DNA from: Bacteroidales bacterium | Lineage (GTDB): Bacteria > Bacteroidota > Bacteroidia > Bacteroidales > UBA3824 | NCBI GenBank assembly: GCA_016286055.1 | Contig: JAEERW010000020.1 | Coordinates: 1 to 44,703 of the forward strand | Direction of reading: 5' to 3' | Length of the DNA: 44,703 nucleotides | Part shown: positions 1-44,703 of the stretch, in pieces | Layout: the number at the start of each line of letters is the position of its first letter | How positions within the stretch are numbered: position 1 is the first letter of the stretch | Position numbers and translations under genes: made by a program | The notes under the pieces: model-generated | Databases searched by the model: none | Told to the model about the DNA's origin: nothing | The model's input: only the letters and a program-made list of their open reading frames with translations

Positions 1-1143
1 TTCCTCTGCATCTGTTTCTTGGCTATTGAAAACCGCAATTGCAGTTTGCTCTATCAAAAGCGGATGGTAATAAAGTTCATTTACAATAATGTCAAGTTGG
101 TCATCCGAAAACTTTATACAACCATCATAATTGTTTAAAAACAATTCTTTGGCTTCTTCTCCCGTCATTTTGTCCATCTCAATGAACGCAAAGCGGTTTT
201 TATTTTTTGCATTTGCTCGCGTTAGCACAAGTGTTTTCCAATTGTCAGAGGGGAGATATTTATATATTTGTGTGTTAATCTCTTGCTTTATTGTTTCATT
301 GTTTGTGTTGACATCCAACACAAGTAGATTTTTACCTTTAATGTTTGATAATTTGTTTTTAACTATTGCAAGTTTTACTGGTTTATTTTGATTCTGTATA
401 AATCTTTCCAATTCATTCCCTTCAAATAGCATTTCAGCCATTTTTTCCAAAAAGGCGTCTTCAATTTTGCCGTTAACTGTTACCCAGGCAACATTATTAA
501 AATTCTGTTCCTTTGCGTACAGATACGCCAAAGACGTTTTTCCGCTGCCGCCAATGCCGCTGACAACCACGCAATTATGGTTATAAAAACTTTTCCACAC
601 TTTGTTGAGCATATCAAAACGAGGAACAAGATTGTTTGGGAAAACTATGTTTTTAATTATTGTGGGATAAGAAGATTTATTTCCATTTTTTCTATCTCCT
701 ATTCCCAAAATATTCAATAATCGTTCTTGAAATGTAGTATTACCCTCTTTTATCCGATACCTTACATCTTGAAATTGAGAAAGTCCAGGAAATGGTGTTT
801 CGTCAAAATTAGGACGAACATTTATTATTGGAATGATGTGTACAGAATTGTCCTCTTTCTGTCTTTGCAGTGCAATTTCAATTTCTTTGTAATACCAATC
901 TGTTTTATTTTCTTGCGATTCACGATTGAAAGTATCTTTGTTTACACAAATCAAAATATATTCTGACGAAAGCAATGCGTCGTGTATGGTATCATCCCAC
1001 TTGTTAGGCCTTTTGTTCAATTCCACGGTGTCAACAAAAATCTTATCCTCATCGATATACTCGCTGAGGATATTATAAACTGTATCTTTGAACACCGCGT
1101 CATCACGGCGGTAACTTATGAAGACTTTGTATTTGTAATCCAT
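1..1143 (-). CDS. TIR-NB-ARC (STAND) protein, 3' part outside window
   Basis: The reading frame is open from the ATG at 1143 to the window edge (381 codons, no stop), so the C-terminus is missing. Visible order: an N-terminal TIR domain (about residues 2-120) with a DWYYKE motif like the SARM1 catalytic-Glu segment, a linker, then an NB-ARC/STAND NTPase with P-loop GIGGSGKT and a Walker B hhhhD. It aligns without gaps to the gene at 3328-5610 (offset 4467 bp), diverging mostly in the TIR-NBD linker. Known for the family: TIR-STAND proteins sense an invader, oligomerise, and the TIR cleaves NAD+ or makes a nucleotide signal. The immune role here is inference. A -7-like box (1163-1170) with TTTG 20 nt upstream supports this start. 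Confidence 0.85.
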   Translation of the reverse strand, partial: MDYKYKVFISYRRDDAVFKDTVYNILSEYIDEDKIFVDTVELNKRPNKWDDTIHDALLSSEYILICVNKDTFNRESQENKTDWYYKEIEIALQRQKEDNSVHIIPIINVRPNFDETPFPGLSQFQDVRYRIKEGNTTFQERLLNILGIGDRKNGNKSSYPTIIKNIVFPNNLVPRFDMLNKVWKSFYNHNCVVVSGIGGSGKTSLAYLYAKEQNFNNVAWVTVNGKIEDAFLEKMAEMLFEGNELERFIQNQNKPVKLAIVKNKLSNIKGKNLLVLDVNTNNETIKQEINTQIYKYLPSDNWKTLVLTRANAKNKNRFAFIEMDKMTGEEAKELFLNNYDGCIKFSDDQLDIIVNELYYHPLLIEQTAIAVFNSQETDAEE

Positions 1144-1162
1144 AGCAGAAATGTTTATGGTG

Positions 1163-1170
1163 CGAAGATA
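1163..1170 (-). promoter_or_regulatory. Putative -7 box of the first TIR-STAND gene
   Basis: On the minus strand this reads TATCTTCG, one base off TAnnTTTG. A TTTG at 1191-1194 (minus strand) lies 20 nt upstream, a suitable -33 element. Confidence 0.45.
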
Positions 1171-1253
1171 AGGAAAAGATTTTGATTTTGCAAAGGAAAT
1201 GCTATTCTTCCCGTCGGTGAAAAGGTACAAGGTTATTGAGGATTGTTAAGGAA

Positions 1254-1605
1254 TTATTTATCCCCCTTCTTGTACTCAAAAAAGTCCACATCAACCATAC
1301 CGCCCGCCTTCTTGGTGGCGTAATTGAAGATGGCAAACTTGGAGCCCATGAAGAACCTGCGGTAGTCGAAAATCATCTTGTAATTTTCGAGGGTCTTAGT
1401 CCAATTGTTGCCGTCGAGGCTATAATAGAACGTGGCAATGTCGCCGCCCTGAGAGCCGTTTCTTGCGCGGAAGTCGCCGTCAATACGCGGCCAACGCCGC
1501 CACGGTCTTGGAAAATGATTCCGTACCAGTCGCCGCTGCCCGATTGCACTATTGTGCCCTGTCCGGCATACGGGAAACCGCCAAAAGTGTCAGAAGTCTT
1601 TTCAT
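1254..1605 (-). pseudogene. GH43 glycoside hydrolase remnant
   Basis: The minus strand keeps two recognisable pieces in different frames. The first, read without a start codon, carries PYAGQGTIV and then DWYGIIFQDRGGVGR, typical of the late part of a GH43 (beta-xylosidase/arabinanase-like) catalytic domain. After a frame change near 1480 comes about 75 residues ending in FAIFNYATKKAGG and VDVDFFEYKK, typical of the C-terminal concanavalin-like domain of GH43 xylosidases, with a TAA at 1254. An ATG at 1605 starts a signal-like MKRLLTLLAV but that frame stops after 18 codons. Most of the catalytic domain is missing, so this looks like a product of internal deletion and frameshift. Family assignment is from motif recall. 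Confidence 0.7.
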
Positions 1606-1640
1606 TTTTGTTGTTGATTAAGTGTTATGTATTTATTTAG

Positions 1641-3162
1641 TTATTCTTTTACAAAATTGCTGCCGTTCCAATTGAAATCTTCATCAACAAACTGATTGTT
1701 GGAAATGTAGTGTGAGTATCTCAACCCTTTGTACGTGAAACTATACAAACTACTTTCTGTTTCCCCTTTGTAAGTTGGCGATGGCAGGGCAAATTGTGTC
1801 GGTGTGAGTTTGCCGTTTTCGTAATACCAAAACTTTGCGCCGAGATTTTCGAAAGGGTATTTAATTTCAGAAAGCACCACCAAATATTTGCCGTCAGCCT
1901 TGTAAATCATATATTCCACACATATCAGATATTTTATTATGTAGCCAACCATCGGGATTGAATTCTGATGTTCCAAAATCGATACTAATGCCATTTGGAA
2001 AAGGTAATGCCCATAAAAAATAGCCATAATCGTTTTCGTTGAAATTCAACGCCTTGAAAATGGTTTTGGCGTCGTCTGTAAGTTCTGACTCGTCTATTTC
2101 GCTTTGCAGTGTAACTTCAAGCGGCGTAGAATACACCCTTATGGTTTCAATCGGCGATTTTTCGTTCTTTGACGTCAATTCGATGTAAACATCGCGCCGT
2201 TGGTATAGGGTTTCGTGGCTAATGTGTTGAGTGACAACGAATTTACCATCCTTGAATACTTTTGTAGTAGGAGCGTCAAACAAGTGATCGAGCGCAAACG
2301 ACATCGGACTTCCTATCGTAACGGGATTTGATAGGAGAAATTCATCTTCGTCTATATCCATCGCAATGCCGTATGCAGGGTTCAACAGCTCGTAACCTTC
2401 TATTATTCCGTCCTTTATGTCAAATTTAGCGATTGTTTTGCCATCTATGTTCTTTATACATCCGTCGGGTGCGCCTGTCCAAAACTTTCTAAGAATTTTT
2501 TCATAAAACCATTTCTCAAACGGTGAAAGATAGTGAAAATCACCATTATAAGCTATACATTTTTCTGTTGGTTTGGACGATGTTTTAAATTTTCTGCCGT
2601 TCCAAACGAATTTCAATGGTCCTGCATAATAGCTGAAACAATTGATTTCGGTGTCGCTCATAACGAATTTTGAATACAATTCGTCTATGAAGCACAAGTT
2701 ACCCGGGAAAAATTTTTCTCGTTTTGGGATAGACATTATTTTGCCGTTCTTGCACTCCAAAATAGAAAAGCCTTCGTAGGTGGATTCTTTCACTTTTGTT
2801 GTAAATGCATAGATATTTAGCCTTGAATCGACGACAGCAATCCACGAGCGGTCTGATGTCTTGTAGCAATGCACCTGATATTTTACCGAAATGCTGTCTT
2901 TCCTTCCGAAGGGGTTGTTGCTATACGGAATTTCATAATCGAAATCCATTGCGGTGTTGGATTTGAAATGTACGGCTTCGGCACATCCCTTGGGGTCTAT
3001 TTCATTGAGTTCGGAGAGTATGGTTGAAATGCAATTGTCATTTGTTTTGAGGTAATCCCAGGCGGTTTTAGCCATAGATTCCTCGACATTCTGCGCCTGA
3101 CCCTTGCCCGCAAGGCACAAAGTCAATACGGCGACGATTATGATTGCAAATGTTTTTTTCAT
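1641..3162 (-). pseudogene. Secreted protein of unknown function, frameshifted
   Basis: The ATG at 3162 begins a clear Sec signal peptide (MKKTFAIIIVAVLTLCLAGKGQAQ, cut after AQ). The in-frame ATG at 3195 is rejected because it lies at the expected transcription start. The first frame stops at 1894, but a second frame continues from about 1925 to the stop at 1641 with protein-like composition (for example YMIYKADGKYLVVLSEI) and ends with a WNG motif resembling the WNGRKF segment inside the first part. A single-base indel near 1920-1935 therefore splits a protein of about 500 residues. No domain is recognised. It may be a true pseudogene or an assembly error. Confidence 0.6.
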
Positions 3163-3202
3163 TGTTGATAATGGTTTGACGTATGGCTTTTGCATAACGG
3201 TA

Positions 3203-3210
3203 CAAAGATA
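3203..3210 (-). promoter_or_regulatory. Putative -7 box of the secreted-protein gene
   Basis: The minus strand reads TATCTTTG, a perfect TAnnTTTG, about 40 bp upstream of the ATG at 3162. Confidence 0.55.
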
Positions 3211-3327
3211 AGAAAAAAGATTAAATGGGGGAAATAATTTTTGGGGAGGGGTGAGGAATTTTTGTTTGATGAGATATTAACAATCTCTCTTCATGACAAT
3301 AGCGATAGACGACGGTGTGCCATTGAC

Positions 3328-5610
3328 TCACGATTTTGACACAGTGTCTTCCGTAATCCATTTTTTTATTGTTCCTATTAAGTCTTTCGTATCTTTATCG
3401 TTTAATTGATATTGATTATTTGTGTTATAATATTTTGTAGCTCCAATTTCCTGATGTAAACATTCGATATCTTCTTTGTAATAGTCATTTAGAATTATTT
3501 GTTTTTCTATTGGAGTTAAGAAAACAGGATTTTTTTTCTTGAATTGATGTTCTTTTATACTCCATAAAACAAACAGTCTTTCAATAACTTCATCATCTTT
3601 CAAATTAATCTTGTCCGAATTGATAAATATTTTTTTCATTTCCTTATTCTCTATTATTTGTTTATATTCAAACATACAATGCGGGCTGCCAAAATACTTT
3701 TCATTGTACACAATTATTGTATATTTACTATTACCAATTTTTTGTTCAAAATCAGTAATCCTGTCCCCACCCTCAATATCTTCATCTGTTTTGCATCTAA
3801 TATTTTCTTTCTTAAATATATTCTTGATGTAATCAACAACGTCTGCGATATGCTCTCTTCCTTTTTTATCTTCATTATGAGCGTACGAAATATAAACTGG
3901 ATCTGAATTTTTATATTCTGTTTGTATTATTTTATCATCCGTGTCTTTTTTGTCATTTTTATATTTTATATATAAATCATAAATTCTATTTGATATTTTA
4001 ATAATTGTCGGTGCGAATCCTATTTTTTGTAAACTAACCCATAAATAGTTTATAATAGGTTCGATGTAATCATCGCTTTTTTCTAAAATTTTATCAATAT
4101 TTTTAAGATAGTCTGAGTAATTAAAGCTTTTAATATCTATTTGTTCGCGCAAGACATTTGCTATCAGTTTGTGGATATATAATAGGTCATTTTGACGGTT
4201 AATTACACCCTTCTCTATTAGGCTTGTAAAAGCGTTTGTGGTATTAGGTAAAAGAATACTAATTGTCTTAAAATCAGCCTTCTCGTCAGGAAAGGTCATA
4301 AAACAAGCGAGAAATATTATCTCTGGTTCTGAAAGCTTGTTAACATTGCAGAGGTCGATAAGATACGTGTAAATGTCTTGCTGTTCTTTGTCATCGATTA
4401 CTAAACCACCTAATATTTCTTCTGTTCGCTTGTTTTTGACCTTGTTCTCTTTTATATTGTTTAGTACTTCGTCTGCATCTTTTTCTTGGCTATTTGAAAA
4501 CGCAATTGCTGTTTGCTCAATCAAGAGTGGATGGTAATAAAGTTCATTTACAATTATGTCGAGTTGGTCATCCGAAAACTTAATACTCCCATCATAATTG
4601 TTTAAAAACAATTCTTTGGCTTCATCTCCCGTCATTCTGTCCATCTCAATAGACGCAAAACGGTTTTTATTTTTGACAATGGCTCGCGTTAGCACAAGTG
4701 TTTTCCAATTGTCAGAGGGGAGATATTTATATATTTGTGTGTTAATCTCTTGTTTTATTGTTTCATTGTTTGTGTTGACATCCAACACAAGTAGATTTTT
4801 ACCTTTAATGTTTGATAATTTGTTTTTAACTATTGCAAGTTTTACTGGTTTATTTTGATTTTGTATAAATCTTTCTTGTTCTTCCCCTTCATACAGTAAC
4901 TCTGCCATTTTTTCCAAAAAGGCGTCTTCAATTTTGCCATTAACTGTAACCCAAGCAATATTATTAAAATTCTTTTCCTTAATGAACTGATATGCCAAAG
5001 ACGTTTTCCCGCTGCCTCCAATACCACTGACTACCACACAATTATAGGTAGAAAATGACCTATGTAGTTTGTTTAACATATAGAAATTAGGGATAAGATT
5101 ATGTGGAATTACAATATTATTGATAATAGTAGGAGCTGAGGTAATTGACGGTGTAGTATTTACGTCAATCCCTACAATTTTTAATAAACGTTCTTGAAAT
5201 GTAGTATTTTCGTTTTTGGTTCGGTAACTTACAGCTTGAAATTTAGATAGTTCGGGAAATCTTGTTTCTCTAAAAGTCGGACGTATATTTATGATAGGTA
5301 TGATATGTATAGAATTATCCTCTTTTTGCCTTTGCAAAGCAATTTCAATTTCCTTGTAATACCAATCTGTTTTATTTTCTTGCGATTCACGATTGAAAGT
5401 ATCTTTGTTTATACAAATCAAAATATATTCTGACGAAAGCAATGCGTCGTGTATGGTTTCAAACCACTTGTTAGGTCTTTTGTTCAATTCCACAGCGTCA
5501 ACAAAAATCTTATCCTCATCGATATACTCGCTGAGGATATTATAAACTGTATCTTTGAACACCGCGTCGTCACGGCGGTAACTTATGAAGACTTTGTATT
5601 TGTAATCCAT
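3328..5610 (-). CDS. TIR-NB-ARC-TIR STAND protein
   Basis: This is a 760-residue candidate immune sensor. The start is the ATG at 5610 (MDYKYKVFISYRRDD), because the upstream ATG at 5634 lies inside the -7 box. Domains: N-terminal TIR (about 2-120) with DWYYKE, whose Glu87 aligns with the SARM1 catalytic Glu; NB-ARC-type NTPase with P-loop GIGGSGKT (196-203), Walker B LLVLD (273-277) and a downstream LVLTR sensor-like motif; a helical region (about 400-565); then a second TIR-like domain from about 571 (VYISYAHNEDKKG) with SPHCMFEYKQ placing a candidate Glu at 648. It is paralogous to the gene at 1-1143. NAD+ cleavage or signalling on infection is known for TIR-STAND families; the role here is inferred. 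No TPR, WD or LRR sensor repeats are evident. Confidence 0.85.
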   Translation of the reverse strand: MDYKYKVFISYRRDDAVFKDTVYNILSEYIDEDKIFVDAVELNKRPNKWFETIHDALLSSEYILICINKDTFNRESQENKTDWYYKEIEIALQRQKEDNSIHIIPIINIRPTFRETRFPELSKFQAVSYRTKNENTTFQERLLKIVGIDVNTTPSITSAPTIINNIVIPHNLIPNFYMLNKLHRSFSTYNCVVVSGIGGSGKTSLAYQFIKEKNFNNIAWVTVNGKIEDAFLEKMAELLYEGEEQERFIQNQNKPVKLAIVKNKLSNIKGKNLLVLDVNTNNETIKQEINTQIYKYLPSDNWKTLVLTRAIVKNKNRFASIEMDRMTGDEAKELFLNNYDGSIKFSDDQLDIIVNELYYHPLLIEQTAIAFSNSQEKDADEVLNNIKENKVKNKRTEEILGGLVIDDKEQQDIYTYLIDLCNVNKLSEPEIIFLACFMTFPDEKADFKTISILLPNTTNAFTSLIEKGVINRQNDLLYIHKLIANVLREQIDIKSFNYSDYLKNIDKILEKSDDYIEPIINYLWVSLQKIGFAPTIIKISNRIYDLYIKYKNDKKDTDDKIIQTEYKNSDPVYISYAHNEDKKGREHIADVVDYIKNIFKKENIRCKTDEDIEGGDRITDFEQKIGNSKYTIIVYNEKYFGSPHCMFEYKQIIENKEMKKIFINSDKINLKDDEVIERLFVLWSIKEHQFKKKNPVFLTPIEKQIILNDYYKEDIECLHQEIGATKYYNTNNQYQLNDKDTKDLIGTIKKWITEDTVSKS

Positions 5611-5631
5611 AGCAAAAAAAGTTTTGTGCAA

Positions 5632-5639
5632 CAAAGATA
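5632..5639 (-). promoter_or_regulatory. -7 box of the TIR-NB-ARC-TIR gene
   Basis: The minus strand reads TATCTTTG (TAnnTTTG). It overlaps the upstream in-frame ATG at 5634 and so argues for translation from 5610. Confidence 0.6.
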
Positions 5640-5699
5640 GGGAAATAATGCTTTTAAAGGTTATTTTTTAGCCTGCAATTTGACCTTTGCGCCACATTA

Positions 5700-6716
5700 T
5701 TACGCCATATACCACTCTTGCAAATAATTCTGACGTGTGCCGCAGTTGGGACACGAGGTTTGGAATGCGTCGAGATTGCTGCCGCAGTTTTTGCATTTGA
5801 GAGCAACGCCGCCAACGCTTTCAAGCGAATATTCGCGTTTTACACGTTGTAGGCGGATGGTCTTGCTTTTTTGACGGCATTTGATTTTGCCGGCTGTGTA
5901 ATATACCTCACGCACAAGTATATCAATGCTAACATAATCGCCGTTGCGGGTAATGGTGGTGTAGTCTACAAAGTCGAAATCAAGCACATTGAGGTTTTGG
6001 GGATTTTCAAAATAGTATTTTTGAAGTTCGTAGTTGAGATTGGTGAAAAATACATCCTTGTTGATATCCTTGGCATTATCTTGCCAAAATTTAGTATGTG
6101 CGGCGTTGATGCGTTCTTTATAAAGTTTAATTGGCAAAAGAATAAAGAACGAATCCAAATAATAAAACACATAATAAAACGCCAATCCAAACAGCGCAGT
6201 GCCGACAAGCACCTTCGTCATATCCCAGACGTTGAAAGTGCGTCCAGTAGTGCGGATATAGATGTAACTGATAAGGAACGCAACCGAGAAGGCTATCAGA
6301 GCGGTGATATACTTGTAGGTATTGGTATTCATCACAAGGTCGGTGTGATATTTTGCTCCGAGACTCTTGCTCTCGTAGTCCATATTGTAAGCCGTGCCGC
6401 AGTAGGGACATTCGCCACTCTGAGCATCAATATCAGCACCGCAGTTTGGACATTTGCTTGCTGTGGAGGGATTTATAAAGGTATATTTGATGCGTGGGTC
6501 GAAGTTGTGGAGTTTAAAAACCGACTGTCCGCCGCGCAAATAGTCTTTTTCTAAGCGTATGCCGTTGACAATATTGGTGGTAAGAGGCTCAAAAATGTTT
6601 TTCTTAACAATATTATTGCCTGATTTGTAGGTTGTTATAAGGCTCAACCCGAAATCTTTAAGGCGTTTGAGGTATTTTTTATCCGATAATTGCATAGGGT
6701 AATAATTATTATACAA
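5700..6716 (-). CDS. Double zinc-ribbon membrane protein, possibly Tim44-like
   Basis: This 338-residue protein has two CxxC...CxxC zinc ribbons: Cys89/92/103/106 (CPNCG...CPYCG) and Cys308/311/322/325 (CKNCG...CPNCG) near the C-terminus. Between them are two hydrophobic segments (about 135-155 and 168-196) followed by a soluble domain (about 205-290) that resembles Tim44-like domains (NKDVFFTNLNYELQKYYFE, then DYVSIDILVREVYY). It starts 2 nt after the stop of the YoeB toxin gene and could be co-transcribed with it. An alternative start is Met8 at 6695. Role unknown; zinc-ribbon/Tim44-like proteins of this form occur in Bacteroidota without an assigned substrate. The Tim44 similarity is a tentative visual call. 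Confidence 0.75.
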   Translation of the reverse strand: MYNNYYPMQLSDKKYLKRLKDFGLSLITTYKSGNNIVKKNIFEPLTTNIVNGIRLEKDYLRGGQSVFKLHNFDPRIKYTFINPSTASKCPNCGADIDAQSGECPYCGTAYNMDYESKSLGAKYHTDLVMNTNTYKYITALIAFSVAFLISYIYIRTTGRTFNVWDMTKVLVGTALFGLAFYYVFYYLDSFFILLPIKLYKERINAAHTKFWQDNAKDINKDVFFTNLNYELQKYYFENPQNLNVLDFDFVDYTTITRNGDYVSIDILVREVYYTAGKIKCRQKSKTIRLQRVKREYSLESVGGVALKCKNCGSNLDAFQTSCPNCGTRQNYLQEWYMA

Positions 6717-6718
6717 TC

Positions 6719-6994
6719 TTACTTGTCATCATAATGGCCGTACGATGTAAGAATAAGCACAATCACTTCATTATCATTAATTTCATACACAAGGCGATGC
6801 TTTTGAGTAATCCTACGGCTCCATTGTCCAGCTCTGTCACCCGACAACTGTTCAGGATGTCCCGTGCCGGTGCGAGGATGCTCTCTGAGTTCCTCGATGA
6901 GAGCCTGAGCCTTTGCAAACGACTTTGGCTCACTTTTGGCGAGTTTGGCAAGATCTACCATTGCCCTATCTTTTAACTCAACATCATATATCAT
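6719..6994 (-). CDS. yoeB: YoeB-family (RelE superfamily) mRNA-interferase toxin
   Basis: This 91-residue protein has the YoeB signature: a GTGHPEQLSGD segment, WSRRIT, HRLVYEI and a C-terminal SYGHY. These hold the Glu, Arg, His and Tyr used in catalysis in characterised YoeB. The family cleaves mRNA at the ribosomal A site during translation. The start overlaps the end of the antitoxin gene by 11 nt, so the pair is translationally coupled. The next gene downstream starts 2 nt after its stop. Confidence 0.92.
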   Translation of the reverse strand: MIYDVELKDRAMVDLAKLAKSEPKSFAKAQALIEELREHPRTGTGHPEQLSGDRAGQWSRRITQKHRLVYEINDNEVIVLILTSYGHYDDK

Positions 6995-7232
6995 AGCCGT
7001 GACGTTTTAGAAAATCTGTCAAATTCTCGTTGGGATTCATTCTGTGTGATTCGCCCTTTTTCGCCTCATCCACCCGCGCAAAAAATTCCTCTTTCGTCAT
7101 TAGCGTAGGGTCTTCTTGTTTAACCTTGACGAGTTTTTTAAGGTAATTAGCCAATTTGCTCATCAGCGGCTCGCTGTCGGCTATTGCTGCCATATCGCGC
7201 CATATCTGCGCGTTCAATTCCATTGCTGTCAT
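6984..7232 (-). CDS. Antitoxin partner of YoeB
   Basis: This small acidic protein (82 residues) is encoded directly upstream of the toxin and overlaps it by 11 nt. It begins MTAMELNAQIWRDM and contains LMTKEEFFARVDEAKKG, a form I recognise from Bacteroidota antitoxins paired with YoeB-like toxins. The C-terminal half (about 50-82) probably wraps the toxin, and the N-terminal half probably mediates dimerisation or DNA binding. It differs from enterobacterial YefM, so no symbol is given. Confidence 0.85.
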   Translation of the reverse strand: MTAMELNAQIWRDMAAIADSEPLMSKLANYLKKLVKVKQEDPTLMTKEEFFARVDEAKKGESHRMNPNENLTDFLKRHGYDI

Positions 7233-7256
7233 AAATCAGTAGTTTTTTAGTTTCTG

Positions 7257-7264
7257 CAAATATA
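7257..7264 (-). promoter_or_regulatory. Promoter of the YoeB toxin-antitoxin module
   Basis: The minus strand reads TATATTTG, a perfect -7 box about 25 bp upstream of the antitoxin ATG. A TTG (plus-strand CAA at 7284-7286) lies 19 nt further upstream. Confidence 0.65.
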
Positions 7265-7291
7265 AATGATTTATTTCACAACCCAAAAGAA

Positions 7292-7732
7292 TTAATTATT
7301 GTTATTATTATTATTGTTGTTATTGTTATTATTGTTGTTGTTGTTTGAACTGCGCCCCGAAGAGTACGAACTGTCGTCGCGGCTTGAATACGATGAGTAG
7401 GATGCAACGGCGGCTCCGGCGGCAACTCCCGAAGAAGAAGACGGCGAGGAAATTTTGAATGTGGCATAATACCTGCGGTCAACAATTTGTACAGTTGAAT
7501 AAAACCTTGCAGCGCCTTCCGACATCTTCATATCAATAGTCTTTACGAGTTTTGCATTTACATAAAAGAGGATTTGATTCTCATTACCAACAACTTTTGC
7601 TCCGATGGTGTCGGAAAAGTCGTAGATAAAGTTGAGCGTACCGTTGTCCATATCAGGGTAATTAGCGGCAAAATCGTATGTGTTTTTGGCGCGGACAAGG
7701 TCGTTGTAGGTTTCTATCGGTTTGTTGATCAT
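7292..7732 (-). CDS. Small protein with Ser-rich segment and poly-Asn tail
   Basis: This 146-residue protein has no signal peptide and no recognised domain. Residues 1-95 look like a small folded alpha/beta domain. Residues 96-129 are low-complexity Ser/Ala/Tyr (SSYSSRDDSSYSSGR). Residues 130-146 are 17 consecutive asparagines, coded by AAC/AAT triplets ending at a TAA. The start overlaps the stop of the radical SAM gene in an ATGA, indicating tight translational coupling. The layout (ordered leader plus repetitive tail beside a SPASM radical SAM enzyme) resembles ribosomal peptide precursors such as the His-Xaa-Ser type, so it may be the substrate; that is inference. It could instead be an accessory protein. 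Confidence 0.75.
   Translation of the reverse strand: MINKPIETYNDLVRAKNTYDFAANYPDMDNGTLNFIYDFSDTIGAKVVGNENQILFYVNAKLVKTIDMKMSEGAARFYSTVQIVDRRYYATFKISSPSSSSGVAAGAAVASYSSYSSRDDSSYSSGRSSNNNNNNNNNNNNNNNNN
7295..7345 (-). repeat. AAC/AAT trinucleotide tract coding 17 Asn
   Basis: Seventeen consecutive Asn codons, mixed AAC and AAT, end the small protein gene. The tract is in frame, so loss or gain of triplets would change tail length without shifting frame. Confidence 0.9.
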
Positions 7733-9447
7733 ATTAAGCCCTCCGAATAATTAAACTCCACATTCTGAAACGGCAGGTTAACAGCCGCAATGTGGTAGTA
7801 TGCGTTGTTTTTTTGTTTAATATAATGGTAATCACGTAGATGCGTGGTGGTAAAGAATATATTGTTGGGATACTCTTTCGATAGGTATTTTTTGTAACTC
7901 TTTAAAAAATCGGTTATGTTGTAGACGTAAAAACCTTCGTCCTCCCAATCCTCCAAAACATATTTGTATACCTGCAATGTAGCCACGTGCTTTTGTTTCA
8001 GACGTTGTTCGTCGCCATACACGTGACAATCGCCGCTGAGAAGTTGTATAAACAGGGCGTTGTTTTGCGGATAGTCGCTTTCGGCTTCGAGCACCTCCTT
8101 GCGCACACGGATAAGCACGTCGAAACCTTCAAAAATCTGGATAATCTCGCGGCAGTTTTTGAGCAGTTGCGATTGCAATGGATAACGCTCGCCGCCCACT
8201 TCGAGCACAAACGAATCGGGGTCGTAGATATATTTTAGATGCGGATCCTTGTTGATAAGGTCTAAGAGCGAGTTTTCTTGATAAACCACCGGCTTAAAAT
8301 CCTTGGCAAGGTCGGGATGAACCTTCAAGAGATAGTTGAAAGCAGTGTCCGACGGGTTAGTGTCGGGCGAATAGTTGCGGTTTTTGTATAATTCTTGTTG
8401 CAAAAGGCAAGTGTAAGATTTGGCAGAATGGTAAACATTCTTTACAAACGGACAGCCTGTTTTGCACAAATATAGATACTGGCAGGCGGCACATTCGGGG
8501 CTGAATCCCACGTTGTTGTGCGCTGTAAGAATTTTTGAAGTGGCTGCGTTAAGTATTTCGTCAACAGTGTTTTGATAGATGTTACCGTAAAGTAACTCTT
8601 TATGACCTTGACCACGAACACAGGAATAAATGTCGCCGTTTTTCTCCAAAAGGAAGAATTTTTCGCCGCAGATGTCGCAGTTGGTGCAGTAGTCGGGACT
8701 AAACTCATTGAACCACGCACCGTTAACGCCCTTATCCAAATCCGTTCCGTCAAATTCGCGGTGCATACGGTTGAAAAACTCCACTTGATCGGTCTCGCTC
8801 AGCGGATGAAGAAGTCCGTTGGAATTGTAGTCAAACCCGATCATAAAGTTGAAATCGTTCATATCCAAGCAAGTGGACTTGTGGAGAAACTTTATGTCGT
8901 TGATAATGTTGTCTATCTTGGCGTAATGCTCGGCAAAGATGGTGGCAGAAACTTTTTTCTTGTTAGGAATATCGCGCAAAAGTTCAACATTTTGCAATAT
9001 CTTATCTAATGTAATTCTTCCACCTTTGGTAACACGGAAATGATTGTGCAGAGAGAGCGGCAGGTCGAGACTTCCGCTAATAGACACGTTGAACTTCTTG
9101 ATGGTGTCGATATGGCGGTCGATAGAATATAGGTTGGTTTTGATATGCGGCCGTCCCACACGGAATCCTGCCGTGGAAATAGTTTCGTAATTATCCTTGT
9201 AATAATCGTTGATAAACTTGATAACGTCGTGAAAATCCTCTTGCGACAGCGTGGACACCTCGCCACCGTGTAGCGAAATATTAAAAGGCATCACATCAGA
9301 CTCTCGGAGTTTGTTGATGGCAAACTGCAAGGTTTCCAACGGCTTATATTGCTGCATACGGTCTTTGGTATTGTCTTCTAAGTAGCAATACCTGCAAGCC
9401 ATATCGCAAGCCAATGTAGGGACGTATAGTAGATGGATGAACTTCAT
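7729..9447 (-). CDS. Radical SAM/SPASM domain enzyme
   Basis: This 572-residue protein has the radical SAM cluster motif CDMACRYC (Cys14, Cys18, Cys21) in the first strand, a GGE-type motif (LHGGEVS) about 45 residues later, and a central SPASM region. The SPASM cysteines include CTNCDICGEK, a CVRG, CAACQYLYLCKTGC and a final Cys in SYTCLL. These bind auxiliary Fe-S clusters in peptide-modifying and sulfatase-maturing enzymes. The last 190 residues match nothing I recognise and may be a partner-binding domain. It is followed with a 4-nt overlap by the poly-Asn protein and preceded by a BspA-LRR membrane gene. Peptide maturation is the likely role; the reaction is unknown. No Shine-Dalgarno is seen. 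Confidence 0.88.
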   Translation of the reverse strand: MKFIHLLYVPTLACDMACRYCYLEDNTKDRMQQYKPLETLQFAINKLRESDVMPFNISLHGGEVSTLSQEDFHDVIKFINDYYKDNYETISTAGFRVGRPHIKTNLYSIDRHIDTIKKFNVSISGSLDLPLSLHNHFRVTKGGRITLDKILQNVELLRDIPNKKKVSATIFAEHYAKIDNIINDIKFLHKSTCLDMNDFNFMIGFDYNSNGLLHPLSETDQVEFFNRMHREFDGTDLDKGVNGAWFNEFSPDYCTNCDICGEKFFLLEKNGDIYSCVRGQGHKELLYGNIYQNTVDEILNAATSKILTAHNNVGFSPECAACQYLYLCKTGCPFVKNVYHSAKSYTCLLQQELYKNRNYSPDTNPSDTAFNYLLKVHPDLAKDFKPVVYQENSLLDLINKDPHLKYIYDPDSFVLEVGGERYPLQSQLLKNCREIIQIFEGFDVLIRVRKEVLEAESDYPQNNALFIQLLSGDCHVYGDEQRLKQKHVATLQVYKYVLEDWEDEGFYVYNITDFLKSYKKYLSKEYPNNIFFTTTHLRDYHYIKQKNNAYYHIAAVNLPFQNVEFNYSEGLI

Positions 9448-9452
9448 TTTAA

Positions 9453-9494
9453 TTCATAATTCAAAATTCACAATTCATAATTCACAATTCAAAA
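9453..9494. repeat. Six tandem heptamers TTCANAA
   Basis: The 47-bp gap between the LRR and radical SAM genes is almost wholly filled by six 7-bp units of the form TTCANAA (N = T, A, C, T, C, A). They sit in the untranslated leader just before the radical SAM start codon. Confidence 0.85.
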
Positions 9495-10760
9495 TTAATA
9501 TTCTTCGATTTCGGTGGGTGAATTTTTGAACACCTTGTCCGCCACGGTGCATCCTTTTGGTATCTTGGCGGTTTTGAGATAAATACAATCGCGGAATGCC
9601 GAGCCTCGTATCTCCTCTACCGACGGAGGAATCACCACTTCGGTCAACCTTGTGTTGAAAAAAGACCGTGAACCTATGCGCCGCAACTGCGAACCTTCTT
9701 CAAATTTCAACTCCTCTAACGATGTATAACTAAACGCCTGTTCGCCGATGCGTTCCACTGTGGCGGGTATTGTGATAGTAGATATCTTAGTACCCGAAAA
9801 ACAATAGGCGTGTATCTCTGTGATATTTTTCGGAAGGGTGATTTCGTAGATATTTCCGCAATTGTTAAACGCATATCCGCCAATAGAATCCATCTGTTGC
9901 GGCAAATCGTTGATACGTAGTTGCCAACAATCATTAAAAGCATATCCGCCGATATAGGCCAATTCTGGCGGAAACTCCACACGTTCCAAACGGCTACATT
10001 CGTTAAAGGCGTATGCTCCGAGCGATTTTAGGCTTGTAGGCAGGTTGATTGTTTGTAAATCTTCGCACCCATCGAAAGCGTGACCACGGATAATGGTGAT
10101 AGTGTTGGGCAGGGTAACTTTCTCCAACGCAGTGCGCCTGAATACATCGCCACGTATACCGGTAACAGGCTTTCCGTCAACAGTTTCGGGAATCACAAGT
10201 TCTTTGTTGTTGATAAGTCCCTCGGTGTAGAAACGCACGTGCACGCCATCGCCGGTATCCTCGTAAAAAACGTGCGGATTGAGAAACATCGCCACGGGAA
10301 TAATCAACGTAAAGGCAATCATAATAATACGCCGAAGCCATTTTTTGTCGGTGCACTTGTCGAATAGTTGCGGGGCTATTACATCAGAGAACTTTTCACG
10401 CGGACGTCGCTTTATCTCCATTTTGAGAAAATCCACTGTATCAGACTTTTGAAACTTACGCCAAATCAATAGGTTGATAGCAATAAGCACCACTGCTACC
10501 CAATCAGCATAGTGAAAAGTGCGGAAAAGCACAATAATAATAAGGTTGATGGGTGCCGAGATAAAAGTGGCGGTCATCTTCTTTTTCTCAAACTGCGCCA
10601 GGGTGTGCTTCGATGTGTCGAAACCGATTTTCTCGCACTCGCGTTGGATAAGTCCATTAAGAATTGCGTCCTCCGACTTCAAAAACAGCGGGTCGATAAC
10701 CTGCTGAGGCTGAGTTTTGGGTTGATCTTGCGGTATGGGGGGTGGTGTGTTATCTGCCAT
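9495..10760 (-). CDS. Membrane protein with BspA-type leucine-rich repeats
   Basis: This 421-residue protein starts with a Pro/Gln-rich tail (MADNTPPPIPQDQP), followed by hydrophobic segments at about 65-80, 86-102 and 143-160. From about residue 186 to the end come BspA/TpLRR-type repeats (units such as LPNTITIIRGHAFDGC and IGGYAFNDC, about 23 residues each). There is no cleavable signal peptide, so it is probably anchored in the inner membrane by the central helices. It is the first gene of a minus-strand unit with the radical SAM enzyme and the poly-Asn protein. BspA repeats mediate protein binding or adhesion in known members; its role here is unknown. Confidence 0.85.
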   Translation of the reverse strand: MADNTPPPIPQDQPKTQPQQVIDPLFLKSEDAILNGLIQRECEKIGFDTSKHTLAQFEKKKMTATFISAPINLIIIVLFRTFHYADWVAVVLIAINLLIWRKFQKSDTVDFLKMEIKRRPREKFSDVIAPQLFDKCTDKKWLRRIIMIAFTLIIPVAMFLNPHVFYEDTGDGVHVRFYTEGLINNKELVIPETVDGKPVTGIRGDVFRRTALEKVTLPNTITIIRGHAFDGCEDLQTINLPTSLKSLGAYAFNECSRLERVEFPPELAYIGGYAFNDCWQLRINDLPQQMDSIGGYAFNNCGNIYEITLPKNITEIHAYCFSGTKISTITIPATVERIGEQAFSYTSLEELKFEEGSQLRRIGSRSFFNTRLTEVVIPPSVEEIRGSAFRDCIYLKTAKIPKGCTVADKVFKNSPTEIEEY

Positions 10761-10791
10761 ATTGCCTTCAAAATATAAAAGTTATACAACG

Positions 10792-10799
10792 CAAATATA
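10792..10799 (-). promoter_or_regulatory. Promoter of the LRR-radical SAM unit
   Basis: The minus strand reads TATATTTG (-7), with a TTTG at 10820-10823 (minus strand) 20 nt upstream. It lies about 35 bp before the LRR start codon. Confidence 0.65.
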
Positions 10800-10848
10800 T
10801 GCATTTTTTTTGATAAAGACAAAATGATTTTTTAAAGAATGTTCATTG

Positions 10849-10931
10849 TTGCGTCGAGGAAACAAAAACGAACGATTTTGTTGCGTCGAGGAAATAAAAA
10901 TGGCGATATTTGTTGCGCGGAGGAAATAAAA
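10849..10931 (+). repeat. Three direct repeats, 32-bp period, before an ATPase gene
   Basis: Copies of TTGCGTCGAGGAAAYAAAA start at 10849, 10881 and 10913, exactly 32 bp apart. The third copy has one change (GCGCGG) and supplies the TTG of the promoter. The period is about three helical turns and is not a multiple of three, so the repeats fall in different reading frames and are not coding. They are likely operator sites or a repeated promoter element. Confidence 0.85.
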
Positions 10932-10935
10932 TTGT

Positions 10936-10943
10936 TATATTTG
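10936..10943 (+). promoter_or_regulatory. Promoter of the DUF4143-type ATPase gene
   Basis: TATATTTG (-7 box) lies 20 nt after TTG 10913-10915, which is inside the third direct repeat. The start codon follows at 10959. Confidence 0.65.
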
Positions 10944-10958
10944 CAAAAAAATACGATT

Positions 10959-12224
10959 ATGGTAACAAAAGAAACTATCAGGGAAATAATCCTCGACAAC
11001 CGCAAAGATGTGTCGAAACGTGAAATTGTCCGCAGAGACTTTTCTTTTATGGACAACGCTTGTTACGTCCTTATCGGCGTAAGGCGGGCGGGCAAGTCGT
11101 ATATCCTTTATCAAATCATAAAAGACCTCCTTGCCAATGGTCATTCGTGGGACGAAATTGTGTATATCAACTTTGAGGACGAGCGGCTTCTCGAAATGCA
11201 AACCGCTGACCTGAACAAGATTCTCGAAGTACATCAAATGATGTCTGACAAACAGCCGTTTTTGTTTTTAGACGAAATACAAAACATCAGTGGCTGGGAT
11301 AAGTTTGCCCGCCGCCTTGCCGAAAACAAATACACAGTGGTAGTTACAGGCAGCAACGCAAAAATGCTCAGTCAAGACGTGGCGACTACCCTCGGTGGAA
11401 AATTCATAATCAAAGAAATTTTCCCATACTCGTTCAAGGAGTTTTTGAGCGCAAAAAAAGTAAAAATTGACGACAATTCGTTTTATGCCACCGACCAACG
11501 CGCTGAAATACAGAAATATATGCGCGAGTATTTTTACGACGGCGGTTTTCCCGAAAGCCTCAATTACGAAATAAAATCCGACTATCTGACTTCGGTATAT
11601 CAAAAAATATATATCGGCGACATTGCCGCCCGCAACAATATAGACAACATTTTCGGACTCAGGTTGATGTTCAAGAAACTTGCCGAAAACGTAATGCACC
11701 CGATTTCGTTCACAAGGCTCACAAACGTGATAAAGTCGTCAGCCACAGTAATTTCCACCAAAACGGTAATTGCATACTCACAATACTCGCAAAATGCATT
11801 TTTATTATTGTCTATCAGAAACATAGCGGCAAAACTCACCGACCGAGAGACAGCACCGAAACTATATTTTGTTGACAACGGACTATTCAGCGTGCTTGCA
11901 ATCCACAGCGAGCCTGTATTATTGGAAAACCTTGTGGCAATATCACTTCTGCGCAAATATGGAATCGACGACCACGTGTTTTTCTACAACAAAAATGTAG
12001 AAGTGGATTTTGTAATACCCGAACACGACATTGCAATTCAAGTTTGCTACCGTCTGCGCAACAACATCGATGACACATTCCGCCGCGAAACTTCCGCCCT
12101 CGTATCATACCACAAATACACCGGCTGCAATAATCTCTTCATAATCACCTACGATGAAGAAGAAACGATAGAAACCGATGGCGTTGTTATCAATATAGTG
12201 CCGATTTGGAAATGGATGCTGTGA
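10959..12224 (+). CDS. AAA_14/DUF4143-type ATPase
   Basis: This 421-residue P-loop ATPase begins MVTKETIREIILDNRKD. The frame is open back to 10839, but that stretch runs through the noncoding repeats and promoter, so 10959 is chosen. Walker A is GVRRAGKS (40-47), Walker B LFLDEIQ (102-108) and sensor 1 VVTGSNAKML. The C-terminal part fits DUF4143, with a restriction-like core (KNVEVDFVIPEHDIAIQVCY). The family is common in Bacteroidota and archaea, often in variable loci; no cellular role is established. It is monocistronic, with a distinct set of repeats in its promoter. Confidence 0.88.
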   Translation: MVTKETIREIILDNRKDVSKREIVRRDFSFMDNACYVLIGVRRAGKSYILYQIIKDLLANGHSWDEIVYINFEDERLLEMQTADLNKILEVHQMMSDKQPFLFLDEIQNISGWDKFARRLAENKYTVVVTGSNAKMLSQDVATTLGGKFIIKEIFPYSFKEFLSAKKVKIDDNSFYATDQRAEIQKYMREYFYDGGFPESLNYEIKSDYLTSVYQKIYIGDIAARNNIDNIFGLRLMFKKLAENVMHPISFTRLTNVIKSSATVISTKTVIAYSQYSQNAFLLLSIRNIAAKLTDRETAPKLYFVDNGLFSVLAIHSEPVLLENLVAISLLRKYGIDDHVFFYNKNVEVDFVIPEHDIAIQVCYRLRNNIDDTFRRETSALVSYHKYTGCNNLFIITYDEEETIETDGVVINIVPIWKWML

Positions 12225-12268
12225 AAAAAAAAATCATAAAAAGGGAGTCGCCGTGCGTATAGTTTTTT

Positions 12269-12276
12269 TAATTTTG
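12269..12276 (+). promoter_or_regulatory. Putative promoter of the anion transporter gene
   Basis: TAATTTTG matches TAnnTTTG about 45 bp upstream of the ATG at 12321. No clear TTG is seen at -33. Confidence 0.5.
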
Positions 12277-12320
12277 CGCTTAGAAAAAATTAAACAAAAT
12301 TAAGTAAAATCATTATAATA

Positions 12321-13775
12321 ATGGAAAAGAGTAAGTTAATAAAACTCGCAATCGCATTGGGTATTCCAGTGATTATAGCGCTTCTGCCAGGAACGGTTTT
12401 CCCGTTCGACATTTCGGTGGTGGAACAGCGCATTGTGGCAATTTTCGCATTTGCCGCGTTGATGTGGATTCTTGAACCTATTCCTATTTGGACCACATCG
12501 GTAAGTATCATGGTGTTAATGTTGCTCACAACATCTACAAGTATGTTTAAGCCTCTGTGCTATGTGCTTACTCCCGACGGGAAAATTCCTACCGAAGTAG
12601 ATCCCGATTTCGGAAAAATAATTCCATTCAAAGATATTATGGCAACATTTGCCGACCCTATCATCATGCTCTTTATGGGTGGATTCGTGTTGGCGATTAT
12701 TGCAAGCAAGTATAAATTAGACGCAGGTATCGCCAAGGCTATTCTCAAACCATTCGGCACAAAGTCGCCGATGGTGCTTTTGGGCTTTATAGTGGTAACT
12801 GCTGTTTGCTCTATGTTTATGTCGAACACCGCCACCGCCGCTATGATGCTTGCTATCCTCTCGCCGGTTTTGGCTACTCTTCCCGCCACAGGAAAAGGAC
12901 GTATCGCATTGGCGCTTTCAATTCCTATTGCTGCCAACGTGGGCGGTATCGGTACTCCTATCGGAACACCTCCCAACATGGTGGCTATGAAATTCTTAAC
13001 CGATCCTGAGGGTCTCGACCTCGGAATCTCGTTTGGCGAATGGATGCTCTATATGGTTCCGCTCGCTTTGATTATCCTCGTTATCGCGTGGTTTATCTTG
13101 CTGAAGATGTTCCCCTTCACTCAGAAAACCATCGAAATACATATCGAAGACGGTTTCCACCTCAAGGACACCAAATCGTGGATTGTGCTTATCACATTTA
13201 TAGTTACCATCCTCCTTTGGGTAACCGAAAAACTCACAGGTATCAGCTCTAACGTTGTTGCTTTGATACCGTTGGCCGTGTTTGCCGTAACAGGCATCTT
13301 CACAAAAGACGACCTCAAAAAAATCGACTGGGACGTGCTTTGGCTCGTTGCCGGCGGCTTTGCAATCGGTGTTGGTCTCGAAAAGACAGGTCTCGCCGAG
13401 CACCTTGTACAAGCCATTCCGTTTGGCAGTTGGCCCACAATGCTCATCATCATCGGTAGCGGACTTCTCTGCTGCGTAATGAGTACATTTATGAGCAACT
13501 CTGCCACCGCTGCACTTTTGATTCCTATCCTCTTGGCAGTAGGCAAAAGCATTATGCCTCAACTCGAACCCTACGGCGGCATCAGTACATTGCTTATCGG
13601 CTTGGCACTCAGCGCATCGTTTGCAATGGCATTACCGATTAGCACACCTCCCAACGCATTGGCTTACGCCAAAGGCTTTATCAAACAAAAAGATATGGCT
13701 TTGGTAGGAATTGTGGTAGGTGTAATCGCCATCGCCCTTGCCTACGTAGAATTAATATTATTCAAAGGCTTGTAG
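12321..13775 (+). CDS. DASS/SLC13-family sodium:anion symporter
   Basis: This 484-residue inner-membrane protein has about 11-12 hydrophobic segments. It shows the two Ser-Asn-Thr-like motifs of the divalent anion:sodium symporter family: MSNTATAAMML in the first half and MSNSATAALLIPI in the second. It also has the paired GTPIGTPPN and ISTPPNA loops that form the sodium and substrate sites. The family carries dicarboxylates (succinate, malate, fumarate), citrate or sulfate; dicarboxylate is the commonest in gut Bacteroidota, but the substrate cannot be read from sequence here. It is a single-gene unit followed by a strong terminator. Confidence 0.9.
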   Translation: MEKSKLIKLAIALGIPVIIALLPGTVFPFDISVVEQRIVAIFAFAALMWILEPIPIWTTSVSIMVLMLLTTSTSMFKPLCYVLTPDGKIPTEVDPDFGKIIPFKDIMATFADPIIMLFMGGFVLAIIASKYKLDAGIAKAILKPFGTKSPMVLLGFIVVTAVCSMFMSNTATAAMMLAILSPVLATLPATGKGRIALALSIPIAANVGGIGTPIGTPPNMVAMKFLTDPEGLDLGISFGEWMLYMVPLALIILVIAWFILLKMFPFTQKTIEIHIEDGFHLKDTKSWIVLITFIVTILLWVTEKLTGISSNVVALIPLAVFAVTGIFTKDDLKKIDWDVLWLVAGGFAIGVGLEKTGLAEHLVQAIPFGSWPTMLIIIGSGLLCCVMSTFMSNSATAALLIPILLAVGKSIMPQLEPYGGISTLLIGLALSASFAMALPISTPPNALAYAKGFIKQKDMALVGIVVGVIAIALAYVELILFKGL

Positions 13776-13802
13776 ATTAAAAACCACACATTTATATAAT
13801 AG

Positions 13803-13836
13803 ACGCGGCGAAGATTTTTTCGCCGCGTTTTTTTTA
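13803..13836 (+). terminator. Intrinsic terminator of the anion transporter gene
   Basis: A 10-bp GC-rich perfect stem (ACGCGGCGAA with TTCGCCGCGT, 6-nt loop) is followed by nine T. Confidence 0.9.
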
Positions 13837-13850
13837 TAGTTGAAAGAATT

Positions 13851-13950
13851 ATTACCCGGCGGATTTTGAGAAAAAAATGCAAATTCCGCCCGATAATAAT
13901 TTATTAGGCGGCGGAATTTGAGAAAAATCTTTAAATTCCGCCGGGTAATA
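13851..13950. repeat. Two 52-bp tandem palindromic repeats before an ATPase gene
   Basis: Imperfect copies begin at 13851 (ATTACCCGGCGGATTTTGAG) and 13903 (ATTAGGCGGCGGAATTTGAG). Each unit ends with AAATTCCGCC, so each can fold as a hairpin of GGCGGAATTT with AAATTCCGCC. The 52-bp spacing is about five helical turns. They sit just upstream of the promoter of the next gene. Confidence 0.8.
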
Positions 13951-13973
13951 TTGCATTATTGTAATAAATGATG

Positions 13974-13981
13974 TATATTTG
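13974..13981 (+). promoter_or_regulatory. Promoter of the DUF234-type ATPase gene
   Basis: TATATTTG with TTG at 13951-13953, 20 nt upstream. The start codon follows at 14006. Confidence 0.65.
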
Positions 13982-14005
13982 CAGTCGAACTAAAATGTTA
14001 TAGGT

Positions 14006-15430
14006 ATGAAAGTTATAGGTCGCAAACATGAAATCAGGCAGTTGGAGGAGTACCAACAATCGCAACGTCCGGAGTTTATAGCCTTATATGGTAGACGTAG
14101 GGTTGGAAAAACTTTTTTGATTGACACCTTTTTTAAAAACAAGTTCACCTTTAATATTAGTGGTGTTATCGATGGCAAACGTTCGGAACAGATGGCGGTG
14201 TTTGTTCAAGGATTACGTTCGTTGGGTTACCACGGAGAAATGCCCAAAACTTGGTTAGACGCATTTTATTTATTAAGCCAACAACTTGAACCATTATTGG
14301 TACAAAACCAACGATGCATTATTTTTATCGACGAACTTCCGTGCTTCGACACACCAAAATCAGGTTTTATCCGTGCATTGGGACATTTTTGGAACTCTTG
14401 GGCAGTTAAACACGACCAAATAATGCTCATAGTTTGCGGCAGCGCAACATCGTGGATGATAAACAACATAATCGACAATCACGGCGGATTGCACAATCGC
14501 ATTACTCACGAAATGCACATAAGCCCATTTACCCTATACGAAACCGAACAATTTCTATTAGAGAAAAATGTGGTTTTAGACCGTCTTGCCATTATGCAAC
14601 TATATATGGCACTTGGTGGTATACCTTATTATTTAGATATGATAAATGCAGGCGAAAGTGCCTCAACAGCCATCGACAGAATTTTCTTTTCGTCAAACAA
14701 TACTATGGGCGACGAATATCAACGGCTTTTTTCATCACTGTTTCGCGACCCGGCGCCATACTTGCAAATTATCGACATCCTGTCAAAATGCCGTCAAGGT
14801 GTAACACGCGACCAAATAATTGAAGCGTTAGGAAAACACGACAACGGACATATTTCAGAATACCTTACCAACCTTATCAAATGCGATTTTGTTCGATACT
14901 ATTTCGTTAAAACCACCAAGGTAAAAAAAACCGACGGTTTTTACCAACTCACCGATTTTTTTGTAATATTTCACAATACGTTTCTTCACAAACCTGTCAA
15001 CGACCAACACTTTTGGAGCAATATGCAATCATCGTCGTTACAAAATATATGGTTCGGACTTGCTTTCGAACGTATTTGTATGGCACACATCGAACAAATA
15101 AAACACGCACTCGGTATCGACCGCATTGGCACTCAATATTATTCGTGGCGCAGCAAACAATCGGTGCAAGGTGCTCAAATCGACCTTATTATTGAACGTG
15201 CCGACCGCATAATCAACCTTTGCGAAATTAAATACAGTGCCAACGAATACCGTCTTAGCAAAGATGAAGACATAAAAATGCGCAATCGACAATCGGATTT
15301 CACCGACGAAACAGGCACTCGATTTGCCATTCACCCCGTATTTATTACCACTTACGGACTAAGAAAAAGTGAATATTCAGGCGGATTTGTGGCAGAAGTA
15401 ACTATGGATGATTTGTTTAAGGATTTGTAG
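14006..15430 (+). CDS. Archaeal-type ATPase with DUF234 nuclease-like C-terminus
   Basis: This 474-residue P-loop ATPase has Walker A GRRRVGKT (29-36), Walker B IIFIDELP and sensor 1 VCGSATSWM. It continues into a winged-helix region and a C-terminal DUF234 domain. The latter keeps a PD-(D/E)XK-like core: QIDLII, then CEIKYS about 12 residues later. It is unlike the ATPase at 10959-12224 outside the P-loop core. It is monocistronic; its 3' end overlaps the convergent AraC gene by 14 bp. Function is not established in the family; DNA binding or cleavage is suggested only by the nuclease-like fold. Confidence 0.88.
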   Translation: MKVIGRKHEIRQLEEYQQSQRPEFIALYGRRRVGKTFLIDTFFKNKFTFNISGVIDGKRSEQMAVFVQGLRSLGYHGEMPKTWLDAFYLLSQQLEPLLVQNQRCIIFIDELPCFDTPKSGFIRALGHFWNSWAVKHDQIMLIVCGSATSWMINNIIDNHGGLHNRITHEMHISPFTLYETEQFLLEKNVVLDRLAIMQLYMALGGIPYYLDMINAGESASTAIDRIFFSSNNTMGDEYQRLFSSLFRDPAPYLQIIDILSKCRQGVTRDQIIEALGKHDNGHISEYLTNLIKCDFVRYYFVKTTKVKKTDGFYQLTDFFVIFHNTFLHKPVNDQHFWSNMQSSSLQNIWFGLAFERICMAHIEQIKHALGIDRIGTQYYSWRSKQSVQGAQIDLIIERADRIINLCEIKYSANEYRLSKDEDIKMRNRQSDFTDETGTRFAIHPVFITTYGLRKSEYSGGFVAEVTMDDLFKDL

Positions 15431-16328
15431 AACCTTCCCCACTCCTCAATTTCCCCGGTGTAACGCCCAAATGTTGCCTTACATATTTGCCAAAAAACGA
15501 TGGACTTGCAAAATTTAATACATCGCAGATTTGCTTGATACTTAGGTCGGTGTCGCGGAGATAGTAGCGGATGTTTTCTATCGACTGACCCGTTATCCAT
15601 TCGAGAGGGGTTTTGCCAGAATGTTTTTTGCAAATAATTGTGAGGTATTTGGGCGTAATGCACAATTGTTTAGCGTAATACTGCACACTGCGGTTGCGCA
15701 CATCGCCCGAATGTAATAGGTTGAGAAAACGCTGAAAATATACCGACGGCGACGAACGCATTTTTACCGAAGGATCGCTAACATTCTTGTTGATAGAGGC
15801 TTTCATTGCCCCACATAATGCCAACATTGCCGCACGCAGTAGCGATTGAATTACTTCGTTGCTATAATAAATATGATTGGGACCGCACTCCATTACAAGT
15901 TTTAGCATAGAATAAAAATGGTCGTAAAAGAGTATGGCGTCATCATCGAGAGTTAAAATATTGTTGCGGTGAATGTACATAGTCTCGTTCCAAATGCTGA
16001 TTTTTTCGTGGAGAAAACTCTGCAACATTCTATCAGAAAAGAACATAGCCTTCAACTTAAAGTCGGGACTAAGCATAAGGTCGGTGATAATGACATTTTT
16101 GGGAACAACCGCCACTTGGTTCTTGTTAAGTTCCACCTTGTTGGAGTTCATCATTGCCGTAACACGTCCCGAAGTGCACACAGCAATACCATTGAGCGAA
16201 ATATGCGCCGAGCCAAATTCGGCAAACTGCTGCACATCGTCTACAACAACAATATCGTTGTCGCTGTAACTCACTTTGATACAGTCGTTATCGGTAAGGC
16301 TTTGGAGGGTTACTTCTTCTTGGTGCAT
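15417..16328 (-). CDS. AraC-family transcription regulator
   Basis: The protein has 303 residues from the ATG at 16328 (MHQEEVTLQSLTD). The frame is open further up to 16547, but that stretch crosses the divergent promoter region. Residues 1-180 form a cupin-like sensing domain. The last 100 residues are a double helix-turn-helix typical of AraC/XylS (YAKQLCITPKYLTIICKKHSG, then a segment ending ICDVLNFASPSFFGKYVRQHLGVTP). It is divergent from the MFP-RND-TolC operon with about 120 bp between starts, so it probably controls that operon. A -7 box at 16349-16356 supports the start. Confidence 0.9.
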   Translation of the reverse strand: MHQEEVTLQSLTDNDCIKVSYSDNDIVVVDDVQQFAEFGSAHISLNGIAVCTSGRVTAMMNSNKVELNKNQVAVVPKNVIITDLMLSPDFKLKAMFFSDRMLQSFLHEKISIWNETMYIHRNNILTLDDDAILFYDHFYSMLKLVMECGPNHIYYSNEVIQSLLRAAMLALCGAMKASINKNVSDPSVKMRSSPSVYFQRFLNLLHSGDVRNRSVQYYAKQLCITPKYLTIICKKHSGKTPLEWITGQSIENIRYYLRDTDLSIKQICDVLNFASPSFFGKYVRQHLGVTPGKLRSGEGSTNP

Positions 16329-16348
16329 TTTGTAATAATATTTGGCAA

Positions 16349-16356
16349 CAAAAGTA
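16349..16356 (-). promoter_or_regulatory. Promoter of the AraC-type regulator
   Basis: The minus strand reads TACTTTTG (TAnnTTTG), about 20 bp upstream of the start codon at 16328. Confidence 0.5.
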
Positions 16357-16423
16357 ACACAAAATCTCCCATATAGCACATTTTTATCGAAAAATCGGAA
16401 ATAATATATGTGCAAAAACACCA

Positions 16424-16431
16424 TATCTTTG
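16424..16431 (+). promoter_or_regulatory. Promoter of the efflux operon
   Basis: TATCTTTG (TAnnTTTG) lies 21 bp upstream of the MFP start codon, inside the divergent intergenic region. Confidence 0.6.
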
Positions 16432-16452
16432 CAGTGTAATAATATAATTGAA

Positions 16453-17475
16453 ATGAAAAGGATATATTTGCTATTGTCGGCGGTGACGATAATGGGTTGC
16501 GGCACAAACGAGCAGGTTCGCGAAAAATTGCCCACAAGGGTTACCACCGAAACCGTTGAAGTTACCCAAAACGCATCGCAGCGTGTTTACACAGGCATTG
16601 TAGAAGAAAACCAAGCCGTGTCGGTAAGTTTTACAAATATGGGCGTGGTTAAAACCGTTGCTGTAAATGAAGGTCAGCAAGTAACCAAAGGTCAACTAAT
16701 TGCCCAAATCGACGATACTCAGGCGCAAAACCTTTTGGCAGCATCCAAGGCAGCCGCTGCACAAGCCGACGACGCTCTTGAACGTTACAAAATGCTTCAC
16801 GACAAAGGTTCAATGGCAGAAGTGCAATGGGTAGAGGTTGTTAGCAAAACCGCTCAGGCCAAATCGCAGTTAGAAGCCGCTCAAAAAAATCTTCAAGACA
16901 CACGCCTTACAGCACCTTCGGGGGGCATAATTGGCAAAAAGTTTATTGGCGCAGGCGAAACAGCACTGCCGTCGCAACCCGTGGTGACAATTTTAGACAT
17001 CAACACCGTTAAAATCAAAGTATCTGTTCCCGAAAAGGAAATTTCCAACATTGCCCACGACACCAAAACCGACATCAAAGTGGATGCGGCGGGAGTAAGC
17101 GCAAAGGGCGGCAAAATCGAAAAAGGAATACTTGCCGACGCTCTTACACACACCTACGACGTAAGAATCAACGTTGCCAACTCTAACCATAAACTTCTGC
17201 CCGGAATGGCTGCCGAGGTAAACTTTTTACTCAGCACTCAAAATAACACAACCGAAAGCGTTATCACCTTGCCCGTTACCGCCGTTCAAAAAAGATTCGA
17301 CGGAACATATTTTGTGTGGCGTGTGCTCGGCAACGGCACGGTAGAACGCGCACAAGTATCCACCGGCTCGCTCATCGGCAACAGAATTGTGGTGGCAAGC
17401 GGCGTAAACAACGGCGACATCATTGTTACAGAGGGTTATCAAAAACTTAGCGAAGGCACAAAAGTAGTTTATTAA
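16453..17475 (+). CDS. RND efflux periplasmic adaptor (MFP/HlyD family) lipoprotein
   Basis: The protein has 340 residues from the ATG at 16453, chosen because it gives a lipoprotein signal MKRIYLLLSAVTIMGC with Cys16 as the lipidated residue. The fold order fits membrane fusion proteins: a biotinyl-lipoyl half motif (VKTVAVNEGQQVTKGQLIAQID), a coiled-coil hairpin (about 85-140), a second lipoyl half (LTAPSGGIIGKKF), a beta-barrel, and a membrane-proximal domain. It links the inner-membrane pump to the outer-membrane channel. It is the first gene of the operon, 2 nt before the pump gene. Confidence 0.92.
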   Translation: MKRIYLLLSAVTIMGCGTNEQVREKLPTRVTTETVEVTQNASQRVYTGIVEENQAVSVSFTNMGVVKTVAVNEGQQVTKGQLIAQIDDTQAQNLLAASKAAAAQADDALERYKMLHDKGSMAEVQWVEVVSKTAQAKSQLEAAQKNLQDTRLTAPSGGIIGKKFIGAGETALPSQPVVTILDINTVKIKVSVPEKEISNIAHDTKTDIKVDAAGVSAKGGKIEKGILADALTHTYDVRINVANSNHKLLPGMAAEVNFLLSTQNNTTESVITLPVTAVQKRFDGTYFVWRVLGNGTVERAQVSTGSLIGNRIVVASGVNNGDIIVTEGYQKLSEGTKVVY

Positions 17476-17477
17476 TT

Positions 17478-20400
17478 ATGGAAAACAAGATGAATTGGCT
17501 CAAATGGCCGTTGCAGCATTATTCAATTTCGCTTTTGATAGTGGCAATATTGTTTGCGGCGGGCATTTACGGAATGTATGTAATGCCCAAAGACGAGTTT
17601 CCGCACGTGGTGATACGTCAGGGAGTGGTGGTGGCGGTGATGCCCGGAGCCACAAGCGAGGAGATAGAACAGCAAGTAACCAAACCATTGGAACGCTATC
17701 TGTTTACTTTTTCGGAAGTTAACCGCAACAAAACCACCTCCACATCGCAAAACGGAATGGCAATTGTGATGGTGAGGCTCAACGACAATGTCAACAACAA
17801 AGACGAGGTGTGGAGCAAAATCAAGCACGGTGTCAACAATTTTAAACCCTCATTGCCCTCGGGTGTGTTGGCTGTGATTGTCAACGACGATTTTGGCAAT
17901 ACCTCCGCGCTATTGATTGCCGTTGAAAGTGCCGACCGTAGTTACAGAGAATTAAAGGGTTACGCCGATATACTTTCCGACCGTCTGCGCCGTATTCCGT
18001 CGGTGGCAAACGTAAAACTATTTGGCGAGCAAAAAGAGCGAATCTCTATTTATATCGACCGCCGACGTTTGGAGGCTTACGGCATTGGACAGCAGTTTTT
18101 GCTGACTCAGTTGCAGAGCCAAGGTCTTGCCACAATGAGCGGTTCTATCAACAATGATAATCTTCAAGTGCCTCTGCACGTGGCATCTACCAACAACACC
18201 GAAGCCGAAATTGCCAACCAAATTATATTTAGCGACCCCTCCACAGGCAAGACCGTCCGCGTGGGCGACATTGCCGATGTGCGCCGCGAATATCCTCCCA
18301 ACGAGCCGTGTATTGAGCAAGACGGGCACCCCTGCGTGCTTCTCTCGATGGAAATGACTCCCGGCAACAATGTTGTGCAATATGGCGAGGAGGTGGAGCA
18401 GGTGCTCAACGATTTTTATATCAACGATTTACCTGGCGATGTTACCATCACCCGCATTGCCGACAAGCCCAAAGTGGTGGCTATGAGCGTAAGTTCGTTT
18501 TTGCGCGACCTCCTGATTTCTATGGCGGTGATAATTTTGGTAATGATGGTGCTGTTTCCATTGCGTTCGGCTGTGGTGGCTGCGGTAACAATTCCGCTAA
18601 GCACCTTTGTATCAGTGGCTATAATGTATTTGGCAGGCATAGAGTTAAACATCGTTACCCTTGCCGCGCTTATTGTGGTGCTGGGAATGATTGTAGACAA
18701 CTCTATCGTAATGATTGATGGATACTTAGAGTACGTGGGCAAAGGATTAGAGCCACGTCGCGCCGCACTTGCCGCCGCCGAACAGTATTTTATGCCAATG
18801 ATGCTTGCAACTATCTGTATATGTGCAATTTTCTTCCCATTTTTGATAACGATGAAAGGCACATTTCACGATGCCCTCAAAGATTTTCCTATGACCATTA
18901 CCATCAACCTGATGGTGTCGCTGTTTCTTGCCGTTACGGTGATTCCGTTTCTCGAAGTTAAGATTATCAAGCCCGAAAAGGTGAAAACCGATGGCAACAT
19001 AATCACCAAAACCGTTCAGCGAGTATACGACCGAGTGCTGGCATATACTTTCAAAAAACCTTGGTTTACAATAATTTGCGGCATTGGCATAATTCTTCTT
19101 TCATCGCTGATTGCGCCAAACCTCAAAGTACGTCTTTTCCCCTTTGCCGACCGCGACCAATTTGCCATTGAGATTTTTCTTCCCGAAGACAAAGGCATTG
19201 CTCAGGCTCGCGAAATAGCCGATTCGGTGCGCCACGTAATTGAAAACGATGAGCGAATCACAAGCATAACATCGTTTATAGGGTGTTCGTCGCCACGATT
19301 TATGGACGCCTACGCACCGCAGATGGCAGGTAAAAACTTTGCGCAAATGATTGTTAACTGCACCGACGACAAGGCCGCGTTAGAAATTCTCAACCAATAT
19401 CAAACGCAACTTTCGGAGGCGTTTCCGATGGCATACGTAAAATTCAAACGTCTTGATTATTTGGAAGTTGACGAATTAGAATACCGGTTTTATAGCGAAG
19501 ACATCGATTCGTTGCGCCTTGCTGCCGAACGTCTTCAAGACCGTATGCGAGAGATTCCTGAGTTAGAATGGGTTCACAGCGATTTTTACGAGCCGTTTCC
19601 CCTAATAGATATCAAAAACAACCCCGTAGCCACAGCACAGGCAGGTTTTACACGCTCGTCTACCGCACTTGCCATTGCCGCCGCCACAGGCGAAATCAAC
19701 GCCGGAAGCATTTGGGAAGGCGACTACGAACTTGGCATCACCATTTTAGACAAAACTCCGCTTTCGTTTGCCGATATCGAAAACATTGGCATTGCATCGC
19801 CTCAGACATTAATTTCAGGTCAGGCGGGTAAAAACAGCACTATTCCGCTCCGCCAAATTGCTGATGTTAAGCCACTTTGGAGTCAAGGTCGCATAATGCA
19901 CCGAGGCGGCGAACGCTGCATAACGGTAAAAGGTCAGTTTGCCGCAGGTTCGTTTACATCGCCCATCGAAAAACACATCGACAACATAATGAAAAACGAA
20001 ATTGCCCTGCCTCAGGGTGTCCGCTGCGAAACCGGCGGCGAACTCGAATATGGCGACGAGGCACTTCCGCAAATTTTTGGCGGCATCGCTATCGCCTTAG
20101 TGATAGTGTTTTTCTTCCTGTTATTTAACTTCAAACGTTATGGCATCACCACAATATGTATGGCGGCACTGTCGCTGATGTTGCCTGGTGCGTTGGTAGG
20201 TTTGGGCTTGATGGACAGGACGTTAGGTTTAACATCAATTTTTGGACTCATTACCCTTATGGGAATGATAATGCGCAACGAAATCCTCATTTTTGAACAC
20301 GCCGACAACATAGCCTCGCACGGAGCAAGCATACGCAGTGCCGCTTTCGACGCAGGCAAACGGCGAATGGTACCGATATTTCTCACCACAGCCACCACAG

Positions 20401-20552
20401 CGGTAGGCGTAGTGCCGATGATAATAGCGCAATCGTCGTTTTGGATGCCCGTAGGCGTTACCATCTTTGCTGGCGGCATCGGCTCGCTGATAATGGCTGT
20501 AACAATGCTGCCCGTGGTGTATTGGAAGGTGAATAAAAGAGACACTAAATAA
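17478..20552 (+). CDS. RND-family efflux permease (AcrB-like)
   Basis: This 1024-residue pump has the usual two repeats of six transmembrane helices and large periplasmic loops. The first helix is followed by the porter-domain start (PGATSEEIEQQVTKPLE). TM4 holds GMIVDNSIVMID, with the proton-relay Asp and an Asn at the second acidic position. The length matches the family (1000-1050). It exports small molecules by proton motive force with the adaptor upstream and TolC-like channel 17 nt downstream. Substrates cannot be read from sequence; it is closer in style to the multidrug (HAE) branch than to heavy-metal pumps. Confidence 0.93.
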   Translation: MENKMNWLKWPLQHYSISLLIVAILFAAGIYGMYVMPKDEFPHVVIRQGVVVAVMPGATSEEIEQQVTKPLERYLFTFSEVNRNKTTSTSQNGMAIVMVRLNDNVNNKDEVWSKIKHGVNNFKPSLPSGVLAVIVNDDFGNTSALLIAVESADRSYRELKGYADILSDRLRRIPSVANVKLFGEQKERISIYIDRRRLEAYGIGQQFLLTQLQSQGLATMSGSINNDNLQVPLHVASTNNTEAEIANQIIFSDPSTGKTVRVGDIADVRREYPPNEPCIEQDGHPCVLLSMEMTPGNNVVQYGEEVEQVLNDFYINDLPGDVTITRIADKPKVVAMSVSSFLRDLLISMAVIILVMMVLFPLRSAVVAAVTIPLSTFVSVAIMYLAGIELNIVTLAALIVVLGMIVDNSIVMIDGYLEYVGKGLEPRRAALAAAEQYFMPMMLATICICAIFFPFLITMKGTFHDALKDFPMTITINLMVSLFLAVTVIPFLEVKIIKPEKVKTDGNIITKTVQRVYDRVLAYTFKKPWFTIICGIGIILLSSLIAPNLKVRLFPFADRDQFAIEIFLPEDKGIAQAREIADSVRHVIENDERITSITSFIGCSSPRFMDAYAPQMAGKNFAQMIVNCTDDKAALEILNQYQTQLSEAFPMAYVKFKRLDYLEVDELEYRFYSEDIDSLRLAAERLQDRMREIPELEWVHSDFYEPFPLIDIKNNPVATAQAGFTRSSTALAIAAATGEINAGSIWEGDYELGITILDKTPLSFADIENIGIASPQTLISGQAGKNSTIPLRQIADVKPLWSQGRIMHRGGERCITVKGQFAAGSFTSPIEKHIDNIMKNEIALPQGVRCETGGELEYGDEALPQIFGGIAIALVIVFFFLLFNFKRYGITTICMAALSLMLPGALVGLGLMDRTLGLTSIFGLITLMGMIMRNEILIFEHADNIASHGASIRSAAFDAGKRRMVPIFLTTATTAVGVVPMIIAQSSFWMPVGVTIFAGGIGSLIMAVTMLPVVYWKVNKRDTK

Positions 20553-20569
20553 CAAACTGTTGAATAATT

Positions 20570-21919
20570 ATGAAACACCATTTTATATCCGCATTAATAC
20601 TATCTACTATATTGCAGGTCAATAATATAGCCGCACAAAATTCGTACACGTTAGAGCAACTTTGCGATTCGGCAATAAACCACAATGCGCAAATGTCGTC
20701 GGCACGATACAATGTGGAGGCGGCTCGTCAACAGCGCAAGGAGGCTTTTACTAAATATTTCCCCTCGGTAAGCGCTGTGGGCGTATGGTTCAACGCCAAC
20801 AAAGCAATGGCAGAAACGCAAATCAATGCCTCGGAATATATTCCACAAGAACTTGGAGCCACATTGCAACAGAGTTTTCCACCCGAAGCACTCGCGGCAC
20901 TTGGCAATCCTATCACCATCGCTATGATGAAAGATGGCGTTATTGGCGCGGTAACGGCTGTGCAACCTATTTTTACCGGCGGACAAATTTATAACGGCAA
21001 CCGTCTTGCCAAAGTGGGCGAAGATGTTAGTCAATTGCAATTAAAACTATCTGAAAACGAGATTATTAAAGCCACATCAGAATATTTTTGGCAAACGGTA
21101 AGTCTGCAAGAAAAACTCAAAACCGTAAACGCTGTGGATTCACTGCTCCAAGTAATTTATGGCGATGTAGAAACGGCTGTGCAGGCGGGTGTGGCTGTGC
21201 GCAACGACCTTTTGCAAGTGCAACTCCGCCTCAACGATATTGAATTGCAACGCGTAAAAATCAACAATGGCATTTCGCTGATGAAACTAATCTTGCAACA
21301 ATATTGCGCCCTCAGCGACACACTTTTTACTTTGCAATACACCACCGACCAAATAGCGCAAGGCGAATCGTCCACCGACCCAAACCAAGCGGTAGAATCC
21401 ACTGCCGAATATCAATTGCTACAAAAAAGTGTTGAAGCCGCCGAACTGCAAAAAAAGATGGCTGTGGGTAAAAACCTGCCGTCGGTGGCTGTGGGCGCAG
21501 GTTACACTTATCACAACCTTTTAGAAAACGATCATAGTTTCGGAATGTTGTTCGCCACGGTAAACGTACCTATTTCAGATTGGTGGGGAGGTTCGCACGC
21601 TGCCAAACGTGCCGACATTGAGCGCGAAAAAGCCCAAGACCAACTCACCTCCAACGCCGAAATGCTAAAAATACGCATTCAAAAAGCCCGTTACGGTGTA
21701 AGCGAATCGCAACAGCAACTTGCCATTGCGCAAAAAAGCATCGACCAAGCCTCCGAAAATCTCCGCCTTATTAGCGACCGTTACGCCGCCGGCACAGCCA
21801 AAATGAGCGACCTTCTCGAAGCCCAACTCCTATATCAGCAATCTTATGATGCCTTCACCGATGCCTACTCGCACCTAAAACTCAGTGAAACAGAGTTAAA
21901 AATCGCCGAAGGGGAATAG
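20570..21919 (+). CDS. TolC-family outer-membrane efflux protein
   Basis: The protein has 449 residues with a signal peptide (about residues 1-22, ending NNIAAQ). It has two long alpha-helical hairpin repeats rich in Gln/Ala/Glu/Leu, typical of TolC/OEP. Examples are YTLEQLCDSAINHNAQ at the N-terminus and ASENLRLISDRYAAGTAKMSDLLEAQ near the C-terminus. It forms the outer-membrane exit duct of the tripartite pump and is the last gene of the operon. Confidence 0.92.
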   Translation: MKHHFISALILSTILQVNNIAAQNSYTLEQLCDSAINHNAQMSSARYNVEAARQQRKEAFTKYFPSVSAVGVWFNANKAMAETQINASEYIPQELGATLQQSFPPEALAALGNPITIAMMKDGVIGAVTAVQPIFTGGQIYNGNRLAKVGEDVSQLQLKLSENEIIKATSEYFWQTVSLQEKLKTVNAVDSLLQVIYGDVETAVQAGVAVRNDLLQVQLRLNDIELQRVKINNGISLMKLILQQYCALSDTLFTLQYTTDQIAQGESSTDPNQAVESTAEYQLLQKSVEAAELQKKMAVGKNLPSVAVGAGYTYHNLLENDHSFGMLFATVNVPISDWWGGSHAAKRADIEREKAQDQLTSNAEMLKIRIQKARYGVSESQQQLAIAQKSIDQASENLRLISDRYAAGTAKMSDLLEAQLLYQQSYDAFTDAYSHLKLSETELKIAEGE

Positions 21920-21975
21920 GATTTTTATTCTTATAATCTTAAATTACGCTTAAACTAAACAACACACTTTAAACT

Positions 21976-21983
21976 TACATTTG
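21976..21983 (+). promoter_or_regulatory. Promoter of the glycosyltransferase gene
   Basis: TACATTTG (TAnnTTTG) lies 28 bp upstream of the ATG at 22012. A 6-bp inverted repeat (GTCGGA at 21986, TCCGAC at 21999) directly follows in the short leader. Confidence 0.55.
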
Positions 21984-22011
21984 CCGTCGGAAATAAAATC
22001 CGACACAACAG

Positions 22012-23274
22012 ATGAAAGTACTCCTAATATCAACATCCGACCGCAAAGGTGGCGCAGCAATTGCCTGCCTGAGGTTATTTAACGCCCTCAAAAAAAACGG
22101 TACGGATGTAAAAATGCTTGTAAGAGATAAACTTACAAACATTGAGGATATTTACACTGTTAACACAAACATTTTTAAAAAGGCCATCAACAAAATGGCT
22201 TTTCTGGCAGAAAGGTTGGAGATTTTCTTTGCTTTGCGTTTCCGTCGCAAAAATCTTTTCCGCGTAAGCACCGGTCGCTTTGGAGTATTCAACCTTCAAT
22301 CTCATCCTTTGGTTCAAGAGGCTGATGTTATCAACATACATTGGACTCATCAGGGAATGGTGTCGCTCAAAACCATCAACGCACTATTGCAGCAGGGCAA
22401 ACGTATCGTGTTCACTATGCACGATATGTACTATTTCACAGGCATTTGCCATTACGCTAAAAATTGCGACAACTTTATGCGTCAGTGCGGCAACTGTTTT
22501 TATCTCAACAACGGTGGCAATGAGGAAGACCTTTCAAGAAAGTTTTTTACCAAAAAACTTGATATTCCCAACCGAGATGCGCTTAAATTTGTGGCTTGCA
22601 GCAATTGGCTCGCCGACATATCACGCCAGTCGGGACTGATGCAGAACAACGAAATCTTCTCCATTCCCAACACTATCGACACATCAATCTACCGTCCCAA
22701 AGATAAAGACGAGGCTAAAAACCATTTTGGCATTAAGGATAAAAAAGTGATACTTTGTGGTGCTTTTAATTTTAGCGACGGTCGCAAAGGTTACAAATAT
22801 TTAATTGAAGCATTGTTTTGGATACACCAAAACAAACCGCAGTACGACAATCAGATATCCATCCTTATTTTTGGCAAAGGAAACATCACTCCATTTAAAC
22901 GTTTACCCTACGAAATTCACGAGGCGGGCTACATTAGCGACGGTGCGGGACTTGCCACGCTCTACTCTGCTGGTGATGTGTTTGTGAGTCCTTCGCTCGA
23001 AGACAACTTGCCAAACACCATTATGGAATCGCTTGCTTGCGGCACACCTTGCGCAGCGTTTGCCGTGGGAGGTATTCCGCAAATGATTGACGAGGGTGTA
23101 AATGGCCGACTTGCTCCTGTTAAAGATTCAGTGGCATTGGCAGAGGCAGTAGCAAAAATACTGTTTGAGGACGATGCCATTAAACTATCGCAAGGTGCAC
23201 GTCATAAAGTGGAGGCAGAATTTTCAGAGCCAGTTGTGGCAATGCGTTACAACGAGATTTACCGCAGGTTTTAA
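22012..23274 (+). CDS. GT4-family glycosyltransferase
   Basis: This 420-residue GT-B enzyme has an N-terminal Rossmann half (MKVLLISTSDRKGGAAIACLRL). A Cys-rich insert (CHYAKNCDNF...CGNCFYL) is often seen in surface-polysaccharide GT4 enzymes. The C-terminal donor-binding half carries the E-x7-E motif in SPSLEDNLPNTIMESLACGTP. It transfers a sugar from an activated donor with retention, probably for capsule, LPS or exopolysaccharide. There are no clustered polysaccharide genes beside it. The 3' end overlaps the convergent gene by 4 bp. Confidence 0.9.
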   Translation: MKVLLISTSDRKGGAAIACLRLFNALKKNGTDVKMLVRDKLTNIEDIYTVNTNIFKKAINKMAFLAERLEIFFALRFRRKNLFRVSTGRFGVFNLQSHPLVQEADVINIHWTHQGMVSLKTINALLQQGKRIVFTMHDMYYFTGICHYAKNCDNFMRQCGNCFYLNNGGNEEDLSRKFFTKKLDIPNRDALKFVACSNWLADISRQSGLMQNNEIFSIPNTIDTSIYRPKDKDEAKNHFGIKDKKVILCGAFNFSDGRKGYKYLIEALFWIHQNKPQYDNQISILIFGKGNITPFKRLPYEIHEAGYISDGAGLATLYSAGDVFVSPSLEDNLPNTIMESLACGTPCAAFAVGGIPQMIDEGVNGRLAPVKDSVALAEAVAKILFEDDAIKLSQGARHKVEAEFSEPVVAMRYNEIYRRF

Positions 23275-23921
23275 TCTACAAAAGTGTTTTCTTCGTCGTC
23301 TGTCTTGGCATTGCTGCCGCCCATATTATACTGCACATTGTTGTTATTACCCTGAGGCACAGCACCGCCTTGATACGATGCGTTTTTGTATTTTTCTATC
23401 CAAGCCGGGTCTTCCATATCGTGCAGAAGCATAAATGCCATCAAACCAAAACAATAGTCGCTGATTTTGTAGATTCCGTATTTTTTGAGGATAGCCATTT
23501 GAGCATCTGAGGGAAGTGTTGGAACAGAGTCGTTGGTGCTCCACCCTTGCTCGTTGCTGCCGTGGTAGGGATATTCGGTGTAGCGAAGTTTCCAAAGGTC
23601 GCCCACAATTCCCGGATTTTTGATTCCGAAATTGGCAAAATAGTTAGCACCCTTGGAGTTAGCCGCACTGCGCTCTCGTCCAGCCGCACGGTTAACAAAT
23701 CCGTCCATTGTAAGGTATGTGTATTTGAGCGAACCGTCGGGATTGATGTGAATCTCTACAAAACGTTCCAATAGATTGCTGCCCGGCAAAAGACAAAATC
23801 CGAGAAAATCGGTATCTTGGTCGTCGGCATTTTCGCCAAATGTGATATATTCCTCAGGGCTCTGCGCTGAAACACAAAGCGATGTTAACGCTAATATTAG
23901 TGTGATTGCAAAATTTCTCAT
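23271..23921 (-). CDS. Secreted protein of unknown function
   Basis: The protein has 216 residues from the ATG at 23921, chosen because it gives a clean signal peptide (MRNFAITLILALTSLCVSAQ). The upstream in-frame ATG at 24014 lies in a terminator hairpin. The mature part contains EYITFGENADDQDTDFLGFCLLPG, a Trp/Tyr-rich middle (RYTEYPYHGSNEQGW) and an Asn-rich, acidic tail (NNNNVQYNMGGSNAKTDDEE). I do not recognise a domain. It is probably periplasmic or surface exposed. Confidence 0.75.
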   Translation of the reverse strand: MRNFAITLILALTSLCVSAQSPEEYITFGENADDQDTDFLGFCLLPGSNLLERFVEIHINPDGSLKYTYLTMDGFVNRAAGRERSAANSKGANYFANFGIKNPGIVGDLWKLRYTEYPYHGSNEQGWSTNDSVPTLPSDAQMAILKKYGIYKISDYCFGLMAFMLLHDMEDPAWIEKYKNASYQGGAVPQGNNNNVQYNMGGSNAKTDDEENTFVD

Positions 23922-23970
23922 ATTATATAAGGTGTTTAATATGTAACGCCCGCCGCGGCAAAAAATTACA

Positions 23971-24012
23971 AAAAAAGAGAGAAAACTTCGAGTGTCGGCG
24001 AAGTTTTCTCTC
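23971..24012 (-). terminator. Intrinsic terminator of the CYTH gene
   Basis: A perfect 14-bp stem (23977-23990 with 23999-24012, 8-nt loop) is followed on the minus strand by a run of six T. It lies 37 bp after the stop of the CYTH gene. Confidence 0.9.
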
Positions 24013-24048
24013 ATAAAGGTTATATAGCAAGTTATATTCAGTAACGAT

Positions 24049-24540
24049 TTAAACAGCCAGAGCCATATCGCAGTACGAGAATGGAGTGATGTCGCGCTGC
24101 TTGATACCCATAAGGCTGAGGTAGAATTTGCAGGTTTGGAGGGTAGACGAATAGTTTTCGTCGTCGCTTTCGGCTTCGATTTCTACAAAATTGCCGAGAC
24201 CTTCCACTTGGTCGATATTGATTTTTACGTTGTCGATAATGTAGATTTCGCGGCGTTTGGTCACCACTTTGTCTAATCCGCAGGTCTTAATCAAGAGGTC
24301 TTTCATTAGTTTGTTCGACACATGGCGGTAGAGTTTGCCTGTGGTGGTTTCCTCGGTGTATTTAAAAATGGTAACAATGTTGCCGCTCTCACGGAGTTTT
24401 AAAATTTGGCTGTTGTCTTTGAGATACGAGTCGGTTTCGTTGTTGCAGCCTTGATATTTAGCGTTTACGGTTTCGAGTATTGCTTTAATGCGCTCGGGAT
24501 TCTGACAGCGGGCTTTGATTTCAATGGTGTAGGGTGTCAT
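24049..24540 (-). CDS. CYTH-domain protein (class IV adenylate cyclase / ThTPase-like)
   Basis: This 163-residue protein has CYTH tunnel-fold features: an N-terminal TIEIKARC strand, LKLRESGN and FKYTEE in the middle, KRREIYIIDNVKINIDQVEGLGNFVEIEAE later. The last segment is the typical substrate-tunnel acidic strand. The N-terminal ExExK motif is only partly kept (IEIK). Members hydrolyse tripolyphosphate or thiamine triphosphate, or make cAMP; which applies is not readable. It is a single gene with its own terminator. Confidence 0.85.
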   Translation of the reverse strand: MTPYTIEIKARCQNPERIKAILETVNAKYQGCNNETDSYLKDNSQILKLRESGNIVTIFKYTEETTTGKLYRHVSNKLMKDLLIKTCGLDKVVTKRREIYIIDNVKINIDQVEGLGNFVEIEAESDDENYSSTLQTCKFYLSLMGIKQRDITPFSYCDMALAV

Positions 24541-24653
24541 GGCGGTTAAATGTTTTAGTTAATTTTTGTGTATTATCAACTAAAAGACACATGAACGGCG
24601 GCTTTACCCTAATTACTTGGCTAAATATTTTTTGCTAATCAAAAATTTTTCTA

Positions 24654-24661
24654 TAAATTTG
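24654..24661 (+). promoter_or_regulatory. Promoter of the cyclophilin-pheS-tyrS operon
   Basis: TAAATTTG (-7) with TTTG at 24631-24634, 19 nt upstream. The first ATG follows at 24689. Confidence 0.65.
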
Positions 24662-24688
24662 CCCAAAATTGTTTTATATTTTTGAGTT

Positions 24689-25363
24689 ATGAAAGCACTA
24701 TTAAAGAACATTATACTAACATTTTGTCTGTTGGCCGCGTCTGCTGCCACCTATGCACAAAAAAATAAATCACACGAAACAATGATTCTGATGGAGACAT
24801 CGGAGGGAACAATGAAAATTAAACTTTACGACGGCACCCCCCTCCACCGCGACAATTTTATCAAACTTGCCAAAGAGCATTTTTACGACGGACTTTTGTT
24901 CCACCGCGTTATCGAAGGCTTTATGATTCAGGGCGGTGACCCCGAGTCAAAAGGCGCCGACGCAGGCAAACACCTCGGCGCAGGCGGTCCCGGATACACT
25001 ATTCCTGCCGAACTCCTGCCACAGTATTTTCACAAAAAAGGTGCTCTTGCAGCAGCCCGCACAGGCGACCAAGGCAACCCAATGCGTCGTTCTTCGGGTT
25101 CGCAGTTCTATATTGTTCAAGGTAAAACCATGAGCGAGGCGCAAATCAAACAGTTGGAAAACTACGGATTCGTATTCTCCGACGAGCAGAAACGTATTTA
25201 CGAAACCATCGGCGGAACTCCCACTCTCGACGCTCAATATACCGTGTTTGGCGAGGTTGTAGAGGGTTTGGACGTGGTTGACAAAATAGCCCAAACAGAA
25301 ACAGGTACTGCCGATCGTCCTAAAAAAGACGTTGTTATTATTAAGGTGTCGGTAGTGGAATAA
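24689..25363 (+). CDS. Periplasmic cyclophilin-type peptidyl-prolyl isomerase
   Basis: The protein has 224 residues with a signal peptide (MKALLKNIILTFCLLAASAATYAQ). It carries the cyclophilin active-site segment FHRVIEGFMIQGGDP and the GSQFYIV strand. Compared with minimal bacterial cyclophilins it has an insertion of about 35 residues (GKTMSEAQIKQ to GGTPTLDAQ) before YTVFGEVVEGLDVVDKIA. It speeds proline cis-trans isomerisation during folding of exported proteins. It sits 12 nt before pheS. Confidence 0.93.
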   Translation: MKALLKNIILTFCLLAASAATYAQKNKSHETMILMETSEGTMKIKLYDGTPLHRDNFIKLAKEHFYDGLLFHRVIEGFMIQGGDPESKGADAGKHLGAGGPGYTIPAELLPQYFHKKGALAAARTGDQGNPMRRSSGSQFYIVQGKTMSEAQIKQLENYGFVFSDEQKRIYETIGGTPTLDAQYTVFGEVVEGLDVVDKIAQTETGTADRPKKDVVIIKVSVVE

Positions 25364-25375
25364 TACAATAGAAAA

Positions 25376-26389
25376 ATGATTGAGAAACTTGCAGACTTCA
25401 TTGAGGAAGTAAAAAATTTTAAAGCAGAAACCGCTGCCAAGGCCGAAGAACTCCGTTTGAAGTTTTTGGCTAAAAAAGGCATATTAAATGAGATTTTTGC
25501 CGAATTCAAAAATGTTCCTCCCGAGCAGAAAAAAGACTTCGGACAAAAAATCAACACTCTTAAACAGTTAGTAGAACAAAAAATTCAAGAGGCTAAGGAA
25601 CGCTCTGAGGAGGATTCTTCTAAGCCTGCCGACCTCGACACTTCGTTGCCCGGTCCTAATATCGCTCTCGGTTCACACCACCCAATCACAATGGTTAAGA
25701 ACGAGATTATCGAAATTTTTGGACGCCTTGGATTTACCGTTGCCGAAGGTCAGGAAATTGAAGACGATTATCACAATTTTACCGCCCTCAACTTCCCGCC
25801 CGAGCACCCCGCACGCGATATGCAGGATACATTCTTTATAGAAACCGACCCCGACATTCTTCTCCGCACTCACACATCAGGCGGTCAGGTTAGGGTAATG
25901 GAAAAACAGCAGCCGCCTATCCGTGTGCTCGTTCCCGGACGTGTGTTCCGCAACGAGGCTGTATCGGCTCGTTCGCACTGCATTTTCCATCAGGTAGAAG
26001 GTCTTTATATAGATAAAAACGTTTCGTTCGCCGACCTTAAACAAACGCTAATGTATTTTGCCAAAGAGTTTTACGGCGAAAAAACCGAGATTCGTCTCCG
26101 TCCGTCGTACTTCCCCTTTACCGAACCGAGTGCCGAAATGGACGTTTCGTGTTCTATCTGCGGTGGCAAAGGCTGCGCAATATGCAAAGGCACAGGCTGG
26201 CTCGAAATTCTTGGCTGTGGAATGGTTCACCCCAACGTTTTGCGCAATTGCGGTATCGACCCCGAAGTATATTCGGGATTCGCATTCGGTATGGGCATAG
26301 AGCGCACAGCAATGCTCCGCTACGGCGTTACCGACATCCGTATGTTTTTTGAAAACGATATGAAATTCCTTTCACGATTCAAACATTAA
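25376..26389 (+). CDS. pheS: Phenylalanine--tRNA ligase alpha subunit
   Basis: This 337-residue class II synthetase subunit has an N-terminal coiled coil (about 1-90) for tRNA binding, then the catalytic core: HPITMVKNEIIEIFGRLGF, FRNEAVSARSHCIFHQVEG (motif 2) and GFAFGMGIERTAMLRYG (motif 3). A CxxC-x4-CxxC cluster (Cys259/262/267/270) probably binds zinc, a form seen in some bacterial PheS. It pairs with PheT, which is not in this window. It is 3 nt before tyrS. Confidence 0.96.
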   Translation: MIEKLADFIEEVKNFKAETAAKAEELRLKFLAKKGILNEIFAEFKNVPPEQKKDFGQKINTLKQLVEQKIQEAKERSEEDSSKPADLDTSLPGPNIALGSHHPITMVKNEIIEIFGRLGFTVAEGQEIEDDYHNFTALNFPPEHPARDMQDTFFIETDPDILLRTHTSGGQVRVMEKQQPPIRVLVPGRVFRNEAVSARSHCIFHQVEGLYIDKNVSFADLKQTLMYFAKEFYGEKTEIRLRPSYFPFTEPSAEMDVSCSICGGKGCAICKGTGWLEILGCGMVHPNVLRNCGIDPEVYSGFAFGMGIERTAMLRYGVTDIRMFFENDMKFLSRFKH

Positions 26390-26392
26390 AAA

Positions 26393-27694
26393 ATGAGTTT
26401 TATAGACGATTTGAAATGGCGCGGCATGATTCACGATATGATGCCGGGCACCGAAGAACAACTTGCAAAAGAGATGACAACGGCTTACGTGGGCATTGAC
26501 CCCACCGCCGATTCGCTTCATATAGGCCACTTGGTTTCGATAATGATTTTGAAACATTTCCAAATGGCAGGACACAAGCCTATCGCCCTCGTAGGAGGCG
26601 CAACAGGTATGGTGGGCGACCCCTCGGGAAAATCTGCCGAGCGTAACCTCTTAGACGAGAAAACCCTCAACCATAATAAGGCTTGCATTAAGGCACAGTT
26701 GTCGAAATTTTTGGATTTTGATTCCGACGCTATCAACGCTGCCGAACTTGTGGACAACTACGATTGGATGAAGGATTTCTCCTTTATCTCATTTATCCGC
26801 GACATCGGCAAGCACATCACCGTCAACTATATGATGGCTAAGGACAGCGTTAAAAAGCGTTTTGCATCCGACAGCCGCGAAGGTATGTCGTTTACCGAGT
26901 TCTCGTATCAATTGATGCAGGGCTACGATTTCTACTACCTTCGCAAACACAAAAACTGCAAACTTCAAATGGGTGGCGCCGATCAGTGGGGCAATATTAC
27001 CACCGGCGTAGAACTTATCCGCCGTATCGATGGTATCGAGGCAGAGGCGTTCGGTCTTACCTGTCCTCTTATCAAGAAGGCCGACGGCACTAAATTTGGC
27101 AAAACCGAGAAAGGTAATGTTTGGCTCGACCCGAAACTTACTTCGCCCTACGAGTTTTATCAGTTTTGGATCAATACATCCGACGAAGATGCCGAGCGTT
27201 ACATCAAGATTTACACCCTTTTATCTAAGGAAGAAATCGAGAGCCTGATAGAAGAACACCGCACCGACCCGGGACGTCGTCTGTTGCAGAGCGAACTTGC
27301 CAAACGTATCACCATTATGGTTCACGGCGAAAACGCTTACAACACTGCCATTGCTGCCACACAAATACTTTTTGGCAAAGGCACCAAGGAACAACTCTTG
27401 AAATTAGACGAAAAATCGTTCTTGGAGATATTCAGCGGTGTACCTCAGTTCAAAATTTTAAAAGACGAACTTTCAGCCGGCATTGGTGTTCTCGACCTTT
27501 TGGCAGAAAAATCTCAGGTATTTGCCTCCAAAGGTGAATGTCGTCGTGCCATCACCAAAGAAAACTCGTTGAGCATCAACCAAGAAAAGGTTTCCGACCC
27601 CGAAACCAAAATTGACACCACATACCTTTTAGACGAAAAATACATTCTCGTTCGCAAAGGTAAAAAGAATTGGTTTGTGCTTACAATAGCATAA
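26393..27694 (+). CDS. tyrS: Tyrosine--tRNA ligase
   Basis: This 433-residue class I synthetase has HIGH at 43-46 ([10 protein letters not shown]), the tyrosine-binding segment [10 protein letters not shown] (192-201), and the KMSKS-type loop as KFGKT (234-238), usual for bacterial TyrRS. A C-terminal S4-like RNA-binding domain (about 360-433) is present. It charges tRNA-Tyr in the cytoplasm. It is the last gene of the operon, ending just before a strong terminator. Confidence 0.96.
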
Positions 27695-27710
27695 CACTTT
27701 GAAACACAAA

Positions 27711-27750
27711 TAAAAGCGAATGAGGAAATCATTCGCTTTTATTTTTTTTT
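27711..27750 (+). terminator. Intrinsic terminator after tyrS
   Basis: A 13-bp perfect stem (27711-27723 with 27729-27741, 5-nt loop) is followed by nine T. On the minus strand it lies at the end of the higBA module and may serve both directions. Confidence 0.88.
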
Positions 27751-28063
27751 AGCATAGTGCTAATTCGCCCAAATTGCCAAATTGCATCGTTACAGGTATT
27801 TTCATTGCTCTAAATATCCTTAAAAACGTATCGAAACTTATTCCTTTGCCGTTTTCGATTTTGGATATGCGAGATTTTTGTACTCCAATGAGTTCACCGA
27901 GTTGTTCTTGTGATAGTGATTTTGATTTGCGGGCTTCTTTTATGGTTTCACCGATACGCACAAGTTCTATTTCTTTTTCAAATTCATCGCGCTTGGGTGT
28001 GCCCTTCTTGCCGAATACTTGTTCGTTTAGTTCTTCGAGCGTTGTAATTTTCATGTTTTCCAT
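27749..28063 (-). CDS. higA: HigA-type XRE helix-turn-helix antitoxin
   Basis: This 104-residue protein has a Cro/C1-type HTH (KSLSQEQLGELIGVQKSRISKIENG, about residues 48-72). It would bind its own promoter and neutralise the toxin. The start at 28063 has a strong Shine-Dalgarno, GGAGGAGTAAG, made from the last codons and stop of the toxin gene, so the two are translationally coupled. Met4 is an alternative start. Toxin-first gene order matches higBA modules. Confidence 0.9.
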   Translation of the reverse strand: MENMKITTLEELNEQVFGKKGTPKRDEFEKEIELVRIGETIKEARKSKSLSQEQLGELIGVQKSRISKIENGKGISFDTFLRIFRAMKIPVTMQFGNLGELALC

Positions 28064-28064
28064 C

Positions 28065-28418
28065 TTACTCCTCCTTGTTGTAGTATTGTGCTAAATATTT
28101 CTTTCTAATTTCTTCCGCTTTTTCAATTTGTTGTTTAGGGGTTTTGTTAGTTTTCTTTACAAAACCGTGTGTGGCCAATATTAATCTTTTTTTGTTAGGA
28201 TCCCAAAAGGCGAGCAATCTATAACAAATGCCGTTGTATAATGTCCTGAACTCCCATATCTCGCCGTCTAATTTTTTAAGTAATTCGTTGTCCATTACAT
28301 ACTGCGCCTTGTTGATGTTATACGCAATTTTTTCGCGGACTTTCGTTTCCTGTTCGTTGACAAATGCAGTAGCCTCGGGTAGCAACGCAACAGTGAAGTA
28401 TGGTTCTTTGAGTTTCAT
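28065..28418 (-). CDS. higB: HigB/Gp49-like (RelE superfamily) toxin
   Basis: The protein has 117 residues from the ATG at 28418 (MKLKEPYF). The in-frame ATG at 28457 lies in the operator palindrome and is rejected. The core GEIWEFRTLYNGICYRLLAFWDPNKKRLILATHGFVKKTNKTP is typical of the phage Gp49-like/HigB toxins that cleave mRNA on the ribosome. A FVKKTNKTPxxEIxxA-like tail is present. It lies 1 nt upstream of the antitoxin start. Confidence 0.9.
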   Translation of the reverse strand: MKLKEPYFTVALLPEATAFVNEQETKVREKIAYNINKAQYVMDNELLKKLDGEIWEFRTLYNGICYRLLAFWDPNKKRLILATHGFVKKTNKTPKQQIEKAEEIRKKYLAQYYNKEE

Positions 28419-28436
28419 TCTATTATTGTTTATGTG

Positions 28437-28444
28437 CAAAATTA
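28437..28444 (-). promoter_or_regulatory. Promoter of higBA
   Basis: The minus strand reads TAATTTTG (TAnnTTTG), about 20 bp upstream of the toxin ATG at 28418. It overlaps the palindromic operator by 2 bp. Confidence 0.6.
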
Positions 28445-28476
28445 TAAAAAGTTTCAAAAAATGGAAACTTTTTATA
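28443..28476. promoter_or_regulatory. Palindromic operator of higBA
   Basis: Perfect 13-bp inverted arms TATAAAAAGTTTC and GAAACTTTTTATA are separated by 8 bp. The element lies over the higBA promoter core, as expected for HigA autorepression. Confidence 0.75.
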
Positions 28477-28537
28477 AGATTTTTTTACCAACCGTCATTT
28501 GTTATTTTATTTATATTGCGGTTTCCGTTATTATTCA

Positions 28538-28545
28538 TAACTTTG
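28538..28545 (+). promoter_or_regulatory. Promoter of rnhB
   Basis: TAACTTTG (-7) with TTG at 28516-28518, 19 nt upstream. The ATG is at 28568. Confidence 0.65.
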
Positions 28546-28567
28546 CTTTTGTAGAAAAAATAGAATT

Positions 28568-29155
28568 ATGCAAGCGTTTTATCAAAACAACTACCCCGAG
28601 GCGGGATGCGATGAGGCGGGACGTGGATGTCTTGCTGGTCCTGTGTTTGCCGCTGCGGTGGTGTTTCCAAGTGGTTACTTTAATCCTAACATCAACGATA
28701 GCAAACAATTATCCGAAAAAAAACGCCTACTGCTGCGTGATGAGATTATACGTGATGCCGCCACCTATTGTGTTGCCTCGTGCGACAATCAAGAGATAGA
28801 CCGCATCAATATTCTTAATGCCTCTATCCGTGCTATGCACCGCGCTTTGGACGGTTTGAACGTTACACCTGCATTCATTATCGTAGACGGTAATAAATTT
28901 AAACCGTATAAGACAATTCCTTATAAAACAGTAGTTAAAGGCGACTCACTTTATCTATCGATTGCAGCCGCCTCTATCCTTGCTAAAACCTACCGCGACG
29001 AATGGATAACCCGCGCCGCCGAGCAATATCCCGAATACAATTGGGCTAAGAACAAGGCTTATCCCACCAGAGACCATATAGAGGCTATCCAAAAATACGG
29101 CGTTACACCGCTCCATAGAATGACCTACGAACCGTGTATGCCGAAGTTGCTGTAA
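28568..29155 (+). CDS. rnhB: Ribonuclease HII
   Basis: This 195-residue enzyme has the catalytic acid set: Asp15 and Glu16 in GCDEAGRG, Asp107 in IIVDGNKF and Asp126 in KGDSLYLSIAAASILAK. It cuts RNA in RNA-DNA hybrids, including single ribonucleotides, for excision repair and primer removal. The length matches the family. It is a single gene with its own promoter. Confidence 0.96.
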   Translation: MQAFYQNNYPEAGCDEAGRGCLAGPVFAAAVVFPSGYFNPNINDSKQLSEKKRLLLRDEIIRDAATYCVASCDNQEIDRINILNASIRAMHRALDGLNVTPAFIIVDGNKFKPYKTIPYKTVVKGDSLYLSIAAASILAKTYRDEWITRAAEQYPEYNWAKNKAYPTRDHIEAIQKYGVTPLHRMTYEPCMPKLL

Positions 29156-29183
29156 AATAAGTTGTGGTAAAAAATAGAAATTA

Positions 29184-29954
29184 TTAGTCTTTGTAATATT
29201 CGTTGTCCCACACTGGCTTGGCGTTGTTTCTGCCGCCAAACGATATGTTTAATCCGCTTGAAATACTAAATGTGTCGTATGTAAGGTTTGTTGACCCAAT
29301 GTTCCATGAGTTAACACTGCCGATTTTTGAAAACTGTGCTTTGAAACACCATTTGAAGTGTTCTGAACCTACACGAAAAATGAACTGAGGTTCTATTAAA
29401 AGGTTTTTCTCTGTGTAATTTTCATTGAAGGTTAGTTGTTCGCTGCCTTGTTGGTCGTACTTATATTCGTTATAGTTTATGTCGGGTATGTACGAACCTA
29501 CCTTAATACCTAATCCTAAATCAACATGAGGCCATTTCCAGCCTATATTAATTTGTCCGAATGGTACTGCGAAATTGCCGTCGTATTTATACTTGGAACT
29601 AATTGAAGAATTATCTTCAATGTCAGACTCACCATTGACATATCCAGCATTATAACCTAAATATCCTTCTAATACTCCATGATTGCCAATTGTTTTGTAT
29701 GCTCCTCCTGCCACTTGACCGCAGAACATGTGATCAGATATGTTAAAATGCGCTTGTCCTGCCAAACAATTGGTTAAGCCGTAAGTGTAAGTGCCATTGA
29801 GGGCCATATCAGAGTTTGATACGCTTCCTGCTACGTCGATTCTTGTATCGCCTGCGTGGTCGATAAGTGGAATGTCCACTGCCTGCGGGTGGTAAATGCT
29901 GCACGAAGATAAGGTGACAGCTACCAATGTGATGATTAGGTGTCTTTTTGCCAT
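29184..29954 (-). CDS. Outer-membrane lipoprotein, beta-barrel-like, unknown function
   Basis: This 256-residue protein has a lipoprotein signal (LVAVTLSSC, Cys about residue 18). The mature part has alternating hydrophobic strands and Gly/aromatic residues (GTYTYGLTNCLAGQAHF, FGQINIGWKWPHVDLGLGIKVG, FSISSGLNISFGG), suggesting a small beta-barrel or beta-sandwich of the outer membrane. No named family is recognised. It is a single gene next to another barrel protein on the same strand. Confidence 0.75.
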   Translation of the reverse strand: MAKRHLIITLVAVTLSSCSIYHPQAVDIPLIDHAGDTRIDVAGSVSNSDMALNGTYTYGLTNCLAGQAHFNISDHMFCGQVAGGAYKTIGNHGVLEGYLGYNAGYVNGESDIEDNSSISSKYKYDGNFAVPFGQINIGWKWPHVDLGLGIKVGSYIPDINYNEYKYDQQGSEQLTFNENYTEKNLLIEPQFIFRVGSEHFKWCFKAQFSKIGSVNSWNIGSTNLTYDTFSISSGLNISFGGRNNAKPVWDNEYYKD

Positions 29955-30014
29955 AATAATTATGTTTTAATTGCTTAATTATGACACACAAAACTCTCTT
30001 TACCCTAAATAAAG

Positions 30015-30049
30015 AAAAGGCGCAAAACAAAAATTGTTTTACGCCTTTT
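30015..30049 (-). terminator. Likely terminator of the 206-aa barrel gene
   Basis: A stem of 8 + 5 bp with one mismatch (AAAAGGCG-AAAAC / GTTTT-CGCCTTTT) lies 22 bp after the stop at 30071. It has a T-rich but interrupted tail on the minus strand. Confidence 0.65.
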
Positions 30050-30070
30050 TATGAAAGAATGACTATGAAT

Positions 30071-30691
30071 TTAGAATGTGTATACTACGCTGAATGTGAG
30101 CGAAGTAAGCGAAAGGTTGCAGTTCATTTTATTTGTGATGTCTTTTTCTTTTTCATTGTCTGCATCCTTGGTTATATCGTGTGTGAAGGAGATATTACCG
30201 AACTGAACACCTGCGCTCCAATTGGGAGTGAACTTGTAGTTGAGTACAGGAATAATTGCTACACCTAATCTTGAATCCTTCGAGAGGTCATGGTCGTTGT
30301 TTTTATATTTGCCAAAACCTAAGAGAGCCTCAGCCTTTGCACCAAAACTAATTTTTTCGGTTGATACAAAGTCGAAACGGAAATAGGGATTGATATAGAA
30401 CATATTACCAGCATCCCAAATTTTCTTGTCGTTGGCATTTTTTTCTTTGTAGTGGTTGATGCTGAGGTCGGCGCCGAATGCCATGTTGTCGGAAAAATAG
30501 TAACCTATTTCAGCACCGATTGCAAAACTATTTTCAGTGTTTTTGTCATTGCTAGGCAAAACTTCATGTTCAATTTTGCCACTTTCGCTGCTCATAGAAA
30601 CGTTGCCAGAAAGGTAGAGCTGAGCGTTAGCTGTTGTTGCTGCAGCAGATATAATAGCGGCAGCGATGATAGTTTTTAGTACTTTTTTCAT
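30071..30691 (-). CDS. Outer-membrane beta-barrel protein
   Basis: The protein has 206 residues with a signal peptide (MKKVLKTIIAAAIISAAATTANAQ). Repeated amphipathic strands fit an OmpA-like/OmpW-like eight-strand barrel (FAIGAEIGYYFSDNMAFGADLSI, SFGAKAEALLGFG, WSAGVQFGNISF). The final residue is Phe (VVYTF), the BAM recognition signal. Function beyond the barrel fold is unknown. Confidence 0.85.
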   Translation of the reverse strand: MKKVLKTIIAAAIISAAATTANAQLYLSGNVSMSSESGKIEHEVLPSNDKNTENSFAIGAEIGYYFSDNMAFGADLSINHYKEKNANDKKIWDAGNMFYINPYFRFDFVSTEKISFGAKAEALLGFGKYKNNDHDLSKDSRLGVAIIPVLNYKFTPNWSAGVQFGNISFTHDITKDADNEKEKDITNKMNCNLSLTSLTFSVVYTF

Positions 30692-30726
30692 TGTTGTATT
30701 ATTTTAATGTTTGTTTTTTTGCAATG

Positions 30727-30734
30727 CAAATGTA
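30727..30734 (-). promoter_or_regulatory. Promoter of the 206-aa barrel gene
   Basis: The minus strand reads TACATTTG (TAnnTTTG), about 36 bp upstream of the ATG at 30691. Confidence 0.55.
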
Positions 30735-30780
30735 GAATTATAATAACTGCAGTGCGTTTCCAAAAGATTAATAAAAAGTA

Positions 30781-30823
30781 AAAAAAAACAACCGTCTGCG
30801 GAATCACTTTCACAGACGGTTGT
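30781..30823 (-). terminator. Intrinsic terminator of nadB
   Basis: An 11-bp perfect stem (30788-30798 with 30813-30823) is followed on the minus strand by seven or more T. It lies about 22 bp after the nadB stop. Confidence 0.9.
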
Positions 30824-30845
30824 AGCATTATTCTCTATCTATTGT

Positions 30846-32411
30846 CTATTTCTTTTTTGGTGTATCGATATTATAGTGTAATCCAATGCTTTCTCTTCTG
30901 CGGCGAGCCATTTTGATTACGAGCCAAGCCGTGTTGATGGCGTTGCGCAGTTCGCATAGCGGCACGGTGATTTTTGAACGTTTGTAGAGTTCCTCGGTTT
31001 CGTTGTAGAGTATGTACAGACGGTCGAGAGCGCGTTTCATACGAAGGTTTGAACGTACAATGCCCACATAATAGGTCATAATCTGCTGCAACTCTTTAAA
31101 CGACTGTGTAATAAGGATGTTCTCCTCGTTGTTTACAGTGCCTTCGTCGTTCCATTCGGGAATATCCTCGCGGATGGTGAGCTTATCTAAATAGTCTTTT
31201 GAATCCATTGCAGAGCGGTGTGCGAAAACGAGCGCCTCCAAAAGTGAGTTAGAAGCAAGACGGTTGGCACCGTGCAGACCCGTGCAAGAAGTTTCGCCGC
31301 CAGCGTAGAGGTGCTTGATTGTGGTGCGTCCCACTGTGTCAACACGGATGCCTCCGCAGAGATAGTGTGCAGCAGGTACTACGGGTATGGGTTCTTTGGT
31401 GATGTCGATGCCTATGGAGAGGCATTTTTCGTAGATATTGGGGAAATGCTTTTTAAGTTCCTCGTGGTCGGTGACAGTGGCGTCGAGATATACAAATTCG
31501 TCGCCGCGTACCTTCATTTCGTTGTCGATGGCACGAGCCACAATGTCGCGTGGTGCAAGGCAGCCTCGCTCGTCGTATTTTTCCATAAAGGTTTTGCCGT
31601 CTTTGGTTTTGAGTATTGCTCCGAAACCGCGCATTGCCTCGGTGATAAGGAAAGATGGACGTTCGCCCGGATGGTAGAGCGATGTGGGGTGGAATTGCAC
31701 AAACTCCATATTGTCGATAACGCCCTTAGCGCGGTACACCATAGCAATGCCGTCGCCGGTGGCAATAGGCGGGTTGGTGGTAACTTGGTAGATGTTGCCG
31801 ATGCCGCCTGTGGCGAGATATGTGATTTTGGAGAGAATTTTTTCAACCTTGCCTGTGGTGGTGTTGAGCGCATAAACTCCGTAGCACTCGATATTGTCGT
31901 CGTAGCGTGTAACTGTTTGACCAAGATAGTGCTGGGTGATGAGCTCCACAGCGTAGAAATGGTCCACCATTGTGATATTCTTGTTCTTTTTGGCGGCTTC
32001 CACGAGTGCGCGTTCCACCTCGAAACCAGTGTTGTCTTTGTGGTGAAGTATACGGAAGTCGCTGTGTCCGCCCTCTTTGTGCAGGTCGAACGAGCCGTCG
32101 GGACGTTTGTCGAAGTCGATACCCCATTCCACCAATTCTTTAATACGGTCAGGAGCCTCTTCCACAACGATTTTTACCACGTTTTCTTTTGAGAGAAAGT
32201 CGCCTGCCACCATTGTGTCGTGTATGTGTTTTTCAAAACTGTCGGTGCTGTCGGTAACTGCCGCAATTCCACCTTGTGCGTAATTGGTGTTGGCGTCGGT
32301 TACGGATGCTTTGGTAACTATCAGCACTTTGCCATACTGTGCGGCTCTGAGTGCGAAACATAGTCCCGCTACTCCGCTGCCTACTACGAGGAAGTCTGTT
32401 GTCCTATCCAT
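30846..32411 (-). CDS. nadB: L-aspartate oxidase
   Basis: This 521-residue FAD enzyme of the succinate dehydrogenase/fumarate reductase flavoprotein family has an N-terminal FAD motif (VVGSGVAGLCFALRAAQYG), TNYAQGGIAAV, HKEGGHSDFRILHHKDNTG, the active-site region QFHPTSLY and RGFGAILKTKDG. It ends with GGETSCTGLHGANRLASNSLLEALV and a helical C-terminal domain. It oxidises L-aspartate to iminoaspartate for NAD synthesis. The usual partners nadA and nadC are not in the window. It follows the Wzi-like gene by 40 bp on the same strand. Confidence 0.95.
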   Translation of the reverse strand: MDRTTDFLVVGSGVAGLCFALRAAQYGKVLIVTKASVTDANTNYAQGGIAAVTDSTDSFEKHIHDTMVAGDFLSKENVVKIVVEEAPDRIKELVEWGIDFDKRPDGSFDLHKEGGHSDFRILHHKDNTGFEVERALVEAAKKNKNITMVDHFYAVELITQHYLGQTVTRYDDNIECYGVYALNTTTGKVEKILSKITYLATGGIGNIYQVTTNPPIATGDGIAMVYRAKGVIDNMEFVQFHPTSLYHPGERPSFLITEAMRGFGAILKTKDGKTFMEKYDERGCLAPRDIVARAIDNEMKVRGDEFVYLDATVTDHEELKKHFPNIYEKCLSIGIDITKEPIPVVPAAHYLCGGIRVDTVGRTTIKHLYAGGETSCTGLHGANRLASNSLLEALVFAHRSAMDSKDYLDKLTIREDIPEWNDEGTVNNEENILITQSFKELQQIMTYYVGIVRSNLRMKRALDRLYILYNETEELYKRSKITVPLCELRNAINTAWLVIKMARRRRESIGLHYNIDTPKKK

Positions 32412-32451
32412 AAACTAATACTTTAATTATATTTGTATAAAATGTTTATTG

Positions 32452-33888
32452 TCAATAAAATCTCGTAAGGTCGAAATTTTTAATTCCTATTAAAAAATAG
32501 GCGTTTTTTTCGCCTTGGTTTCTGAGTCCAAAGGTAACAAAAGGTTTCAAAATATATCCTTCTGTATCAAAATTTAATTTCATATTGTATTCTGCTGTTA
32601 GGTTTAAGTCGGTAATCGTTAGTGGTTTGCCTTGCAGCATCGCCTGTCCGTAATCGTCGCTGCGTCGGGTGTAGGGTACTAATATGTTGCTTCCGTACGA
32701 TATAGTGTCGGTGTCGATTCCTGTTTTAACGATGTCGGCGGTGAGGTCTATCTTGAATAAATCGTTTTTGGTTTTGTAGCCCAGATTTATCAGTCCCTCT
32801 TTGAGATTTGCTCCGTATGGATGAGCCAACGGTTGCGAACACATTGAGTGTGAGCGGATGGCGTTGTCGTGTGAATACATAAATGGCCTAATGTAGTTGG
32901 CTTCGGCAATATATTGCAGACGGTTGAAAACTATGCCACGTGCACCAGCCTGAACTGCAAATTTTTTAGCCCACCAATCGTTGCCACTTTTTAGGAATGT
33001 TGAGTTGTATTCGTCTAACATAACTTGACCATAGAGAATGTTGTTTTTGTAATAGCGAATCTTGCCAAAAAAGCCTAATAATATATTGTCTGGTGAACCT
33101 ATTGCATATTCTACAGGGCGGAAAAATATCACAGGGTTGAGGTAATGAAGGTCGATAAATTGGCTGTTGTCTAAAGAATCTCGACGCACAATGTTTACCG
33201 CCTCAAATCCTCCTATGTTAAGATAGTTGGTGATGTTCCAGCTAATGGTGTGATATACAAGGTATTTGGTACGAGCGTGTCCAGCTTCGGTATCAAGGCT
33301 TTTGGCTGTGTTTGCCGAAAAAATGTATCTGAATCCGCCTTCGCCAGCGATAATGTCGAAATAGTACATTCCGCTGTTGTTTCTGCCCAAAAGCAATGAG
33401 CGGTAGCCATCGCCCACAGCCTTGTGACCCTTTCCTACCGAAATTTTCAGGTAGTCGGCTATGTGGTAGGTGATGTTGAAATCGTGATATAGCGAAAAAT
33501 ATGTGTCGCCTTTCTTTTTGAATCCTCCCCCTGCTGGAATATAGTTGAAACTGTCGGCAAGTGCTGCAAAATAGTCGCAATATCGTGATATGCCTCCGTA
33601 GATTTTGTAGCTGAATGTTAATTTGGGTATTTTGGCTTTGATTTCCACACCGCCGTTGGCAGAATAAATTGCATGTTTGGACTTGTCGCCTACGCCTGCC
33701 GCAAGATTTATTAGCGGATAGATGTCAACATGATAGCTGTTAGTGTTTATGTTGGTGATAGTGTCGTAGTAAGGATATAGAGCTGAGTGAAATGATTTTT
33801 GGTTGAGCAAGTCGTACCTGTAGCCCTCCTGTGCATAGAGAAGTGCCGCTGACCATACCAAGAACAATATCGTAAGGAATCTTTTCAT
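32452..33888 (-). CDS. Wzi-like capsule-assembly outer-membrane protein
   Basis: The protein has 478 residues with a signal peptide (MKRFLTILFLVWSAALLYAQ). The mature part is a long run of beta-strands with frequent Tyr/Phe. GHKAVGDGYRSLLLGRNNSG and NPVIFFRPVEYAIGSPDN resemble the lectin-like barrel of Wzi/capsule-assembly proteins. Its start overlaps the end of the WecA-like gene by 4 bp, supporting a role in surface polysaccharide display. Assignment is by fold pattern and context, not close identity. Confidence 0.7.
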   Translation of the reverse strand: MKRFLTILFLVWSAALLYAQEGYRYDLLNQKSFHSALYPYYDTITNINTNSYHVDIYPLINLAAGVGDKSKHAIYSANGGVEIKAKIPKLTFSYKIYGGISRYCDYFAALADSFNYIPAGGGFKKKGDTYFSLYHDFNITYHIADYLKISVGKGHKAVGDGYRSLLLGRNNSGMYYFDIIAGEGGFRYIFSANTAKSLDTEAGHARTKYLVYHTISWNITNYLNIGGFEAVNIVRRDSLDNSQFIDLHYLNPVIFFRPVEYAIGSPDNILLGFFGKIRYYKNNILYGQVMLDEYNSTFLKSGNDWWAKKFAVQAGARGIVFNRLQYIAEANYIRPFMYSHDNAIRSHSMCSQPLAHPYGANLKEGLINLGYKTKNDLFKIDLTADIVKTGIDTDTISYGSNILVPYTRRSDDYGQAMLQGKPLTITDLNLTAEYNMKLNFDTEGYILKPFVTFGLRNQGEKNAYFLIGIKNFDLTRFY

Positions 33889-34949
33889 TTTTTTAGTTTT
33901 TTGCGGCGGCGGTTGATTATTATTTGGGGAATGTGGAAGGCTATCATCAGCACAAGCAACATAATTAATCCTAAACGGTTGATATAAGTCTGTTTGGATA
34001 TCAAATATACTCCGGTTGAGAATGCTATGTTAAACACGTTGAGCACAATGTCGGCTTTTCCGTGAGATAATCCTAATTCAAGAAGCTTGTAATGGATATG
34101 AATGTTGTCGGGCGCAAAGATAGGACGCTTGAGTATAATGCGCAGAAACATTACCCTTATAACGTCGAACGCTGGCACAGCCATAATAGCAAACGCCACC
34201 GCAGGAGCACCACGGACTATGCAATGAGCTGACGTAGTGTTGTTGGCTTCTACAAACCTGATAGCAAAAAATACGCAAATGAGTCCTACAAGTTGCGCAC
34301 CCGTGTCGCCCATGAATATTTTGTTTTTTTGCGAAAAGAGATTGTAACGCAAAAATCCGACTACAGCGCCTATAAAGCTTGCCACAGTAATGCACATAGC
34401 TAAGTCGTCTTCTATCCAAAACCACAATCCGAACATCACCGCCGCGCTTATACTGAGCGAACCAGCAAGACCGTCGATACCATCTATCAGGTTGAAAGCG
34501 TTGATAATAGCCACCACCACAAATACCGAAAGCGCTATGCTCACAGCATAAGGAATATCTTGAACGTTGAATAGTCCTTGCAAACTTGTAATACGTATGT
34601 CGCCAACAAGGCATAGAACCAGTGCCGCAGCAGTTTGTCCTGCGAGTTTGGTAAGTGGGGCGATTATCATAATATCATCCTTAATACCTGTGAAAAAGAG
34701 AATTACGCACGAAGCCGCCAGATATGGAATAAAACTTCCGCTGTTGCCGGCAAAAATGCACATGGTAGTGAGGAACGCTCCAAAAATGGCGCATCCTCCC
34801 AACGTAGGAACATTACCGTGATGGATATGGCGGTCGTGAGGCTTTTCGCACAGTTTTTTGCTTTTGGCCACCCTTACAATTGAAGGAATGGTCAAAAGAC
34901 TTACAACCAATGATATAATCAGGCTTCCGCCTATCTTTAGATAATCCAT
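33885..34949 (-). CDS. WecA/MraY-family undecaprenyl-phosphate sugar-1-P transferase
   Basis: This integral membrane protein has about ten to eleven helices. Motifs fit the polyprenyl-phosphate N-acetylhexosamine-1-P transferases: HDRHIHHGNVPTLGGCAIFGAF, FFTGIKDDIM (the DD pair), NAFNLIDGIDGLAGSLS, GDTGAQLVG and a late HIHYKLLELGLSH (HIHH-like). It starts surface glycan synthesis by moving a sugar-1-phosphate to undecaprenyl phosphate. I start it at 34949 (MDYLKIGG; 354 residues) because an upstream ATG at 34973 lies inside the promoter; 34955 is also possible. It is the first gene of an operon with the Wzi-like gene. Confidence 0.88.
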   Translation of the reverse strand: MDYLKIGGSLIISLVVSLLTIPSIVRVAKSKKLCEKPHDRHIHHGNVPTLGGCAIFGAFLTTMCIFAGNSGSFIPYLAASCVILFFTGIKDDIMIIAPLTKLAGQTAAALVLCLVGDIRITSLQGLFNVQDIPYAVSIALSVFVVVAIINAFNLIDGIDGLAGSLSISAAVMFGLWFWIEDDLAMCITVASFIGAVVGFLRYNLFSQKNKIFMGDTGAQLVGLICVFFAIRFVEANNTTSAHCIVRGAPAVAFAIMAVPAFDVIRVMFLRIILKRPIFAPDNIHIHYKLLELGLSHGKADIVLNVFNIAFSTGVYLISKQTYINRLGLIMLLVLMIAFHIPQIIINRRRKKLKK

Positions 34950-34970
34950 TAACATTTGCTCTTTTAACTG

Positions 34971-34978
34971 CAAATGTA
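34971..34978 (-). promoter_or_regulatory. Promoter of the WecA-like/Wzi-like operon
   Basis: The minus strand reads TACATTTG (TAnnTTTG). It overlaps the in-frame ATG at 34973, which is therefore unlikely to be the start. Confidence 0.6.
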
Positions 34979-35065
34979 CAATAATTGTGCTTTATACTGC
35001 AAAAAATGTTTTATTTCTTAATGATAAGTTCAATTTAAGGCACTATTGGATTAACTTAGAACCCG

Positions 35066-35073
35066 TACTTTTA
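35066..35073 (+). promoter_or_regulatory. Possible promoter of the SDR gene
   Basis: TACTTTTA is one base off TAnnTTTG; a TTG at 35046-35048 lies 17 nt upstream. The match is weak. Confidence 0.35.
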
Positions 35074-35095
35074 CAAAGCGTTAAAAACACTCGCG

Positions 35096-36112
35096 ATGTA
35101 TCTTGTAATCGGCTCTACTACCATATTAGGCGCACATACGATCTGCACTTTGCTTCAAAAAGGGCTTCCCGTCCGTGCCGTTAAATCCGACAGAAGCGAT
35201 ATGAATCGTTTCCGCAAGATTATGGGATATTATTTTTCAGATTCCGACAATCTTTTTGACGAAATAGAGTGGGTGGAAGCTGATCCGTTTGACAGAGAGT
35301 CCACAGCAGAGTTGTTGCAAGGTGTTGATGTGGTTTTTAACTGCGCTACTCCCGCCTTTTTTGGTCTTCAAAAAGACGACAACATTATTGAAGGCATTGT
35401 TCACAGCACAGCGATACTTGTTGACGAGGCACGTCTTGCAGGAGTTAAATATTTTTGTCATGTGAGCAACCTTCTGGCACTTGGCGACGAACCTGAACTG
35501 AAAGAGATTTCAGAAACCTCGCCCCGAGACCCCAAAGGCAATTACACTGACTATTCAAAGGCTTCGTTCTTGAGCGAGATGGAAGTTTGGAGGGCGTTTG
35601 AGGAGGGCTTACAAGGGTCGGTTCTCAACGCTGGTTTTGTGATTGGACCTGGCGATTGGAAAAAAGATAGTAGTGCTATTTTTGCTCGCATTAACAGGGG
35701 TTTGAAATTTTACGCACAAGGCGTTACGGGATTTATCGGTGTGAGGGATTTGGTTCGCTGTATGCTTTCTCTTACTAAGCAAAAGATTGTAAATGAACGT
35801 TTTATAGCGGTTTCTCAGTGTATGAGTTTTGCCGAGTTGCTATTTTTGATTGCCGACACTTTGGGCGTTAACCGTCCGAGGTTTAATGTTTGTAAGTTTA
35901 TGTTTTTTTTCTTAAAACTCTGGTATAGAATTAAATATCTGTTTTCAAAACGTAATCCCCGGCTCAACGACGATTTTATTAGTCTTATCACCGATTTTAA
36001 ATTATACAACAACGAAAAGAGCCTCAATTTGCTGATAGCTGGTTATCAGCCGATGGAACAGGTGATAAAAGAAATATGCAAACTCTACAGAGACGACAAT
36101 AGCGAAAAGTAA
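35096..36112 (+). CDS. Atypical NAD(P)-dependent epimerase/dehydratase (extended SDR)
   Basis: The protein has 338 residues. The N-terminus [23 protein letters not shown] aligns with the dinucleotide-binding GxxGxxG start but is degenerate (GSTTILG). [14 protein letters not shown] matches the usual NAD-binding strand, and the active-site region reads [14 protein letters not shown] (150-155 is YTDYSK). The position four before Lys155 is Thr151 rather than Tyr, so the YxxxK pair is not kept in the normal register. [16 protein letters not shown] and the late domain fit the 3-beta-HSD/NDP-sugar epimerase group. It may bind substrate without normal redox catalysis. It is upstream of ruvB with a 46-bp gap. 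Confidence 0.75.
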
Positions 36113-36158
36113 ATTTTTTGTATATTTACGCCGTTATTTTATTTCAAAAATCTACGTA

Positions 36159-37187
36159 ATGGATATCAGAGCAATCAACAACATTTCTGAAAAGGAAAAA
36201 GAGTTTGAGCGCAAACTCCGCCCTTTGACTTTCGACGATTTCAACGGTCAGAAAAAACTCCGCGAAAACCTCGAAGTGTTTGTAAAGGCAGCCAAGATGC
36301 GCGGCGAGGCACTCGACCACGTGCTTTTTCACGGCCCTCCCGGTTTGGGCAAGACCACACTTTCTAATATTATTGCCAACGAACTTGGCGTGGGTATGAA
36401 AACCACTTCGGGGCCTGTGCTCGACAAACCTGGCGACCTTGCGGGATTGCTTACCAACCTCGACAGTCGCGATGTGCTATTTATCGATGAAATTCACCGC
36501 CTCTCTCCTGTTGTGGAGGAATACCTCTATTCCGCAATGGAGGATTTTAAGATTGATATTGTTATCGACAAAGGCCCTGCTGCACGGTCGGTGCAATTAA
36601 CCCTCAATCCTTTTACGCTTGTGGGCGCAACCACACGAGCAGGATTGCTCACCGCTCCTCTGCGTGCAAGGTTTGGTATAAATCTTTTGCTCGAATATTA
36701 TGATATTGAGGTGCTTACACGTATTGTAATGCGTGCAGCCAAAATCTTAAATGTAGAAATCGACCAGCCAGCAGCCGGTGAAATAGCATCGCGTAGCCGT
36801 GGTACTCCGCGTATTGCCAATTCGCTATTGCGCCGTGTAAGGGATTTTGCCCAGGTTAAAGGCAACGGCGTAATCGACTTAGAGATAACTAAATACGCCC
36901 TCGACAACCTTAATATAGATTCGCTCGGTTTAGACGAAATGGACAACAAGATTCTCTGCACCATTATCGATAAATTTCAGGGCGGTCCTGTGGGATTAAA
37001 CACCATTGCCACGGCTGTGGGCGAAGATAGCGGCACTATCGAGGAGGTTTACGAACCGTACCTTATTATGGAAGGCCTTTTAAAACGTACCCCACGCGGT
37101 AGAGAAGTTACTCCGTTTGCCTACAAACATTTAGGCAAAAACCTTACAACATTTAACGACGATGATGTGCAACTGGCGCTATTTTAG
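36159..37187 (+). CDS. ruvB: Holliday junction branch migration ATPase RuvB
   Basis: This 342-residue AAA+ motor has [11 protein letters not shown] at the start, Walker A GPPGLGKT (59-66), Walker B with DEIHRL (110-115), sensor 1 [19 protein letters not shown], and a winged-helix C-terminus ([34 protein letters not shown]). With RuvA it drives branch migration of Holliday junctions; ruvA is not in the window. Its 3' end overlaps the start of the next gene by 26 nt in another frame. Confidence 0.97.
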
Positions 37188-38058
37188 TATTTTATTGTTG
37201 CTGTATATGGCTGCTTGTGCCCCTGTGCCTGTGGCTATCAACCATTACGAAAACACAGCAATGGCATTTGCAGATAGCCTTAACCGTTTTACTAATCGTT
37301 TCAGCGGTTCTGAAAGTATTTTTGCCGCCAAAGATTTTATAATCCGCAATATGCGCAACACCGCCAACAGTGTTGAGGTTCAGAGTCATAACGTGCGTCT
37401 TGATGATACAACTGAAGTTGTACTTAATAATATAATGTGTAGGTTTTATCCCAACTATGATAAACGGGTGCTTGTTTACAGTAATTACGACCAAGATCCT
37501 GATTCTGGTGATTCTACCGACTGTTCGTCAGGAACTGCGCTTTTGATGTCGCTTTCGCGCTACATAGCCGACAATGACCCGGGCATAGGAGTTGATATAG
37601 TTTTTTTTGACGGACGTTTTGCTTGTGTGGATGATACAACTGTCAATCAGTTTTTTCGCTTTTGTCAAGGATCACAAGCATGGTCGGAGTACAACAAGGA
37701 TAAAGTTTCCGTTTATCAATACGGCATTAGCGTAACTCATCCTGCACACAAAGATGCTTATTTTGTTATTGACGGAAATTCCAATCATTTTGCCTCGCGA
37801 CATTTTTATTTTGCAAGGAGCACAGCATCGATTTTCGGGGCAGAAGAAATGTTTCCAGAGGTGATTGCGCCACCTTATTATGGCGATAACACTATTGTGA
37901 GCACGATTTCGGGCGTGAGATCGTTTTGTTTGGCAGGACAAACGCTCAACCACGACAATGCCGAAGATATTAAAATTGACAATATACAAGATATTGATAA
38001 TCAACGTTTTGAAATTATTTCAAAAATTATTATCGAAACTTTATATACAAGTCATTAA
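37162..38058 (+). CDS. Lipoprotein with degenerate M28/glutaminyl-cyclase-like fold
   Basis: The protein has 298 residues with a lipoprotein signal (LYMAAC, Cys19). The order of motifs resembles M28 peptidase/glutaminyl cyclase folds: [33 protein letters not shown] in place of the usual HWD...DN.SG segment, then [11 protein letters not shown] in place of the VFFDGEE segment. The usual metal His is Asn (SNYD, 107-110) and the catalytic Glu is Arg (DGRF, 150-153), so it is likely non-catalytic. The start overlaps the end of ruvB by 26 nt. This homology is a pattern call. Confidence 0.6.
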
Positions 38059-38067
38059 AATTTTTAT

Positions 38068-38075
38068 TACATTTG
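38068..38075 (+). promoter_or_regulatory. Promoter of the SiaC-like gene
   Basis: TACATTTG (TAnnTTTG). It overlaps the upstream in-frame ATG at 38073, which supports starting the next gene at 38145. Confidence 0.5.
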
Positions 38076-38144
38076 TGGCTCGGATACTATCGGTATTTTT
38101 CCGATGGTGAGTATAATTGTAGAACAAATAGCAAAGCAGCGCAA

Positions 38145-38540
38145 ATGGAACTCGTTGACAATAAACTATATGTAGAAGCCACCGATGATACTCCGTCGAT
38201 AATCATAGACGGAGATAAGAGGTTTGTGAGGTTCGAAGGGCCGTCTTTCCCAGAAAATGCGGTAGAATTCTATACGCCTTATATTGACACACTTTTGTCT
38301 GTAATTCCCACATGGAAGGGTGAGATAAAAATGGAGTTTGAGTTTTCGATACTGTCATCAGCATCGAACAAGGTGGTTTATGAACTTTTAGTGCGGTTAG
38401 AGAACCTTCACGCCGCTGGAGCCGACATTCATATAGATTGGATTTACGAAACTTACGATGAAGATATGTTCGACGAAGGTTCGGGCTACAAAGATTGCCT
38501 TAAAATTCCGATTGAACTTATTGAGCGCCCAAGCGAATAG
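38145..38540 (+). CDS. DUF1987 / SiaC-family regulatory phosphoprotein
   Basis: The protein has 131 residues from the ATG at 38145. TPSIIIDGDKRFVRFEGPSFPENAVEFYTPYIDTLL is the hallmark N-terminal half of DUF1987 (compare the SYPENA-type motif). The segment FSILSSASNKVVYELL (Ser71, Ser72, Ser74) aligns with the region phosphorylated by the kinase SiaB in Pseudomonas SiaC. In that pathway SiaC binds a diguanylate cyclase; here no kinase, phosphatase or cyclase gene is adjacent. It ends 5 bp before a tRNA gene. Confidence 0.85.
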   Translation: MELVDNKLYVEATDDTPSIIIDGDKRFVRFEGPSFPENAVEFYTPYIDTLLSVIPTWKGEIKMEFEFSILSSASNKVVYELLVRLENLHAAGADIHIDWIYETYDEDMFDEGSGYKDCLKIPIELIERPSE

Positions 38541-38545
38541 TATAC

Positions 38546-38622
38546 GGCCCCGTAGTTTAGTTGAATAGAACGTAGGATTCCGGTTCCTAAGGTCGTGGGT
38601 TTGAGTCCCGCCGGGGTCACCA
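38546..38622 (+). tRNA. tRNA-Arg (anticodon CCG)
   Basis: A full cloverleaf is visible: acceptor GGCCCCG with CGGGGTC (one G-U), anticodon stem TAGGA/TCCTA around loop TTCCGGT (anticodon CCG, reading CGG), T stem GTGGG/CCCGC, and encoded CCA at 38620-38622. It begins 5 bp after the stop of the SiaC-like gene and is followed by a terminator. Confidence 0.95.
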
Positions 38623-38633
38623 TTTAAAAATAT

Positions 38634-38666
38634 AAAAGCATCGGTTAAATGCCGATGCTTTTTTTT
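38634..38666 (+). terminator. Intrinsic terminator after tRNA-Arg
   Basis: An 11-bp perfect stem (AAAAGCATCGG with CCGATGCTTTT, 7-nt loop) is followed by a T run. Confidence 0.9.
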
Positions 38667-38698
38667 GTATTGTAATTTTTTATTTGATAATCAAGCCT

Positions 38699-40972
38699 TT
38701 ATTCCTTCATCACCCTGAAACTGAATATCTGATACCCCATTAGTCCGTTTCCGTCGATGGCTTCCACAATGCCAATAAACTCGGTGTTAACATCGGATGC
38801 GGCAAAGGGTATTTCTGCCAAGCCGTTTTCGTCGGTGATGACTTCGGGTTGCCATTGGAGTAGGTTTCGTGGATCTGCCAAAGACGATTGAAGGTCAAAT
38901 TCATCGGGCTGATAAAACTCTCGTTTTGGATAGTAACCTTGCGCTTTCCAAAAGCCGTACATTTGTAGCAATTCTTTTTCGGTGTATTGTGGCCCATAAT
39001 AAATCTCGTCATGTGGCGGGTCCGTCATATCAACTATCCATCTCCCATCCTCATTAATAGGAATATACTTAATTACATGGTATATTTCTCCTCGTTTGGG
39101 TAATAAAACTTTTCTACCCGCACCTATATACGCATTTTTTGAAAAATCAATTCCTTCTGGATGATGAGAGTAACCTTTGTAGTCATTAAGATAACCATTT
39201 GTGCCGAACGCTTTGCAATCACAAACCCATTCACCACTCGACAAGATAGCAAGACTATCGAGAAATCCTGTAACTTTGTCGCGTGCAAATACTCTTCGTT
39301 TAGCACTGATTACTACTTCATCTAATGCAATAGTTCCTTCGTCACTTTTTATAGCCACATTATCTTTTGCCGGAGGAAGGATATAATCTTCAACATAATA
39401 TCGATTCCTTCCGCGTTGATAAATATTAACTGTATCGAATGGATTGTCTAATGCAATTTTAGGTCTCGGCTTTTTGAGAATTGGTTGAAGATAGATGTTG
39501 CCACGCATCTTTTCCATAATAGAGGGGTCGATTTCAAAAATTCCATCATGGTTAGATAAAATATGACAAGTGTCGCCCTGTGGACATAATGCCTTGATAA
39601 TCTGCATTCGGTTATCGAGATCTTTGCCGCTTATCCCATCTTTGAGCAGAGTTTGGCTTGGGTTGGGTTCTTTATCCCAAACATAATTTCTCCAACCTTG
39701 GGTCATCATTAGCAGGTCGAGGGCTTGAATGCGGTCTGCGTTTTGAGTATCAAAATAATATGTAGGATTAAAAATGTTGCCCCGAATTTGCTCCGAAAGA
39801 AAACAATGCGAAAGAATGTTCTCGTGTCCGGGTTGGTAAAGATACGCTTTGTCGAAAATGGTTACTGCGAGTTCTGCCTTGGTGGGGTTGCCAATTGTAT
39901 CGGTAACTTTGAGGCTTACCTTGCCTGTGTCGCGGCGATAGTATTGTAACTTATCGGTAACAGCAGAAATGTTGAGCCGTTTGTCAGGGTTGACAAACAC
40001 CAATCTTTCGGCAACAGGGCGTTCGTTGACATCGTACAGTGTAATCTCCACAATGCCTTGGAGGGTAAAATATTCTGCTGGTAGTTTCACTATCTGCTGA
40101 CCATTGACTGTTCCTTTGGCTGTGCTGCACTCTATACCATTCTGCTTGGCTGATATTGAAAAAGTTTGCGGAGCGTTGTCAGATGACGAAATCACCAAAA
40201 ATAATCCTTTTGCATTGTTTTTTGAAACTCGTAGCGATAACCCTTTGCTCTCGATATTTGGAAATGAAATGTTTCTGCCATCGTCGAGAACCACTTTGTA
40301 CTCTTTGCCTGATTTTGGAGTAATAGAAAACCATCCCATACCATCGTGAAGGGTTTTGATTGTAGCAATTTTCTTTCCATCTTCAAGCACCTTTCCTGCA
40401 ACCTCTTCGGGCATTCCGTTTCCGTATGTGGCTTTAAATGCTACCACGGAGTTGATGCCATAGATGAGGTGTCCCCCTTCGGGAAATAGGTCGAAACGAT
40501 GTTTTGAGTTTATTTTTTGATCGGAATCTTTCTTAATTGCTTGGTTTGAAATAGAATCCATCTGTGTTACCCTGTCTACCACACGGATACGGCGTGGATG
40601 AATCGACTGTGTGCTGTCGGATGTGAACGAAGACTTTGTGTAGCCTTCAATAAAGTATTCACCCTGAGGCCAATCAGCACCAATATAAATATGTCCGTTG
40701 CCTCGTCCTGAAACTAAGGGGTATTTCTCGCTCCAAACCACGCTGTCGGATGCGGTGCGTACTTGAAGATAGAGTGTACGGCTGAGGTCTGACAATGCGA
40801 AAGTCTGCTTATCCATCTGGTATGCCTTGAAAAAGAAGTCCTCACCAGTTTCGGCAATTTCTTTGCTGGGCATAATGTATATAAAGTCCTGAGCATGAAC
40901 GCTATTTTGCCCGTTGGCAAAAAAAAACACTGTAAAAGCGATAATTAATGACCAAAATGGTTTTGTATCCAT
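38699..40972 (-). CDS. Secreted MG2 (macroglobulin)-like protein, copy A
   Basis: The protein has 757 residues with a signal peptide (about 1-28, ending NSVHAQ). The N-terminal part (DFIYIMPSKEIAETGEDFFFKAY) fits the MG2-like beta-sandwich used in large Bacteroidota surface proteins. The mid part has DAP-like strands and a plug-like IALDEVVISAKRR. The C-terminus (WQPEVITDENGLAEIPFAASD, IDGNGLMGYQIFSF) is an Ig-like closing domain. Residues up to about 434 and the last 60 are nearly the same as copies B and C, while the middle differs. It is the last gene of the three-gene operon, 12 bp after copy B. Function unknown. Confidence 0.8.
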   Translation of the reverse strand: MDTKPFWSLIIAFTVFFFANGQNSVHAQDFIYIMPSKEIAETGEDFFFKAYQMDKQTFALSDLSRTLYLQVRTASDSVVWSEKYPLVSGRGNGHIYIGADWPQGEYFIEGYTKSSFTSDSTQSIHPRRIRVVDRVTQMDSISNQAIKKDSDQKINSKHRFDLFPEGGHLIYGINSVVAFKATYGNGMPEEVAGKVLEDGKKIATIKTLHDGMGWFSITPKSGKEYKVVLDDGRNISFPNIESKGLSLRVSKNNAKGLFLVISSSDNAPQTFSISAKQNGIECSTAKGTVNGQQIVKLPAEYFTLQGIVEITLYDVNERPVAERLVFVNPDKRLNISAVTDKLQYYRRDTGKVSLKVTDTIGNPTKAELAVTIFDKAYLYQPGHENILSHCFLSEQIRGNIFNPTYYFDTQNADRIQALDLLMMTQGWRNYVWDKEPNPSQTLLKDGISGKDLDNRMQIIKALCPQGDTCHILSNHDGIFEIDPSIMEKMRGNIYLQPILKKPRPKIALDNPFDTVNIYQRGRNRYYVEDYILPPAKDNVAIKSDEGTIALDEVVISAKRRVFARDKVTGFLDSLAILSSGEWVCDCKAFGTNGYLNDYKGYSHHPEGIDFSKNAYIGAGRKVLLPKRGEIYHVIKYIPINEDGRWIVDMTDPPHDEIYYGPQYTEKELLQMYGFWKAQGYYPKREFYQPDEFDLQSSLADPRNLLQWQPEVITDENGLAEIPFAASDVNTEFIGIVEAIDGNGLMGYQIFSFRVMKE
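39671..40972 (-). repeat. Long direct repeat unit A (with 42056-43357)
   Basis: This 1302-bp coding segment (signal peptide through NYVWDKE) is nearly identical, with the same length, to 42056-43357. The start of copy C (44348-44703) matches its 5' side on the plus strand. Confidence 0.85.
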
Positions 40973-40984
40973 ATTTGTTGAGAT

Positions 40985-43357
40985 TTAAAATGTGTGTTTA
41001 AATACTCTGAAACTGAATATCTGATATCCCATAAGTCCATTTCCGTCGATGGCTTCCACAATGCCAATAAACTCGGTGTTAACATCGGATGCGGCAAAGG
41101 GTATTTCTGCCATGCCGTTTTTGTCGGTGATGACTTCGGGTTGCCATTGGAGAAGTGTTCGTGGGTCGGGTATTGGCGATGCGAGGTAGGCGGAGTCAGG
41201 CTGATAGAACTCCCGCTTAGGATAGTAGCCCTGCGCCTTGCCAATGCCATTTTTTTCGAGTACTTCTTCTTCGGAATATTGCGGACCGGGATACACAAAT
41301 CCACGTCTGGGTTCGCCCTCTGGAAGCCAAAATATAAAATCAGAACGTTCGGTTCTACTGGCTCTCGTCGGTTTAAATGTGCTTGATTTGTATTTTTCGA
41401 GCGCCAGCGGCGGCTGACCGTTATGGTCGGGTATTATGCAAGATTCCTTAATTATGATTAGTTGATATGTTTCGCCACGTTTTGGTATGCGTCGTGTTCC
41501 ATGATAATTATCCAGCTGCGGACTCCATTTTGGATGGTGCGAATATCCTTTATAATCATTGAGATACGGCATCACAGTATCACAGTCGCAAACCCACTCG
41601 CCGCTTTGCAACACCGCCAAACTATCGAGGAAGCCTTGCTCTTTGTCGCGATATATCGTTCCCCGCTTGTCGTTTACAACCACCTCTTTCAAAAGAATAG
41701 CATTTTCGTCGAACTTGATTCGTCTTGAATTGTAGGTTTGAATAAAATGATTATTAATGATATAGTGTGGATTATTTCGCCTATATTCATTAATGGTGTC
41801 AAACATATTTACGACAGAAATATTTGCCTTGTATTTATCTATTAGTAAGTCGCTTAGATAGATATTACCTGGAATATGTTGCATAAGCAGAGGGTCAATT
41901 GTGAATTTGCCAGATGAATCAGTCAATAAAACAAACGATGTATCTACTTGGGGCGCATAAGTATTGATTACCTGGGTTTTTAAACTAACTTCACGTTGAG
42001 TCGTCAGTTTTCCTTCTATGCCGTCAGATAATAAATCAAAGTCTGTTGGTTTATCTTTATCCCAAACATAATTTCTCCAACCTTGGGTCATCATCAGTAA
42101 GTCGAGTGCTTTTAGTCGGTCTTCGTTTTGAGTATCAAAATAATATGTAGGATTAAAAATATTGCCACGAATCTGCTCCGAAAGAAAACAGTGCGATAGA
42201 ATGTTCTCGTGTCCTGGCTGATAGAGGTAGGCTTTGTCGAAAATGCTTACAGCAAGTTCTGCCTTGATAGGATTTCCAATTGTGTCGGTAACTTTGATAC
42301 TAACCTTGCCCATATCGCGCCGATTGTATTGTAACTGATTGGTTACAGTGGTGATAGTTAATTGTTTTTCAGGGTTAACAAATGCCAACCTTTCTGCCAC
42401 AGGACGTTTAACTCCATCATACAGGGTGATTTCCACTATGCCTTGAAGGGTAAAATAATCCGCTGGAAGTTTTACAATTTGCTGACCTTTAACAATGCCT
42501 TTTGCAGTGCTGCACTCTATACCATTCTGCTTGGCTGATATTGAAAAAGTTTGCGGAGCGTTGTCAGATGACGAAACCACCAAAAATAATCCTTTTGCAT
42601 TGTTTTTTGAAACTCGTAGCGATAACCCTTTGCTCTCGATATTTGGAAATGAAATGGTTCTGCCATCGTCGAGAACCACTTTGTACTCTTTGCCTGATTT
42701 TGGAGTAATGGAAAACCATCCCATACCATCGTGAAGGGTTTTGATTGTAGCAATTTTCTTTCCATCTTCAAGCACCTTTCCTGCAACCTCTTCGGGCATT
42801 CCGTTTCCGTAAGTGGCTTTGAATGCTACCAATGAATTGATGCCATAGATGAGGTGTCCACCTTCGGGAAATAGGTCGAAACGATGTTTTGAGTTTATTT
42901 TTTGATCGGAATCTTTCTTAATCGCTTGGTTTGAAATAGAATCCATCTGTGTTACCCTGTCTACCACACGGATACGGCGTGGACGAATGGCTTGTGTGCT
43001 GTCGGATGTGAACGAAGATTGCGTATAACCTTCTATAAAGTATTCACCCTGAGGCCAATCTGTACCTATATAAATATGTCCGTTGCCTCGTCCCGAAACT
43101 AATGGATATTTCTCGCTCCAAACCACGCTGTCGGATGCAGTGCGTACTTGAAGGTAGAGTGTACGGCTGCGGTCTGACAATGCGAAAGTCTGCTTATCCA
43201 TCTGGTATGCCTTGAAAAAGAAGTCCTCACCGGTTTCGGCAATTTCCTTGCTGGGCATAATGTATATAAAGTCCTGAGCATGAACGGTCTTTTGCCCGTT
43301 GCCAAAAAACAACGCTGTAAAAGCGATAATAAATGACCAAATCTTTTTTGTATCCAT
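40985..43357 (-). CDS. Secreted MG2 (macroglobulin)-like protein, copy B
   Basis: The protein has 790 residues with a signal peptide (about 1-28, ending KTVHAQ). The first half is close to identical to copy A. From about residue 440 it diverges fully (KLTTQREVSLKTQVINTYAP onward, through ERSDFIFWLPEGEPRRGFVYPG), then rejoins the family at KAQGYYPKREFYQPDSAYLASP and the common C-terminus. The middle is about 33 residues longer than in copy A. Gaps to copies A and C are 12 bp each, indicating one transcript. Function unknown; surface or periplasmic location is inferred. Confidence 0.8.
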   Translation of the reverse strand: MDTKKIWSFIIAFTALFFGNGQKTVHAQDFIYIMPSKEIAETGEDFFFKAYQMDKQTFALSDRSRTLYLQVRTASDSVVWSEKYPLVSGRGNGHIYIGTDWPQGEYFIEGYTQSSFTSDSTQAIRPRRIRVVDRVTQMDSISNQAIKKDSDQKINSKHRFDLFPEGGHLIYGINSLVAFKATYGNGMPEEVAGKVLEDGKKIATIKTLHDGMGWFSITPKSGKEYKVVLDDGRTISFPNIESKGLSLRVSKNNAKGLFLVVSSSDNAPQTFSISAKQNGIECSTAKGIVKGQQIVKLPADYFTLQGIVEITLYDGVKRPVAERLAFVNPEKQLTITTVTNQLQYNRRDMGKVSIKVTDTIGNPIKAELAVSIFDKAYLYQPGHENILSHCFLSEQIRGNIFNPTYYFDTQNEDRLKALDLLMMTQGWRNYVWDKDKPTDFDLLSDGIEGKLTTQREVSLKTQVINTYAPQVDTSFVLLTDSSGKFTIDPLLMQHIPGNIYLSDLLIDKYKANISVVNMFDTINEYRRNNPHYIINNHFIQTYNSRRIKFDENAILLKEVVVNDKRGTIYRDKEQGFLDSLAVLQSGEWVCDCDTVMPYLNDYKGYSHHPKWSPQLDNYHGTRRIPKRGETYQLIIIKESCIIPDHNGQPPLALEKYKSSTFKPTRASRTERSDFIFWLPEGEPRRGFVYPGPQYSEEEVLEKNGIGKAQGYYPKREFYQPDSAYLASPIPDPRTLLQWQPEVITDKNGMAEIPFAASDVNTEFIGIVEAIDGNGLMGYQIFSFRVFKHTF
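42056..43357 (-). repeat. Long direct repeat unit B (with 39671-40972)
   Basis: This 1302-bp segment at the 5' end of copy B is nearly identical to the same part of copy A with no net length change. It is a likely site for gene conversion or recombination between copies. Confidence 0.85.
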
Positions 43358-43369
43358 ATTTATTGAGAT

Positions 43370-44703
43370 TTAAAATGTGTGTTTAAATACTTGGAAACTG
43401 AACGTCTGATATCCCATAAGTCCGTTTCCGTCGATGGCTTCCACAATGCCTATAAATTCGCTGTTGACATCAGATGCGGCAAAGGGAATTTCTGCGTTGC
43501 CATTTTCATCGGTGATAACTTGCGGTTGCCATTGCAGTAGGTTTCGTGGGTCGGCTATTGGAGAGGCAAGGTCGAATGAATCGGGTTGGTAAAATTCACG
43601 CTTGGGGTAGTAACCTTGAACCCTCGTCAAGCCGTACATTTCCAACAGTTGTTTGTCGGTAAACTTTTGTTTGGGATAAATAATTTCCATCTGTTCTATT
43701 AAAACCCATGAACCACGTACTCCGTCTCCCTTAAATTTTACCATCAGATATTTTTCACCAGGAATTGGTTTTGTATGTTTTCTGTTGCAAATATCGCCCC
43801 AAGGGTGACTCGTGTAACCCTCCCTATAATCGTTAAGAAAGGCATGTTTTTCCCCATTAAACCACTCATGTACACAAACATATTCGGGACCTACACAATC
43901 TGCATTTGCCAAACTATCTAAAAAACCTGTAACTTTGTCGCGATACTGAGGCCTCCGCTTGCCATTTATTACTACTTCGTTCAAAAGAACCGTCTTATCA
44001 TCGTTAGTAACCATCTGTTTAGTATCAGTGGTACTAATAAGATGATTATCAACTATATATTGTGATAAATTGTGCCGATAATCATTTATTGTATCGAATG
44101 GATTTACAATTGATATTTCCGCTTTGTATTTGTCTATTAATAAAGGTTTTAGATAGATATTGCCTGGCATTTTATCCATTAATTGCGCAACTAACTCGAA
44201 TTTGCCCAACGAATCGGTAAATATAAAGCAGGTGTCGCCTTTCGACGAGAAGGCTTTTAGTACCTGTATTTTACCATCTATATCACGCCGTGTTGTCTGC
44301 ATTCCGCATACACCATCGGTCAGCAGAGGTTTGCTTGTGGTCGGCTCTTTATCCCAAACATAATTTCTCCAACCTTGGGTCATCATCAACAGGTCGAGTG
44401 CTTGCAGACGGTCTTCGTTTTGAGTGTCAAAATAATATGTAGGATTAAAAATGTTGCCCCGAATTTGCTCCGAAAGAAAACAATGCGAAAGAATGTTCTC
44501 GTGTCCGGGCTGGTAAAGATACGCTTTGTCGAAAATGGTTACTGCAAGTTCTGCCTTGGTGGGGTTGCCAATTGTGTCGGTAACTTTGAGGCTTACCTTG
44601 CCTGTGTCGCGGCGATAGTATTGTAACTTATCGGTAACAGCAGAAATGTTGAGCCGTTTGTCAGGGTTGACAAACACCAATCTTTCGGCAACAGGGCGTT
44701 CGT
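43370..44703 (-). CDS. Secreted MG2-like protein, copy C, 5' part outside window
   Basis: The frame is open to the window edge, so the N-terminus (signal and MG2-like domain) is missing. The visible part begins in the conserved NERPVAERLVFVNPDK segment, runs through the shared AELAVTIFDKAYLYQPGHENILSHCFLSEQ and MMTQGWRNYVWDKE, diverges in the middle (CGMQTTRRDIDGKIQVLKAFSSKGD onward), and ends in the shared Ig-like tail (IPFAASDVNSEFIGIVEAIDG). It is the most upstream of the three copies seen; the promoter lies beyond the window. Confidence 0.8.
   Translation of the reverse strand, partial: ERPVAERLVFVNPDKRLNISAVTDKLQYYRRDTGKVSLKVTDTIGNPTKAELAVTIFDKAYLYQPGHENILSHCFLSEQIRGNIFNPTYYFDTQNEDRLQALDLLMMTQGWRNYVWDKEPTTSKPLLTDGVCGMQTTRRDIDGKIQVLKAFSSKGDTCFIFTDSLGKFELVAQLMDKMPGNIYLKPLLIDKYKAEISIVNPFDTINDYRHNLSQYIVDNHLISTTDTKQMVTNDDKTVLLNEVVINGKRRPQYRDKVTGFLDSLANADCVGPEYVCVHEWFNGEKHAFLNDYREGYTSHPWGDICNRKHTKPIPGEKYLMVKFKGDGVRGSWVLIEQMEIIYPKQKFTDKQLLEMYGLTRVQGYYPKREFYQPDSFDLASPIADPRNLLQWQPQVITDENGNAEIPFAASDVNSEFIGIVEAIDGNGLMGYQTFSFQVFKHTF

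Follow-up and report, generated by a model that had tools for sequence, protein, structure and literature searches.

A radical SAM/SPASM enzyme paired with an Asn-tailed protein in rumen Bacteroidales, and its homologues beside Asn-ended tail fibres in Campylobacter Mu-like phages

The window analyzed here, a 44,703-nucleotide stretch of DNA, is a contig of a rumen bacterium belonging to the Bacteroidales. Three ORFs on its minus strand, encoding a BspA-type LRR membrane protein, a radical SAM/SPASM enzyme and a small tailed protein (Table 1), were found where a sequence-only reading had placed them. ORF calling also bore out the claimed 4-nt overlap (ATGA) between the last two genes, a pair that occurs in some rumen bacteria. 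The pattern TTTG-N20-TAnnTTTG, which we take to be the Bacteroidetes-type promoter consensus, matches the window six times, versus a mean of 1.91 matches in 100 shuffles, two of which reached 6. One match lies ahead of the LRR gene and none was found in the interval separating that gene from the radical SAM gene, in agreement with the single promoter read earlier, and the LRR gene is probably co-transcribed with the pair in this window.

Table 1. Predicted features of the locus, with positions in the window
Feature	Position	Strand	Basis
Promoter-like site TTTG-N20-TAnnTTTG upstream of the LRR gene	10792..10823	-	Bacteroidetes-type consensus
BspA-type LRR membrane protein, 421 aa	9495..10760	-	Pfam LRR_5, E 8.8e-57
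Radical SAM/SPASM enzyme, 572 aa	7729..9447	-	Pfam Radical_SAM and SPASM matches; phrog_1802, E 8.3e-34 over residues 9-566
SPASM region, residues 254-347 (C254, C260, C276, C319, C322, C328, C332, C347)	8407..8688	-	Alignment
C-terminal extension of the enzyme, residues 348-572	7732..8406	-	Conserved in 14 rumen sequences; Campylobacter coli prophage homologue
146-aa small tailed protein, the putative substrate	7292..7732	-	ORF call; shares 4 nt with the enzyme gene
N-domain with predicted fold, residues 1-95: two helices followed by five strands with a further helix	7448..7732	-	AlphaFold2
Low-complexity tail, residues 96-146, with Tyr112, Tyr115 and Tyr123	7295..7447	-	Tyr invariant in an alignment of 10 sequences
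C-terminal run of 17 Asn	7295..7345	-	Sequence; an Asn run also closes 9/9 complete orthologous tails

The small protein had been described as an ordered domain followed by a Ser/Tyr-rich stretch and 17 Asn, and both its sequence and the AlphaFold2 model agree with that description. The N-domain is confidently predicted (block means of 93 to 98 over residues 1-90). Profile searches with the protein gave no Pfam or NCBIfam match, and a fold search of PDB and BFVD with the N-domain returned nothing at E <= 0.001. The Asn run is encoded by 8 AAC and 9 AAT codons. All nine orthologous tails whose sequence reaches the stop codon close with an Asn run following a Tyr; some of these runs are interrupted by single residues or followed by a last Gly. 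In a scan of the window and five further loci (105 crude gene calls), the six most Ser/Tyr/Gly/Asn-rich 40-residue stretches were those of the six small-protein orthologues. Other Asn tracts occur in unrelated proteins of the window genome, so this enzyme is not needed for poly-Asn to arise; the poly-Asn or poly-Asp tracts elsewhere in that genome have no such enzyme beside them.

The enzyme falls within the radical SAM/SPASM superfamily, with a CxxxCxxC motif and SPASM cysteines. It scored above the cut-offs for Pfam Radical_SAM (32.9 bits, cut-off 29.5) and TIGR04085 SPASM (46 bits, cut-off 27), and slightly below that of Pfam SPASM (20 versus 21.5). The CxxxCxxC motif and the eight SPASM cysteines are invariant in all 11 aligned enzymes, 6 from the rumen and 5 from phages. 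The residue after C276 is Val in the six rumen enzymes, His in the five phage enzymes and Asp in anSMEcpe, where we take it to be Asp277, a residue with a catalytic role. Among the best 25 of 44 NCBIfam profile matches, the nearest profiles were peptide- or protein-modifying SPASM enzymes, including cyclophane formers. Within the same 25, the enzyme missed the cut-offs of the radical SAM RiPP maturases DynA, GrrM, XyeB, HxsB, FxsB, PapB and others, DynA being the best of them (90.7 versus 450), and its position outside the NCBIfam maturase families speaks for the earlier reading. A sequence search of PDB returned nothing at E <= 0.001, and since the predicted enzyme structure is of low confidence (mean pLDDT 56.5), the fold search with it gives no more than a hint.

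An unassigned extension after the SPASM region had been noted at 190 residues; it is present, but is approximately 225 residues long. Two of its blocks are strongly conserved across 14 rumen sequences (residues 457-498, with 34 of 42 columns invariant, and residues 527-566, with 31 of 40). No homology between the extension and the small protein was found (hhalign probability 0.5%).

Both full genes are present in 14 of the 18 genomes of the genus and neither in the other four. The expectation that the small tailed protein always accompanies the enzyme thus holds in all 14 genus genomes with a full enzyme, but not in phages (see below). An HMM of the full enzyme matched in 52 of 393 genomes of the order, and outside the genus it matched only parts of the radical SAM/SPASM core. 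From Bacteroidota HMM searches and a contig pattern scan the family had seemed restricted to the genus, but tblastn against plasmid and phage records showed otherwise; the HMM and pattern searches had covered one phylum, or two peptide patterns absent from the phage enzymes.

The gene upstream of the pair encodes an LRR protein in 9 and a nucleotidyltransferase in 4 of the 13 assessable loci. The four genomes of the nucleotidyltransferase type carry an LRR homologue (50-55% identity) on another contig, and one genome (G001) has an LRR homologue without the pair. With this replacement in 4 of 13 loci and the occurrence in G001, the LRR protein was rejected as a core partner, and its inclusion in the system by the sequence-only reading was not sustained. 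No clean empty site was found at the nucleotidyltransferase locus, and comparison of neighbours found no third gene common to all loci. Neither a peptide exporter nor a leader peptidase was recognized adjoining the pair when neighbours were inspected by eye and part of them by Pfam, and no sulfatase was present in the part scanned by Pfam. At one locus (L048) the pair adjoins an M16 peptidase gene, and HlyD-like and AcrB-like genes lie 6 to 10 kb from the pair on the other strand of the window.

In tblastn searches of phage and plasmid records, the whole enzyme, extension included, was 33.5% identical to an enzyme of a Campylobacter Mu-like phage (E 5e-89), and the extension alone was 33.1% identical to that of a Campylobacter coli prophage enzyme. 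Membership in phrog_1802 is full-length, with enzyme residues 9-566 matching 49-550 of the 556 profile positions (E 8.3e-34). The PHROGs entry is in category 'other', is named 'radical SAM domain-containing protein' and lists no further function. The phage enzyme gene sits just behind the tail fibre gene. An enzyme lacking the small partner, which had been named as a finding that would speak against the pair, is therefore literally present in phages, yet the Asn-run end is found there on the tail fibre, and the link between enzyme and tail is strengthened as a result. Further viral scans returned the known contigs again and two new ones (L171 and L172).

An Asn-run end (NNNNY, GNNF, GNNS or CNNNNN) was found on the fibre beside the enzyme in 14 of 14 records and on none of 26 homologous fibres without the enzyme, most phage records being near relatives and hence not independent. 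Counted by knob cluster, the end is present in 4/4 clusters with the enzyme versus 0/9 without, and the four enzyme-associated clusters have no mutual similarity at the threshold used. The 14 fibres were gathered by position and the 26 others by homology to one fibre N-terminus, so that the comparison free of differing sampling routes is the one within a single homology search by fibre N-terminus, in which the end occurred in 7/7 fibres with the enzyme versus 0/19 without. The 14 records include one fibre cut at its N-end (L156), while two fibres cut by a contig end (L176 and L178) were excluded from the enzyme-free set. Enzyme absence was judged in the available stretch, which covers at least 2.5 kb downstream in 15 of the 19 IMG/VR loci; the remaining four have a DUF1353 gene approximately 0.5 kb behind the fibre. 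Fibre-like matches were obtained in 261 phage and 109 plasmid records, from which eight further regions were opened and seven counted (L215, with no annotated fibre CDS, was excluded). For these seven, absence was judged from annotation and searches, in which enzyme coverage of at least 80% was seen in one phage and one plasmid record alone. The association of an Asn-run end with the enzyme is accordingly present in two distant lineages. The aromatic residue precedes the Asn run in rumen tails and often also follows it in phage tails, and therefore no single crosslink geometry fits all.

These observations suggest that the enzyme family chemically finishes Asn-ended protein tips. We consider it probable, from the sequence comparisons, that the enzyme modifies the C-terminal Tyr/Ser-Asn tail of its neighbour; in phages this tail would be the receptor-binding fibre's tip. 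Enzyme and tailed protein would form an enzyme-substrate pair in which the enzyme docks on its partner, perhaps via its own C-terminal extension, and modifies the disordered C-terminus. A pattern recurs in these C-termini, namely a Tyr followed by 2 to 9 residues, frequently Ser/Thr/Gly-rich, and then by an Asn run (2 to 17 residues) that reaches the end or stops one residue short of it. The same family in Campylobacter Mu-like phages would act on the matching tail-fibre C-terminus. With the tail as putative substrate, the Asn residues may be changed, either by themselves or through a link to the upstream Tyr like that of known Aro-Xaa-Asn cyclophanes, and the product would stay on the protein and serve binding or assembly. 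A cleaved RiPP-type product finds no support, no exporter or leader peptidase having been recognized beside the pair (by eye, and by Pfam on part of the neighbours). The classical leader-plus-core peptide proposed earlier is unsupported on the same ground, and also because the N-domain is a confident predicted fold and the phage tail sits on a structural protein. What stands of the proposed radical SAM and tail system is the fixed pair in the genus, together with an Asn-run C-terminus that accompanies the enzyme in another, distant lineage; the LRR core does not.

An unlikely alternative is that the tailed protein serves as adaptor or scaffold, its Ser/Tyr/Asn tail recruiting the enzyme to another, true target. 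It is in keeping with the confidently predicted N-domain, with a tail composition that presumably resembles low-complexity self-assembling sequences, with the want of a recognized exporter or leader peptidase in the neighbours inspected, and with the homopolymer tracts that stand elsewhere in this genome without an adjoining enzyme. However, the Asn-run end on unrelated fibre knobs tracks the presence of the enzyme, as would be the case for a target motif, and no third gene is common to all loci. Somewhat less likely still, the fibre tip, a 211-residue protein and the enzyme may be exchanged as one phage cassette, with an unrelated function for the enzyme and with rumen poly-Asn as a habit of the organism, to which the tracts elsewhere in the window genome would also belong. 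A different protein, annotated as DUF4376, occupies the same slot behind the fibre in 4 of 8 enzyme-free records opened, and two of the 14 phage enzyme genes (L163 and L172) appear disrupted as recorded while their fibres retain the Asn end, both as expected for such a cassette. Four mutually dissimilar knob clusters (at the threshold used) nevertheless share the kind of end, which is also seen in another phylum, on a different partner protein within a chromosomal pair. Oxidation of tail Ser to formylglycine by an anaerobic sulfatase-maturing-type enzyme is very improbable, for although TIGR03942 is among the best profiles, the cluster ligand spacing is like that of anSMEcpe and the rumen tail is Ser-rich, the score of 79.7 bits is far under the family cut-off of 349.45, the anSMEcpe Asp is replaced, the Pfam-scanned part of the neighbours holds no sulfatase, against the counter-case of a sulfatase maturase beside sulfatases raised beforehand, and Ser is scarce in some phage tails while Asn is present in all 14.

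Much new peptide chemistry has come from radical SAM maturases, and none of the searchable papers was found to describe a C-terminal Asn run as a target. If the enzyme does mature fibre tips and chromosomal tails in this way, protein tips would be matured by a new kind of process, and phage-host recognition would gain a new layer. The C-terminal part of the fibre binds the host receptor in CJIE1-like prophages (PMC11464564); if the phage half is true, some fibres would carry an enzymatic modification that is missed in recombinant fibres made without the enzyme. It is possible, and we propose it tentatively, that the system comprises maturation of a receptor-binding fibre C-terminus at a Tyr-spacer-Asn run and a phage-free two-gene chromosomal module in rumen Bacteroidales.

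Of the known systems, anSMEcpe (4k36) has its cluster cysteines in the same order and at nearly the same spacing; it differs in the Asp after the third SPASM Cys, which is Val or His here, in lacking the 225-residue extension, and in that no sulfatase occurs among the scanned neighbours here. The triceptide (three-residue cyclophane) maturases GrrM/OscB, AmcB, YhhB and FxsB likewise are SPASM enzymes beside a repetitive C-terminus, but our enzyme scores approximately 6 to 11 times below their cut-offs, the tails here have a Tyr-to-Asn spacing of 2 to 9 residues, and we know of no extension of this kind in triceptide maturases. Aro-Xaa-Asn motifs are known cyclophane targets (PMC9062424). In poly-cyclopropylglycine formation by TvgA/TvgB (PMC9062424), a radical SAM enzyme acts time after time on a single kind of residue within a repetitive C-terminus; that system, unlike ours, has TVGG repeats, a Val target, and oxidase and peptidase/transporter genes, none of which was recognized here. 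Also related is phrog_1802 of Campylobacter Mu-like (CJIE1-like) phages. Its gene lies in a tail-fibre region with a 211-residue protein and its partner is the tail fibre rather than a 146-residue protein, but it shares near full-length homology, the same extension and an Asn-ended neighbour protein.

The full enzyme gene was found in 14 of the 18 genomes of the genus, and the gene for the small tailed protein in the same 14, including one genome (G014) in which the small gene is split over two contigs with both parts found. The four genomes with neither gene have completeness of 61%, 72%, 97% and 94%. These relatives are Bacteroidales metagenome-assembled genomes, and goat, yak, sheep or deer samples are named in 10 of 13 records. 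A 4-nt overlap between the end of the enzyme gene and the small gene, noted as ATGA in the window, is present in 11 of the 13 loci examined, and the genes of the remaining two are 20 nt and 4 nt apart. The gene upstream of the enzyme encodes an LRR protein in nine of the 13 assessable loci and a nucleotidyltransferase in four (a further contig, L043, begins at the enzyme gene), and 15 of the 18 genomes have an LRR homologue, including one that lacks the pair. Since the upstream gene varies and its homologue also occurs alone, comparison of these loci marks the enzyme and small protein as the constant unit, and the LRR gene, which the sequence-only reading had included in the system, is not a fixed part of it.

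In the window, a pattern search with a Bacteroidetes-type promoter consensus places one promoter-like match upstream of the LRR gene and another between a toxin-antitoxin pair and the small gene (see table). Given these flanking sites, the LRR, enzyme and small protein genes probably form one transcription unit, as had been proposed. The YoeB-like toxin gene and its probable antitoxin gene, with the second match as their own promoter-like site, separate the small gene from a gene for a zinc-ribbon membrane protein; in two related loci (L042 and L045) the zinc-ribbon gene comes straight after the small gene. The LRR-enzyme gap is short and built of AT-rich direct repeats, and its equivalent in L043 is also tandem-repeat-like. 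Of two related TIR-type genes in the window, the first is so classed from its N-terminal sequence alone; Pfam matches in the second are to TIR, NB-ARC and another TIR, and it matched no PADLOC family at E <= 0.001.

Coordinates of features in the window and in L153, a record that carries the phage enzyme
Feature	Record	Coordinates	Strand	Position or order
LRR membrane protein gene	window	9495-10760	minus	first in gene order
Radical SAM/SPASM gene	window	7729-9447	minus	second in gene order
146-residue protein gene	window	7292-7732	minus	third in gene order
Second promoter-like match	window	7257-7287		between small gene and YoeB-like toxin-antitoxin pair
YoeB-like toxin and probable antitoxin genes	window	6719-7232		
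LRR-enzyme gap	window	9448-9494		
First TIR-type gene	window	1-1230		
Second TIR-type gene	window	3328-5634		
211-residue protein gene	L153	6325-6960		precedes phage enzyme gene

Neither a peptide exporter nor a leader peptidase was recognised beside the pair, with neighbours judged by eye and in part with Pfam, and the product therefore probably stays on the protein. HlyD-like and AcrB-like genes lie 6 to 10 kb off on the opposite strand of the window, and an M16 peptidase gene adjoins the pair in one locus (L048); none of these was seen beside the pair in other loci.

The small protein matched no Pfam or NCBIfam family. Its N-domain (residues 1-95) is confidently predicted, with block means of 93-98 over residues 1-90, and fold searches with it found nothing at E <= 0.001. 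Model confidence is low in the tail, consistent with disorder, and orthologous tails vary by insertion and deletion with composition retained. They run from three Tyr, conserved without exception in an alignment of 10 sequences and flanked by Ser-rich stretches, through a Gly/Ser stretch to the Asn run, which ends all nine tails readable to the stop codon, in some cases with a Gly after it or with isolated interruptions; in the other five genomes the tail is truncated at a contig end. In the nine complete tails the distance from the last Tyr forward to the Asn run is 5 to 9 residues. The run is encoded by a mix of both Asn codons, so selection at the protein level is likelier than a pure DNA repeat. 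The small gene is interrupted by a contig end in five of 14 genomes (G003, G004, G012, G016 and G017) and split in G014, with three ends inside the Asn run; strain differences in the tail are perhaps the cause. As a caution, the window genome holds four further Asn-codon tracts, three in long frames of unrelated-looking proteins. Three long frames of this genome (L112, L114 and L116), which by eye resemble IF-2, a secreted CAP-like protein and a caspase-like protein, carry poly-Asn linkers or tails of poly-Asp/Tyr or poly-His; the organism is thus prone to homopolymer tracts.

The enzyme exceeds the Pfam Radical_SAM cut-off and scores 46 bits against the TIGR04085 SPASM domain (cut-off 27), bearing out its assignment as a SPASM radical SAM enzyme. 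Its scores against the named NCBIfam maturases fall far under their cut-offs, the best being DynA (90.7 against 450). All 11 aligned enzymes keep the radical SAM cysteines and the eight cysteines of the SPASM region that follow the anaerobic sulfatase-maturing (anSME) pattern. Two phage enzymes (L162 and L164) have Ser in place of an extra cysteine, Cys257 of the window enzyme, and retain every other cluster cysteine. This ligand set speaks for an active SPASM enzyme, with two auxiliary clusters if the number is taken from anSME.

HMM searches covering 393 genomes from the order and 395 from the phylum found the extension (residues 348-572) within the genus alone; the phylum search also yielded three matches at E 0.02-0.08 that we judged unconvincing. 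By tblastn of annotated records, a full-length enzyme homologue was found in Campylobacter phage CAM-P21 (33.5% identity, 99% coverage, E 5e-89) as well as in a plasmid record of C. coli with the same kind of phage region. Residues 9-566 match the phage family phrog_1802 (E 8.3e-34), and the conserved extension blocks are concordant between rumen and phage lineages. By these alignments the extension, earlier described as unassigned, is not an orphan. The expectation of a small partner beside every enzyme held for all 14 enzyme-bearing genomes of the genus and failed, taken literally, in the phages, where a tail fibre bears the Asn end instead, which strengthens the link between enzyme and tail.

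Gene order in the Mu-like phages is tail fibre, 211-residue protein and radical SAM enzyme, with a DUF1353 gene next in most records. The L153 fibre has a tail-collar N-terminal domain (PF12571). The 211-residue protein of L153 did not match the PHROGs of DUF4376 chaperones from two enzyme-free phages; its C-terminus resembles stretches in Pseudomonas, Caulobacter and Curvibacter phages. Passages of the campycin work (PMC11464564, PMC7882524) describe CJIE1 fibres whose C-terminal part pulls down the C. jejuni major outer membrane protein, with the C-terminal knob as predicted binding region and a DUF4376 chaperone gene behind the fibre gene; "radical SAM" is absent from the main text of both papers. 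Campycin fibres of 343 and 359 residues equal in length two enzyme-free fibre classes here, and the campycin chaperone WP_002878909.1 is that of an enzyme-free record (L211).

Fibres with the enzyme were picked by position, two genes upstream of it, and those without as homologues of the N-terminal portion of the L153 fibre (IMG/VR, GenBank phages, PLSDB). An Asn end, scored as a run of at least two Asn with no more than one residue after it at the C-terminus, was present in 14 of 14 fibres beside the enzyme and in none of 26 homologous fibres without it. Because these sets were gathered by different routes, the cleaner figure comes from one IMG/VR search that used the fibre N-terminus (28 loci, two of them cut): 7/7 against 0/19. 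The records are not independent, and counts were therefore also made after grouping the last 110 residues by similarity: four of four groups with the enzyme and none of nine without it have the Asn end, for which the all-or-none probability is 1/715 on the assumption that groups are independent. The enzyme-linked groups have no mutual knob similarity at the threshold used and the same kind of end (SGSTNNNNY, SGATNNNNY, LGSSNNNNY, STGNNF, SSGNNF, SMGNNF, SMGNNS, YSCNNNNN), and a Tyr lies 2 to 9 residues upstream of the Asn run in all 14, as in rumen tails. The pattern is that expected if the enzyme reads and changes the C-terminus. Against this, two of the 14 phage enzyme genes look broken in their records, and their fibres retain the Asn end. 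The change could be a bond between Tyr and the Asn beta-carbon, or could affect Asn alone, for example by epimerisation or desaturation; both would fit the evidence, and we prefer neither.

No description of an Asn-run/radical SAM tail system was recognised in the literature searched, partly by titles and abstract starts, and no such tail appears in the part consulted of a Bacteroidales RiPP cluster survey (PMC10352776). A passage in PMC2853527 gives two virulent Campylobacter phages 11 and 12 radical SAM proteins, with a guessed metabolic role. We rate the present case as a candidate system for protein modification by a radical SAM enzyme, with a new target type, apparently common to phage fibres and a bacterial two-gene locus. 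In the sulfatase-maturing enzyme anSMEcpe the third SPASM cysteine is followed by an Asp, which we take to be catalytic, whereas the rumen and phage enzymes have Val or His there, which speaks against formylglycine chemistry; its score of 79.7, against a cut-off of 349 for the sulfatase maturase profile, leaves the enzyme outside that family. Its nearest profiles are peptide- or protein-modifying enzymes, including cyclophane formers, among whose known targets a passage in PMC9062424 lists Aro-Xaa-Asn.
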